Below are positions 1 to 64,000 of a stretch of 64,000 nucleotides of DNA, in pieces (the stretch's first letter is position 1; each line of letters begins with the position of its first letter). The notes under the pieces were generated by a model. That model saw only the letters and a list, made by a program, of their open reading frames with translations. It did not search any database and had not been told where the DNA came from. The stretch covers positions 744,001 through 808,000 of the forward strand of contig OY978098.1 in assembly GCA_963854735.1 (NCBI GenBank), given 5' to 3'. The position numbers and the translations under genes were made by a program. This DNA comes from Marvania coccoides. Its lineage: Eukaryota > Chlorophyta > Trebouxiophyceae > Chlorellales > Chlorellaceae.

Positions 1-475
1 TGATCTTGGCGGTGGGCAGGAAGAAGGGGTTGAGCGCAACCTTCAGGTATAGCTCGTGCACGACTTTGAAGAAAGCCTTCACGGCGTCGTCGCCACGGCC
101 GTCATGCAGCAGCAGGAAGCGGGTGCGGCAGGCGGTGGTGAAGGCCGACACCTGGAGGTTGTTGAAGCGGTCCACCACGCCCAGGTGCATCGCGTTCGAA
201 GCCCACTCAGCTTCGTCAACGGCGTCCAGTGCAGCGTGAAGAACAAAGTGGTGGAGGTACTGGGGGCGCTCCTGGGGGAGAGAAAGAGCGGGGGGTGAAA
301 AGGAGGGTAATCGAGAGTGGATATACGTAAAAATACAGGCATCATGAAGGGCAGGAGAGAAAATGGCCCTCACCTCTCGCGCGACGTCCGCAGGCTTGAG
401 GGCAAGGTCCATCTCGTATATGGGGTGGTCTTCCTGCCCCACGATCACGAATTGCAACACCCCTGGCTGCGCCAT
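1..475 (-). CDS. TRAPPC2: TRAPPC2 (sedlin), TRAPP complex subunit, partial
   Basis: Small longin-fold subunit of the TRAPP complexes, which tether vesicles and activate Rab GTPases at the ER-Golgi and Golgi. Exon 1 is 475..374 and exon 2 is 271..1, running off the left edge. The intron is GT-AG, phase 0. Exon 1 reads MAQPGVLQFVIVGQEDHPIY, the family start (FVIVGHHDNP in human). Exon 2 keeps HAALDAVDEAEW, VDRFNNLQVSAF, RFLLLHD and the NPFF segment. The C-terminal end, about 20-25 residues by family length, is missing. It lies head-to-head with the TM9SF gene. Family identity is recalled, not searched, but the match is clear along its length. Confidence 0.9.
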   Translation of the reverse strand, partial: MAQPGVLQFVIVGQEDHPIYEMDLALKPADVAREVRAIFSPALHDACIFTYIHSRLPSFSPPALSLPQERPQYLHHFVLHAALDAVDEAEWASNAMHLGVVDRFNNLQVSAFTTACRTRFLLLHDGRGDDAVKAFFKVVHELYLKVALNPFFLPTAKI

Positions 476-780
476 GACGCTGGATCAAAGTGAAATTTGG
501 GGGACAAGTGGACGGCAGCGGTGTCTGGACGGGGGGAGTCGCTACAAGTGGTGCCACGATCAGAATGCGATGCGAAATGAGTTATAAATATGCCTCTGCT
601 GCCGATATCGAGGTGGAAAGGGGGTATGCGTGAGCAGGGGGACGACTTTGTGAAAAAAGGGGGATCTCTCAAAGCGAAGGCGAATTTTAATCTAGTAGAT
701 ATTTGTGGCCAGCATGAGCACCAGGCGGCCTTGAAGTCTAATCACTTTTTATTTCTTGTTAATCTAAGAGTGGAGCCTCG
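476..780. promoter_or_regulatory. Divergent spacer between TRAPPC2 and TM9SF
   Basis: This 305-bp head-to-head spacer must hold both promoters and 5' UTRs. I see no conserved motif and no coding potential beyond short chance frames. Confidence 0.4.
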
Positions 781-3256
781 ATGTCGCGGCTGTTTACGCC
801 CCCCGCGGCTGTCCTGGCCGTGCTGCTACTGTGTGGGTCGGCATCGGCGTTTTATCTGCCAGGCGTTGCACCCCAGGACTTTGCAAAGGCAAGTTGCAGG
901 GCACATTGGATTAATTTAGTTGCGAGGTGTTTTTTTTCTCACCGTTGGTCGTTGTACGTGCTGCAGGGCGATAAAATTACACTCAAGGTCAATAAACTGA
1001 CTTCTGTGAAGAATTTACCGTACGAGTATTACTCTCTTCCCTACTGCCAGCCAGAAAAAATTATCAGCAAAACGGAGAACTTGGGCGAGCTGCTGCGCGG
1101 GGACAGGATAGAGAACTCTGCCTATGAGGTGCGTAGCCCTTGATCATGGATAATTCGAGGCGAAACAGCTGCGGGACGCGCATTCCAGCTTTTTCTCAAC
1201 CACCCACACCGCTTCTCTTCTTCGCAGGCGAGCTTCCGGGAGAACGCGTACTGCAAGGTTCTCTGCCGACGCGCCTCCCTCAACAAAAACCAGCTCAACA
1301 TGTTCAAGTCCCGAATCAGCGACGACTACCGAGGAAACATGTAAGCAGCATTGTTTTTATTCAATTCGATCGTATACGGGCCGTGATTCATCATTCACAG
1401 CACCGCCACACTCAACAGGCTACTTTTCACCCACTAATTCACATTTTGGGGGGCTCCTGGGGTGGTGTTGTACCCCTCGCTCGGATTTCAACATCAAACT
1501 TTTCTCACACCCTCCTGCCCCTGTTTCTGCGTCTCCCCAACCACCAGGATCCTTGACAACTTGCCGGTGGGCATGATCCGCCTGCGCGAGGACAAGGGCA
1601 AGCAGGTCAAGACCTACGAGCGCGGCTTCCCCGTGGGCTTCAAGGATGATTCCGGCAAGGTGTACATCAACAACCACCTCCACTTCACCATCCTCTACCA
1701 CCGCGACGAATCCACCGACCTGGCCCGCATCGTGGGCTTCGAGGTGGAGCCCTTCTCCGTGGCCCACGCCTACGACGGCAAGTGGGACGACGGCAAGCCG
1801 CCCAAGCTCAACACCTGCGACGCCTCCGGGCAGCGCTACGTCACCGCCAAGGACGCCAAGCTGCAGCTGCAGGAGAACAAGGAGGTTATCTTCACGTACG
1901 ACGTGGTTTTCAAGCCGTCAGACATTCGCTGGGCCTCCCGCTGGGACACCTACCTCCTGATGACTGATGACCAGATCCACTGGTTCTCCATCGTGAACTC
2001 CCTCATGATCGTGCTGTTCCTGACGGGCATGGTGGCCATGATCATGCTGCGCACGCTGCGCCGCGACATTTCAAAGTACAACCAGCTGGAGACGGCGGAG
2101 GAGGCGGCGGAGGAAACTGGGTGGAAGCTGGTGCACGGTGACGTCTTCCGCGCCCCCGTGTACTCCTCTTGGCTGGCGGTGGCGGTAGGCACCGGCGTGC
2201 AGCTGTTCTGCATGACCCTGGTCACCATGATCTTTGCGGTGCTGGGCTTCCTGTCGCCGGCGAACCGCGGCGGCCTGATGACCGCCATGCTGCTCCTCTT
2301 CGTGTTCTCCGGCTCCTTCGCGGGCTACGCTTCCGCGCGCCTGTACAAGTCCTTCCGCGGCGAGGCTTGGAAGGCCACCACCGTGCGCACCGCCCTCACC
2401 TACCCTGGCATTGTCTCCTCCATCTTCCTAACCCTCAACTTCCTGGTGTGGGGGCAGCGCAGCTCCGGCGCGGTGCCCTTTGGAGCCATGATGGCCCTCA
2501 TCTTCCTGTGGTTTGGCATCTCGGTGCCCCTCACCTTTGTGGGGTCCTACTTTGGGTACCGCAAGCCGGCGGCCGAGGACCCCGTGCGCACCAACAAGAT
2601 CCCGCGCCAGGTGCCCGAGCAGCCGTGGTACATGAACTCGGTGTTCTCGGTGCTGGTGGGCGGCGTGCTGCCCTTTGGCGCCGTCTTCATCGAGCTCTTC
2701 TTCATCCTCACCTCCATGTGGCTGTGAGTTTCGGATACTGGTTATATTTTTATTGACTTTTGTGCGGTACCAGTGGGGACATCGCTGTAGCATGCTACAG
2801 CATTACACATCTGCACATTTACTTGGTTTAGGGCACCTCTTTCGCGCCTCAGTTTTCACCTCGACTCACCTCCCGCCCCCTCTCCCTTTTCATTTTCATT
2901 GTCGCAGCCACCAGTTCTACTACCTCTTCGGCTTCCTGGCCCTGGTGTTCCTCATCCTCATCATCACCTGCATCGAGATCACCATCGTGCTGTGCTACTT
3001 CCAGCTGTGCGCGGAGGACTACCACTGGTGGTGGCGCGCGTACCTCACCTCGGGCTCCTCAGCCCTCTACATGTTCCTCTACTCGCTCTTCTACTTCTAC
3101 ACCAAGCTCGACATCACCAAGACCGTGCCAGCGCTTATGTACATGGGCTACATGGCCATCGTGGCGGTGTCGTTCTTTGCGCTGACGGGCACTATTGGAT
3201 TCTACGCCTGCCTGTGGTTTACAAAGACCATTTACTCGGCGGTGAAGATCGACTGA
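781..3256 (+). CDS. TM9SF / nonaspanin endomembrane protein
   Basis: Nine-pass endosome/Golgi membrane protein of about 635 residues, a usual length for TM9SF2/4. Exons: 781..888, 967..1128, 1228..1340, 1548..2723, 2908..3256. A signal peptide (residues 1 to about 23) ends before FYLPGVAP, the hallmark mature start, followed by LKVNKLTS. A lumenal domain of roughly 250 residues precedes the first membrane helix ([15 protein letters not shown]); eight more hydrophobic segments follow. The C-terminus ends KID, fitting the K-x-D/E Golgi-retention signal known for this family. Intron 1 starts with GC (AAAG|GCAAGT); only that junction joins FAK to GDKITLKV in frame. Sorting and adhesion roles are family knowledge. 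Confidence 0.93.
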
Positions 3257-3689
3257 GCAGCACGCAGTGGGGTGGGGTTACTGCGGTATGGTTTAGTAGT
3301 ATAGTTAAATGAAATCAGCTGTCTGTTGATTTATAGTAGAAATCGGCAGCGAGACGCTGTGACGAAAGGGGGTTTTATTCACTGTGGGATTAGTTTTCTT
3401 TCTTTTTCATTCCCTTTGCTCATCGGAATCAGCATTATACACTTTCGAAGAAAATCAATACCGGTATGTATGTGGAAAGAAATTGACGTTTTAGGAGCTG
3501 TGGTATTTACGTCTTTCTTTTCTGAGAAGGAAATTTTATAATTGTTGTGACTACCTTTCTTTGGCGGATGCATAATTTCGCGATTTAACCAATTGATAAA
3601 AAAGGCAGTACAGATAAACACGCAGTCAGTCGGAAAGAAAAACAAGTATAGGGGGGTCAAACAAACGTAGCGGTTTCATTTATAAAATT
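3257..3689. other. Convergent spacer, TM9SF and PNPase 3' ends
   Basis: AT-rich 433-bp tail-to-tail spacer with short T and A runs. I see no gene, repeat or structured RNA in it. Confidence 0.4.
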
Positions 3690-6314
3690 TCAAATTTTCT
3701 GCTGCTCCAGGGCTGCTTTCCGGCTGACCCGCAACGAGCCTCGGTTGTCCCGCCCCATAAACATCACCTCCAGCACGTCTCCCACCTTGAGCACGTCTTC
3801 CACCGCCCTGATCCTCTCTTTAGCGATTTCACTAACGTGGAGAAACGCCTGGGTCTCAGACCCCGGCAGCTGCATGAACGCGCCAAAATCCTTGACAGCC
3901 ACCACCCTCGCAGCGTACAACTTGCCGTTCTCCAGGTTGCCCCCCGTTATGGCCTGAATTGCGGATGTTGCGGCCTCCAGTGCCGCTGCCGAGGGCGCAA
4001 ACACGCCCAGCTCGCCTCCGTTGCCGATGTTCACTTTGGCGCCGGTGGTGCTCTCGATTTTGCGGATAACGGAGCCCTCCCGCCCTACTACCTGGCCCAC
4101 AGATGAAGGAGGCACCCTCACAATTCCAAACCTCGGAGCATTTCCTGCTCTGTCAGCAGGCAGCGCTGCCTCCATGGCTGCCAGCACGCGCAGGCGGCCC
4201 ACCCGCGCCCGGGCCAGCGCCTCCTCCAGCGCCGCCAGCGGCACGCCCCCCGGTATTCTCACGTCGAGTTGGCAGGCAGTTATGCCCGCTGCTGTGCCTG
4301 CTACACGCAGCTCCATGTCCCCCAGGGTCACCTCCATGCCGCTGGGGTCTGTCAGCAGCTCGTACTGCCCGGGGTCAGGGAACACCCAAGCGCTGCACCA
4401 CTCTTTGGCGCCACCATCTGCTTCTCCGTCGGTGGCCGAAAAAACCGCAGAGGGGGCGGAAGGGGGGGATTCCCCCAGCTCGCCGCTCCACGCGCCGCCG
4501 TAGGACGCCATTCCCACCCCGACAGCAGCCACCAGCGCCTTCAGGGGCACCCCAGCGTCCGCCAGAGCGAGCGAGCCGCAGCTGACCGCTGCCGCCGCCG
4601 TCCCTCCGTCTGCAGCCAACGCGTCGGCGTTAAGGCGCACCGCAAAGGGGAACAGCGCCTCGGGGGGCATCACCGGCAGCAGCGCACGCTCCACAAACGA
4701 AGAGCGATCCATTTCGTGCCGCACGATGGGGCCAACGCCGCCGCCGCCGCCCCGCGCCCCTTCAGCGCCAGACCCCACCGTCGCAAAATCCGGCAGGGAG
4801 AAGTGCACGAACAGGCGCTTGGTGCCCTCCCCGCCCAGCAGCGACTCGATGCGCTGCTGCTCCGTCTTCCCGCCGATCGTGGCAGTACACATTGCCTGGG
4901 TGTCGCCCAATTCGAAGACAGCAGAGCCGTGTACCACGGGGACGTGGTCCATATGGATGCTCACCGGTCGGAGGTCTATAGGGCCCCGTCCGTCGGGGCG
5001 GAGGCCCTCTTCTACAGCCATCGAGCGCAGCTCAGCGCCAATTGCCGCAGAGAACGCGTGGTCAACGTCGCTGCTCGTTACGCAGCCAGAACCCGGCACC
5101 CGCGCAAATTCCGACCGCCAGCACCCCGCAGCGCGCATGGTCTCCACGATGTGCGCTTTCGCCGCCACCAGGGCAGAGGAGCGAGCAATGCAGCCGACGT
5201 CGCCGGAACGAAGGATTTTGGACACAGCTGCGCGGGCAACCTCCGCCACGCGGCGTGCCGCCGCCGGGTCCGCGCCCGCCAGCTGCGCGGCGCGCTTCCC
5301 GCGCCCCGCCGCCGCTGCCAGCTCACGCTGCGCTGAAATCGTCGCCCTGGCAGCCTCCACCCCAGCGCGTAGCGCCTCCAGGAAGGACTCTTCCGATACC
5401 TCGTCGCCGTCCGCTTCTAACAACACCACCCGGTCCTCTGTAGCCGCCACCAGCATCACCAGCTCAGCGCTTTCTGTGGCGGCCATAGTGGGGCTGACCA
5501 CCACTCTCCCCGCCACCACCGCCACCCGCGCAGCCCCCAGGGGCGCCCCGCACGGCACCTCGGACGCCGCCAGCGCCGCAGACGCGGCGTTCATCGCCAG
5601 CGCCTCTGGATCAGCCTCCCTGTCGGCACTCAACACCGAAGCCGTGATGTCTGTAGGGTAGCTGTAGCCCCTGGGAAACAGCGGCCGCACCGCACGCTCC
5701 AAGCGGCGTGCCGCCAGCACCTCATGCTCCTTTGGCGCGCCCTCCCTTTTGTTATACGACCCAGGGATGCGAGCCACCGCGTACAATTTCTCCCGGTATT
5801 CCACTGTGAGGGGGGCTGAGCCCACCTCCCGGCGGTTGACCTGGTCCGCGCCCGTGCTGGCCGTCGCCAGGACGGTGGTGCCTCCGCAGCGCAGCGTGGC
5901 AGCGCCGTTTGCCAGCCGCGCCAATTTGCCGCTTTCAAAGATCCACTCGCGATCGCCCACGCTGGCTGGGACGCTCACGCTGCCTCTGCGGTGGTGCGCG
6001 GTCGAGGATGAGAGGTCTGGGACGTCCAACGACAGGGAAGAAGGCTCTCTCGCAGCAGTTGCGGTGGCGATAGTAGTTGAAGAGTTTTCTATGTCGACTT
6101 CAACGTCGACTTCGCTGCGGGCGGCCTCTTCGCGCTCGTCAACGCCCAACAGGTCTTCGGGGAGGCGGTCTGCGGGGTTGCTGGCAAGCCAGGTCGCGGC
6201 TGAGGAGTGCAGAGGTCGGCTGGCGTCAGAGGAGGCCGCGGCAGCGGGGTGGGCTTCGTTTAAAGAACTGCGCAGGCCATGCAACGAGCGCAGCATGCGT
6301 GCTGCGCGTCTCAT
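3690..6314 (-). CDS. Organellar polyribonucleotide nucleotidyltransferase-like protein, divergent active site
   Basis: Single-exon, 874 residues. Order: Arg/Ser-rich organelle presequence (to about 110), first RNase PH core (LANGAATLRCGGTTVLATAS), all-alpha linker, second RNase PH core (from about 460), KH domain near 720-790 with GREG loop, and C-terminal S1 domain (DFGAFMQLPG). PNPase degrades RNA by phosphorolysis and matures organellar transcripts. Compared with my memory of E. coli PNPase, the phosphate-binding serine triplet (NGSSSMAS) reads DGGTAAAA near residue 570. In the catalytic loop (GDEDHLGDMD) the first Asp is replaced: it reads GMEVTLGDME near 665. Core 2 may therefore be weak or inactive, leaving RNA binding. 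Targeting could be plastid or mitochondrion. Confidence 0.85.
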   Translation of the reverse strand: MRRAARMLRSLHGLRSSLNEAHPAAAASSDASRPLHSSAATWLASNPADRLPEDLLGVDEREEAARSEVDVEVDIENSSTTIATATAAREPSSLSLDVPDLSSSTAHHRRGSVSVPASVGDREWIFESGKLARLANGAATLRCGGTTVLATASTGADQVNRREVGSAPLTVEYREKLYAVARIPGSYNKREGAPKEHEVLAARRLERAVRPLFPRGYSYPTDITASVLSADREADPEALAMNAASAALAASEVPCGAPLGAARVAVVAGRVVVSPTMAATESAELVMLVAATEDRVVLLEADGDEVSEESFLEALRAGVEAARATISAQRELAAAAGRGKRAAQLAGADPAAARRVAEVARAAVSKILRSGDVGCIARSSALVAAKAHIVETMRAAGCWRSEFARVPGSGCVTSSDVDHAFSAAIGAELRSMAVEEGLRPDGRGPIDLRPVSIHMDHVPVVHGSAVFELGDTQAMCTATIGGKTEQQRIESLLGGEGTKRLFVHFSLPDFATVGSGAEGARGGGGGVGPIVRHEMDRSSFVERALLPVMPPEALFPFAVRLNADALAADGGTAAAAVSCGSLALADAGVPLKALVAAVGVGMASYGGAWSGELGESPPSAPSAVFSATDGEADGGAKEWCSAWVFPDPGQYELLTDPSGMEVTLGDMELRVAGTAAGITACQLDVRIPGGVPLAALEEALARARVGRLRVLAAMEAALPADRAGNAPRFGIVRVPPSSVGQVVGREGSVIRKIESTTGAKVNIGNGGELGVFAPSAAALEAATSAIQAITGGNLENGKLYAARVVAVKDFGAFMQLPGSETQAFLHVSEIAKERIRAVEDVLKVGDVLEVMFMGRDNRGSLRVSRKAALEQQKI

Positions 6315-6665
6315 CGTGCTTTGGGTTCGGCTTCAAGCCGGAAGATGGTCTCAGGCTTGTACAAAATAAGATTGGTCACTTTGCATGTAACATCTGGACA
6401 ACCAGACTCTAGGCGCCCGGTATGCGGCCTGCTACGAGATTGAAACGAAACAATCGATGTTAATGATTACATCAAAGGGCCAGTTCGGCCGCCATTAGGC
6501 AGCAAAGGCCGCCATTGTCCCCATTTTCTTAAGTTTTTTGACGAACATTTCCTTAAAGAAATTTCGACGCCATTTCGCGAGTACAGAAGAAGAATATACA
6601 GAGACCTTATCTGCGTGAAACCGACGCCCATACGGGCACAGGCGACATTAGTTTTCTGACAAAAA
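6315..6665. promoter_or_regulatory. Divergent spacer between PNPase-like gene and PDCD5
   Basis: A 351-bp head-to-head spacer with the promoters and 5' UTRs of both genes. Nothing else is recognisable. Confidence 0.35.
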
Positions 6666-7391
6666 ATGGCGAGAACAGTTGAAATCAAAAGTTTTTTTCA
6701 AGGAGTCGCTGCTGTCCTCACACTGCTTCACTATGCTATATCTTGCAGGCTGACGATCCTGAACTCGAAGCCATCCGGCAGCGCCGCATGGCTGAACTCA
6801 TGGGCCAGCAGGGGGGAAAGGCAAGCTGCCGATAACTACCGACGCTGCACTGTTTTATTCCTTTCATTGTTTTGGAGACGGGGCTTGACATTTATTCTCC
6901 TGCTACATTTTATAGGGTGGTCCAATGACCCCTGAGGAGCAGCAGCAGCAAGAGGAGCAGAAGCAGGCGCAAGAGGAGCAACGGCGGTCAATGCTGATGG
7001 CGTTGCTGCTGCCAGAGGCCAGAGACAGACGTGAGCGAGGCATCATTATTTCAATGCTGAAAAACTGTCGACTGCTTCAGACGGTATCACTACGAAATCA
7101 AAACCCGTCTACATTTCAATTTCAATACACATTGTCATCTCTCCTTATTTTCTTTATCGTGTATTTTACTAATTAAATTATTTTGCAGTGGCCCGCATTG
7201 CGCTGGTGAAGCCTGACAAGGCCCGAGCCATCGAGGACATGCTCATAGGGGCGGCCAGGCGGGGCGCTATCGCAGAAAAGGTCAGCGAGGAGCGGCTGAT
7301 CGATCTGCTGGAGCAGGTGAACGAGCGGACGGCGGCAAAAACGAAAGTTACGATCCAACGGCGAAGGGCGTTTGACGACGATGACTTTTAA
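6666..7391 (+). CDS. PDCD5: PDCD5 / TFAR19 family DNA-binding protein
   Basis: Small helical protein conserved from archaea to plants, linked in animals to apoptosis and chaperonin binding. Proposed exons: 6666..6668, 6749..6820, 6916..7030, 7189..7391 (130 residues). The C-terminal exon ARIALVKPDKARAIEDML, then KVSEERLIDLLEQV and VTIQRRRAFDDDDF, matches the family along its length, acidic tail included. Introns 1 and 2 both read as GC-AG (ATG|GCGAGA and AAAG|GCAAGC). With intron 1, exon 1 is only the ATG and the protein starts MADDPELEAIRQRR, like human MADEELEAL. An alternative GT donor at 6678 would give MARTADDPELEA. Intron 3 has a TACTAAT branch-like site 16-25 nt before its acceptor. 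An AATAAA lies just past the stop. Confidence 0.88.
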
Positions 7392-7649
7392 CTGCTCGAA
7401 TAAAGAGCGAAAAACAGTTTTAAAGGAATACTATAATATATATATAGATGCATGTATAAAACAGGTGTGTAATAAAAGTACTGCTGAATGAACGATAAGG
7501 AGAGATGAGAAATAAATCAACTCCCTCCCCTGCAAACAACTGCAGAGGGTTGGGAAAGAAAAAGAAAGGAATATATCACAAGTTTTCAACATTTATAATA
7601 CGAAATTGTAGTACATGGTACTGTAATGTATTGGGAGTGTATTGCATGT

Positions 7650-9021
7650 TCACTCAATGGGAATATCGGAGTTGTCCCGCAGCGTCGCGCCGTCCCGCCC
7701 ACGGTCAAACCCAGCAAACAGCAGGTTTGCGGCCGCCAAGTCCCCGGGGGACAGCCCAAACGAGCGCTGCAGCGTGGTGATATTCGCCTCCTCCAATCGG
7801 TAGTGCAGGTCGATCTTGTCATGCGTCCACGAGGAGGCGGTACGCACGTACAGGTTGCCGATGTCCCCGGCAGGAGGGTCCCATAGCAGCATGAAGCGGT
7901 TGGTGCGCTTTCTGTCGGGCTGGAACTCAAAGGGGGGACATCCAGGGACCTTGACAGTGGCTAGAACCTGCGGGCTATAGTGGGGGTAACCGTACACCGA
8001 CAGCGCCTCACACGCTCTGATGAAGTCCTGGCCAGACATGATCATGGACTGCATGATGGCCAGAAACATGTAGATGTCGTCGAACACCTTGTCTTTCCAC
8101 GTCTTCCATATCCCTGCGAACATTATTTTTGGAGTCGAGTGTATAGGTGGTGAACAAGGGGAGAACTTTTGGGGGGTAAGACATGCAGTTTTGGGTTGGT
8201 AAAATTAGATAAAAAAACGCGCCAACTTCGCCATAGGGCCTTGTTTTCCTTCTGGAAGGGAACCACAGCTGCCCTGCCTGCACGTACGCCAACCGCACCG
8301 GCGGCGGTGAAAGAGCCGCCGACTTGCCGCTGCTGGGCCGGGCACATGCAAACTCTTGCACCGCCGCCACACTCTGCACGTGCGCGGTGTCGTCAATGTC
8401 TATCCTGCTGGTGATGTACAGATCCACCTTTTCGACCCTGGGGTCGATTTCTTTCAATTTTGACGCAAGCTGCGAGTAGGTAAGCCCCATCGCAGTCTGT
8501 CGCTCCCCCCGCATAATCAGGTGCGCGCCCACCCCTTTCACCGCTTCCCGTAGCGCCACGAGCAGGTTTTCGCTGAGTCCGGGGTCGTACGAAGCGTACA
8601 TCACGAAATTTTGGCTGGTTTGAGCCCGGAGGCAGGGCACAGAGAACGCGCGCAAAAGCTGAAGGCGCGAGGCCTGAAACAGCAGGTTGGATTTGGATTG
8701 GGAGACTAGCACCCGGGTGTGCAGGATGTGCAGCCCCAGGCGGCCGTCTGGGCAACGAAAGAGGATGTCTGGCTGGGACTGGGAAGAGGGGGCCGGCAGC
8801 GAGGGGGCGTTGCCGGGCTGCTTGCTGCTGCTGCTGGCCGATGACGAGCTGCTGTAGGATTTGCCGCGAGAGTTAGGGGCCTTGGTGGTGGTGGTGCTGC
8901 GGGAGGACGACGAAAAGAAGAGCCACAGAAGGAAGAATAGGCCAGCAGCGGCGAGCAGGCCGGCCCGGGATTTGGGCCGTGGAAGCAACCGCTGCTGCTG
9001 CCTGGCACGCTCACTCGGCAT
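7650..9021 (-). CDS. Rhamnosyltransferase-like type II membrane protein 1 (PF11316 type)
   Basis: About 415 residues, proposed exons 9021..8227 and 8102..7650. A basic N-terminus (RARQQQRLLPRPKSRAG) and a hydrophobic anchor (LLAAAGLFFLLWLFF) precede a Ser-rich stem, as in Golgi glycosyltransferases. The catalytic region has FRCPDGRLGLHILHTR, PCLRAQTSQNFVMYASYDP and TSRIDIDDTAHV; the last holds the DxDD metal/sugar motif of the putative rhamnosyltransferase family. The C-terminal exon has LYVRTASSWTHD and RSFGLSPGDLAAANLLFAGF, shared with the three paralogues at 25.8-36.4 kb. The intron boundary is uncertain: GAA|GTTGGC to AAG|ACGTGG gives the best alignment length. An upstream in-frame start at 9108 is less likely, because the anchor then sits far inside. 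Sugar donor and acceptor are unknown. Confidence 0.78.
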
Positions 9022-9425
9022 CTCAGCCCCTGAAGCACAACAACTGGGCGTTGTATTGCCAAAATTACTAGCTGAAGCGACGGGAAAGCGGACCACAAAT
9101 TCCCGCAAATTAATAAAGTTTGGATTGGCAGAGGCGATGATCCGGAGCGCAAAGCTCTATATGAAGATGATCAAGCGGATACGTTGCACATTTTATTTTT
9201 TGAAAGAACAGAGCGGTGTTTATCGGGGACGAACTTCCAATATCTCAACCGCTTCAACAGAACAGAACGAGAGGTAAGGCTGAATTTTACAAAGACGCGT
9301 ACTTGATGTTTTGCACATGTACGATGAATTGATGCGCACTTGTTTCACCATCAATTGAGACCTGGCGCAATGATAATCAAATGATCAATTCTCGGTTAAA
9401 ACCTCCGCAATTCAGCAGCGAATAA
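9022..9425. promoter_or_regulatory. Divergent spacer, rhamnosyltransferase-like 1 and deacetylase
   Basis: A 404-bp AT-rich head-to-head spacer with both promoters. It includes the 29-codon in-frame extension of the minus-strand gene to 9108. No distinct motif seen. Confidence 0.35.
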
Positions 9426-11250
9426 ATGCATAACATTACGCGCGTACACTTATTCTTCGTGTTCTTGCCGCTGCTGTGCTCAGGAAAGCCTCCCTTTTTT
9501 TTTATTACTAGTCAAGCTTACTTTCCCCGGCCCCTCTCACCTCCTCCTTCCTCTCTCCAAACACTGCAGCTGGCTATGGACCGAGCTGGTACAAATGCAC
9601 CACAGCTCGCTGCCCCTCGGGCTGCGCCTGCGCCAGCTGGGACCCCCCCGGCGGGCTCCCCCCCCGCCGCACTCCTCAGTTCATTCTCCTCACACATGAC
9701 GACACAGTGCACCCCGCCAGCACCGCCAATATCGACAGCCTCGTGGGAGACCTGCGCCACAGCAACGGCTGCCGCCTGCCGTGCACTTTCTTTGTGATGA
9801 CCAACGGTTCTGACCCTGGCCACGTTCGGCAGCGCTGGCTGCTGGGCGATGAGATCGGGGCGCACGCCGTGGACCACCTCAATCAGATGGACCCCGCGGT
9901 GGGGGAGGCGCTGATGCGGAGGGAAATCGTCGGTTCGAGGGAGTGGGTGGTCAAAGAAGCAAAAGTGCCGGAGAGCCATGTGCTGGGGTACCGCACCCCG
10001 CTGCTGGCAGAGAGCGCGGAACAGCGGCAGGTGAGGTTTTCAATACTAAATTGGGAAATTCGAACGTTTTAACGTGATGCATTCATTATAAAACGCCATT
10101 GAAATGGTTGATATATGATAAGCAATACCACTTCGAAGGACCCACAATTGTTCGGAACCCACCACCCATTTCAGACGCCGCAACTCGTGGGTTCCCCAAG
10201 CTTTTGCCGCGGGTGCTCAACGAGAATTGTTAAATACCACAGACAGAAAAATAAAATTGTACTGCATGCAAATACGAATACATTTTCTTCTTCTGATTTC
10301 CTTCGTTTTAATCGCTCGCAGTTGCTGGCAGAAACTGGTTTTCTGTACGATTCGTCCATAGTTGAGACCCCCAAGTCTGTGGGGCAAGGCAGCAGGGTAT
10401 GGCCGTACCGCATGGACGCTGGCATCCCGCAGAACCGACACCGCATTAAAAGGGGCACGGAAGCGGAGGAGCGGCATGGGCTGTGGGAAGTGCCGGTGTG
10501 GGTGCTGCTGCACGAGGGGCGACGCTATTGCATGGGTAAATTTACGAATTAATTGTGTTTCAGATATCAAAATGAGTTCATGGTTGGCTCAATACCACCC
10601 CTTCCCCCCTCTTATTATGTTGCAATGCAGACCCAGGAAGGGGCGGCGAAGGGAACGATGAGGAGGGCGACCCTTTTGAGATTCTCAGATCAAATTTCGA
10701 TGCAGCTTACAAAGGGAATCGCGCCCCCTTGCCTTTTTTCGTTCACGTATTCTGGTTCAACAAGGTAAGCCGCCTTAGCTGCCTCTATTTTGATTTGCAA
10801 AATATACTACATCTTGTTTCATGTTTCAATAATTTAGAAATTCTTATTTTATTGTTCAATGACAACCATTATCGAGTGCAGGAGAGAGAAAAACGCGCCA
10901 AGAAGTTCATAGAATACGCTCTGAGCAAGCCCGGGGTGTACTTCGTGACGATGCAGACGCTGTTGGCGTGGATGCAGAATCCGGTGCCTGTGGACAAAAT
11001 GAACGCCTGGCTGGCGCAACGGTGCTCCAATCCAGGGTCTGGTGGCGCGCGAAAGGGCTCAAAAACCAGCGTCGTATCAAATTCTGGACAGGAGACGGGT
11101 GCTTCCAGCGGTTCCAGCCTCAATTTCGGGTCGGTGACAATGGTGGCGGGGAGCTGCGCAGCGGTGTGGACAATCTTGTTTAGGCGACGAAGAGCGCGGA
11201 GAGCGGGAGGGCATCAACCGTTGAATCGAAATGTTGCCTGGTTTAAGTGA
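9426..11250 (+). CDS. Secreted chitin deacetylase-like polysaccharide deacetylase (CE4)
   Basis: Removes acetyl groups from N-acetylglucosamine polymers, outside the cell or in the secretory path. Exons: 9426..9510 (uncertain), 9570..10030, 10322..10535, 10631..10764, 10882..11250; about 420 residues. A hydrophobic leader (HLFFVFLPLLCS) is followed by a Cys-rich stretch and PGGLPPRRTPQFILLTHDDT, close in layout to the start of animal chitin deacetylases. Metal and catalytic motifs are visible: THDD, HAVDH, GYRTPLL, GFLYDSSI, and FVTMQTLLAWMQNP near the end. The tail has a membrane-like segment (SVTMVAGSCAAVWTILF) and a basic cluster, so it may be surface-anchored. Exon 1 depends on an ordinary-looking GTCAAG donor. 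Substrate may be chitin-like or another N-acetylated glycan. Confidence 0.85.
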
Positions 11251-11394
11251 AGGAACACCTCTCCAGAGCCCCAACTCCAACTGTTCACGAGAGTCAAATT
11301 TTAAGCAGAAAGGTTTTTTCGAAACCTCGCACAGGCGGACGCAATAAAGAGGGCTTTTAAAAAATCGGTAATTTTCCTAGTGGACGGTCCAATC

Positions 11395-12768
11395 ATGCGA
11401 AGCGTCAGCCTGTTTGCGCTGCTCCTCGTGGTGGGCTGTGCTCGATCATCAGGCGCTTCAGGCAAGGGCTTCCGCAAACGTGCTCTGCTCCTTCTTAGCG
11501 CACCCTCCCCAGCTCACACGTTGCGCCCCTTCTATTTATTGCAGATGCAGACGGCGCATTGCACGGCTACTCTTGGGACTACTCCCCGCTGCTCGCCCCC
11601 GCCCGCTACGAGGGCATGAAATTCGATGGCACGTAGTTGCTGCACCCTCACCCCCAGATTATCTACCTTCTATAGGTTTCACGCATGCTGTCTTACTCTC
11701 CTTTCTCTCTTTCCTTTCCTGTCAGACCTGCCGGGGTTCACACGCAGTTTATACCGCCGCCGGTACGCACTTATCACCCCTGAGTCCCAGGTAATACGCA
11801 TATTTTTATTTAAATAAATAGCGGTCCCTGCACACTCTTTCATTCTCCTTTCATAATTTTTAGCCATTGTTTTGTTACCGGTGTTTTTTTCCCCCTCGAA
11901 AGGTGTGGGCTGGCAACCCTCTGTGGACCAACGCAGCCACGGCGCACCTCATCACCCCCTCCGTGGGCGCCAATTTTGCGATGTTCCTTGCCACCATGCG
12001 CGGCAACTCCTCTGCCAGTCCCCCGTCCCCGGGGGTGGAAAGATTCATCTTTGTGCTGGACGGCCTCGTCACCCTTTCTATTGAGGACGCAGAGGAAGAA
12101 AGCGGGGAACAGGTGGTCACCCTCCACGCCGACCAGTTCGCGTACCTCCCACCAGAGACCCCCCACAAGCTGACTTCAGTAGCTGGGGCTGGACTGTTGG
12201 TTTATGAGCGCGTTTTTGCGCTGGGAACAGGTGCTGAGGGGGAGGGGGACGCCCCCGTTGGGCTGCCGGAGTTCCAGTACGGCAGCGTGGCCGACCAGCC
12301 GGTGTTGCCAGCGGACGGAGAGGTGTTTGTGCTGAGGAAGCTGCTGCCGCAGACCGCTTCGTACGATTTCAATATTCACGTGATGGACTTTCTTCCTGGA
12401 CAGGTGAGGAGGGTTCTGAAGAAAGAAGGGGTTCTAGTATCATTGTTTTAACACAAGCTGGTGCATTTGTTAGCCAGATTTTGTTTTTTTTGGGGGGGGG
12501 AGCGGAAAATGTACAAAGAATCAACTTTCTTTCTCCTTCCCTTCAATCGCAGCATCTCAACGTGAAGGAGGTGCACTACAACCAGCACGGGCTGTTGCTG
12601 CTGGCAGGCAAGGGCATTTACCGGCTTGGCGATGAGTGGATGCCTGTGAGCAAGGGGGACGCCATTTGGATGGCGCCGTTCTGCCCACAATGGTACGCAG
12701 CGCTGGGATCTGAGCCCAGCAGGTACATTATTTACAAAGACACCACAATAGACCCTCTGGAGGGATGA
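11395..12768 (+). CDS. UGLYAH: (S)-ureidoglycine aminohydrolase, purine catabolism
   Basis: Bicupin Mn enzyme of the allantoin branch of purine breakdown, releasing ammonia from (S)-ureidoglycine to give (S)-ureidoglycolate; in plants it is in the ER. About 305 residues. Exons: 11395..11461, 11545..11613, 11726..11790, 11903..12403, 12553..12768. A signal peptide (MRSVSLFALLLVVGC) fits ER entry. DLPGFTRSLYRRRYALITPE and RFIFVLDGLVTL mark cupin 1; HLNVKEVHYNQHGLLLLAGK marks cupin 2 with its H and E ligands. The first two introns appear to be GC-AG (TCAG|GCAAGG and GAGG|GCATGA). No GT donor gives the required phase for the second; for the first, GTGCTC at 11483 is an alternative. AATAAA lies in the 3' flank. 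Confidence 0.88.
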
Positions 12769-13094
12769 AGACACGGTGAGAAATGCAGGCAGAAAATGTG
12801 GAGTTTGACTTTTTGTGGATTCTTTCTTCGTACGATAACTCAAGAGAGGAAGAGTTGACTGCTCTCCTTTGCAGAACGCGATAGAGAGAGCTGCGTTGGG
12901 TTGTTTACTGTTACCATTGTTTGTTTCTTGTGATAACATAGCACGTACAGTGTTGCTGGTGTGCCTGGGAGGAGAGATCTGGGTCGATACCCCCCAAAAC
13001 AAGAATAAAATTATTTATTTATTATTGTTTTCGTCTTTGAAAGTATTTTTTTTATTGTTATTCATTTTTTGATCACATCTAGTAACAATACACA
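12769..13094. other. Spacer between ureidoglycine aminohydrolase and subtilase
   Basis: 326 bp, AT-rich, both neighbours on the plus strand. It has an AATAAAATTATTTATT segment that may be the upstream polyadenylation region. Nothing else seen. Confidence 0.35.
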
Positions 13095-15025
13095 ATGCCG
13101 GGCTCCTTTGCCACAGCTTACCTTTCCTTGGCGCTCGTTTTCCTTGGGGCCTCAGCGCAGGAAACCCAGGGGGCTGCCCCCTCTTCCCACCGAATCATCA
13201 TTCAGTACGCCACGTCTGGCACCACGTTGGACGGCAGCCAGGGGCTGAGCGGCCTGGAAGTCGTGCCGCTGTTTGAAAGCGACGACCGTGATGAAATTCT
13301 CGCAGAGCTGCAGGCGCACCCCGATATTCTCCATGCAGAACCAGACTACGAGGTGCAAGCGCTGGCTGAGCCCAATGACAGCCGATGGAGCCTGCAGGGG
13401 AGCATGCGGGCGGTACGAGCGCCAGAAGCTTGGGAGTACGACACAGGGAGTGCCGATACAATCGTATGCGTCATCGACACCGGGATCGACCCGTCCCACA
13501 ACGACCTTGCACTCAACATGCACCCCAAACAGGGGTACAACGCGATTACCGGCAAAGAGGGAGCCCTGACAGATGACAACGGTGAGATCAACAGAATGGA
13601 TACCGACGCGCGTTTTGCGAGCAAAAGATGCCCGCCTTCTTACAGAGGCCCTCCAAATTTGTAGGCCATGGCACACATTGTGCTGGAGTGGCAGCGGCGA
13701 TGGGAAACAACACGTCAGGGGTTTCTGGCGTCTCCTGGCGGGCGTCGTTGCTCGGCTGCAAGTTTCTAGACTCGAGAGGCATCGGCTACATTTCAGGCAA
13801 GCAGAGAGCAGATTAATTTTTGAAATCCTGCCCCGCATACCTTTTTCTTTCTTTAAATCATTCTTTCCTTTATTTTCCAGGCATTCTTTCTTGCCTGGAC
13901 TACTGCATTCGCAACGGCGCCACAATCAGCTCCAACTCCTACTCGCTCAACGGTTTGGACAGAAAATCGTCAATTTTGAGGGAGGCCATCTCTCAAGCAG
14001 CCTCCAAAGACCATTTGTTCGTCACTGCAGCTGGAAACAGCGCCGATGACAATGACCAGGACGTCCACCCAGGCTTTCCTGCGGCTTTTGGGCTGTCAAA
14101 CATGCTTTCGGTGGCATCTGTCGAGGCAACGAATGGAGACTACGTTCTAGCCCCCTACTCCAGCCATGGTCCCCAAACAACCCACATTGCTGTAAGTTTT
14201 TTTTTTTTTTTTTTTTTTTATTCACGTAGTTACCATTCCTGTTCCCTTTCCCCATTATTTTTCAATTCGTGTAGCTAATGACTGTTCAAGCACTTGCAGG
14301 CACCGGGAACAAGCATCCTTTCGACTTGGCCAGGCAATTACCTGGCTTATCTGACCGGCACCAGCATGGCAGCGCCCCACGTGGCTGGCGCAGCGGCGCT
14401 GCTGCGGGGCGCCACTGACGGCAAGCTCTCCAACATGGAGATACGCCGCATCCTCCTGGAAACCGCGCGCAACGTCACCTCCCTCCAAGGGAAAGTTGCC
14501 ACCGGGATGCTGGATGTGGGAGCAGCCATGAGAAAAGCAGTGGCGTTAATAAAAGAACACAAAAAGAACGACGGCCAAAGCAGTCCGATGCCGGATCCCG
14601 CGCCATCCCCCCCGCCTATTGCTATTGCTCCACCGCCGCAAACGATGCCTCCCCCCTCCGGTTTATCGCTGCAAGAGCTGCTGGGCCCCAAGCTGAAAGA
14701 AAACGGGGTTGTCAAAATTATTCTTGACCTCAGCGGGTCGTCTTGCGTTTCGTTCCGGAGGTCGGCGCAATCGACATTCCTGGCCAGCATCAGAGCGGCA
14801 GCAGCTGTGCAAGTCCGACATGTGAAAGTTTCGTGCAAAGGGCCGTACTTATCGAAAACTGACCCCAACCTGCAAGCTACTTTTGCCGTGAGCGTGAGAA
14901 AGTCGGCATGGCAGGCCTTGCGGAACCTGTACGAGGGTTTGGTGGAGGGTTCCATTGCGAAAGAGGCGGCGCTGAAGCTGGGCACGACCTTCGGAGTGCG
15001 GAATTTCAAGATATCATTTGATTGA
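13095..15025 (+). CDS. Secreted subtilisin-like serine protease (S8) with extra C-terminal domain
   Basis: 551 residues. Exons: 13095..13581, 13665..13796, 13881..14191, 14300..15025. Signal peptide 1-21, then an I9-type propeptide (HRIIIQYATSG ... HAEPDYEVQAL, about 32-90). Catalytic triad: D128 in VIDTGID, H164 in GHGTHCAG, S332 in GTSMAAPHVAG; oxyanion Asn in AAGNSADDND. After the protease comes a Pro-rich linker (SPPPIAIAPPPQ) and about 110 residues (VVKIILDLSGSS to FKISFD) that I do not recognise. Intron 2 is GC-AG (TCAG|GCAAGC); there is no GT before the frame closes, so this is well supported. Intron 3 holds a T run (about 14197-14219). Likely activated by propeptide removal after secretion. 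Confidence 0.9.
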
Positions 15026-15150
15026 TTGCGTACATTTGTTGAAGCTGAAAGTTTGCTGTCTATTTCCTTGTATTTTCTCATGTATATGGGTATATAAAAT
15101 TATGCATTCCTTGTGTTTATTCGCGCACCGCACAAGTTTTTTTATGCGCG

Positions 15151-15177
15151 CCCCCCCCCCCCCCCCCCCCCCCCCCC
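15151..15177 (+). repeat. Poly-C run (27 nt) downstream of the subtilase
   Basis: Uninterrupted run of C in the 424-bp spacer 15026-15449. The spacer otherwise holds AT-rich 3' sequence of the subtilase and the 5' flank of the next gene. Run length may be unreliable in sequencing. Confidence 0.9.
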
Positions 15178-15449
15178 AATTCAGGGGTTAGTTGCCCTTT
15201 TGTGAGGACTTTAAATCCTGATGTATGTATGTGGTGGCAGCAGATTTTCTCAAGTCAAACGGTGCTGGCAAAAGAAAGACAAAGTTGACCTCAATTTCAA
15301 CAGAGCCCCCTCGCAGTTTGGGCTCGATACACCAATTCATGTACCCGTTCCTCGATTAATACTTAAATATAAACGAATGGAGAAGATAGCAACTCGATCA
15401 GAACGGCGTCTCTCTCGTCATTCCTTGAGCCCACCCCAGTGAAAACAAG

Positions 15450-16858
15450 ATGACGCCCCAAGCCACTGGATTTACGATAGAGATCATTCTTCAAGGAAAC
15501 AGAGGCGATTGTTCAATTCAAATCGGCGGAGGACTTGCCAGCTCCTCTCAGCCGGCTTACACTGCTGCTTCGCAGCGACAGGCTTGGGGGCAGGCCGGAG
15601 CTGGTTATCCCTACCAAGCGGGGTACTACAACTGGGGAAATTATGCTGCATCCAGTACTCAGCCCGCCACTGCGACCGGGCCTGTGCCTGTGGCACAAGC
15701 ATCGCTGTCGGCGCAGCCGCCTTCACGCTCAAAAGTGAGGCTGAAACACACACAAAAATTCGGGAAATCGCAATAAATTAAAGTTAACATTATTAAAATT
15801 TGTAGAAACCCGACCCTTTGAGGAGCAACCCTGCCCTCAAAGCTTCAGCGCCAGCAACAAGGACCGCCGCCGCTGCTGAGACCGCACCCCCCAACAGAAA
15901 GCCACAAACGGCATCACAGAAGCGACTACCAACTCCCCACCCTAATAAAAATAGCAATTTGGCCACTGTAGGCGCCCCCTCAGCAGCGCGTGTCCGGTCG
16001 CAAGGGCCTGCAGCTGCTTCTACTTCGCAAGCAGCTCCTCAGGCGGAGGGGGAGTCAGCCGCCCCGACGAGGGATGCGCCGTACATGTTGTACAGCGTCA
16101 GTGCTGCATCAACCCCAGCTCGCCCCACTCGGCAGTCGCAGAGCGCGGCCTCTGCCGCTTCCCGGACGGCGCAGCGACAGAGTCCAGCGAGCAGCAAACC
16201 GCCTGACGCCATAGAATACAAGCCAAGCTTGGGGCTGGATGCTCGTGGTGGGCTGCCGACGGCAGCTGCTGCTGGCTCTCGAATCATTCCACTGGACAGA
16301 AAACAATTGGTGCCCTCCAGAACACGAGTGGAGTCAAAGCAGAGCAGCGGAGACCCCATTTTAGGGCGGCCGCTGTGGTGCGGCAATTTTTCGGGGGCGA
16401 ATAAGCCCGAGGGGCCGCTGGCTCTGCCGTCGCTGCCTTGCCGGCCGCCGCCCTCAAAGGGCGCAGGAAATGCAAAGCAGCAGGCGGCAGATCCTGCGCA
16501 TCCAACAGCCGTGGGATCTTCCGCTGCTTCTATGCCGCAAGGGCGAGGAGGGAGCAGCCAGGCAGTAACAGGTGCGGCAGGCACGGCTCTCAATACTTCG
16601 TCGGCTGCCAAGATGGCTGACACAGCGCCTGTCGTGCAGTACTTCAGCTATAACTATCTCCCTGTGGTGGTGCAGTCTCCCAGATGCGATATGGTGGGCA
16701 TGGGCATCGGCAGCAGCAGTGGCGGCGGCAGCAACCGAGCGGCGGCAGCGGACGGTGTGGCAATGCGGGCACGGCGGCAGCGCACCACCTCGACGCTGGA
16801 GGTTGCCGCAGCAGCTCAGTTATTTGTCGAAGCCGGGCGCAATGGCAGCGGAAAGTGA
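15450..16858 (+). CDS. Low-complexity Ala/Ser/Pro/Gln-rich protein, function unknown
   Basis: Two exons, 15450..15734 and 15806..16858, joined through a GT-AG intron (AAA|GTGAGG to TTTGTAG|AAACCC), give about 445 residues. The N-terminus has one ordered-looking stretch (GFTIEIILQGNRGDCSIQIG), then a Tyr/Gly/Gln patch (AGYPYQAGYYNWGNY) like those of RNA-binding low-complexity proteins. The rest is basic and disordered. The C-terminus is more structured (VVQYFSYNYLPVVVQSP, then RRQRTTSTLEVAAAAQLFV). I recognise no family. An upstream exon could exist. The length of the open frame in GC-rich sequence and the clean splice junction are the only support. Confidence 0.55.
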
Positions 16859-17076
16859 AAAATGACAGTCAGCTGCCGGCAGGCGTCTTCGTTTATTATA
16901 TTATCGAGCAAGCTTCTTAATAACTGTTTCTAATAACGTGTTCCTGATGGGATGACTGTTTTACAAGCTGATATTGTAATTTAACAACACTAAATAATAA
17001 TAAATGCACATAAGCTGTGCAAACTTTCACTGCACTGTACAAAAAATAAGCTGCCGCTTCCTTTCTACCCCCCATC

Positions 17077-19527
17077 TTAAAGCCCGACAGGTCGTGGCGC
17101 CCCTCCCTGAGGCCCCACCTCCACCGCCCTAGACTGTATTAGCATCGGCGGCGGGGAACGCACGCATCCTGTCGCCGCAATTTCGCCAAGGTGCTGCGAA
17201 AATGCTGCCGCGTGCGCAGCCGTCGGCTGCGGCTGCTGTTGGATAGCCGACGCGGCAATGCTGGACGCTAGAGCCGCCGACTTGACTTTCTGCAGCAGGT
17301 CGCGGGACTGCTCCATATCGACATGAGCCATGAGCTCAATGCCCTTCAGCGCTTCAGGCGGGCCAAACTCCCACGCAACCTCGAACAACTGCTCCAGATT
17401 GGTCGCCGCCCTGCCCAGGGCCGCCGTCTTGGCCTGGTCGGTGGTGGTTGTGGCAGCGATGGACTGGAACAGCGCCTTTAAGAAAGCGTCCCTCAGCGCC
17501 ACAGGCAGGGTCTCGTCGTAGTAATGAAGGTTCACTACGAGCTTGGCGAGGAGAACAGCGCGTTCCAGCCCCAGGTGGCGCCCCATTCGAAGGCACTCGG
17601 GCGTCAAATCGTCGATCTTGCCGGCTGCATGCGACGGAAATGAAGGGAAGGTCAAGCAAAATAAGTAAAATAAGCTCGCTATGCCACAATTGTGCTGCCT
17701 AGCATGACTGTGCGATAAAAACACCAATTCACGTACTCCCCGTTATACTACAGCAACCGAAATAGAAAAAAAGAGGAAGAAAAAAAGAGGAAGAGGGATA
17801 CCTCCAAAACTCACCGCCTTTACCGCGGCCATGGAACTCTCTGGAGGCCGCCGCGTGCGCATCCACCACCACCAGCGCCTTGTCCGAGCAGCTGTTGATG
17901 AGCATGTGCGAGTTCAGCCCCATCAGCGTCACCGCCTCCCTCCCAAGACACCACATTGACCGGAAACGAGCTTGGTCGCAGTGAGCAAACAGCTGCGCCA
18001 GGGTGGGTGCCAGCCCCGGGATGAGCGCCACGCGGAAGTTGGAGTCGTCCGACAGCAGCTCCGCGGCGCGCAGCACGTTGATGGCCATTTGGCCTTCGCC
18101 GGCTGCTGGGGCAAAGTGTTCAACCGGCGGCCGCAGCAGCACCTGCCCCACGTACGCCGCAGACCGCCCCACCAGCTCCTCCGCGAGCCCCCGGGTGTTG
18201 ACGCCCGAAAATACCTCGTCCAGGAACGTAGGCTGCTCGTATTCGCCCAAAAGCAGCAGCAGCGCGAAGCCTCGTGCCGCCAGCAGCTCCGCCGCACCCT
18301 GGCCCTTGTCTGTGGGGTACGGGGGCTGGGTGGCAGACAGCACGGGGCGCGTCCCCGCCGCGGCGGCGGAGGGGATGCGCGAAAAGGGCGGCGCAGCCAG
18401 CGGGGCGTCGTGAATGGTGAGGCACGCCAAAATGAGCCGCAGCGGCGCGGCTCCCAAGGGCTCCAGCATCATCATGCGGTGGTAGAACAGCGGCGCCGAG
18501 CACAGCGCCGTCAGCAGCTCCATTGTGCCCCCCGCAGCATAGGCCAGCGCGTACACCCGCTCACCATCAACCGCAGGACTGCACAGCGCCTGCCGCACCG
18601 CCACCACGAGCGCGCGCGCCGATTCGAAGCCCGCTTCCAGCAACACCGCCCCCCGGGGGTGCGTGAACAGTGCCTCGCACACCGCAGGCCAGTTGTATCG
18701 GTCTGTTTGGGGCCCCCGTTGGGGCGGAGCTTGCGCCGACGCTATCAGCGCCACAGCACGCAGCGCAGCCGGAACCAGGTTGGCGCGGTGCATGGCTTCG
18801 GTGTAATGCCTCCCGCCCGTGTAGGCCATCCCCAGGCACTCCGCTTCGGGCCCTGCCACCGCCAGCAGCGACAGGTTGGCAGCGTCGATGAGCTGGGCAG
18901 TGAATTTTCGATCGGGACCGACGGTGCCGTCGTCCCGCAGCGAGGGCAGCCCCACGCACATCTCGCTGAGAGTGGCCAGCAGGTGGAATGCTTTCACGAC
19001 GTGCTCGAAGCTGGAAGTGGAAGAAAGGTGGGCGGGAGTGAGAGCAGACAGCTGAGGACCGAAGCGGCCTGGCTGCCTGGCCAGCAAGCAGCCCATTATG
19101 TGGCGTGGCAAGCCTTTGATGAGGTCGGACACGCTGACCTGGTGGGATGGACAAAAAAGGGAGGAAATGAGAGGGAGAGTGGTACTAAAGTCGCCTGAAT
19201 GAATTCGCTTCGCACCCTGGAGGGAGGTTTGTTTGATCGAGGCACGTGGGCCCATCGTGCGTCCGTCTTGACCCTAGGGATAATTTTGTTGAGGTCCAGA
19301 AGGTGCAGCTGCTCCACGGCGTTGAAAAAGTCCAGCAGCTGCAGCGGGAGGAGCGGGAGGAACGGAAAAAAACAAAGTCAGGGTTGAGACGCAGAAGAGC
19401 CCTGCCGAGGCGCAGCCGAAGCAAGTAAAATATGCAGGAATCAAGAAGGAGGGTCGGAGCTTGCCTTGGCTTCTTCATCGAGCGCGTGCTGAAAGAGCTG
19501 CGTTTCGGCCTGTCGAGCGGTCCCCAT
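17077..19527 (-). CDS. Conserved-looking alpha-helical protein, function unknown
   Basis: 666 residues from exons 19527..19465, 19338..19273, 19138..17815 and 17624..17077. The sequence is Leu/Ala-rich and reads as repeated amphipathic helices (QLSALTPAHLSS, LLATLSEMCVGLPSL, LRAVALIASAQ), like armadillo/HEAT-type folds; I cannot name the family. The last 60 residues are Gln/Ala/Pro-rich. Intron 1 is GC-AG (CAAG|GCAAGC), intron 3 is GT-AG phase 1, and all phases agree. Its ATG lies 117 bp from the proposed ATG of PrimPol on the other strand, so the two share a very short promoter region. No signal peptide or membrane segment is seen. Confidence 0.7.
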
Positions 19528-19644
19528 CGCTAGGGTGGCGCTAGCACTTGTTCAAGCGCAAAGATTAATCGATATGCGTTTTTCCAAGCGAGAAAAAAAT
19601 GGAATTTGGTTGCATGCATCGCGAAATCGGCAAAACGAGGGCCC

Positions 19645-22600
19645 ATGATGCGCTTCCGCAGCGCTCGCAGCATGGCCGGCAATTCACTCAATTTATCTTT
19701 GGCTGGCACTCCCAGCACAATAAATTACTGTTTTTGGAAAGGATGCACCAACGGGGGAGCCATGTCAGGATGCTCAGGGTCTGGAGACGCTCGATCTCTG
19801 TTGCTGCGCTGTGCCAGTGAACCGGTCGCTAATAATCGCTTGCGCTCCACCAAGAACAACAGCGAAAAAACCAACAAAGAAAACAAAAGCTGCGCAGGCT
19901 CTAAAAAGCAAGGCGGTGCTGCTCGAGGTTAGATTATTTTCAATATTATTATTTTCTGCACAATTTTTTCTCTGTTCTCACCGCGGCCTTTATAACAGGC
20001 AAAAACAAAGAACAAACTCGGCCGTTGGATGCTGAGAAGCTCGAGCGCCTGTTTGCCTCGGTCGAAAACGCTGTCTTCAAGCCCGACGCCACCGTTGTTC
20101 CCTCGTCCGAGCCTCCTCTTCCCCCTATAAACGACACCCCTCCCGTCGACAGCCTCGCCAGCTTCCTTCGACTAAGCCTCTCCAGCCCCAGGGACGTCGG
20201 ATCGCCAATGAGCTGCGACGGCGGCGACAACACCGGCGGCGGCAATTGCCGGTCGCCTGGAGTGCCCCTGCCGCAGCACCCTTCTCCGGCCCAGTATCGC
20301 TCCCCACTGGGACCAGGAGCCGTTACGTCTGTACCTGCCACCCAAGCGCTTCTTTCTACCCAGGATTTGACCCCTGGAGAGGCGGAGTTGCGGTACAGGG
20401 AGCGGTGCAGATCCGACTCAGACGCGCTGCTCGCCAGCTGCCCCCCGCACCTGGCCCACGTCAGCCAGAGCTACCTGAAGCAGGCGGAGGCGTTTAACCT
20501 GGCGGACCAGTGCAACGCGGGGCTGGCGCCGCTGCCGGAGCCCGTAATTCAGCTGGCAGCGGTGCAGACACAGACCATCCCGCAGAGAACTGGGGCGAGC
20601 GGAATGGTCGGTCAAAGTGGTAAAGAGGCTGTCCTGCCTCATTCAGAAGCGCAACAGCAGCAGCAGCAGCATGCTTTTGGCGGCGGTGGTGGCGGTTCAT
20701 ACCATCCGGCATTGCTGGCAGCACAGGAGCGGCGCAGACTGGCAGCGTCGTCTGAGGCGCAAGGACAACTGCCGCCGCTGCAGAGTGGAAGTGGTGCTTC
20801 CCCTGCGGCGTATCATCCTGCGCTGGTGGCAGCGGAGCAGCGGAGAAAGCATCAGCTGGTGGCACAGCAGGCAGCGCGCCCTGAATGCGCTGCGTCTGCA
20901 GAGTCGCTGGAACAGATGCAGCGGGAGTACCAGGCAGCGCTCGCTCGGCTCAACCAGGCAGAGCCGCCAAACATGAGCGGCGCCCCTCTGCAGCCTTTGA
21001 ACACCAATAGCGTTGCCTGCTGCGGCAGCGGCGGCAGCCAGGAGGGGGAAAAGGGTGGCCCTTCATCTTCGGCAGCAGCGGCAGAGCCGCCTGGCGCTGG
21101 CAGCACGTCTGTGCCCTCCTCCCCACAAACCCCAATCATTGCCGCTGCCACTGGGGTGCCCCTGCGTCAGGTGGGTACTTTCTTCGACCGCCTTGCATTT
21201 GAAAGAAAAAGTTTGGCAGTCGCATAATGAAAAATGATATCAGGCTTTCTTCGCTGCTTAAAAACGCCATTCATCCTCTTTCATTGTATTCAACCGCCTT
21301 TCACACTCCCCCCTTCTCTCTCCACCCCCCACAGGAGGCCATCCGCGTGTTTTGCGTTGAGCGCGCCAACGACCGCACCGGCGCCTTCTACCGCACCTTC
21401 GTGGCCACCTCCTACGCCAGCGCGTGGCGCCACTACGTCACCTCCCACCCCCAGCACCTTCACTGGTACGAGGTGCTGCGAGAGGGCCGCCCCTGCCACC
21501 TTTACTTTGACCTCGAGTTCGGGCGAGGCCCAGGGTGGAACGAAGGCGTGGATGGCACCGCAATGGTGGATGCACTGCTGCGCCACGTGGCGGTGCTATT
21601 GGCGCGCAACTGGGGGGTTGTTTTGGACCCATATTCACACGTTTTCGAGCTGGATTCCTCCACCGACCAAAAATTCTCGAGGCACCTGGTGGTGCGACTC
21701 CCCGGGCGCGCCTTTTTCACCAACGCCGCGGTAGGACACTTCGTGGCGCAGGTGGCGGCGGCAGCGGGCGGCGAGCTGGAGGTGGCCAAGGCAGCGCCGC
21801 CTTCCGCCGAGCGCACTTGCTTTGTGGATACCGCTGTCTACACCCGCAACCGCCACTTCCGCATGGCATACTCGTGCAAAGGCGGCAAGGCGGCGGTGCT
21901 GCGCCCCACGGGGCGGTTCGCGACCGCTGCTGTCACCACCGCAGGCGGCGGACTGCTGAAGCCCAGCCCCGCCAGCGTGTTTCAACGCACGCTGATCGGG
22001 GACGTGGAGCCTGGAGCCACGCTGCTGGCAGTGCTGCCGCCGCTCAGCGCGGAGGAGCTGGCTGAGAGGAGAGGCGCAGGAATGGGTATCGGTGGCGGCG
22101 GTGTTGGCGGTAGGAACCACAGCAACGGTGGGGTTATGTGGCAAGGGGAGGTGTACCATGCGGGGGCGGGCGCTGCAAAACGGGTGTCATGGAAGCTGGA
22201 TGGGATGGACAGGGGGCCGCGAGAGGACCAGGCTCAGGTGGAAGGTGGGCCAGCGTTAAATATATATATATAAATATATATATATGATACTTTTCATGAT
22301 ATTATATTTATTTATATATATATATAGGAGGATCCATATAGCATGTAGCTTCTTTTAGCTACGATTTACGATCGGGGTATTGTCTATAATTGGTATTGAA
22401 GCCAGTCTTTCTTTTTGCAGCTCTGAGGGCGGTCGCCGAGGCGGCGGTGCCTTTTGTTGAGCAGGCAGCCTCGCAGCGGGCCAGGGCGGAGGCCAGAGCC
22501 AGGACGGTGGCTTTCTGCGGGACCGAGGGCACAGTGGCCTACAGCATGATAGGTGAGGATGTCTGCGTATACCATTTCCCCCCCCCCCCATTTTTCTCCA

Positions 22601-22961
22601 AATTTTTGTATGCCCAGAGCTTCTCCAAAATAAATTAATGCATGGACGTGTTGTCGGTTGCAGGGCCAGGCAGCCACTACTGCGAGCGAGTCGGGAGGTA
22701 TCACAAGAGCAATTTTGTATATTACGTGGCCAATTTCGCTACTGGAATGTACGCGCAAAAATGCCACGATCCCGAATGCGCTCACTTCAGGTAAGAGCCC
22801 GTAATGGGACATTTTACATCAATTCACTAGTCATTTTTGTAATGGGGTCTTAAGTTTTATTTCAAGGTGCAAACGCCCGTTTTCTTACCTGATGCAGGTC
22901 CTCGTGGATGCCGTTGCCCCCTGAGTTGCTGTTGCCGCCTCGACAACCTATGAATCAATAG
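19645..22961 (+). CDS. PRIMPOL: PrimPol, DNA-directed primase-polymerase, long N-terminal extension
   Basis: AEP-family primase/polymerase that restarts stalled replication forks by repriming. Exons: 19645..19927, 19999..21170, 21335..22244, 22421..22552, 22664..22790, 22898..22961; about 895 residues. Catalytic motifs are LYFDLEF (metal-binding D-x-E near 543), SSTDQKFSRH (about 592) and VYTRNRHFR (about 652). The UL52-type zinc finger is at the C-terminus: C and H in YCERVGRYHK, and C-H-D-P-E-C. Human PrimPol is 560 residues with almost nothing before the catalytic core; here about 480 disordered Ser/Pro/Gln-rich residues precede it, with a repeated YHPAL(L/V)AA motif. The start codon is tentative. 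Intron 3 holds (TA)n tracts. Confidence 0.88.
22256..22327 (+). repeat. (TA)n tracts in PrimPol intron 3
   Basis: Two runs of alternating T and A separated by about 25 bp. They could fold back on each other in RNA. Simple-sequence repeat, with no sign of a mobile element. Confidence 0.85.
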
Positions 22962-23254
22962 TGTTCAGCGACTGGCAGGGCCTACAGTCAATTTAATTGT
23001 ATTGCATGGGCGTGTGCCCAATAATATAGTGTAATAAATAAAGTCGACGTCGCACGCTGAGTGGAGGGGCAATTTGGGAATGCTATGGTGGTCATTCATT
23101 TCCAGGCTTGGCTAGTGAACTTTGTCAAGCAGATGAGTCTTACGTTTTTATCGATTCGGGTACAGCGTCTCTTCATTGGTTGGCGCCTTGATCATCTCTA
23201 CCCCCCTATTTCCTCTGACTCAGGCCATTTCACAATATTATTAAAATAGCAACA
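22962..23254. other. Spacer between PrimPol and MED4
   Basis: 293 bp. A GTAATAAATAAAG stretch near 23032 is a likely PrimPol polyadenylation signal; the rest is the MED4 5' flank. Confidence 0.4.
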
Positions 23255-24315
23255 ATGTCGGGAAGTAAACGGCAAAAGATAGAGGGCGCTGCGGCACCTA
23301 CAGCCGCAGTTTCAAAACAATTAATTGATCTCTTGTCAGCGTGCCAGCAGCAGGAGGCCCAGCTTGCGGCACCCAGCATTGTCAATGGAAGCATCGTCAT
23401 CAACAAAGACGTCGAGCTCGCTGTGCGGCAGGCAGCGGCCCTTTTGCAGGTAAACAAAATTACAAATTCTTTGCTCCCCAACCCTCCTCATTTCGCAACC
23501 ATTTCGAGGCGCATCCCTATGAAAACAACATCATAAAATACTTTGCTTTCTACAGCACGCGGTGTCAGAGCTTCAGGACGCTGTGGACGCTGCCAGGGAG
23601 CTGGCAGAGGACCAGGCCCCCGTTGCTGCCAGCGAGGAGCAGTCGCGAGAGCTCATCGCCTACGCCCACCGTCTGAGCTTCACGACCAGCGCCCCGCCGG
23701 GCTTCATCCCTGGTCAAACCCCGCTGCTGCACTTCAAGCCGCCAGCCCCGCAGGACCTCCAGCTCCGCTCCTCAGCGCTGCACCAGTTCCAGAGTGAGGC
23801 ATAGCCCTCGTTTCCACACCTTAGCACCGCAAAACCCATTCTGTCTGGCCATAAACTAAAAAATAACACTCTTTTTAACTTTAGGAGAGTATGAGCTGAA
23901 AAAGCAGGGCCAGCAGCGGGCCACCGCTTACGCAGCCCCAGCAGAGGTGCCGCCAGCCGCAGAGGAAGCGCCTCCAGTCAACCTAGCGGAGATTATCAGC
24001 AGCCTACCCCCCATGCCTGCGGGCTGGAAGCCAGGAGACCCCATCCCTGGTTTTCCAGCTGCCCAAGCATTACCTGGCAGCGGCGGCGCCCCTCCTGTTG
24101 CTGGAGCTCTTCCTGGCGAGGGAATGCCAGCAGCCGCTGCTGCGGTCGCTGTGACGCCTATTCCTGCTGCTAAGCCGGCTGCAGCTGAGCCTGCGGTCCC
24201 GGTAACAGCCACTCGCCCGCTATCAGCCGCCTTTGATTTTGCGCTGAATCCTGACTTAGAAATGGTGTTTGACGTGGGAGACAGCGATAGTGAGAGCGGG
24301 AGCGACAGCGACTGA
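23255..24315 (+). CDS. MED4: Mediator complex subunit 4 (MED4)
   Basis: Middle-module subunit of Mediator, bridging transcription factors and RNA polymerase II. Exons 23255..23449, 23556..23793, 23885..24315 give 287 residues. The MED4 signature is in exon 2: ELIAYAHRLSFTTSAPPGF followed by PAPQDLQLRSSALHQFQ, close to plant MED4 (IAYAHRISYTTFAPP). Exon 1 and early exon 2 form the usual coiled coil (KQLIDLLSACQQQEAQL, SELQDAVDAARELAED). The C-terminal third is Pro/Ala-rich, with an acidic Ser/Asp end (DSDSESGSDSD) typical of nuclear proteins. Introns are GT-AG. Plant-like rather than animal-like motifs support a green-lineage source. Confidence 0.9.
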
Positions 24316-24699
24316 AGTTGATTCGCTGTGGTTTTCTAATCTTTTCTCACTATCGTTTGAAATTGACGTAAAAATGAGCCGAGTGACCTCGAGAACTTAT
24401 TACTAAAGAAACCAGGTTTAATCCGATGGGTCCCTGAGCAGCGTTTCAGGGGCAAATGAATGTATGAATCAATTGAAAGGGGAAAGGTCGAGTGCGAAAC
24501 AAAGCGAAAAAGAAAGAAAAAGAGGTTCAGAAAATTTTCCACCGAGGAAAAAACCAACCGGTACAGAGGGGGAGAAAAAAAGGGGTGGTAGGCGTACGTC
24601 ATTAGTCAGAGAAAAAGAAAGTTTGAGGGGGAGAGAGTGGCAAGTGATTTGTTGTAAAAGAGAATAATGTGAAGGAGGAGGGGGGATGTACGAATGAAT
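24316..24699. other. Convergent spacer between MED4 and glycine-rich gene
   Basis: 384 bp tail-to-tail spacer, strongly purine-rich on the plus strand from about 24465 to 24690 (many GA and A runs). I see no coding region. Confidence 0.4.
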
Positions 24700-25340
24700 T
24701 CATGCCGTTGCCAGCCTGCGCTGGCCTTTGCGTCCTTTCTTTTTGCGGGGCTTGTACTCCCCTTCTTCATCATCGGTAAGCTCTCGAACGGTGACGTCGT
24801 TCTCAGGGCGCCGCGGCAGATTGCGGTGGAAATTGTCACCACCGCCGCCTCCACCGCCGCCGCCACCACCGCCGCCGCCGCCGCCACCGCCGCCAAAGAA
24901 CCCGCCGCCGCCACCCCCTTGATCCAGAACGAAGTAAATCCCCAAGAACAGCGCGTTCAGAGCGAGATTGCGAGCCATTTTGCTGCCGTCCCAACCGCCG
25001 CCACCGCCGCCGCCGTTTTCGTTCGTATCGATTGGTGGCAGGCCTGGCGGCCCCGAGGTCCTCTTTTTAGTGACGGAGTTGCTCTTCTGGGTGTTGGCCT
25101 GAATGAGAAGGGTTTGAGAGCGTTCTCGACGGCTGCTGCTGGCACGGCAAGCGGTGAGGGCTTGCAACCTCGGCGCCGACGCCGGGGAGCACTGCAGGAG
25201 GGAGTGAACAGCGAAATAGATGAATTTCTGGCTTCGTGAGTTTGATGTGCGCTACCCCAAAGCAAATTTTAACTCACATTACTTATCCGCAAGCCCGAGT
25301 GCGAAATAATGTGCACTCTGGAGGAGCTGGTCGACAACAT
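24700..25340 (-). CDS. Predicted plastid glycine-rich protein
   Basis: Exons 25340..25278 and 25191..24700 (GT-AG, phase 0) give 184 residues. The N-terminus (MLSTSSSRVHIISHSGLRIS, then CSPASAPRLQALTACRAS) is rich in Ser/Arg/Ala with no acidic residues, as in a chloroplast transit peptide. The mature part has one possible membrane helix (ARNLALNALFLGIYFVLD), long glycine runs with a central FF, and a charged end (RELTDDEEGEYKPRKKKGRK). I do not recognise the family. The glycine runs come from repeated GGC/GGT codons, so length may vary between strains. The opposite strand reads as long Pro/Ala runs and is a shadow. Confidence 0.65.
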
Positions 25341-25797
25341 AGACATTGGACTAGATGTTTTGGTTTAATAAAATAGTAGGCCTGTCAAAATAAGACTATT
25401 TTTTAAGAAGTTTCGGGAAATTGTTTTTGGTTGCGATGAAAAATGGGAATGCGTGGGCCACGCTGCGCTGGCACGACCTCTATGCTGTTACAGTGTTTTA
25501 ATATTTCGTCACGGCGTCGTGTTGAGGAAAAGTGATTGCAACAAGGACAAAAGAAAGAGATGCAGGTCGAGTCGACGCGCGGCCTCGTAAATACGGCGTT
25601 CTTGTCGATCTGTCATATTTTCAGACATTTGATGAGGAGCTGGATGGGTTTCCGTTGAAAGCGCTTGAGATCATTTTCACGAACAACTGAACAGCCGCTG
25701 AATCTACACATCCCAACCAACGAACGTACCACGCTTGGTGTTTCCCCCATGCAATGGCCATTAATCATTAACTTGTTGACCAGTTGAACACATTGAA
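25341..25797. promoter_or_regulatory. Divergent spacer, glycine-rich gene and rhamnosyltransferase-like 2
   Basis: 457-bp head-to-head spacer with both promoters. No motif or additional gene is evident. Confidence 0.35.
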
Positions 25798-27200
25798 ATG
25801 GCCGCCAGCCCCGTGAAGGCTCTTGGCAGTCCGGTGGGTCGAAAGTCGACATCGAACAGCCCCTTCAATCGCAGCCCCGTCAAATCCGCCCTCATCGGCG
25901 CCGCTCGGCGTCGCGTCGGCCTCTTCTCGCCACCTCGCCGCGTCAGCCTGACCGCCGCAGCGCTCGCCTGGGTAGTGCTCCTCTCATTTCTCGGCCGCAG
26001 TGTCCGTGAAGCAGTGTCCCCTGTGCTGATGCCAGACCACGAAGACGACCCAATGGCAGACCTGCCCAGCCACTTGGGCTCACGCGTCCTCCTGGAGGGC
26101 CTGGGTCCGCCCATCTACCCCCCTCTGTTCACATGTCCAGACGGCCGCAACGGCATTCAAGTCATCCATACCCGCTTCCTACTGGGCCAGTACAACGCCA
26201 ACATCACCTTCATGGCCTCCCGCCTGTTGCTGATGTCCACCTTCTTCGTGCCGACGCTCAATGCGCAGACATCCCAAAATTTTGTTGTAGTGGCTTCTTA
26301 CGACGCTCGCCTGCCGCCGACGGTCATCAAAGCGATGAAAGCGGAGCTGGACAAGCTGCGGGCGCCGGTGCTGCTGCAGGAGGAGGCCGTGCTGGGACGG
26401 TCCCTGCACGAGGCGTACCTGGCACGGGCGGCGATGGTGCCGCTGCTCCGCCAGAAGGGAATTATCCCTGCAGACGCACCAGACAAGCTGGATCTCTACA
26501 TAACGTCCCGCATGGACACAGACGACGCAGTGCACGTGCGCGGGGTGGCGGAGGTGCAGCGGCTGGCATGCAGCGGGCCAGAGACAAAAAATTATGCTCT
26601 CCAAGTGGTGTACATGAAAGCGGGGCTGCTGTGGGAGCCTTCAGGAGAGCAGCAGGCGCCCCACGGCATGGTGGCGCCCCCCATTCCTGAGCCCCGCTTC
26701 CTGGCCATCCTGCAGTCGATGATTACGGGGTACAAAATGGAAAAATGCAAGATGAACGTGTACTCGCACCGCCACACCCAGCCGTTCACCCTCAACAGCG
26801 TGACCAAGCCCGACTGCCCGTTTGTGTTAAGAATAGCGAGGAATATCCACGTGTGGGAGCCGCCAGCCGGCGAATGGGGCAGCTTGGTGCGCATTCCCCC
26901 CCCTCCCTGCTATACGGCGCTCACCGCTTTTCTTCTCTGTCTACACAGTTTTGTTTATGTTGACCATTTCTTTCTTGATCTTTTTCACTGCAGTACACAC
27001 GCACTAGGACGTCTTCCACTATTAAAAAGAATAAAACAGAGGACGACGCGTGGGCGCCAGCCATGGCTTCGGCGCTTCGGCGCTCCTTTGGTCTCGACCC
27101 AGCCAACGTGGTCCTCACTAACCTGTTCTTTGCTGGGTTTGGGGAGGAAGCGCCCGAGCTGCTGGTGGCCAAGAACCCCTGGGGAGGGTGGAGATAGCCT
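25798..27200 (+). CDS. Rhamnosyltransferase-like type II membrane protein 2
   Basis: 431 residues from exons 25798..26886 and 26994..27200 (GT-AG, phase 0). The cytosolic N-terminus has two SPVK motifs, a proline-directed kinase consensus (ASPVKALG, RSPVKSAL). A hydrophobic anchor (VSLTAAALAWVVLLSFLG) follows. The catalytic region has FTCPDGRNGIQVIHTRFLLG, PTLNAQTSQNFVVVASYD and TSRMDTDDAVHVRGVAEVQR, with the DxDD motif of PF11316 putative rhamnosyltransferases. Exon 2 has YTRTRTSST and RRSFGLDPANVVLTNLFFAG, the shared C-terminal block. It is the first member of the 25.8-36.4 kb glycosyltransferase cluster. Acceptor and sugar are unknown. Confidence 0.8.
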
Positions 27201-27661
27201 AGTTGAGTTGAAAGAAGTAAAATTGAAACAACAGAATCGTCGAGGCTGTAATAGCAGAGCCCCCCTTCTCCCCTCGTTTCTGTCTTTGAGACCGAGGCAA
27301 TTGCCCTGGAATTGCAAGAGATTCCTATTTATTTGAAGTTATTCATGTGCTATTGAAATGAGCTGTCTTGATTACTAAGAAATGGTTGAACCCACCAATT
27401 TTTCATGCTGCACTGTGCCAGCACATCTTTTTTTCTTTTTCCGTACTACTTTATTGTTTTATATATCTGCTACTACCCCCCTTCTCTCTCTCTTCCCATC
27501 CCCCCTATATTGCTTTCCATTACGTTGTGAGTTCGTTTTACTTTGTCTATACTTCCCCCCGCTAATAACCCATGTTGTGTGTCCAATTGAAGACACGTTT
27601 CAGCAACTTTTATTCCGCTCAGAACCCTCTCGCTGTTTCCTCTCTTGTTTATTTATATTAT
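27201..27661. other. Convergent spacer, rhamnosyltransferase-like 2 and GT61 A
   Basis: 461 bp, pyrimidine-rich (many CTTT and CCC tracts) between about 27410 and 27570. No gene seen. Confidence 0.4.
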
Positions 27662-29367
27662 TTAACACGAAAACACGTCATCAGGGGAGGTGGGGTTGTC
27701 CAGATCCCACCCACAAGACGGGCACAGAAACGCTGAGTAAGGGCGGGAGGAAGTTACGCTGCTCACAAACCAATTCGTGCCCACAGTGTTGCGCACAGTG
27801 GCCGCTGCGCCCGTTACCAGCCTCCGCAGCGCTCTGACGTCCACCTCAAAGTCGGAAGCCTCTGAAAAGTGGTATCGCTCCGCCCCGGTTTTCCGGTTGA
27901 AAGGTGTAGAAAACCCGGCCGCCTGCCAGCTGAGGTAGGACTTACCAGTTTGTACTGCCAGATTGCGGTACATGGGGTCTGCGTCGGCGTGCGGGAACAG
28001 CTCAATCACCACTGCGCCGTGCGGCAGCCACAGCACGTTGGGCCCCGCGCCGCCATGCGGAAAAACGTACACGTCCGCTCCTCTCACCGCCTCCACCTGC
28101 TTCTTAAACGGTAGCGTCCCCAGGTCGACGTCCTTCACCGTGAAGTCCGGCAGTGCAACACGCATTGCATGCAGCATGGCCTCCTCGTTGAGAACCCGTC
28201 GCGCAGTCGACGCTCGCCGCGTAGCATACAGCAGCGTGTGGCGGCATCGCCCCTTCCGGGGGCCCCCTAGCCCCAGTTCTGCCAGCACAGTTTCCACAAA
28301 TTCCTGCAGCGGAGGGCTAGCTTGGGCCGGCAGCGGCCTCTCCAGCCACAGCCACGATGAGCCTATAGTCACAGCCCGCCGCATCCTCACACACCCTTTC
28401 GCCTCCTTCACGACCTCCGCCCACGGAACGTACTTCCCCAGCACGCCCAGCACGCCAGGAAAGGACACTCCAGCGTCAGCGGTCCTGGCGATAAACTCCC
28501 ACCGCCGCTTGAATAGAGGGGGCTGGTCGTTGAGGATATCGTTCAAGTGGGTGACGCGCCAGTTGCTGCCCGCCAGCGGGGTCGCGCTGCCGCACGTGGC
28601 CCGCCGTATCAACCAAAAGTGGTACCACACAGTACTCAACTCATCATAAACGTTCTGCGCAGCGCGCCCCAGCGTGTCTGAGATGATGATGTAGTTTTCA
28701 TCCAGCGTTTTGCACGACTGCCGGTCCGACCGCGGCTGCAACTGCGCCACCAGCGAGCTGGTGACCTTCTTCATGGCAAGCGTTTCGTTTCTGTTGTAGC
28801 CCATGAAACAGGAGCCAGGCACGCTGAATTTGGTGGCCGTGCCGTTTTCCGACAGCTCAAACTCCAGGTCCGTCAGCTGCCAGGCCGTCATGGCCAAGGA
28901 CTGCACGGAGGGTGGGCCGCTGGGAATGAAAGCGCCACTGGCAGTGACCGGGTCTTCTGCTGCGTAGTACAAGGCTCTGCACTGCGAAGGCAGCTCGCAC
29001 ATCCTGCAAAAATAGTTCAGTGTAAGATTCTTTTTCCGCTGCACATATTTTTGGGAAGAACGCTGCCCGTTTTTGCCACTTATTAAAGGTCTTACTTTTC
29101 TGGAGGGGCCGCTGGAGTGCAATGTGGCGTGACTGGCGACTCTGGCGGCACAACGGCCTGCTGCTGCTGCTGCTGTATGAAGGTCGTTCCTGTGTTATCG
29201 GCATCCGGGCGTGCTGCATCAGCGTTCTGTAGGGTTGCTGACATCACAGCTCCGCAGACAAAGCCGGCAAACAGGCAGAACAGAGAGAGGGGCACCGGGC
29301 CAGGCCAATTGCTCTGCACGCCGAGTGCATGGCCACGACGAAACGGTTTCCAGGGAAATGGCAGCAT
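27662..29367 (-). CDS. GT61-family glycosyltransferase A (DUF563 type)
   Basis: 537 residues from exons 29367..29096 and 29003..27662 (GT-AG, phase 2). GT61 enzymes include plant xylosyl- and arabinosyltransferases and animal EOGT, acting in the Golgi or ER. A short basic N-terminus precedes one membrane segment (VPLSLFCLFAGFVCGAVM) and a Gln-rich stem. The GT61 C-terminal signature is clear: VRGADVYVFPHGGAGPNVLW followed by LPHGAVVIELFPH. Middle motifs DNYIIISDTLGR-like and ADAGVSFPGVLGVLGKY are shared with copy B at 29.6-31.5 kb, which is near-identical in nucleotide sequence over this part. Copy A lacks the intron that copy B has after NLA. Confidence 0.85.
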
Positions 29368-29586
29368 GACCGCTACTCATTTGCGATATTTATTCAATTT
29401 CGATGTTGACATGTTTAATATTTTTCCGGAGCGTGTCGGAATTCATTGCTGGTGGCCGTGCTTTGAGTTGATATTGATTTAATAAATTTATTAATGATAT
29501 CAACACGATCACTTCAACGCTGTTTAGCTCAACCAACTATTTTTTTTTCCTGCTCTGCCTGCTGGGCCCACACGTTCCTCTTTCTT

Positions 29587-31463
29587 TCAATGGCATGTAT
29601 GGCGCCGCCCGCTGTCTGGGCACACAGTGCACAGGAACGCCGAGTAGGGCGCAGAGGAAGAGGCGTTGCTCACAAACCAATTTGTGCCCACGGTGTTGCG
29701 CACCGTCACCGCGGCGGCCAGCAGCAGCTGCTGCAGCGCCTTCAGGTCCACATTGAAGTCTGAAGCTTCGCCAAAGTGGTATATGTCTCTCGAGCGCTTG
29801 GTCCCAATTTTCTTCCAATCAAAGGGCGCTGCAAACTCAGGCGCCTGCCAGCTGAGGTAGCTCTTCCCTGTTTGTACCTGTAGGTGCCGTGGAAAAGGGG
29901 GAGGAAAAAGACGGAATAAGAGATGGAGAAGATGGAATTTGCAGCAAAAAAAAATAAAAAAAAATAGGAAGCAGAATTCATGGGAGAAAACACCAAAAAT
30001 TTCCTCACCGCCAGATTGCGGTACATGGGGTCGGCGTCGGCGTGCGGGAACAGCTCAATCACCACTGCGCCGTGCGGCAGCCACAGCACGTTGGGCCCCG
30101 CGCCGCCATGCGGAAAAACGTACACGTCCGCTCCTCTCACCGCCTCCACCTGCTTCTCAAACGGCAGCGTCCCCAGGTCGACGTCCTTTACCGTGAAGTC
30201 CGGCAGTGCAGCACGCATAGCATGCAGCATGGCCTCCTCGTTGAGAACCCGTCGCGCAACTGCCTTGCGTCTGGTGGCATACAGCAGCGTGTGTTTACAC
30301 CTTCCCTCCCTAGGGTGGCTCAGCCCCAGGTCTTGCAGCACCGCGTTCACAAATTCCTGCAGCGGGGGGCTAGCTTGGGCCGGCAGCGGTCTATCTAGCC
30401 ACAGCCACGATGAGCCTACAGTTACAGCCCGTCGCAGCCGTACGCAACGCCCTTTTGCCTCCTTCACGACCTCCGCCCACGGCACATACTTCCCCAGCAC
30501 GCCCAGCACGCCAGGAAAGGACACTCCAGCGTCAGCGGTCCTGGCGATAAATTCTAGTCTACGAGGGAAGCGAGGGGGCTGGTCGTTGAGGATGTCGTTC
30601 AAGTGGGTTATTCGCCACCGACCTGAGAACTGGGAGGAGTCTCCCCCGCACGTGGCCCGCCGTATCAGCCAGTAGTGGTACCAGATCGTTGACAGCTCAT
30701 CAAATAAATTGTGAACTGACCGCCCCAGCGTGTCTGAGATGATGATGTAGTTGTCGTCCAGCGTTTTGCACGTCTTCTTTTCCGACCGCGGCTGCAGCTG
30801 CGCCACCAGCGAGCTGGGGATGTCTTTCATGACGCTGGTTTCCTCAGCGTCAAATCCTTCAAAGCACGGCTCTGTCACGCTGAACCTGGTGGCTGTGCCA
30901 TTCTTTGCCAGCTCCAGCACCAGATCGCGAAAGTGCCAGGCCGTCATGCCGTACGCGTGCGGCGGGGGCTTCGTTGTTGGTACGACAGCACTTCTGGCGG
31001 TAATGGGGTCCTCCGTGGCGTAGTTTAAGGTGCCACAGCGAGGGGGCAGCGCACAGGTCCTGTAAAGGCACACCATACGATGTCAATGGAGCGATTCGTT
31101 AAAACAAGTTGTGATAGAAAAAGTAGAGAGAAAGAAGCAGGAAGCTGGTAATGGAGAGCAAATGGAGAGCTCAATGAAAGATAAAAAGTAGAAATTAGAT
31201 TTCACATCATCTTGAATCTATTTCTATATTTAAAGCACATTTCTCTCTATTTCCCTGCCTAACCTGCCAGCTGCAGAGGCGGTGGCTGGGTCGTCCATAG
31301 TGCCTGCAAAGTGCAGGGCGTGATTGCCATGGTATGCCTCCAGCTGAGTGTCGCTGAAGTTCTGGATGATGGTGGAAATCAGCGCGCCGCTGACGAAGCC
31401 AATGAAGAGGTACAGCACCCGCACGGGGCCAGGCCTTCGAACTGGACGGCCGCTCCCGCTCAT
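29587..31463 (-). CDS. GT61-family glycosyltransferase B, tandem duplicate
   Basis: 513 residues from exons 31463..31264, 31059..30009 and 29877..29587. Type II topology: basic N-terminus (SGSGRPVRRPGPVR), then anchor (VLYLFIGFVSGALISTII). It carries the same GT61 signature as copy A (GADVYVFPHGGAGPNVLWLP) and the same N-terminal catalytic blocks (CKTLDDNYIIISDTLGR). Intron 2 (30008..29878, GT-AG, phase 0) interrupts NLA|VQTGKSYLSW, which is continuous in copy A. The region 30011-30260 differs from 27957-28206 at only a few bases, whereas the N-terminal exons differ much more, so part of the gene was recently duplicated or converted. The C-terminal tail differs from copy A. Confidence 0.85.
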
Positions 31464-31837
31464 TGTGGGTCTGTTTGCAGCGGCATTAAATGAGGAAGAC
31501 GGAAAACAAATGCGTTGTTTCTGGGGAGGATTAATGGCTGGTTTATGGCGCTTGACGAGGAGAAAAAGGGAGGGCAGAAATAATTAATTAATTAGATTAA
31601 TTAATTAGATCACATAAAAAAAATATATATATAAATTTGTGCGTTCATTCGTTCGCGACTATCTCTTCGTCTTTGAATTTAAAATGTGCATACGGGTTTG
31701 CAATAAAATCTCAGAGAGATACAAGGATTTTTGTGTCGTAGCCCACAAAAGAATCCTTCGGTTGTTGTGCGGGGCCCGGGGGGGAGGGGACAAGGGCACG
31801 GGGTTTTGGTGTGGTAATTTCTTATTGCGGCAATTAG

Positions 31838-31918
31838 GGAGAATTTGGTCCGAGAATTTGGTCCGAGAAATTGGTTCGAGAAATTGGTGAGAAATTGGTC
31901 CGTGTGAGAAATTGGTGA
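31838..31918 (+). repeat. 13-bp minisatellite, about six copies
   Basis: Units resemble GAGAAATTGGTCC with A/T and end-length variation. They run head to tail without spacers, so this is not a CRISPR array. Confidence 0.85.
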
Positions 31919-31981
31919 AACGTTCATGTTTGTGGCATTTCACCTCTGTTTACATGTTGTATGTTTGTATAATACATAATT

Positions 31982-32179
31982 ATGGAGGATTTCGTGGATC
32001 CGGAGACGATCCGAGTCCGAGAGGATGGAAATTGGTTGATGCTGAAAATTTGGGGGCAAAGAAGAGGATGATTTGTTCAATATCAACGAGGATAGCGATG
32101 CACATGCCAGTGCAGCTGCGAGGAAAATACTGGGGGACATGCAAAATAAAGGGGAGTGGTACTTAGCCCCCAGGCCTTG
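31982..32179 (+). pseudogene. Acidic coding-like fragment with one frameshift, unknown origin
   Basis: An ATG frame from 31982 (starting MEDFVDPETIRVREDGNW) closes at 32071. A second frame takes over at about 32058 with KEEDDLFNINEDSDAHASAA and runs to a TGA at 32177-32179. Skipping one base in the run before 32058 would join them into a hydrophilic, acidic segment of about 65 residues. Composition looks protein-like in both parts, but I recognise no family. It could be a gene relic, an exon with an unseen intron, or chance. Confidence 0.3.
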
Positions 32180-32370
32180 AATCTCTCTGCGGCAATTCGC
32201 CAGGCCCAACTGCGCTGTTCAAAGTCTCCAGCGCACCAGCTGATATGACACCTCCCATATCACACCATCTGCATGAAGGCAGGGCCGCATTTTGTCCCAT
32301 TGGGCCTCGTTCTTGCAGCTTGCCGTCGAAACGGTGCTCCCACCCACCTCAATAGGCAACCCCCCATAGC

Positions 32371-32402
32371 CCCCCCCCCCCCCCCCACCCCCCCCCCCCC
32401 CC
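32371..32402 (+). repeat. Poly-C run interrupted by one A
   Basis: Two C runs around a single A, downstream of rhamnosyltransferase-like 3. Confidence 0.9.
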
Positions 32403-32572
32403 AACCCAGGCCCCCTCCCTCCCGGCTGCTGGTTCTGCTGCCGGTGCTCAAGGTCATTTTGATTTTTAATAACAAAGTACGGATGAAAACATGAATAGAT
32501 AGAAAGAAAAAATCAGAGAAAATAGAGCCAATAAAATAAAGCCAGATTATATCAGTTTTAATATGATAATAA

Positions 32573-34197
32573 TCATCGCCGCCGCTCCATCCCTGCCACC
32601 ACCCCTTTAGCCTCAAACAGCGCCGCTGCCTCCCGCTCCAGCCCAGCAAGCATCATGTTGGTCGTCGTCAGGGCCGCCGCCGACACGTGGAATGACGTAA
32701 TCAACGTTTGCAAATCAGCGGGGCGTGTGAAGAAGTGAATATCACTTTTCAAAACCCTCCAACTGGCGGCTGTTCGCACGCACAGGCTGCCCACCTCCCC
32801 CACCGGCGGAGACCAATAGAAGCTATCTTTCTTAAGGTTGAAATTGAATTTGCAGTCTGGTCCGATGTAGAGAGCTTCGATATCTTGGGGGCGGTGCTGC
32901 TTGTGGCTGTACACGTTGATGTGCTGCGCGCACTTCTGCACAAACCCCCTTCAAGAATTAACCAAGGAAAATGGAAAGATTAGGCAAAACATTTGCTGGG
33001 TAAGGAACAAAAAAAAGTTTTCCAACACAAATTTGCTGCATGGTTGCAGGTGAGCCCCTTCACAACATATCTTTGATGCCCTTGTTAGCTTTTTTCGGGG
33101 CTGTTCTCGTCGCCAGGCCAGAGTTTCGATCGAAAATTCCCAACAACAACGCCTTCGGGCAAAGTTGCCCGCCGGCCGGTATACAAAACCCCGGTTCCAG
33201 GGTTCACCCACAAAAAAATATTTCCGATCGCAGAAAAGTGTATTGGAGAAATAGAGGAAACATAAAAAAGAACTTTTTCCACGACCCACCTTTCGCTGAG
33301 CACCATGGTTTGCATGACTCCCGTCTGCAATCCTGTTTCTGCCGCCGCTGCTGCTGCTGCTGCTGCTCCTTGCGCTTCCTCCCCCACCCCAGCCACCCCA
33401 TAATCATGCTGAGCTGATGGAAGCCACAGCTGCGCCTGTCGCAGCGCCGCCAGCCGCACCGGGGACCCGCTCTTTCCACCGCCAGTACACGCCCACTGTT
33501 GCAATCCCGCCACTGCTTTGTAGTGCACAGCGTCCTCAGCATCCATGCGACTTTCCACCAAAAAATCGATGCGCCGCACCCGTGGGTCCTTCGCCGCCAG
33601 CCGCTCCATCACCGCGGGGAAGTCGACAGGTGTCGGTTGGGCGTCTGAACCGCCACGCTCTGGCGACGCCACAGCGGGCGCTCTCACGCTCTTCAGCGTA
33701 TCTTGCAGCGCCTTGAAGGCGGTGGGGCCGAGATCAGGGTCAAATGAGGCGTAGATCACAAACTTTTTGGTGGTCTGTGCAGCCAGGGAGGGGCCAAAGA
33801 AGGTGCGCATTAGTTGGAGGCGTGCTGCAGCCAACAGAGCACTCGTGTTGGTTGTTTGGGCGCCCAGAAAGCGGGTGTGGACGATGTGGAGCCCCAGACG
33901 CCCATCTGGGCAGGTGAAAAGGAAGTCTCGGAGGCCTGTGGTCCAATTACCGGCTGGCGTTGTGGGGAGGTTCCTCCAAGCGGAGGAAGGAGCAAGGCCG
34001 GAAGGAAAAGGGCGGAGAACCAAGACGGTGATGATGAGGAACACCGCCACACCGATGACGGAGTCTTTCTTCACGCGCTTTTTCTGCTCGAAGAGTAACT
34101 CTCTTGCGGCCAGAGGCGCCGCCTTTTGGGGCGACTGAAGGGCGGCCTTGGCTGGGGACTTGACGGGCGAGCGTCGGATCACCGAGGGCAGCGTCAT
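32573..34197 (-). CDS. Rhamnosyltransferase-like type II membrane protein 3
   Basis: 427 residues from exons 34197..33290 and 32948..32573. The cytosolic tail has RSPVKSPAK, as in copy 2, and a basic patch (EQKKRVKK) before the anchor (VIGVAVFLIITVLVL). Catalytic region: FTCPDGRLGLHIVHTRFLGA, PSLAAQTTKKFVIYASFDP, and ESRMDAEDAVHYKAVAGLQQ, where the DxDD motif reads DAED. The intron uses an AAG acceptor (TTGAAG|GGGGTTT), since only this restores the FVQKC block matching FIKKC in copy 4. The C-terminal exon has SLCVRTAASW and ALTTTNMMLAGLE. A poly-Ala run and a gap after WLPSAQHDYG show more divergence than in copies 2 and 4. Confidence 0.78.
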
Positions 34198-35024
34198 ATT
34201 TCCAAGGGCGCTATGGCGTTGTTAGATGCATTTGTTGGGCAATTAAAAAGCGAAAAATAACGTTGATTTTGTTTCAATTTCGAATATATTGTAGAAGTAA
34301 GCGAAGATGCGCACGCTCGGATAGCTCGTAAGATATACAACTTTATAAAAATAAATTATAAACCGAAAAACCATGTCGCAAAATTCATTTTTTTACATTG
34401 CACCGCCTCTTTGGTGCTGCTGCCCACGAGGCTGTCAATCATTTGCACAGCATGCAATACTGACATGACCAAGGAACTTGCCTGCTTCCCTCATCGAGAT
34501 ACCAATTTCACTGAGAAAAGCAGAGGATTGAGCTCATCCCTCTTCATTAATGCGCCGCTGCTGTAGGAAGACCAGGTTGCATGGAAAGATAAACAGTGCA
34601 AATATTTCATGAATGCTCAATGATGAAGCGGCATCTATTGTTTTAAAGGTGCCAGTTGGCTTTGGCAGGCGGCAGCTTCGGTGTGCCTCCGCCGTCCCAC
34701 GGATGCTCCCCCTTCCCCGCTCTGATTCCGTGCAACAGCCTCATTGCAGCCATGTTGCAGCGCAAAAAGATTGGCCACAACTCATGGAGTAGTTGACGGT
34801 ACTACACGTTTAGGCGAGTTTGGCCTGATAGGCTCCCTTTATGGAAAACAAAAAATCATGATGGCAATATACATATACATATACAACATCAAATAAAAGT
34901 AGGTAATGTCTATGTTGATTGTACCTTGTCAGTAATAAAAATAGTAAAAACAGCTCTCGAAGCATAGTTTCAATAGCCGCACATCCAAAATGAATTCATT
35001 AACCGCCCATCCGTTTATCTCTCC
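34198..35024. other. Spacer between rhamnosyltransferase-like 3 and 4
   Basis: 827 bp, AT-rich. Apart from a possible 36-residue gene at 34643-34753, nothing is recognisable. Confidence 0.4.
34643..34753 (-). CDS. Possible micro-protein of 36 residues
   Basis: An ATG-to-TAA frame encodes MAAMRLLHGIRAGKGEHPWD followed by a Gly-rich turn and KLPPAKANWHL. It is the only GC-rich island in an AT-rich 827-bp spacer, and uses codons like neighbouring genes. The basic, hydrophobic start and the HPWDGGG motif recall small mitochondrial membrane or respiratory-complex subunits, but I cannot assign one. It could also be a last exon of a longer gene. No signal for an upstream exon is obvious. Confidence 0.35.
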   Translation of the reverse strand: MAAMRLLHGIRAGKGEHPWDGGGTPKLPPAKANWHL

Positions 35025-36408
35025 TCATCGCTCAATCTCCAACTTGGATTTGTCTTCCAACGCCTCTGGCGCCTCTTTTGCGAACCCGGCAAACATCATG
35101 TTCGCCACAGCCAGCCCGCCAGCATCCAGCCCAAACGATTTTTCCAACTTTCCGACGTCCATTTTTGCAGCTGTGCTGCTCTTCCGCTGATTTATCAAGT
35201 CAATGGTCCACGAAGACTTGGTCTTGGTGTACAGCCACCCGTACTGCCCTTGCGGCGACGGGTCCCAGCGGTACACATCCAGCACGGCGTCAAATTTAAA
35301 TTTCGGACACCCCTCCGGCGCCGGCAACTCCTCTAGTTTCTGTGGCTTATAGTGCGGGAAACCTGCGGGTGCAGAACGAAAAGACGTGAATGATGAGGAC
35401 GCGCAAACTCCTAAAAAAACAGGCGGAAGGCAGAAGAAGAAGCTAAGAGATGTGAACATGTTTTTCCTACAGAGACGCTCTCAATTAATTACTTCCTCTT
35501 TCGTATATCTCACCGTACACGTCCAGAGGGCACTTCTTGATGAAGCTGCTCCCCGCGAGCACCATTGACTGCATCACCGCCAGGTTGCGGTACACCTTAA
35601 AGTGCGGGTACGGCGTGCGCAGGTGCCCAAATGGCTCACTCTTCAGGTCCGACGGAAACCACAACATGCCGCCATTTACGTACATCACACGCACGCTACT
35701 CGGCCTCTCCTCTTTCCCTCCTTTCTTCCCCGCCAAATCCCCTCCCCCCGCATTCTTCTTCTCGTACTCAGGGGCGGTCGCGTTTGAGCAGGCGTACTGC
35801 TGAATTTCAGTCACAGACCCTACGTTGGCTGCGTCGTCCACGTCTAACCGCGTGGTCACAAACAGCTGCGCGTGCCGCACCCGGGGGTCCCACTTTTCCA
35901 GCGCCCCCACCAGCTCGGCGAAGCCCATCCCCATTTCTAGCGTTGATCGCTCTCCGTTGACTATCGTCCGCACTGGCACCGTCTCCAGCACGTCTTTGAA
36001 CGCTTGCACCGTGGCGGAGGCGAGCTTAGGGTCGTGGGAGCCGTACAGCACAAAGTCTAGGGAGGTTTGGGCGGCCAGAGACGGCGACATGAAGGTCTCC
36101 ATCAAGAGAAGGCGGGAGGCGGCAAACAGCAGGCCTGCGCTGGCCTGGCTAATGAGGAAGCGGGTGTGCACCACGTGCAGGCCTATTCTGCCGTCAGGGC
36201 AGGTGAACACGACCGAGCCGCGGCGTGGGGCGCGCGGAAGGGCGGAGGCGGCAGCAGAGGTGGAAAAGGCGCTGCCAGTGTTCTCTGTAATGACAGCGGG
36301 GGCGGGGGCTGTGAGTCTTCTGAACACGAATGCGATGAAGAGGGACACCACGGCCGCTGGGATGGCGGCGCTGAGGCGCAGCGCCAGGGATCGTCGGCGG
36401 TGCTGCAT
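35025..36408 (-). CDS. Rhamnosyltransferase-like type II membrane protein 4
   Basis: About 410 residues from exons 36408..35514 and 35362..35025 (GT-AG, phase 1). The start MQHRRRSLALRLSAAIPAAV puts the anchor (AAVVSLFIAFVF) close to the N-terminus; an in-frame ATG at 36519 would add 37 residues. Catalytic blocks: FTCPDGRIGLHVVHTRFLIS, PSLAAQTSLDFVLYGSHDP and TTRLDVDDAANVGSVTEIQQ (DxDD). Then WFPSDLKSEPFGHL, LAVMQSMVLAG and FIKKCPLDVYG|FPHYKPQ across the intron. C-terminal block: WLYTKTKSSWTID and KSFGLDAGGLAVANMMFAGF. It is the least degenerate copy and a good reference for the other three. Confidence 0.8.
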
Positions 36409-36862
36409 TGGTCGTGGGTTGAAGGGCAGCAGCAAGGGAAGAAGCGAGCTCACGGTCGCTCGAATGTAGTGCAACTCATGTGTGTATCGCGAATCGTCAC
36501 AATTGCTGCAAATTGTCAAGGAATTGCTGCTCTAGCCACGGTCGGTGCCACCAAAAAAATGTTAGATTAGATGGGCAAAAAAATCAGGATGCGCCGTGCT
36601 GCGCCAGGCGCAGACTGTTTCGAGTTGCACAAATGTTTGTTTCAACTTCAATTTTAAATATATACGAAGTGGCATGGCATCGCGATTTCTTCCGTCGCCA
36701 AGCATCATCTTACGTTCGATTTCGGCCACCAGCCCCACTTTAAATTCACTTGAAACGATTAATTTGTGTGAACAGCGTAACAGATCGCTGTATTGAGTGG
36801 CCACGGCCCCGATAATCCACCCATTTCGGATTCTCAACGTATCAATTCCTTGCGACAGTCAG
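36409..36862. promoter_or_regulatory. Divergent spacer, rhamnosyltransferase-like 4 and J-protein
   Basis: 454-bp head-to-head spacer with both promoters. It includes the alternative upstream start at 36519. No motif seen. Confidence 0.35.
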
Positions 36863-37492
36863 ATGGACAGCTTAAACGTTGGCGCGGAGCCGCAAGAGAG
36901 TCTCTACCAAGTGCTGGGAGTCGGCCTTCTGGTGAGCAGAGCGCCGCTACACGAATTGACTTTTGTGGCGAGAAATGATTTTCTCGAGAGGAGGACCACG
37001 TGAAATTTCACCCCCATGTTCGTGCGTTGACCTCGTTGTGGCTGCGATTTGCAGGCAAGTCCGGAAGACATCAAGGCGGCGTGGAAGAAGCAGGCTCTGG
37101 CGTGCCACCCCGACCGCTGCCCTGGAGATGAGGCCACACAGCGCTTTCAAGCCGTCCAGCACGCGTACGAGGTGCTGAGAGAGCCCGTGCTGCGAGCAGA
37201 GTACGATAAAGCGCTCCTCCACAGATTATACCTCGAGGTGAGACGCCCAGTTTTTTCTCCTCGAGCCAGATTGGTGCTACCCTTTTTTTTTTTTAATTAA
37301 TCCACATGCAATTCTGACGTTTGCTACTTTTTTCTTCTTCCTTTCTTTCAGGAGTACCTCCGCCGCTTTGCTGACTTGGTGCTCACTGCCTCTGGGCTGG
37401 GGCTGCCTTTAGAGTGCGAGGAGCTGCAGCAACAGTGCGGCAGGCTGGACCCCGCCATTCTGGCATCCCTGCCCTGGGTGCCACAACTCTAA
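36863..37492 (+). CDS. Small type III J-domain (DnaJ-like) co-chaperone
   Basis: 130 residues from exons 36863..36931, 37055..37237 and 37352..37492, all GT-AG and phase 0. The J-domain fills most of it: ESLYQVLGVGLLASPEDIKA (helix I-II), the HPD tripeptide in ACHPDRCPGDEATQRF, and AYEVLREPVLRAEYDKALL (helix III-IV). J-domains stimulate Hsp70 ATPase. There is no Gly/Phe region, zinc finger or targeting signal. The C-terminal 60 residues (EYLRRFADLVLTASGLGLPL to PWVPQL) contain a Cys pair (ECEELQQQCG), with no match I know. An AATAAA is not obvious close downstream. Confidence 0.85.
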
Positions 37493-38025
37493 AAATTCAA
37501 AAACAAACAAATGAGGAACATGTCCCTTCTTTTCTCTCGTCCATATTCCTTTTTCTTTCCGCATTGCGGTCAATGGCGAACACACACTCTCTCGCCATTG
37601 ATAAATTTTGAAATTTCTTTTTCTTTTCTTTTTCCTATACCTTACGCCTGCTACTACTACCAACAATATGTGGACGAAGCTCCGCTGCTGGCTGCCGCTT
37701 TTTATATACATACTCACTCATGTTTGCGCCGTCACTCGAGCTTGCGTCTTCTTTGCGGTTTTTTCAGTCTTGCCGCCCCCACGCAGCGTTTTTTCTCTCA
37801 TAATGATAAAAATTTTGAGTCTTTTTTTCTCTTTTTATCCTGTCCCTTCTCCTTTCATGCCGTGTGTGCAGTTTTTTGTATATACTTCTCATGCGAAGTA
37901 TGCTAGTAGTGATTAAAAAAAAATACTCTCTCTTTATGTTTGTTCATGGTACCGTGCACTGATTGTAATGCAATTCAATTCAATTAAAATGTTACACAGC
38001 CAGCGTTTTTTTTAATGCAAGTATA
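37493..38025. other. Convergent spacer between J-protein and LSM2
   Basis: 533 bp, very T-rich on the plus strand (many CTTTT tracts). No gene, repeat family or RNA seen. Confidence 0.4.
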
Positions 38026-38632
38026 TCAACCGCCGCGCGCTTCTCTCCGCGTGGCGTCATGCAGCAGCTCCACGTCCACGCTGCCAGGTGGCAACTGCAC
38101 AGTTTAGAGAAAGGAAAAAGGAGGTTCATATATTTATACTGAAAAAAACGAGACGTAAGAAGTTCTTTATTTCCTACACCCCATTTATTATCTCCATTCT
38201 ACCTTAATATAATTCCCCTTCAGCACTAGCACCCTATCCCCCTCTTATTCTCTCTCTCGGCCGCTTATTCTCTCTCTCACCTGAATGAAGCGCACCACCG
38301 ACCCCCTTACAAAGCAGTTGCTCACAGACAGCATGTGGGGGTACCGCTCAAGATCTGCCACCTTGATGTTGTTCAGCTTGATGTTCAGGTACTGATCAAC
38401 TGAGTGCAGCGTCCCCGTAATCACCAGGTCATTCTTCAATTCCACCGTCACCTGAAAACAAGAACAAAATTTGAGTGTGTGTGTGTGTGTGTGTGTTATG
38501 AATATGGCAATGGCAAAGGTGCGATCTAGCATCGTGGTTTTGTTTCTTGATTGCCAGGAGAAATGACTGCAGGTTGCCGCCGCTTCTCACCTCCTTGCCG
38601 ACCACTGTCTTGAAAAAGCTGTAAAACAGCAT
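38026..38632 (-). CDS. LSM2: LSm2, U6 snRNA-associated Sm-like protein
   Basis: Subunit of the LSm2-8 ring on U6 snRNA and the LSm1-7 ring in mRNA decay. Exons 38632..38591, 38451..38281 and 38094..38026 give 93 residues, the family length. MLFYSFFKTVVGKE|VTVELK, then GTLHSVDQYLNIKLNNIKV (Sm1) and NCFVRGSVVRFIQLP (Sm2, with the RG RNA-contact pair), follow human LSM2 almost residue for residue. The C-terminal tail is LLHDATRREARGG. Introns are GT-AG and phase 0; intron 1 carries a (GT)n run at about 38474-38496. It is head-to-head with the cyclophilin-SYF2 gene, another splicing factor. Confidence 0.95.
38474..38496 (+). repeat. (GT)n microsatellite in LSM2 intron 1
   Basis: About ten GT units on the plus strand. 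In the minus-strand transcript this gives CA repeats close upstream of the exon 2 acceptor. Confidence 0.9.
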
Positions 38633-39040
38633 CGTTTGCTCTGCTGCTGGTATGATCACTTGCCGCTTCTTTTGCTACGTTTCCAGGCGTTGCAAACAGG
38701 CTGTGTGGGTCTCAGAGACGTGAGTCTTGATTTAATTTTGATCAAAAGCAGCACACTTTCAGGCTCAGCTGGATGTCGACGAGATGCAGGATGGGGCAAA
38801 ATCGCTTGAAAGAATTCTAATTATATACTTCAATTAAGCTTTCGTTATGAAAATCGATGGCTGGAGGAACGCATGAAAATCTCTTTATATACGCTGGATC
38901 GGCATAATAATAATTTTATAATCATTAAAAAATAGTCAGAAGCTTGCGATTGACTGATACACAGCCCCTGACCGTCCCGCGCCGTCTTCACGGCTTCGGA
39001 TTTTGATTTTGCAAGCTCCTGAACGTTTTTGGCAGCTGCA
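38633..39040. promoter_or_regulatory. Divergent spacer shared by LSM2 and cyclophilin-SYF2 genes
   Basis: 408-bp spacer between two spliceosomal genes read in opposite directions, which would allow co-regulation. No specific motif recognised. Confidence 0.4.
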
Positions 39041-40896
39041 ATGGAGGCGAACGACAACCCCCGCGTATTTTTCGACGTCGAGCTGGGCGGCGAGCCGTGC
39101 GGGCGCATCGTGATGACGCTGTTTGCCGATGCAGCCCCCCGCTGTGCAGAAAACTTCCGAGCGCTGTGCACCGGCGAGAAGGGCGTCAGCGCCAATGGCA
39201 ACCGGCTGCACTACAAGGGCTCCACCTTCCACCGCGTCATCCCGGGGTTTATGTTGCAAGGCGGCGATTTCACTGCAGGCGACGGCACCGGTGGCGAGTC
39301 CATATATGGACCCACCTTCCCCGACGAAAATTTCACGCTCAAGCACGCCAGCCCAGGCCTGCTTTCCATGGCCAACGCAGGGCCCAACACCAACGGCTCC
39401 CAGTTCTTCATCACCACCGTGCGTATCCATTTCATTTCATTCACGCCAACACCCCCCCCCCCCCACCCCCCCACCCCATTTTTCAACCTTCAAATTGAGA
39501 TATTTTAATATCTATTGCATCGCAGGCTGAGACTCCTTGGTTGGACGGCAAGCACACGGTGTTTGGGCGGGTGGAGGAGGGCATGGCGGTGGTAAGAAAG
39601 GTCGAGGCTGTGGGATCCCGCTCGGGGAAAACATCTCGCCGGCCGGTGATCGTGGACAGCGGAGAGCTGCCCAGCCGAAGACAGATCCTGGCCAAGATTC
39701 GGGCGCAGCGCGCGGAGGAGGTGGCGCTGCGAGAGGACCCCACCAGCTTTGATCCCGATGAAGAGGCTCGGCAGCGGCTGAAGGCGCTGCGGGACGCTGC
39801 AGGCGGCGCGAGCGGGGTGAAGCGGGCGGCAATCCCCGTGAAGACGGCGCAGGAGGAGCTGCGGGAGATCGAGGAGGCGGAGAGAGCGGCGGCGGCGGCG
39901 AAGAAAAAAGCCGAAGCGAGCGGGGAGGAGGAGGGGAGTGAGGATGAAGAGGAGGCAGCGCTGGTGGCTCCGAAGGCGAAGCGAGCGCGTGGGGGTGGGG
40001 AATGGGCTCCTGATTCAGCGGAAGCGGCGGCGGAGCAAGGAGAAAAGGAGGGTGTTGGTTTTGACCCTTTTGCAGGGCTGAACCCTCGGCAGAGGAAGCT
40101 GGCGGAGCTGCAGCAGCGCATGCGGCAGGCACGCAAAGCCAACGAGACGGCGGCGGTGGCGGAGAAGCGCAAGGACGCGGCTGGGCAGCAACGGGAGGCC
40201 CCAGATGGGCAAACAGGAGGCGACGGCCAAGTTAAGTGGCTGCAGGAGAAGGCCAAACGGCGCGCGGACGAGCTGAAACGCCTGGGGCTGACCGAGGACA
40301 AGTCCTACCTGCTGGACACCGCGGAAACCGCCGCGTACGTGGCGAAAAAGAAAGAAAGGGCGCCGGCGCCCTCCGGGACTGCGGCGTTTGACCAGGCGGC
40401 GATCTACCGCGCCCACGAGAAGCGCACGGAGGCTATTAAACCCGATCTGGCTGCGTATGAGGCTGCTAGAGCGTCTGATCCTGAGTTCTATCGAGCGGCG
40501 GATTCGTTGGCTTACGGCGGGGCGGGCGGGGCGCCGGCAGCTGCGGTGGAGCGCATGGTGGCCGAGCTGACGGACCGGCAGCGGCGCAGCGCCGGGTTTT
40601 CGCGGCGGCGTAGGGCGGGGACCGAGAAGGACGTGGACGCCATCAACGACCGCAACGAAAAGTTCAACAAAAAGCTGGACAGGACGTTTGGAAAGGTAGG
40701 GGAGGGGTCGAATTTTATGTTCGTTTCTCTTCTTCTCCTCCTCTTTCTCTTCATTTCCATATCTTTCCCTTTTCTCTTAAGATGTTTTCGGGCGTTCTGA
40801 CCTTTTCTTCTTTCTTCCATCTTTTCCTTTCATGTGCAGTTCACCCAAGAGATCAAGGCCAATTTGGAGCGCGGCACGGCGCTGCCAGATCGTTGA
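39041..40896 (+). CDS. Cyclophilin-SYF2 fusion, predicted spliceosomal protein
   Basis: 534 residues from exons 39041..39418, 39526..40695 and 40840..40896. Residues about 5-170 are a cyclophilin peptidyl-prolyl isomerase with all active-site blocks ([33 protein letters not shown]). An acidic, Lys/Ala-rich linker follows, then from about residue 340 a SYF2 domain: [32 protein letters not shown] and [35 protein letters not shown], the hallmark end of SYF2. SYF2 belongs to the Prp19-associated/NTC group of the spliceosome, where several cyclophilins also act. One exon (39526..40695) spans the cyclophilin end, the linker and most of SYF2, so the fusion is not a misjoined intron. Introns GT-AG. 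Two C runs lie in intron 1. Confidence 0.9.
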
Positions 40897-41598
40897 TACT
40901 ATTGGCGGCAGTTTTGTTTATGTCGAAAGGTGGGTAAAACCAGCAATAAAATAAGAATAAATAATTCGCGCCAGTGGCCGAGTCCTAGTGTCTTTAGAAG
41001 CTGACACGGGGTGGAATCACGGGGAAAGGATGCATAACAACAATCTCCTCATGGCGCACAGCAACACGAAAGGCTGGAGGAATCCCGACGCTGCCCCAGA
41101 TTGTTTCAGTGGCTGGTGGCGGTGGGGTTGCAGCCTTATAGCACACGAGCGTTTTACATTCTACTTGGCGTCAAATTGATTAGTTCTCCATCTGCTCTGT
41201 TTGCAGGAAATAACTCTGAGTGGCCAGGCAATTATCTGAAATTCAAAGTTGGGCTTATTGCACAGCCACCCTTGTGCTCTGCATCCGTAATGCTTCGCGT
41301 GTAACGAATCGATCTTAAAAATTGTAAATCCGATAGGCAGAACAATATAAGGCTTGAATTGCGAAGTCACGCAGCTCTGAATTTATCCACGACAAAATCG
41401 GCAAGCAAGAGGCTTCTGAAATAAAATAAAATTATACAGTTAATACAAAATACTCGTGTTGTATCTCAGACAGCCGTGCGCAGCACTCTATAATGCTCAG
41501 AGGCGGCCTGGCCTTACCGAAGCCTTCAGCCGGCCAATTCCAGGGCCGATCTCTCCTGCTCCCCACCCAAAGACAATTGACAATACACCGCAGTCACA
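40897..41598. other. Spacer before the INSIG-like gene
   Basis: 702 bp. GCAATAAAATAAGAATAAATAA near 40945 is a likely polyadenylation region for the fusion gene. No other gene seen. Confidence 0.4.
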
Positions 41599-42401
41599 AT
41601 GCTGGCAGCATCACCTGCAGAGCGGGCGCAACAAAGGTATGCCAGCCAGAAACACAATGCCAAAATAATAAATGTTGCAAAACAAAAATTCTCCAATCCT
41701 AGTTTTTTACCCTCGCCTGAACCACATTATTGCACCAACTGTAGCAGTCATCACGCAGCATGAGCCCGCCAGTCGCAGTGCGAGAAGGCAAGGTGTCGTC
41801 GGTGCTCGGCATGTTGGCGCTCAGCGGTGCCACCACGGGGACCTTCCTGGACGGCATTCACGCCAAGGCTTCGGTCCTCGTCTATGATGCCGCCCCGCTC
41901 ACCTTCGCCGGCCTCCACACCTCCGCATGGGTCCCTTTCTTGCTCGCCGGGTTTTATGTTTTTCTGGGCGGCATGGTGCTGCTGTTCGACACCACCCTGG
42001 CCGGCTCCGACCCCGTCACCCGCTCCGCAATGAAGGGCGCCAGCCTTGTGAAGATGGTGTTCTCGTTCGCGGCGCTGGCTGCGATGCTGGAGCTGTCAGC
42101 TATGATGTACGTTGACGACTACCAGGGCAGTACAATCTGCTTAGCACTCGCAGCATGCGCAGCAGTCAACTATCTGGTGTTCGACTCCACCAAGCAGGGA
42201 CTGGCGCTGGCGCTGCTGTGCGCGCTGGGGGCCCCGCTGGCGGAGCTGGTGCTCATGCAGTCGCTAGGCCTATGGCACTACCCACAAGGCGACCTCTATC
42301 CGCACATCTCGGGGGGCATCGTGCGGTGGGTGCCCTTCTGCTACTTCTTCTACGCGCCCGCGGTGTCAAATCTCACAAGATATCTGTGGAAGGTGCTGTG
42401 A
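41599..42401 (+). CDS. INSIG-like ER membrane protein
   Basis: 226 residues from exons 41599..41636 and 41759..42401 (GT-AG, phase 2); translation could instead begin at 41760. Polytopic, with about six hydrophobic segments. The pattern follows INSIG: HTSAWVPFLLAGFYVFLGGM (human SSAWWVPPCCGTA...), ICLALAACAAVNYLVFDSTK (LAALSLGLWWTFDRSR), LGLWHYPQGDLY (GVYQYTSPDFLY) and VRWVPFCYFFYAPAVSNLTR ([20 protein letters not shown]). In animals INSIG retains SCAP and promotes HMG-CoA reductase turnover in response to sterols. The algal role is inferred only. It starts after FLDGIHAKA, which resembles plant INSIG-like proteins as I recall them. Confidence 0.72.
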
Positions 42402-43033
42402 TAAGCATCTACAGTTCCTACGTTCCTTTTGACCGCCCAAACCCCCATGGGCCATTTAGTTAGCATTATTATACCCGAGGGAGAAACTCGCTCTCCCCCC
42501 ATTAGATTTGCTTTTGACCCCTTCTTTTGTTCTGCTTTATATTGTTTTCGGTTTGGCTTTCTTTTTCTGCTACCCCTGTTTTCGAAGGCGCTGCTGTGTG
42601 TGCCTTGTCGCAGCCCCCTCTTGTTATTACTCTCCCTTTCTACTTTCACCACTTATTATTCTGTTTTGCAAAGACTATTCTGTGTGGGGCCACAATTTCC
42701 TCAAATTGCGGCAGCAGGTGGGAAACTTGTCACTGCCCCCTCCAGCATAAGTGCCTCTTTCTTATAATGGCACCCCGGAATGATACTCGGGCTTGCCGCG
42801 CATTACTCTTTACAAGGTCTAAAAATAATTAAGTGTAATAAAAGCTCAACAGGGGAACGCCATCTGGAAGTGACGGCGGTAGGGTGTTCTTTGAACGCTA
42901 TAGACTGTAAAAGAGAGAGAGAGGGAACGGCATATGATATGGTAATTCTCATTCTGATTGATTCTTGCCGCCAAAGCTGGGCTGCTTGTTTCATCTCCAC
43001 TGTCTCCACCACCACCACTCTTTGCCTGGCTCC
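42402..43033. other. Convergent spacer, INSIG-like and tetraspanin-like genes
   Basis: 632 bp with pyrimidine-rich tracts and a GA microsatellite near 42915-42931. No gene seen. Confidence 0.4.
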
Positions 43034-44163
43034 TCATTTCGTATGTGTAGTAGAGTTTGCCCAGGTTGGCCTGAAAAGGTCGGCCCTGCCTGCCCCGCTG
43101 TCCCGCCCTCCTTTATTTTGGGAGACCCCCGAAGAAGGACCCGGCTTGCTGTTTCCAGCCTCCAGGTCAACGTTAGTGTTCCTGGAGGAGGGTCTGAAGG
43201 TCTTGATGCGGAAGCTGCTGGCTTCGTGGGGCGGGGAGCTGCCTTTGCTGTCTTTCTTCTTTTCAGCCAGAGCGATCTCAGCCGCGTCGATTTTGAGCTT
43301 GGTGAGCCTGGCGTCGTTGATGGCTGCCCGCTCGTGGTAGTTCAGCTCTTCTTCAAACGGCTCGTAGCTGTTCTTCTCGGCAGAACGGGCGCAGCACCTC
43401 AGCATCAGCGCCAGCAGGATGGCCAAGATTTGAGCGCCCACAAGGCCCAGGATGACCCAGCGAGTGATGTTGATGGCTGTTTGAATTTTATCGATGGGAG
43501 CGACCTCGTCAGGGTGGCTAGACGTCCAAGCGTTGGCCATGTTCTACAGAATATTTATTGAAAATAGTTTCTGGGGTTAGAAAAGACAGAAAATTAAGGA
43601 AAGGGACAAGCTGAATTTTGAATTCGAAAACAAAATTTAGTGCAGTGCTATATAAACCAGGTTTGAAGAGAGAGAAAAAGGCTGTGACTCGCCGAGGCTG
43701 CTTTTTCAGGGGCGATGAAGAGATAAATGGCGAGACCAGCCTGAGCACAGATCAGCAGGCACACTAGCGTGATATAGGGACTCAGGCAGCAGCCAATGCG
43801 CGAGGGAGAGGCGGCGACAAAGCCGAAGAGCGACGCCAAAATGGCCAGAATGCCAACTGCCCACAGTGCGCTGCAAATAAATTATAAAAAACTGTTTTAT
43901 GATTAAAATAATGATTTTATAGAGGTGTTAAAGCTTTCTGCCTTTAGAAAAGGGCTTGAAAAGGAGGGTTCCCGCCACGAGCCAAAATAAAAAGATTTCC
44001 CCGCTCACATAGCCAATCCTGAGCCGGTTGGAGGGAAGACTAGGACGCAGGCTATGGCGATGAAGCCGATGCCCAAAGCGAGCTGAAAGGCCGCAAAAAG
44101 TCTGAGCTGCAAGGCCAGAAAGCTAGAGCTAGCTTTACGCCAGCCTTTCGGCTGGCTGGTCAT
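43034..44163 (-). CDS. Tetraspanin-like four-pass membrane protein
   Basis: 280 residues from exons 44163..44009, 43870..43693 and 43543..43034. Four hydrophobic helices in the tetraspanin layout: LFAAFQLALGIGFIAIACVL, ALWAVGILAILASLFGFVA, YITLVCLLICAQAGLAIYLF, then after a short loop WVILGLVGAQILAILLALML with RCCAR, a likely palmitoylation site. The second extracellular loop is only about 35 residues, much shorter than in animal tetraspanins, and has no CCG motif. A long cytosolic tail (about 120 residues) is charged. Intron 2 is best read as GC-AG (CCTCG|GCGAGT); no GT donor gives the phase that exon 3 needs. If that junction is wrong, exon 3 could be a separate one-pass protein starting at 43540. 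Confidence 0.62.
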
Positions 44164-44767
44164 CTCTATAGATTGCTCAGATCTTCAAAAAAGGGATAAC
44201 GAATATCCACGGGAAAAGATAGCCCAACGAAAAAAACAAATGTGACAAATTCACTCAATCCAATCGATTTTTATCGGCTCCGATGGAGATGGGCGCCCCA
44301 AATACACAATATCGAGCCACAAGATTTTATTAATTTTTTTAATTGCGAAAAACGAGCCCAATTTGGTCGTTCCAACGTTGAAGGGCAGCCCGGCTGCTCC
44401 AAGATTTTTTATACGGGGTTTTCTTCAGTTCCACTGGGGTACTTTGTACTGTAAACAGGGGCTCCTGTGCCGATATATACATCGTGAATGAACGGTCAGG
44501 CCGTCTTCTCACTGTAACGGTCACTAAATAACAGCATTAAATCCTTTATATTTCTCCCGCCCATCGGTGCAGCGAGGGAAAGTTTCCCCCCATACCCTGA
44601 GTAAATTCTACTCTACCTACCCACTTATACATAGCGCCCATTACGTCATCGGCCTTCCACAAAATAATTACATTGCTTGGTACTCATACAGAAAAAACCA
44701 GTAATCAAGACTTGTCAATATCTCTCAGCGAATAAATTATTCTCTCATTTATTTATTTATTTATTAT
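44164..44767. other. Spacer between tetraspanin-like and coiled-coil genes
   Basis: 604 bp, both neighbours on the minus strand. TTTATTTATTTATTATT at 44748-44767 includes reverse-strand AATAAA signals for the coiled-coil gene. No gene seen. Confidence 0.4.
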
Positions 44768-47511
44768 TCACCGAGCGGTGTTGGGATTGAACATCCGCAG
44801 CACGCCCCGTGCGGGCTGTGCCAATGCTGCCCCACGGTTGCTGCCTTTGCCCGACCCTCCCAGCGCCTGGCCGTTCTCCTTCCCTCCTGCCGTCGCCACC
44901 ACCGAACTATTCCCTTGCAGCTGCTTATTCTGGGCCATCATGTTAATCAGCGCCTCGGTGGCCTCGATCTTGCCATGCGCCACGTCCACCTCGCGGCGGC
45001 TCGCCGCCAGCGCTGCGTGCAGGGCAGCCACCTCGGCCGCCCGCTGCTCATCGCTCCGCCTCGCTTTCTTCACTTCAGACGAAAGCTCGTCCACTGCGCT
45101 CGCCAGCACATCCCGCTCCCCCATCAACCCCTCCACCTGCACTCCCCGCTGCTGCAGGTCCTCCCTCGCCTCGTCAAGCTCCTTGCGGAGGCCAATCAGC
45201 TCTGAGCGACGGCCCTCATGGCCCTGTATCGCCTCCTGCAGCTCGCACACCGCCCCCATAAGCGCTGTGCGCTCCTCTCCCAGCCGCTGCACCTCCGTCC
45301 CTGTCGCCGCCGCGGCGTCTTTCGTCTCCACCAGCGCCTTGCGCAGCTTGGCCAGCTCTGTTTGCGCCAGAGAAAATTCGGAGCTGCGCTGCTCCGCGTC
45401 TGCCAGCAGCGCAGAGATCTCCTGCCCCAGGCTCTCCTCCCCAGCCACCCGCTCGCTCTCCACCTCGCGCACCATGTCTTTGAGCCCCTCGATCTGCTCC
45501 TTCAGGTCGTCGATGCGCCATGCCTTAGCCTCCAGCTCCGACGCGCCCTCCTCCACAGCCGCCTCGAGTTCAGCCACGCGGGCGCTCAGCTGCGCGGTGC
45601 CTTCCTGCAGCTGCTCGATGCGGGCATCCTTGATCGCGACGGCGCTGCGCAGCCGCGACAGCTCGGTGGTGGCCGTGGCACGTGCTGCCTCCGCGACAGA
45701 CGCCCGTTCCTCGGCGTCCACCAGCCGGCGCTCCACCTCATCCAGAGCAGCCCTGTCCGAGTCACCCACTGCCTGAAATAGAAAGCAAAGAAAAATGAAA
45801 ATACAGAGTTGAAATACACATTGAAAATGAACGGGGGTTTCTTTTAGTATCGCTGCTCACCTGGGTCGCTTGCAGCTGGGACTCCAGCTGAGATACCTTG
45901 GCACGCAGTCTGCTAGCGTCAGTGACGGGATCCTGCTGCAGGCTGTCCCGCAGCACCGCCAGTTCCGCTGCCATCGCCTTTGAGGCCGCGTCCTTCTTGG
46001 AGGCCGACTTGCGCAGCGCCAGGACCTCCGATTCTAGAGTGCGCAGCGTCTTGAAGTTCACCTCGATGTCGGTGGTGCGCTGCGCAGCCAACTGCGCCAG
46101 CTGGGTCTTGGCAGCGTCAGCCACCGCCCGGGCGCTCTCAGCCTCCGCGTGCGCCTCCTTGACGCAGTCTTTCAGGTCGGAGATCTGCGCCAGCAGGTCC
46201 TCAATGCGCCACTCGTTGGCCGCTGTCTGCGCTGCCTCTGCCTCAGCCTCCGCTACCTGGGCGGCATCCCGGAGGTCTGCAATCTGCACCAGCAAGTCAT
46301 CGATGCGCCATTCCTTGGCCTCCACGGCGAACTTGGTCTCCTCCGTCGCCTCCTCCAGCTCCGCCACGCGCTTCTCCAGCGCTGCGCTACGAGCCACCGC
46401 AGCCTCCATGCTGTGCAGCTTGTTCTCGGCCGTGGACAGCTGGTTTTCGAGGTCCAGCGCCACCGAGTCGTAGTGTCGTGCCTCTTTCTGCGCCGCCGCG
46501 AGCTGATTCTGCAGGGCCGCCACCTTTTTCTCCAGCTGCTCTGCCCGAATGTCGCCAGCTTTCACAGCGGCACGGCCGTGCTCCACCTGCCGTCGCAGAG
46601 TTTCTGCCTCTGCAGCAGCCTCGCTCGCGGCCGTGCGGCTCTGTTTCAGCTGGCAGCGCAGCCCGTCGGCCTCTGCGGCGGCGCGGCCCGCCGCCTCTTT
46701 CGTCTCCTTCACAGCGCCGTTTCCCTGCTGCAGGGCCGACTGGGCGGCCTCTGCCGCCTGATCCGCTGCGGCAAACGCCCGTTTCACCTGCTCCTGCGCC
46801 TCCACCTGCGCGAGCGCCAGCTTCTTCTCACGGTGCGCCACCAACGCTTCCAGTCGCAGCTGCTCCTCGCGCATCCTCTCCCGCTCCCCCTCGACGGCAG
46901 TCTCGCGAGCGGCGTGCTCCATACGCAGCGACTCCAGCATCTCCCGCAGCTGGGCGGCCTCAGAGCGCGCGGAGTTGCGCTGGCAGCGCAGTGAGTCGTT
47001 CCGCTCAGTCAGTGCCTGGATCTTAGCATCCACGTTCTTGGCGTGGTCCTCCAGCGCTGCCACCTGGGTGGCTGTGGCCATGACGGTCTTGGAGGAGGCC
47101 AGTTCGGCCTTGACCCGCTCCAGCTCACCCTCTGTTTGCTCCAGCTGGCTGGCCAGGAGCGCCGCCCGAGCCACCAGCTTGCTGGGGCTCAGGTCAAGCA
47201 CGGGAGCCGCGCTGCCCGCAGTCTGAAGGGACACGTAACGGATTTGGGATTGCATGAGTGGGAGGGGGGGGGGGGGGGGGGGATGCTTGGCATGAACAAC
47301 GTGGACCGGAGATGCGGAGATGATTTATATAAAACGCAAAAATACTCACCTCAGCGGATCGTACGCAGTTGGGTTCGATGTTTTCATCGTTGGAAAGTTC
47401 TCCCAGCGATGGCTTGCGGCCCACTGGCTTGGAGTCGACGGCCGTTGCAGCGCGATCTGAACGGTTTCCCGGGGGTCGGGCAGCTTTGCGCCGCGATGAC
47501 TTGTTGCTCAT
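44768..47511 (-). CDS. Long coiled-coil protein with repeated WRIDDL motif
   Basis: 842 residues from exons 47511..47350, 47222..45861 and 45772..44768, all GT-AG and phase 0. The first 60 residues are basic and Ser/Pro-rich (SNKSSRRKAARPPGNRSDRA); the rest is nearly continuous heptad coiled coil of Ala/Glu/Gln/Arg. A unit recurs three times: EWRIDDLLVQIADLRD, EWRIEDLLAQISDLKD and AWRIDDLKEQIEGLKD, the first two about 35 residues apart. The C-terminus is Gly/Ser/Asn-rich and ends RMFNPNTAR. Such proteins are often cytoskeletal, centrosomal or flagellar; I cannot assign the family. Intron 1 contains a poly-G run (47264-47282). The proposed transposon ends only 92 bp upstream of its ATG, so its promoter may be affected. 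Confidence 0.75.
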
Positions 47512-47602
47512 CTTATATTCTTGAGTATTTATTGTACAATAAGTAAATGCGGCAATTTGCATTTGCTCTCTGAGTAGTAACTGAAAAGTAACGAAAAAGA
47601 AA

Positions 47603-47779
47603 CATCTGGGTTTTGCGCGGGGTACACTCCAGCGTAAAAGCTGGCAACAGTCGGAAAGCATGTGTGTATTCAACGTTTTTTCGTGTGGGTGTTGCCCGAC
47701 GTTGGGCTGAGTCGCGTTGGACAACGCAACCCAACATGTCAAATATTTTCCCGACGTCTCCCAACAGTGGCGTTGAATG
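47603..47779 (+). repeat. Left inverted terminal region of the candidate transposon
   Basis: Starts with CATCTGGGTTTTG and is rich in GTTGG/CCAAC words. Read in reverse, its features follow the order of the right end: CATTCAAC, GTTGG, CGAAAAAA, TGTTGCC, then CAAAACCCAGATG. Confidence 0.6.
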
Positions 47780-48316
47780 ATGCTGGCCAGCACAGCGTCA
47801 ATGGCTATGATTACACAGTGGCGTTGCATTTCACTCAATTTCAGCCTGTGTTTCTACAGTTTTCAACGCCAAGACCGCTCATCACATTTCCCGCTTCCTC
47901 TCTGTGCACCACAGCCACTCCAAGCGATGTCAATGACTTTAAAATGGAAGGCACACGCTGTGCTAATCTCTACGGGCCCTCATCTTCAGAAATTATTTGC
48001 AAGATGACAATTTGCACGAAAACCTACCTAATCTCTTAAACCAGAATGCTTGCGCATTGAACCAGCTTTCAAATTCAAATATATCATAATTAGCATTGAA
48101 TTAGCACGTCGAAGTGGCAGCGGACTACTCAGGGAGCGGCCTCCGCGATTTTCAATTAAATAAAAATGGGGTTGTTTCGACTGCTTCACTTCTCCCTCCA
48201 GTCATTTAAGTATAAAAAATTCATATTTCCTGTATTTCATCAATATGTGTTCTGACTGGCTCCCTTGAGGTGCACATTGACTACATTACATCTATCCCAA
48301 TGCTGAACCCCCCTCT
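47780..48316. other. 3' flank of the transposase gene inside the element
   Basis: About 540 bp, AT-rich, between the left inverted repeat and the transposase stop codon. No further gene seen. Confidence 0.4.
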
Positions 48317-51300
48317 TTAAGCAACGTAGGGGTTCAGAATGGAGACATTCTCCTTTGAAGGATGCGGCTGGATGTACACGGGCCGCAAAACCTCGGCCAC
48401 GTCCACTAGCTGCGTAAAATCCACGGTGTGATTGCCGGCGCCGCGTACGGTGCGACTCTGCCGCTCCACCTTCAGCTGCGGCATCCCCAGCAGCTTCAGC
48501 CTCCAGTCAGCGTCGGCATCTTCGGCGTACCACCGAACGAAGACGAGGCGCTTGGGTGCCCGGCCGAATTGCACCTCCACAAAGGCAATCACGTCAGCGT
48601 ACCATTCGACGGGGTCTTCTTGCGAAAATCCTGCCGCCCGCACGGCAATGGAGCTGCACATACGGCTGTCGAAGACCTTGCTGACGAGCTTGACGGCCTC
48701 TGGCGGGGCGCCGATGCGGCGGTAGTACGGGCAGCCTGCAGTGCCGTACACGAGGACGGAGGGCCTGGGCGCGCCGAGCCCGTTGTCTCTTGCCAGTTGC
48801 GCGGCGTCGTATGTCAGCTGCTGCAGCTCGGGAGCTGCCTTCAGGAGGGTTGCCGCCGTGTCGTTGGTGGTGCGCTCCCCCAGCGCCAATTCTTCCATCG
48901 ACACCTTCACCGACCGCTTGGGGAACTCCACCCTTCGGTACTGCAGAGCGCGCTTCTGCAAGCTGCTCCTCCCAGCCTTTTCCTCCGCGCTGGCGTCTAG
49001 AAGGCGGTAGATGGACGCAGAACGCGCAGCGTGGCTAGAAACCTGCGACGCCATCATCTCCGGTCGATTATTCGTGAAGTTGCCCGAGCGCTTCAGGTCT
49101 TTGTGGGAGCGCTCCTGGAAGCCGGTGTCGGTGTAGGCGGAGGAGGCTACCGTTTCGATGACCTCCTCAAATTTCCGCAGAGCAAAAAATTTGAGCAACT
49201 TCCAGCCAGCCCCGCCGCGGTGGAGGTGCTCAAGCACGGCGGATTGCAGGTCGATGCGGAGAGTGCGCAGCTGGTCAATGGTGGCCTTGGTGTGGATCTC
49301 ACGCTCAAGGACGGCATCCCATTTTAGCAGCGCTGCGGTGGGGAAAATGAGGGGAATCGATTTTTAGCAATGGTTAACAAGCAGCGTGGAGGACAAAGAC
49401 GGCGCATTTTTTTGTTATAATGAAAGGTTCGATTTCCAGGGTTTTAGTTTAGAAACCGACGCACCGGCAAGGCAGCGGATGAGCGGTTCAAAGCGCTCGT
49501 CCATGAGCAGCGCTGGGCCGATAATCAGCGTGATGGCGTGCTGCTCAGCGGTTATGGACGCTTGCTCCATCCCCGTGGTGGGAATGGGCAGATTGGGGTG
49601 CTTAGGGCACTTGGCCAAGTATTGGTTGACCTGCGCTTTGAAGAATAAACAAGTAAATTTCCAATTATATATATATTTGTTGAGTTGCAAATATTTTCTA
49701 TTTTTGTAGAAGGCAAAATATAAAGTGTGTTACTTACCCTCGTCAGAATGTTCTCGTCTCCGCTGACCAACGAGTTGAGAACACTCGCAGCCACAGTCTT
49801 GCCCTTTTTCGTTTGGTGCTCAGGAACGTTGGCCACCAAGTACAGCTCCACTCCTTTATAAACGGTGTGCAGGCGATCAGCCATCGCAAGCTGATAGCAG
49901 TCGGCGGCAAAAAAGCCTGCTAGTGCTGGGCGCCGCACCCGGGCCTTTTCCACCGGTAACGAACACGTCACGCCACCACGGCGGGCTGGGTCGAAAAAAA
50001 CCACGTCATGCAACAGCGAATATTTGCTCATTTCTTTTCTTGCCGCTGTCACCGCGGCATTGCTGCCCATCGTGCCCGCCGCCCGCATGTCGGCAGCCGC
50101 CGCCGCCACGTCGAAAACGCGCAGCATGTCCTCCTCTGTGCGGCGCGGGTACTCTCCCAAGGCGTCGTCCAGCCTGTGTTGTGGCACCAAGTATGTCACG
50201 TCGGGCATGGCGCACTTTGTCCCCGTGCCAACGAGGAGTCCACCGCCAAGCGCAGGAATGTCTCCCAAAATGGCGCAACAACCGGGGTATACCCAGGCAT
50301 CACACTCCCACTGGTCTTTCAGCGACAAACCCCTGAAAAGCAGGCGGTGGAAGGTGAATGGCTATTTTTTCAAGCTGTGAGAAGGAAACAAATGGCGCTT
50401 ACGTCAAAGTGTACGACTTCAGCTCTTCAAGGGCGAGCTCCAGCGTCTTTTGGGTGACCCAATGCTGCAAGGTCGCACAAAAGCTTGCAGAAATGCCGAG
50501 AGATGTGTGGTCGAGGACCGGGATGTCTGCAATTCTGGTGGTGCCTCGCCGCTTAAAAACTGAAGAGCGGTCCAGCCCCAATGCGATGAAGTTCACGGGC
50601 TTCACCCGCAGCGCTGCATGATTCATCTTTGTCTCGTCGAAGTAAAGTCCAAAGGGCTCCACCAGCACTTCCTCGCCTAAGTTTCTTTGGCTATGAATGG
50701 CCTGCATTTCAAAAAATTAGGAAAGCAGGGAAAATTATTAACAGTAGCCATCGCAACGTTAAGAAAAACTTACAATGAGGACCCTCAAATGCTCGCCAAG
50801 CTGGGGCCGCCCAAAGAGCTCCTCTCCCTTGTTGTTGATTGCGCCAAGGTCTGCCGCTGCAACTACACCCCCCTTGAAGGCATGTTCTTGCAGCACGTTT
50901 TTAATGTGCTTCACCACGCGGCAAGTGATTACCTTCCCGTTGACCTCGATGAGGACCACCTCTTTCCACGGCTGCCCCCACACCGCCGCTTCTACGCTCG
51001 CACGCCACTCGTCAAATGCGGGAACGTTTCGCCAGCGGGCTAGGTTGCGCGAGAAGAAAACATCAAGCAAGTCGTCCGCATGAGTCCTAGGGAGGTAGGG
51101 AATGCAAGAAAGCGCCACTCGCTCTTCGGCGGTGAGGTTTGGGCCGAGGCGGCCCAAGAGTCGCTCATGTGAATGGGCCTCCTCGTCATCGTCGTCGTCA
51201 TCACCACCAAGAGCCCATTGCGGGTTGATGCAGCGATCTAGGTCGGCCGCTTCAATGCCACCGTGGTTTGAAAAGCTCGCCGACTCCGAGCGGGGCGGCA

Positions 51301-51562
51301 AGCCCTCGCAAGACGGCGGACCACAATCGCCCAGATGGAACACCTCCGCAGGCTCTAATCCACCATCTCCATCGTCTGCAGCTCCCGCCGGAACGCCGTC
51401 GCTGCTCCATTCTGCAGGTGTAGCCCCGGCGCCGACGCTCGCCACCGACGAAATCAAGCGATTCCAGCACTCTCCTCGCATCCCCAAATGCACGTGGAGG
51501 TGTTGAAAACTACGCCCACATGCTGGACACTCCTGTTTGCGCCGCTTGGGCGCCCTGAACAT
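48317..51562 (-). CDS. KDZ/Plavaka-like transposase, apparently intact
   Basis: 954 residues from exons 51562..50774, 50701..50403, 50332..49738, 49630..49465 and 49332..48317; all GT-AG, all phases agree, no internal stop. Near the N-terminus is a C2H2 finger (CPACGRSF, then HLHVHLG) after a basic patch. The catalytic region follows Plavaka in order: FDETKMN (SDKTQL-like, proposed catalytic Asp), a CCAILGDIPALGGG block, a Cys/Pro segment ending YLVPQHRLDDALGEYPRRTE, and DRLHTVYKGVELYLV (DLLHQLYKGV-like). Next comes KCPKHPNLPIPTTGM, and KFEEVIETVASSAYTDTGFQ near the end. An in-frame ATG at 51637 would add 25 residues. It could be active or domesticated. Similarity is from memory of the superfamily. 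Confidence 0.75.
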
Positions 51563-51904
51563 TTTGATTTGATTTTCACAGATGTGGAACACACGATTTT
51601 GTGGGTATCGTTTCGGAGAGGCGCCGTATGTATTCAATAGAATTTAGAATGACTATTTTATATATTTTCATGCATTTTAAAGGAAACCAATAGTTTTTCG
51701 TGGGTTGGCCAAAATAATTTTGAAAATTAACAACCGTCCGACGGTTGCCCTTGCCGGTACCATGTCCTGCAGATGGTCCTCTTGGGCGTTGTACTTAATC
51801 TTTCTATTCATGCAAGTTTACAACCGAGCAACGCCGCGTTCTGTTCAGAAATAATTTGTTTTTCAAACAGTAGTTGTCGGCGTCCACACGCCACCCCGCC
51901 CACA
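51563..51904. promoter_or_regulatory. Divergent promoter region inside the candidate element
   Basis: 342 bp between the two start codons. It includes the palindrome at 51731-51747, so one binding event could affect both genes. Confidence 0.5.
51731..51747. promoter_or_regulatory. Perfect 17-bp palindrome, candidate protein-binding site
   Basis: CAACCGTCCGACGGTTG: two 8-bp inverted halves around one C. It lies between the two divergent genes. The outer CAAC/GTTG words recur in the element ends, which suggests a transposase or regulator site. Confidence 0.5.
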
Positions 51905-53992
51905 ATGCCTCCTAGGAAACCCCGGGGCAAGCCGTCTCTTGCCAATGCGATGGACACCAGCCCCCCGTCCGCCCGTCCCTCCAACCAGCGTTCTGCCAAC
52001 GGAGATGGCCAGGTATGCGAGCTTTATAGTTTGTATGCATTTGCTGAACCTCCCACCGCTTGATTGAAATTTGTACATCCAAATTTCAACCTCCCCGGGG
52101 ACCAGCAATCCCAAATATATTGTCGGGCTGGCTGTTTTTCTTAATTAAGCAAAAATTTAAACGGTGATCTTTCCTCTCCTTCCCTACTTCCGCCCCCGGG
52201 CCCGGATCGCTCAAGGCTACCACCAAGCGTGTCATTCCTCACTCGCCTGATGCTGCCACACTCAAGGCGCCCCGCCGTGGCGGTCCGCCCACCCTTGTTG
52301 AGGATCCCAAGTTTGATTACTACTCCAGCGAGGAGGTGCCCCTCCCCTACGAGTCTGACGAGTTCGAGGAGGACGACAACGACCGCGTGCCCGAGTTACA
52401 CCCTGCTAACTTCACCCCCGAGGAGAATCAGCTCATCGACGCCGAGCGCCTTGCTCGTCCCCAGCACGAGCAGCGGGCACCCGACGCCCCCATGGCTGCC
52501 AGATACCTAAGGTTCCAGGCAACGGAGGGCAGCCCTCCCGCTGCCGCTCAGGGCCGCCGCAGCCCAGCCGGGCGTGGCCCTCAGGCGCCCCTCTCTGCCT
52601 TGTCACCCCGCCTTGTCCGCTTTTCCGACGATCCGGCAGGCTCTCCCCACCACCCCGAGCTGCTACGCGCCAGCCAGCCCTCCTCCCGCAGCCCTCGTGC
52701 TGCTGCGCAAGAGCACACCGAGGTCGAGGCGGTTTTCTCTTCCATGATGGAGCGGGTCCTTCACCTCTTGGAGCGGCAAAGCACCGAGGTCGGGGCTCTT
52801 CCACGTAAGTTGACGTTGTTAGAATAAATTCATGGTTCTTTCTCTTGTTGAGAATATGTCACCGTCGGTGCCGATTTTTTATATATATTTCCCTCGCAGG
52901 CTTGCTGCGCCTGGTCCTTGACCGGTTCGACGATGTGTTGGAGGAGATAAAAAAGCGCAGCCCTGAGAACGGCAGCGCCCCCAACAGCCGCGACAGGGAG
53001 ATGGTAGATCTTTTTTCCTTCAGTATTTTATTGGTTATCGGTGTTAAAATTGTCTTTCTCCCCCTTTAATGCGGTTTATTACAATTTAATTAAACTCGGT
53101 TTTAATTTTAATATCCCCATGCCAATGTTATTTTGCAGACCAAGGAGGTGAAGGCGCACATCATGGCGCTCGAGCTCATCGCCGACCCCAACCTGGGGGG
53201 CTTCTTCCCCTCTGCCCCGTTTGTGCAGCTGGTGGTGGCCCTCTACCTGGGCTATACCGACATCAACAGCGCGCGCATCCACGCGCGTGACCAGATCAGT
53301 GGCCTCGTTAAACGGGTGTGATAAAAAATTAATTTGCCATTTTGCCATCAAATCTGAAATCAGCGCGCCATTAACCAAGCCCTTTCCCCTTGATTATTAT
53401 GTAGGTGGGGTTGATCTTCCGCGTCAACATCCGCGGTGAGGTCGCCCGCGAGGTGAAGCAGAACTGGGTGCGGCTGTTCTCAGGCTTCGCCATTGCTGGC
53501 CGGCTGCTGATCCACCCCAACGGCAACATCGACGCCACGGTATCGCGCATGGTTCTGGAGGGGCGCGCCTATAGCGCGCTGGGCAACGAGCCCTACGCCG
53601 ACCAGCGGTACCGTACCTCCGGTATTTTCCGCCCCGCCGGCACCTCCACTCAGGCGCTGATCGCACAGATCGACTTCCTTCCCGCCACCGTCATCGCATA
53701 CATCGAGCTCGTGGTATGGTAACGTGCTGTGCTCTTTCAAACATGTCGAAATCTTCTTGCTGGCGCTTATGCAGCCATACTTTTTCAGATTTCTTTCTAT
53801 AATCTTTTTCAAAAACTGTTTTGTATTGGCAACGTGCAGCTCGAGCGCCAGATGGAGGCGCGCGACACCTCCGGCATCCGGTCTGACATACACCCTGAGG
53901 ACTACCATGCCCGGGTGGCGGAGGTGCTGCAGCGCCGCAGCGCCTACGTGTTCCCACTGGTGTCCGGGCTCGATGCTCAGGCGGAAGCATGA
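51905..53992 (+). CDS. Unknown protein paired with the transposase
   Basis: 479 residues from exons 51905..52012, 52216..52804, 52900..53003, 53139..53315, 53405..53713 and 53840..53992; phases agree throughout. Intron 1 uses an AAG acceptor (CTCAAG|GCTACC). The first 200 residues are basic/Pro-rich then acidic (MPPRKPRGKPS; SDEFEEDDNDR). From about residue 200 the protein is ordered: a helical stretch (SMMERVLHLLERQS, LVLDRFDDVLEEIKKRS), then AHIMALELIADPNLGG, GYTDINSARIHARDQISGLV and VREVKQNWVRLFSG-like helices. The layout (disordered head, compact tail) would suit a DNA-binding or multimerising accessory factor, but I recognise no family. Its position inside the inverted repeats and divergence from the transposase suggest element cargo or a second mobility gene. 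Confidence 0.7.
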
Positions 53993-54119
53993 AGGTTATT
54001 GGGGCATAGAAAAAAAACACACACACACATTTTCTTATTACCATCGAACTCATTACTCAATACTAGCATGTCAAACTAAGGATTTATCCTTAGTGAACTT
54101 TAAGCTATTTGTAAAACGT

Positions 54120-54524
54120 TTGTCCTTTGTTCATCTTTTGATGATGATTTGATGATAGCATATTTGTTTTTATGGTGATGATAGCCTGACTGAGTGGATG
54201 ATGATTCTTGCTTTTCAGCACAAGCCTTTAAAGAAATTTGTGAAACATTTGTTTTCTGACCTTCAGCGTTGCTTTCTTGTCCTTCTTCGATTCAATGTTT
54301 TTCTTTTTTTTCTTCTCAACTTGATCCCTTGCAACATTGTCATCTGTTTAACTTTTCCTCTTTTCACCATTTTTCATATAGCTTTTTTTCTAGCATTACT
54401 TTTTTTCGTATTCTCAATCAACATAGCGTTCTGCATGCTCTCCCAAATCTGTATATTTTGCGTCCTTTGTTGGCACCTTTTGATGATGCGAATATGTTTG
54501 ATTGGATGATGTTCTTGCTTTTAG
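54120..54524 (+). repeat. Diverged direct repeat in the 3' region of the element
   Basis: GTCCTTTGTT, then CTTTTGATGATG, then GATGATG and TTCTTGCTTTT occur in the same order at about 54122-54214 and 54462-54522. This suggests an old local duplication. Confidence 0.5.
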
Positions 54525-54847
54525 CCCTTTTTTATTTTTATTATGAACGTTGCCGCTCCATGAGGTGGGTCCAGGGGGCCCACACCTAGTGCGTGCCTGC
54601 TCGTGTCTTTGATAATATGCCGATTGAAATATGTGTAATAAAAGAATCGTAGCGAATGGGGAAGAAGCTAGCGGCGGCAAATGCAGGTGGCCAAAAAATA
54701 TGTTCAGAATCCTTCACTTCTACCAAAATGCGGCACCGTTGAAAAACATGTGCTACGTGGAAGCGCAGATTTACGCTGAAAACTAGAGATGCTGAAAAAC
54801 ACAAGTGTTGATCTTCACACTCCAACACTTGGAATTATTTCCAACGA

Positions 54848-54971
54848 CATTCAACACTGGCGTTGGCAATCGCTGGGGATAACACTTGTGTTGGATTGCA
54901 TATGCGAAAAAAGCTCGTATTCAGCGTCAGTGTTGGCAACAGCTGGAACGCAGTTTTCCAAAACCCAGATG
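54848..54971 (-). repeat. Right inverted terminal region of the candidate transposon
   Basis: Ends with CAAAACCCAGATG, the exact reverse complement of the left tip. It contains CATTCAAC, GTTGGCAA, GCGAAAAAA and TGTTGGCAACAGCTGG, in the same order as the reversed left end. Confidence 0.6.
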
Positions 54972-55405
54972 AAAGAGAGGCATCAATTGGCGTTTTTTAA
55001 AGTTTTTTCATCAATTGGCACCTGATTCCATTGCGAAGTGATTGTATCAATATGGGTTGAGGGCAAGTGGGGCGACTTGGCCCCTTTTTCTAAACTTGAC
55101 CAGTTGTAATTCAAGGAAATGGATGTGTCTGTCGAGCTCTTCAGTCTTCAAAAACCCGGTCTGGTGTACGTGGCACATAACCGATCGAGCCTTGAAAAGC
55201 AGATCCGCCATTTCTTTTCAAGTCAGCCTACTCCACAACCTGCTCCACAACTAGCTCCACAAACATACTTTTTATTATTGTTGAATTCTGCCATTTAAAA
55301 CTCGTTTAAATGAATTATAAACAGTGCACATCCAGCAGAAATAGCTGCAGCTCTAAAAAAATAATATAAATCAAAGATATCAAATTGATACCTGCGAGCC
55401 GCAAA

Positions 55406-57826
55406 ATGAGGCACATTGCGTCGTATTCAAACTGTGGGGTGACCCCAAGCCTTGGCCGCCAGGCAAACACCACCGTGCCGCACTCTTCTTCTCTATGGAG
55501 GCGACGACAGCCCGTCGCCGGGCCTCTGCCTTCTCTCCTACTACGCTGGCCATCCTTGCCTGCGCGCATCTCCCTGCAAACACCTCACGCATCATCCAGC
55601 GCAGCAGCCCAACCCGCAGCGAGCGGCCCCCCTGAGAAAGCAGAAAATGCCACTTCTTCCTCTAACGCTCCTGCTGCTGCAACCAACGATAAAAACACGA
55701 AACCCACCCAAAAAATCGACCCCAAAAGGCTGGCGTGGGAGGTGTTGTGGCCTGACCGTGCGTTGGCAGCCCTCACCGCAGTAGCCCTGGTGGTTACTGT
55801 GGGATTAACGTTGGCCTTTCCACTGGCCATCGGCGACCTTTTCGACGTGGTTAGACAACACCTAGCAGCCGTGGGAGCGCCCCAACTGAGCCCCGCCGCC
55901 GCCGCGGAGCGGCTGGGTCTCATGCAGACGGTCACAGAGGTGCAACGGGCCGCCGCCGCTGCCCCGCCTGAGTTCTTTTCGGTGCTGCTGCGGTTGTGCG
56001 CCTGCCTGGTGCTGTCCGCTGCAGGCAACGCAGCGGTGGCGTACCTGGCTCCACTGCTGGGCGAGCGGTTTGCGGTGCGCATGCGCAAGCGGCTGATGGC
56101 GGAGACGCTGGCCAAGGACCAGGCTTTCTTCGATGGAGTGGGCAAAGGGGACCTCACGGCGCGGTTGACCCTGGATGTGGCGGTGGTGCAGGCCACCGTG
56201 GCTGACTTTCTGGGCGCCAGAGGCTTCAGGTCCATGCTGGAGGTCATCTGCAGCCTGGCTATCATGTGAGCGATTTCTATTTTTATCAACAGTAGCAGCA
56301 GTTGATTCCTTCCTTTCTCTTTTCCTCCCTCTTATTTGCCCTATTTACAGCTGCATGAATGGCAGTTCTAAATTCCTTCACGTTTCCTTGTCTAATAATA
56401 CCGTCTTTTTGCAATGCTCTGTAGTGCTGCCAAGAACCCTCTGTTGGCGGTGGTCTGCTTCGTGGTCACCCCCACGCTGTCCTTTGTGCTGCGCAAGATC
56501 GTGGTCAACGCCGCCAAGCTCACCTACGCGCGCCAGTCCGCCGCAGCCCGCGCCATGGAGTTTGCCACCGACCGCCTCACAGCGGTGCGCACGGTGCAGC
56601 TGTTCGCCGCCGAGGACCGCGAGGCCGCTGCGTACGGTGCCCTGACCCAAGAAGGCTTCGAAATGGCGCGCAAGTGCGCCACGTTCCAGGGCGTGGTGGA
56701 GGGCTGTGGGCGGTTGGCTGTCAACGTGGGGACGCTCAGTTTGTTGGGCCTGGGCGGCTCCCTGGTGCTGGCGGGACAGATTTCGCTGGGAGCGCTTCTG
56801 GCTGCCAACGTGTACAACCTGTTTCTGTCCGTGGGGCTGTCCAGCCTCGCAGGGTCGTTAGGAGAGCTTGGTAAAGCGGTGGGCGCCATGGAGCGCATCG
56901 CAGAGGTAGTGGGAGCGGGAGAACGCGACCCTGCTGCCGCCGCCAGCACCCCCTTCGACGGTTCTGACCTTTCGTTCACGGGACAGCACGAAAAAGAGGC
57001 GGCCGTCAGCAGCAGCGGCGACCGGGGCGTGGCGGTTGAGCTGGAAGACATATGGTTTAAGTACGCAGGGCGGGAGGACTGGGCGCTGAAAGGCCTGAGC
57101 CTGCGGATTGCACCAGGCTCCACTCTGGCGTTGGTGGGCGCCTCGGGGGCGGGAAAATCCACCATTGCAGCGCTGTTGCTGGGACTGTACACCCCGGAAC
57201 GAGGCACTGTGACCGTGGACGGCGTTGCGCTCACGCCAGTGACCATTCCTGCAGTGCGCAACATCACTGGGGTGGTGCTGCAGCAGCCGTCGCTGCTGTC
57301 TGGCAGCGTCGCGGATCAAATCCGGCTGGGGGCACCCGAAAGCAGCGACGCTGAAGTCGAGGCCGCCGCCGCGGCTGCGCACGCTGCAGGGTTTGTGCAA
57401 GCCCTGCCGGACGGGTATAACACCGAGCTGGGGGAGCGGGGGCACTCCTTGAGCGGCGGGCAGCAGCAACGGCTCGCGATTGCGCGGGCTTTGGTGCGCC
57501 GCCCGCGGCTGCTGCTGCTGGACGAGCCCACGGCTGCGCTGGACGTTGAGTCGGAGCGGGCGGTGGACGATGCGTTGCGGGTAGTTACTGGGTGTACCAC
57601 GGTGATTATAGCGCACCGGCTGAGCACGGTGAGACGGGCAGACGCCATAGCGGTGGTTGACGGTGGCAGAGTGGTGGAGCAGGGCTCGCATAAGGAGCTG
57701 ATGGCGGTGGGGGGGGGGCACTACCGCCGCATGGTGCTGACCTCTGAGCTGGTGGGGTCCAACAGCGCGTCAGACAGCGAAGAGGAGGTGGCGGTGGCAG
57801 AAATGGATAAAGTCGTCTTGAACTAA
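55406..57826 (+). CDS. ABCB-type half-transporter, predicted organellar
   Basis: 753 residues from exons 55406..56265 and 56425..57826 (GT-AG, phase 2). An Arg/Ser-rich, acid-poor N-terminus (MRHIASYSNCGVTPSLGRQA, then SLWRRRQPVAG) looks like an organelle presequence. A six-helix membrane domain follows (about 115-430). The nucleotide-binding domain has Walker A GASGAGKST (about 525), Q-loop VVLQQPSLLSGS, signature LSGGQQQRLAIARAL (about 628), Walker B LLLLDEPTAALD and H-loop IIAHRLST. The closest layout is ABCB10/TAP-like half-transporters, which dimerise and export peptides, heme intermediates or metabolites; the substrate here is unknown. The tail is acidic (SASDSEEEVAVAEMD). All ATPase motifs are intact. 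Confidence 0.9.
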
Positions 57827-57983
57827 AACTGAAACAAAAATTTCCCTTTTTTCCTAGCTAAGTTCTAATATTTGATTGATGGCAGTATATTTTACATTCA
57901 AAGCATTATAAAAAAAAATATTTTGGTTGATTTTGAGGAAGATGCGAATTCTACAAGCGTCTGGGTCTTAACTATTACAACGG

Positions 57984-58837
57984 CTAAACTGCAGCGTCGT
58001 CCACCGCACTCTGCCACCCCTCGTACATCACCATCGGCCCCGCCACCTCCTTCATCTTCTCCTCCCCGTACAGCTGCTTCACCAGGGCCAGGGCAAACTC
58101 AAAAGCTGTACCAGGGCCGCGAGAAGTCGTCAAAATGCCGTCGACGACGACGCGGCGCTGCACCTCGCTGCCGTCAGACAGCTTGTCGGCAAAGGCGGGG
58201 TGGGCAGTGGCCTTTTTGCCCTTCAAGAGGCCTCGGGGCTCCAGCGCAACAGCCTGCGATATCATACATATATCATATACTGAAAATCGTTGTCTTAAAT
58301 ATTGAAGGGGGAAATGGTGTTGATCGTAGAGCAATACGCGAGTTGCAAATACTTGCCGGGGTGGCGCAGATGGCGGCGTGGGGCAGCCCTGCGGCAGCCT
58401 GCTTGTCGAGGAGACCGGTGAGGGCCTCCGAGTCGCGGAGACGCTCTGCGCCAGGCATGCCGCCTGGAAGAGCAATGAGATCAAAGTGCTCCGCAGTGAC
58501 GTCATCAATCATCTGAAAGAATGGAACGATAAAGAAAATTCCATGACGAATTAAAAAGCGATGATGACGGCAGGCGGGTTGGGTAGATAAAATATTATTA
58601 TTTCATATGACCAATATACTCCTATTATGTATGTATACGTAATATAACTAGCTCATCGCTTACCTTGTCCGCCACGAGATGGACGCCCCGGGAGCAGGCC
58701 ACCTGCAGGCCGGACTCCACCGAGGCCACGACGACTTTGGCACCAGCCCTCCGCAGAACATCGATAGTTATGACAGCTTCCATCTCCTCGCTGCCCGTGC
58801 CGATGGGGACTAGGACCTTCTTCTGTGCGGAAGCCAT
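57984..58837 (-). CDS. DJ-1/PARK7-like protein (DJ-1/PfpI superfamily)
   Basis: 199 residues from exons 58837..58664, 58512..58357 and 58253..57984. Single DJ-1 domain starting [17 protein letters not shown], with Glu18 in the conserved position. The reactive Cys is residue 107 in [11 protein letters not shown], matching plant DJ-1 (ICAAPAVAL), then [15 protein letters not shown] and [20 protein letters not shown]. Family members protect against oxidative and glyoxal stress; plant forms have glyoxalase or chaperone activity. Intron 2 is a clear GC-AG intron (CCCG|GCAAGT), falling within the nucleophile motif, and only this junction keeps ATPAVAL. No targeting peptide seen, so cytosolic is likely. 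Confidence 0.93.
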
Positions 58838-59415
58838 CGTCGCAACACAACAGCGGCGTCTAACCGAGCAAAATTTAGTGGGACGAAAATGTGATCTCTT
58901 TGAAATAATTGTATTAAATTGAAATTGCGCGGCGCTTGCGAGACTGAGCATGTCACACGTCGGTGGAATGCTTGTTGTCGCGTCGTCGAGATCGAAATAA
59001 AAATGCACGAAATGGAGAGAAGCCAAGCCACGTATGTTTGTTCTCCAAAATTTGACTTGGACCCAGACTTCCAAGCGAGCTCAGCTGCTAGCTTCCAGAT
59101 TTTTAATTAATCTGAATCTCATAATTATTCCATCTTGGCAGCACTATTCCAAGTTCTTAATCCTCTGTCTCTCCGCCGGAACCAGTTGTTTGAAAGTTGA
59201 TTCGCTTCAACGAATTACATCATCACCAGTCAAGGAAAATTAATTAATTAAACAAACGAGAGAAAGGAAAGGCAAATTTGGAGGGAGGAAGGATTGGCAT
59301 TCGCAGCAGTACTGCTAGCTAGTCGCTAGTCGTGATTAAAAAGAAAAATCTTTGTTTGTCTATTCTCAAAAATACAAGTAGTCAAAGGGTAGCTTGGGAG
59401 TAAAGAGGGATTGGT
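58838..59415. other. Spacer between DJ-1 and plastid Lys/Ala/Pro-rich gene
   Basis: 578 bp, both neighbours on the minus strand. It contains a CTAGCTAGTCGCTAGTCG stretch near 59315. No gene seen. Confidence 0.4.
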
Positions 59416-60373
59416 TCAAGCCTTCTTGGTGATGGAGCCCACCACCGAGCTGGCAATGGCCAGGCCTGCAAGCTCTGCTGCCACAACAGCACCAGCCTGG
59501 ATGGCAGGCGAGCCCAGGCTGAAAGCTGGAGCAGCGGCGGAGGCCGCAGCCTTAGTAGCGGCAGCAGGGGCAGCCACCTTGGCAGCGGCGACGGCAGCGG
59601 TGGCGGCGGCAGCGCTGGCGGCAACGGCAGCAGGCTGGACTGCGGGGGCAGCGGCAGCCTTCTTGGCGGCTGCGGGCTTGGGCTTGGGGGCGGCAGGGGC
59701 GGCCTTCTTCGCCGCGGGCTTGGGCTTGGGCGCTGCAGCCTTCTTGGCAGCGGGGGGAGGGGCGGAAATGGCGCCCTTCGGTACAGGAAGCTCCAGCCCA
59801 GCGGGGGCAGCCCCCTGCACACCGACCGAAGGCTTATCGAATTTCAAGGCCTTGGGGGCGGCCTTCTTAACAGGCTCAGTCTTTTTGGCTGCTGCGGGCT
59901 TGGGGGCAATAGCCTTCTTGGCCGCAGCAGGCTTGGGGGCAGCTGCGGGCTTGCCCTGAGCTTTGTACACAGCCGCAGGGGCAGCAGCCTTGGGCGCGGC
60001 CTTGATGGTCTTGGCGGCGACGTTTCCTGCTTTCTGCTGCTGGAGGAGCTGCTCCAGCAGCTCGCCCTGGGCGGGGCCCTTGGGGGCTGCCACGGCAGCA
60101 AAGGCGGGGGCCTCCGCAGAGATAAGCAACGCGGCCAATCCCGCCACTGCAGCGGCCTTGATGGGCGCGGCAATAGATTGCCTGCATTGAGGGGAAACGG
60201 GGTCAGCAGAAGGCCTCTTTTTGCCTCTTTTTTTTATTGAGGCCACTAGCCTGCAGTCGAGAGATCAACTACTCGCACCTCTCCTGGTCAGCCATGGTCA
60301 TCACGGTCTGCTTAGACGCCCTGGCGGGTTTGACCGCTGCGGCCCGCTGAATCTTGATCTGAAGAGACTGCAT
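59416..60373 (-). CDS. Predicted plastid Ala/Pro/Lys-rich protein with bipartite presequence
   Basis: 286 residues from exons 60373..60279 and 60181..59416 (GT-AG, phase 2). The N-terminus (MQSLQIKIQRAAAVKPARAS) is basic and acid-poor, as in a transit peptide. A hydrophobic stretch (AAAVAGLAALLISAEAPAFA) follows, ending A-F-A like a thylakoid lumen signal. The central part is low-complexity, built from AAPKPK and AAKKA units, resembling histone H1 tails. A C-terminal hydrophobic helix (AGAVVAAELAGLAIASSVVG) could anchor it in a membrane. I recognise no family. A nuclear H1-like role is possible but does not explain the presequence. AKP-rich repeats may vary in copy number. Confidence 0.68.
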
Positions 60374-61083
60374 TTTTGAATGATTTCAGGTGTCCTCAAA
60401 CGTGTGGGCCGCAGCAAAAAGATAGCTTGGTTCTATTTGTAAAAAATTAAGCACAATGCGCATTCATTGGGGCCTTGTTACAGCTGAATTCAACCCTGAT
60501 TGCTTTTTCAATCCTGCAAAATCTTTCTTTCCTTGGTTGCAGGTTGGTTGTTGTTGGCGTGGCGGGGTTGATAACAATAGAGGGCGAAACGTAAAGGGGG
60601 CTACCTGCTGTGTTGGCGCCTTTTCCCTCCCAGCATGCTGTCATGTTTGGTGCCTGCCTGCTGGACAGAGCTTGTCGAGCTAAGCTCAGCTTAGCTGCAT
60701 TGCAGCCTTTCTCTCATGGTTTCTAACGTGCTGACTTTTGAAGGCAGCATCTTAAACGGTTGCCATCAAACACGCGATGAGTGCAGGACTTGTCTACGTG
60801 CCAACTAAAATCATTCAACCGAGCGGCTGTATCTGCGTTTATTCCTTTGCAAAAAAATGTACGTAGATTGCTATTATTTCACTGCATGAACAGAAATAAA
60901 CAACCAAACACACAGAAACGGAAAGAATCGATATAATAGGAACGTTTTATGTTTGTAAAGTTAGCTCGGGGCCAAAGGGCCGTCACAAAATACTGACTCT
61001 GCTGCAAATCACTCTCCTTCCCCAATCACTCTCCTTCCTCAACGCTCTCTCTCTCCTCTCGCATTTATACTTGACCCGCTTCC
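60374..61083. other. Spacer between plastid Lys/Ala/Pro-rich gene and CYP51
   Basis: 710 bp, both neighbours on the minus strand. TTATTT/TTTATT words near 60838-60896 are possible CYP51 3'-end signals on the minus strand. No gene or RNA seen. Confidence 0.4.
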
Positions 61084-62673
61084 TCACAGCTTCCTGCGGG
61101 TGTACCTCACGCTGCAGGGCTTGGGTCCGATGACCATCGAGGTGTAGTCTGGCTCAGGGAAGGGGTCTAGCATTTCAAATTCAAAGTTGCGCAGCAGGAT
61201 GCTCCAGATGGTCTTCACCTGCAGCATTGCAAACTGCTGGCCCATGCACGCGTGCCGCCCAGCCCCGAAACCCATGTAGGAGAACGGCACGCCGCTGCTC
61301 TGCTCCTCCCGCGGCTTGGTGAACCGGTCGGGCTGGTACTCGTTGGCGTCCTTGAACACCCACTCGAGGCGGTGGGCGAAGGTGGGGGAGCAGGCCACGA
61401 TGTGGTCTTTCGGCACCACAAATTTCACGCCCTTGGAGTTGGTGACCTCGAAGGCCTCCTTGGAGTAGCGCATGACCATGATGAGGGGCGGGCCCATGCG
61501 CAGCGCCTCGTGGATGTTCCAGTGCAGCGTGTTCATCGAGTTGAGGACATCAAAATCGAGAACGTCGCCGTGCTCTGCCACCACCTTGCGCTGCTCTGCC
61601 ACCGCCGCGTCGTACCACTGGCGGTTGTCCATCATGCGCAAGCCTGTCCACGACGATGTCACAGTGGAGGTGTGCTGCCCAGCGAACAGCGTGGCGATGA
61701 GAAGACCAGTTATCTCGCCGTCGTTCAGCTTGCGCCCGCCGTTGACCTTCTGGTAGTTGGCGTCCATCAGCACCTGTAGCATGTCCGCCTCCTTGACGCC
61801 CTTGACGCGGCGCGCCTCCAGCACCTTTTTAAACACGCCGTGCAGCTGCTCACGCGCGGCATCGCGCTTGCGGTGGTAAGACGTCGGCGCATAGGGGAAA
61901 ATGACGGACAGCGGGCGCATACCATCGTCCAGATCGTGGTACAGGTCTGCCACCTCGCGGAACATGTGCTCCCTCACCTCCCGGCCTAGCAGCGTGCGAG
62001 ACGCAGTCATGATGATCAACTCCCCGAAAACCTCCATCAAATCCACAATGCCGGTGTCGTCCCACTTGGCGAAGTACTCCTCCGCCTCCTGGACGAACAT
62101 AGGCACGTAGGACTTGAGCTTGGCGGACTTTAAGGCGTCGCCGACGATGCGAAACTGCTCGGCGCGAATCTTCACGTCCACGTCGTAAACGACGCCCTTG
62201 CCGAAAGTGGGGACGTTGAAGTTGTAGACCTCAGTCTGGGACATCTTGTCGTCGGTGGAGTTGAAGAAGTGGGGGGCAACGTATGGCCCGATCAGAAAGG
62301 TCATCTTTTTGTGAAGGATGGGGATGGTAAACACCTCGCCGTGCTTGTCATACATCTCAGTCATGAGCTCCAACGGACCCTGCGCAGAGCGGTGTAATTT
62401 TGAGGGGGTTGGGGCCGGGAAAATAGGGTCTAAGGAGGGGTGGCGGGAAAATAAGACATTTAATAGTTTGGTTTTTAATACCTTGCTGAACTTGATGAGG
62501 CCGCCGACAAAAGGGATGCCTTCATCCACGGGCGGGGCCTTGCCATGAAACTTGTTGGACAGCACCCGCAGCGCGATGGCTGCCAGGGCCACCACCAGCG
62601 TGGCCGCCGCAATGAGGGTCCCAAGGGGCAGCGCCTGCACCCCTGCAGACAAAGCCGCGATGTCCACTGCCAT
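61084..62673 (-). CDS. CYP51: CYP51, sterol (obtusifoliol) 14-alpha-demethylase
   Basis: ER-bound cytochrome P450 that removes the C-14 methyl of sterol precursors; obtusifoliol is the usual green-lineage substrate. 495 residues from exons 62673..62482 and 62379..61084 (GT-AG, phase 0). N-terminal membrane anchor (LIAAATLVVALAAIALRVL), then GIPFVGGLIKFSK|GPLELM. I-helix ATLFAGQHTST with the AGxxTS motif; ExxR in NIHEALRMGP; heme ligand Cys in FGAGRHACMG (about 433-442). The substrate-site block YNFNVPTFGKGVVYDV is typical of CYP51. Length is usual for the family. It is head-to-head with the Mis18-like gene, 314 bp apart. Confidence 0.95.
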   Translation of the reverse strand: MAVDIAALSAGVQALPLGTLIAAATLVVALAAIALRVLSNKFHGKAPPVDEGIPFVGGLIKFSKVLKTKLLNVLFSRHPSLDPIFPAPTPSKLHRSAQGPLELMTEMYDKHGEVFTIPILHKKMTFLIGPYVAPHFFNSTDDKMSQTEVYNFNVPTFGKGVVYDVDVKIRAEQFRIVGDALKSAKLKSYVPMFVQEAEEYFAKWDDTGIVDLMEVFGELIIMTASRTLLGREVREHMFREVADLYHDLDDGMRPLSVIFPYAPTSYHRKRDAAREQLHGVFKKVLEARRVKGVKEADMLQVLMDANYQKVNGGRKLNDGEITGLLIATLFAGQHTSTVTSSWTGLRMMDNRQWYDAAVAEQRKVVAEHGDVLDFDVLNSMNTLHWNIHEALRMGPPLIMVMRYSKEAFEVTNSKGVKFVVPKDHIVACSPTFAHRLEWVFKDANEYQPDRFTKPREEQSSGVPFSYMGFGAGRHACMGQQFAMLQVKTIWSILLRNFEFEMLDPFPEPDYTSMVIGPKPCSVRYTRRKL

Positions 62674-62987
62674 TGTCACAAAGTTTGCACCACAGCGAGT
62701 GCCCGAACACAACTGGCTGCTTTCGAGGAGAAAAAGGTCGATCGATCAGAGCTCGTTCATCAACTCCAACAAACTGAGGGGGCGCTGGCGCGGCAGCAGT
62801 GTTCAGATCGGCACCAGGCAGGTGTTCTGACGCTTGACTTCCCGTCTACGTCGCTTTTGAGGCATCAGGCGGGCTGCGTGCACCGTCTTTCTTTGAAGCC
62901 TTTTGAATTCTTTTCTCTGCTACAGCCAGCGTGGCGCACCTGATCCGCTGTTTGGGCCGATGCAGCAGCAAAAAAATACCCATTAAT
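62674..62987. promoter_or_regulatory. Divergent spacer between CYP51 and Mis18-like gene
   Basis: 314 bp with promoters of both genes. It is relatively GC-rich, with no motif recognised. Confidence 0.4.
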
Positions 62988-63751
62988 ATGCCTCCCAAGA
63001 CCTCGGTCTCATTCGACCCACTGCCAGGCGTGGTGCTGCAATGCTCCAGCTGCAAAACGATCGTGGGCGACACCCAAGAGTTTGTGTGTGCCGCCACACT
63101 CCCCAATGCAAAGCTCATCGTCATCAGAGGTAATAAAATAAATACCATGCCGTCGAGCTGCAAAAATCACGTCTTTTCCAGTCTAAACACTGTCACCGCC
63201 CCTGTCGCCGCCATGAACTGCTTTTATTGGCTGCGTTTTTTAGTATTTTATTTCGAAACAATCCGACCCATTATTTATCACTACGCTTACCACCCCTTGC
63301 AGCTGCCACCGACGTGACCGTCGACCGCATCCCCACCACTGCCACCTCTCAAGGCCGCCGCCAAACTTTCTTCCACGTGTGCTGCGCGGGCTGCGGCAGC
63401 GCACTGGGCAGGATGTACACTGACGCGCCCCCCAACCTGGCAGCCCTGGTCAACACCTTTGCGTTTGAAGTTGCCAAGTGCGTGAGCTACCGGGTTGGGT
63501 CAGCGGAGTTGAGAGTTACTGGGCAAGGGGCAGCGGCAGAAGGGGAAGACGCGGGGGCAGCAGATGGAATGGGTCACCCACCAGCCAACGGAGGAGCGGC
63601 AGCGGCAATGCATGGGGCAGACGTGGGAGAGATGGTGGCGAGGATGGAGGCGCTAGAGTCAGAGCTGTTGAAGATGCAGGGCATGATTCTGCTGCACGAC
63701 ACGCAGCTGCAAGGGTTGCCAGGCTACCCCACGCCGCCCCCCGACGGGTGA
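62988..63751 (+). CDS. Mis18-like protein (Yippee/Mis18 fold), predicted CENP-A loading factor
   Basis: 196 residues from exons 62988..63129 and 63303..63751 (GT-AG, phase 1). Two zinc-binding CxxC pairs: C19/C22 in VVLQCSSCKTIVGD and C75/C78 in VCCAGCGSALG. This is followed by LAALVNTFAFEVAKCVSYRV and GSAEL, matching the end of the Mis18 domain (YxLGSSEL). The C-terminus has a coiled coil (VARMEALESELLKMQGM), the part by which Mis18 subunits oligomerise in animals. In animals and fission yeast Mis18 primes centromeres for new CENP-A. Assignment to Mis18 rather than plain Yippee rests on the GSAEL end and the coiled coil. Confidence 0.75.
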
Positions 63752-63920
63752 TGAGCGAACTTGTAGTTAAAGAAAACAAATTTGACGCTTTAAAAAAAAA
63801 TGCATAAAAAATGTACCAAAATAAAACACATACTAATGGTTTGTACTCTCTGTATACTCGTTACGCGTACCAAAAAAATGGACTTCAATGCGAACATTAA
63901 AAACATAAATAAACACACTT

Positions 63921-64000
63921 TCACAAGTCGAGACTTTCCACACCCTCCACTTCGTCGTCGTCTCCGGCACCTAATAATGGCTGCACGAGGTTATTATCAT
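63921..64000 (-). CDS. C-terminal end of a gene entering from the right edge
   Basis: Open frame read from the right edge and ending at TGA 63921-63923: NNLVQPLLGAGDDDEVEGVE then SLDL. The acidic tail looks like a genuine protein end, but is too short to name. An acceptor-like CATTATTAG lies just before GTGCCG, so this could also be partly intron. Confidence 0.4.
   Translation of the reverse strand, partial: DNNLVQPLLGAGDDDEVEGVESLDL

Follow-up and report, generated by a model that had tools for sequence, protein, structure and literature searches.

Two questions are raised by the 7369 bp between positions 47603 and 54971 of the window (the whole 64,000-nucleotide stretch of Marvania coccoides DNA analysed here): whether they form an intact mobile element, and to which group of DNA transposons such an element would belong. 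A preliminary description had proposed a two-gene KDZ/Plavaka-type transposon bounded by diverged inverted ends and possibly still selected or domesticated. We find that the interval is a complete cut-and-paste DNA transposon of its algal host, and we consider it probable that it represents a recently mobile, divergent Plavaka/CACTA-like element carrying a TNPA-like second gene. Profile searches of the host genome suggest an alga of the green line: a light-harvesting profile matched at 21 places, comparison of one of these proteins with solved structures retrieved chlorophyll a-b binding and LHCII proteins, and a phycobilisome linker profile had no match.

The ends of the element are short. 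The 13-mer CATCTGGGTTTTG occupies positions 47603-47615 on the plus strand and recurs, inverted and exact as originally noticed, at 54959-54971 on the minus strand; these are its sole matches in the window at up to one mismatch, and two matches were equalled in 1 of 100 shuffles. The search for genomic copies of the ends suggested in the preliminary description returned 11 exact 13-mers across the host's 22.46 Mb (none for the reversed control) and four full-length copies, with inverted pairs outside the window lying about 7.4 kb apart in two cases and 416 bp apart in one. A looser scan for right-type ends (the 13-mer with at most two mismatches, plus AAC) matched at 21 places and its reversed control at 4; 14 of the 21 belong to a two-mismatch class that was kept outside the copy analysis. 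The claim that the adjoining 120-180 bp also align in inverted orientation did not survive, as the alignment has no significance against shuffles: under strict scoring the best local alignment of the ends was the 13-mer alone, with 9 of 500 shuffles equalling its score, under loose scoring the observed score was reached by 65 of 500 shuffles, and in both schemes the direct orientation scored slightly higher than the inverted one. Long diverged inverted ends were thus rejected. What lies inside the 13-mers is instead a pair of subterminal zones, at 47616-47852 (CAACGC/CCAACA-type motifs) and 54722-54958 (CAACAC/GTGTTG-type motifs), in which short motifs in both orientations are modestly enriched; the top 6-, 7- and 8-mer counts were reached by 7, 11 and 18 of 200 shuffles, respectively, and by 3, 18 and 65 of 200 in a second family of the same genome (family B; the element of the window and its copies are referred to as family A).

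Comparison of the flanks revealed a 3-bp target duplication, AAA, at 47600-47602 and 54972-54974. Duplications of this length were found at six of the eight two-ended copies of families A and B (aaa, gga, aac, gac, att and gta), the last being read through two changed terminal bases, so that the tally without that copy is five of seven; at 1/64 each, the chance probability of at least six in eight is about 4e-10. The two copies with no duplication are that at C4:1068853, where the right-terminal G is missing, and a family B copy on C2.

Besides the window copy, full-length members of family A were found at C4:871994-879380, at C13:48276-55665 and on C4 from 1068853. Pairs of these four copies differ by 1-7 substitutions over 7368-7389 aligned bases, identity to the window copy is 99.64-99.73% with gaps counted, both genes are open in all four, and the sites are unrelated, three of them with 3-bp duplications. 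Occurrence in several copies that have their ends in common and lie, with target duplications, at sites unrelated to one another is the mark of a mobile transposon, and this one was probably mobile recently and is apparently autonomous. The 400 bp to the left of the element occur only once in the assembly, and hence no empty site is visible from that side. Family B, with an element length of 6249 bp, has two copies that show no difference across the 4788 bp compared; exact family B ends number eight in the genome, those at C1:263334, C2:2249205 and C3:759527 being outside the copy tally. These data bear on the suggestion that the gene pair is domesticated, or maintained by the host within an old element. 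Its frames are indeed open across five and six exons, but recent transposition suffices to explain this, and the near-identity of the copies in both families, together with the unrelated, duplicated sites of family A, speaks against it. Domestication of the element is unlikely, and we give the idea of a host-maintained relic almost no credence.

The two divergent genes lying between the ends, as well as their exon numbers, agree with the preliminary description. In our splice-signal models the minus-strand gene encodes 954 amino acids in five exons with no internal stop, and the plus-strand gene 479 amino acids in six. Exon 1 of the former (50774-51562, ATG at 51562) includes an N-terminal CxxC..H..C stretch retained in family B; it is followed by exon 2 (50403-50701), exon 3 (49738-50332), exon 4 (49465-49630) and exon 5 (48317-49332, with the stop codon). 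The family B protein is 41% identical and is encoded in the same divergent two-gene layout. Comparison of the two sequences, from which the candidate triad was deduced, points to a DDE transposase with putative catalytic residues D285 (exon 2), D387 (exon 3) and E690 (exon 5), the D-102-D spacing being the same in both families and followed by D-303/309-E. An AlphaFold2 model built from the exon 5 sequence alone reached a pLDDT of 38, too low to show the RNase-H fold that holds the DDE/DDD triad in transposases of the EnSpm/CACTA-Transib group, and was set aside.

Relatives of this protein were sought widely. Searching about 5.8 billion proteins with the transposase, and again with the two-family alignment, yielded in each case no match at E<=1 among 7987 scored candidates; the alignment gave 26 pattern matches and no relative in IMG/VR, and nothing at E<=5 in a PDB sequence search. 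Pfam detected no transposase family in the unspliced open pieces and nothing convincing in the N- and C-terminal stretches or the second genes, the best hit being a TRAF6 zinc finger (E 0.02) in the first 56 residues of the family A transposase. Plavaka (PF18759) appeared only with the spliced proteins, for both of which it was the best Pfam family (E 0.0032 for A and 0.0016 for B), at whole-protein scores of 17.2 and 18.2 bits that miss the curated cut-off of 26.3. With the catalytic stretch alone, trimmed after the first Plavaka match was known, E fell to 1.2e-4 and 8.5e-5, the scores of 21.9 and 22.4 bits still being below the cut-off. Two reversed stretches gave no Plavaka match and one unrelated match at E 0.12. 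An exon-by-exon search of the whole genome with PF18759 had no match in elements of either family.

The KDZ half of the original label fared worse. KDZ transposases do exist in this genome, since PF18758 matches three other loci (82.6, 82.6 and 75.4 bits), none of which falls inside the element; the same profile was silent for both spliced transposases at E<=10, a limit within which HMMER filters drop most matches above about 0.1. The CA..TG ends are shared with two Kyakuja families described by Kojima 2025 (PMC12730594), but the same source assigns target duplications of 7 bp to Kyakuja and of 8 bp to Dileera and Zisupton, as against 3 bp here. Profile and duplication length both contradict membership in the KDZ (Kyakuja-Dileera-Zisupton) group, which we regard as highly improbable, and the label is corrected accordingly. 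The profile search of the 954-residue protein that had been suggested as a check thus leaves Plavaka, weakly, as the part of the assignment that stands. According to Kojima (PMC12730594), Plavaka is itself unrelated to KDZ and is grouped with EnSpm/CACTA and Transib.

We infer that the transposase is distantly related to Plavaka within this wider group, termed CMCT (EnSpm/CACTA, Mirage, Chapaev, Transib and Plavaka), whose members are described as having mostly CA..TG ends, target duplications of 2-5 bp and a CxxC/HxxxH motif between the second D and the last E (PMC12730594). The 5'-CA..TG-3' ends and 3-bp duplications of our element fit this definition, and the motif counts against it: in neither family does the stretch from the candidate second D to the E contain a CxxC or an Hx3-4H, and the sole CxxC of each transposase starts at residue 12 or 14. 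Compared with PlavakaB (CATCA..TGATG, duplications of 2-3 bp; PlavakaA has TGT..ACA and 2 bp; PMC12730594), the termini CATCT..AGATG have only CATC in common, whereas the 3-bp duplication is within range; a further difference from Plavaka is that our element has a second gene, which matches no Pfam family. Such a transposase would cut at the CATCT ends and insert with a 3-bp stagger. Resemblance to plant CACTA (En/Spm) elements, as characterized in PMC2613891, extends to 13-bp ends starting with CA, 3-bp duplications, a transposase accompanied by a second protein, short subterminal repeats that vary from family to family, and internally deleted derivatives. Unlike those elements, ours ends in CATCT rather than CACTA, has two divergent genes where TNPD and TNPA are transcripts of one region, and has no Transposase_21 match, a negative of little weight since PF02992 found nothing in the host genome and nothing in any of the control genomes either. 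The locus, then, is a genuine mobile element, probably active in the recent past, whose type is known in part and looks distantly related to Plavaka/CACTA.

The same observations could be read as an undescribed CMCT-type lineage beside Plavaka and EnSpm, marked by loss or replacement of the zinc motif and by the second gene. This overlaps with the Plavaka/CACTA-like interpretation and differs in placement alone. Plavaka scores that stay below threshold in both families, no CxxC or Hx3-4H past residue 30 of either transposase, termini of CATCTNNG in place of CATCA, and a second gene whose relatives were found only inside the host genome would agree with it, but it is drawn from two families in a single genome, and divergence by itself could account for the low scores; we hold it to be possible but doubtful. 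A bolder version, in which families A and B found an algal lineage of RAG1/Transib/EnSpm type that dispenses with the CxxC/HxxxH zinc site and requires a second protein, itself of a new family and perhaps taking over recognition of the DNA ends, seems to us unlikely. If the zinc motif is truly missing, this touches on the question of what the EnSpm/Transib/RAG1 transposase core can do without, and of how another protein encoded by the element may make up for it. Placed near Plavaka, as we prefer, the element adds a divergent algal case to a literature that, as far as we searched, is thin outside fungi: Plavaka is reported from Auxenochlorella, a green alga whose EnSpm-Plavaka elements are described as potentially active (PMC12633428), and from Amoebidium (PMC11244446).

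The second gene starts with an ATG at 51905 (exon 1, 51905-52012) and continues through exon 2 (52216-52804, with an atypical acceptor, CTCAAG), exon 3 (52900-53003), exons 4 and 5 (53139-53315 and 53405-53713, both conserved in family B) and exon 6 (53840-53992, with the stop). The second genes of the two families are homologous (E 2e-20, 24% over 301 amino acids), and no relative was found outside the host genome in Pfam or in about 5.8 billion proteins, where none of 7992 candidates scored with the two-family alignment reached E<=1; in neither protein did Pfam recognise an enzyme family or a DNA-binding domain. By analogy with TNPA of maize En/Spm, the product is probably an end-binding partner of the transposase, most likely an accessory DNA-binding protein that would recognise the family-specific subterminal motifs and help to assemble or regulate the transposition complex; in plant CACTA elements TNPA binds variable subterminal repeats (PMC2613891). 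A passenger function, for instance as an anti-silencing factor, is rather unlikely in our view: accessory TET/JBP genes are reported in Plavaka and KDZ elements (Kojima 2025, PMC12730594) and no DNA-binding domain was recognised, but the protein has no Pfam enzyme family, and a gene that evolves rapidly yet is retained in the two families, each with subterminal motifs of its own, is what a TNPA-like partner predicts. A literature search for subterminal repeats of green-algal CACTA elements found nothing useful.

Two deletion derivatives, of 416 bp and about 1.7 kb, accompany the full copies, the smaller keeping 85 bp from the left end of the element and 187 bp from its right end (97.9% for the latter). 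Full copies probably mobilised both in trans, as defective plant CACTA copies are mobilised (PMC2613891). The element is young and its ends are defined; with near-identical copies and natural deletion derivatives beside it in an algal genome that is compact, its activity is directly testable. The window copy itself differs from the other three by two in-frame length changes, one of 3 bp at 49547, in exon 4 of the transposase gene, and one of 15 bp near 53614, in exon 5 of the second gene.

The element at window positions 47603-54971 is real and recently mobile, and its reading frames are open in every full copy examined. Its left terminal 13-mer, CATCTGGGTTTTG (47603-47615), recurs inverted at 54959-54971, as the preliminary description had proposed. 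Searching the host assembly (22.46 Mb, 15 contigs) revealed further copies of these ends, several of them paired: the exact 13-mer occurs 11 times, versus none for a reversed control. Besides the window copy (7369 bp), full-length members of this family, referred to as family A, were located on contigs C4 (871994-879380, 7387 bp; and from 1068853, 7390 bp, with a right end devoid of its last G) and C13 (48276-55665, 7390 bp), and a 416-bp derivative on C2 (2390192-2390607) retains 85 bp from the left end of the element and 187 bp from its right end. Any two of the four long copies are separated by 1-7 substitutions in 7368-7389 aligned bases (99.90-99.99% identity); with gaps included, identity to the window copy is 99.64-99.73% for the remaining three. 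Both genes are open in all four, and the two length differences found within genes, of 3 and 15 bp, are in frame. The last two exact 13-mer matches, on C3 and C13, are solo right ends to which no exact partner end could be matched, either remnants or additional short derivatives; the C13 end (830279-830353; 8780-8854 of locus extract L016) extends over 75 bp at 98.7% identity and the C3 end (1069-1125 of extract L014) over 57 columns at 84%. A cut-down relative on C1 (1695146-1697154; 896-2904 of extract L063), consisting of the right part only in pieces 70-97% identical, indicates that family A also has an older layer.

The two divergent genes noticed between the ends were recovered as open frames of five and six exons when modelled from splice signals. 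The predicted transposase gene lies on the minus strand between 51562 and 48317 (five exons, 954 aa), and the predicted second gene on the plus strand between 51905 and 53992 (six exons, 479 aa), with an untypical acceptor in its first intron. Both exon models were built from splice signals and by comparison with a sister family rather than from transcripts. This sister family, B, emerged from protein searches of the host genome as two relatives of 6249 bp each on C2 and C4, with ends CATCTCAGTTTTG and identical across the 4788 bp compared. Its 982-aa transposase is 41% identical to that of family A over the alignment, and its second gene (405 aa), transcribed opposite to the transposase gene, is homologous to that of family A (24% over 301 aa, E = 2e-20). 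Introns 3 and 4 of the family B transposase gene are both GC-AG and are required for an open frame. Exact family B ends occur eight times in the genome, five of which were examined. Older remains include an internally deleted family B copy on C11, about 1.7 kb long (47932-49630, extract L046; pieces of 95.4 and 97.0% identity, terminal bases altered) and a right end on C1 (96.8% identity). The shared layout thus predates either family, and both have moved recently.

Repeats of 3 bp flank family A copies (aaa at the window copy, gga, aac and gac), and with att and gta such target duplications are present in six of the eight two-ended copies of both families, the C11 derivative included. The gta duplication, read at the C11 copy, presumes one altered base per terminal sequence, and without that copy the count is five of seven. 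At 1/64 each, at least six of eight would arise by chance with a probability of about 4e-10. No 3-bp flank repeat was found at the C4:1068853 copy, whose right end is damaged, or at the family B copy on C2. Published passages give duplications of 7 bp for Kyakuja and 8 bp for Dileera and Zisupton (PMC12730594), and 13-bp ends with 3-bp duplications for CACTA elements (PMC2613891).

The element had been described as KDZ/Plavaka-type. It is not a KDZ element: the KDZ profile (PF18758) matches three other host loci above cut-off, at 75-83 bits (C7:1130581-1131288, C8:405790-406497 and C1:1129967-1130479), and none within family A or B elements in the same genome scan. The C7 and C8 matches have equal scores and open-frame lengths and may be recent copies. 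Passages of Kojima 2025 (PMC12730594) describe Plavaka as lacking similarity to KDZ and place it in the CMCT group alongside EnSpm, Mirage, Chapaev and Transib. Members of this group mostly have CA..TG ends, and they have in common duplications of 2-5 bp and C(2)C/H(3-4)H motifs; PlavakaB is given ends CATCA..TGATG and 2-3-bp duplications. Unspliced open pieces matched no transposase family in Pfam. Once spliced, both transposases had Plavaka (PF18759) as top Pfam family (E = 0.0032 for A, 0.0016 for B; 1.2e-4 and 8.5e-5 for a segment alone, picked afterwards, that runs from near the first D up to the conserved H). All scores lie below the curated cut-off of 26.3 bits. Two reversed 450-aa stretches gave no Plavaka match and one unrelated match at E = 0.12. 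A six-frame, exon-by-exon genome scan with PF18759 returned nothing above cut-off; its one 15.8-bit match, outside the element, marks the noise level of a scan in which the element's single exons give no match. Candidate catalytic residues (D285, D387 and E690 in A; D298, D400 and E709 in B) keep the same order and near-equal spacing. The element is nearest to Plavaka/CACTA, and we do not file it as a plain Plavaka or CMCT member because the CMCT zinc motif is absent from both transposases. The second gene could not be assigned to a family. Searches of a large protein set with the transposase and second-gene sequences, and of IMG/VR and PDB sequences with the transposase, found no relatives, which is weak evidence of rarity since these collections may contain few eukaryotic proteins. 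Elsewhere, potentially active EnSpm-Plavaka elements are noted in a passage on the green alga Auxenochlorella (PMC12633428), and a Plavaka transposase is mentioned in one on Amoebidium (PMC11244446).

The long inverted arms proposed beyond the 13-mer did not withstand alignment. When 47550-47950 was compared with the reverse complement of 54600-55030 under strict and loose scoring (500 shuffles), the best strict alignment was the 13-mer alone, equalled by 9 shuffles, and loose scoring gave no excess over shuffles (65/500); the direct orientation scored slightly higher under both (4/500 and 25/500, respectively). Instead, short motifs are present at the ends in either orientation: family A has CAACAC-type motifs, and family B has AGCGC, which over both strands occurs 12 times within the first 300 bp, 11 times within the last 320 bp and 26 times in the interior. 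Enrichment is modest: when these regions were shuffled 200 times, 7, 11 and 18 shuffles attained the top 6-, 7- and 8-mer counts, respectively, for family A, and 3, 18 and 65 did so for family B.

We class the element instead as a divergent variant that would work like a CACTA element. Passages on the latter describe a transposase, a TNPA-like protein binding subterminal repeats that vary by family, and deletion derivatives mobilised in trans (PMC2613891). In the working model, the transposase, through candidate residues D285, D387 and E690, would cut at the CATCT ends, as its distant family resemblance and residue conservation suggest. The second protein would recognise family-specific subterminal motifs, a role suggested by analogy with TNPA, the second protein of En/Spm, and by retention of the second gene in both families.

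The open frames flanking the window copy both point away from it. The minus-strand frame (47194-47853), without a Pfam match, has its first ATG outside the element, by eye, at 47511, and a run of 19 G (47264-47282) lies beside it; the plus-strand frame (55370-56269) matches the ABC-transporter membrane domain (PF00664, E = 8e-10). The host is probably an alga of the green line: in its genome no phycobilisome linker was found, and the light-harvesting profile matched 21 places, one such protein resembling chlorophyll a-b binding proteins.
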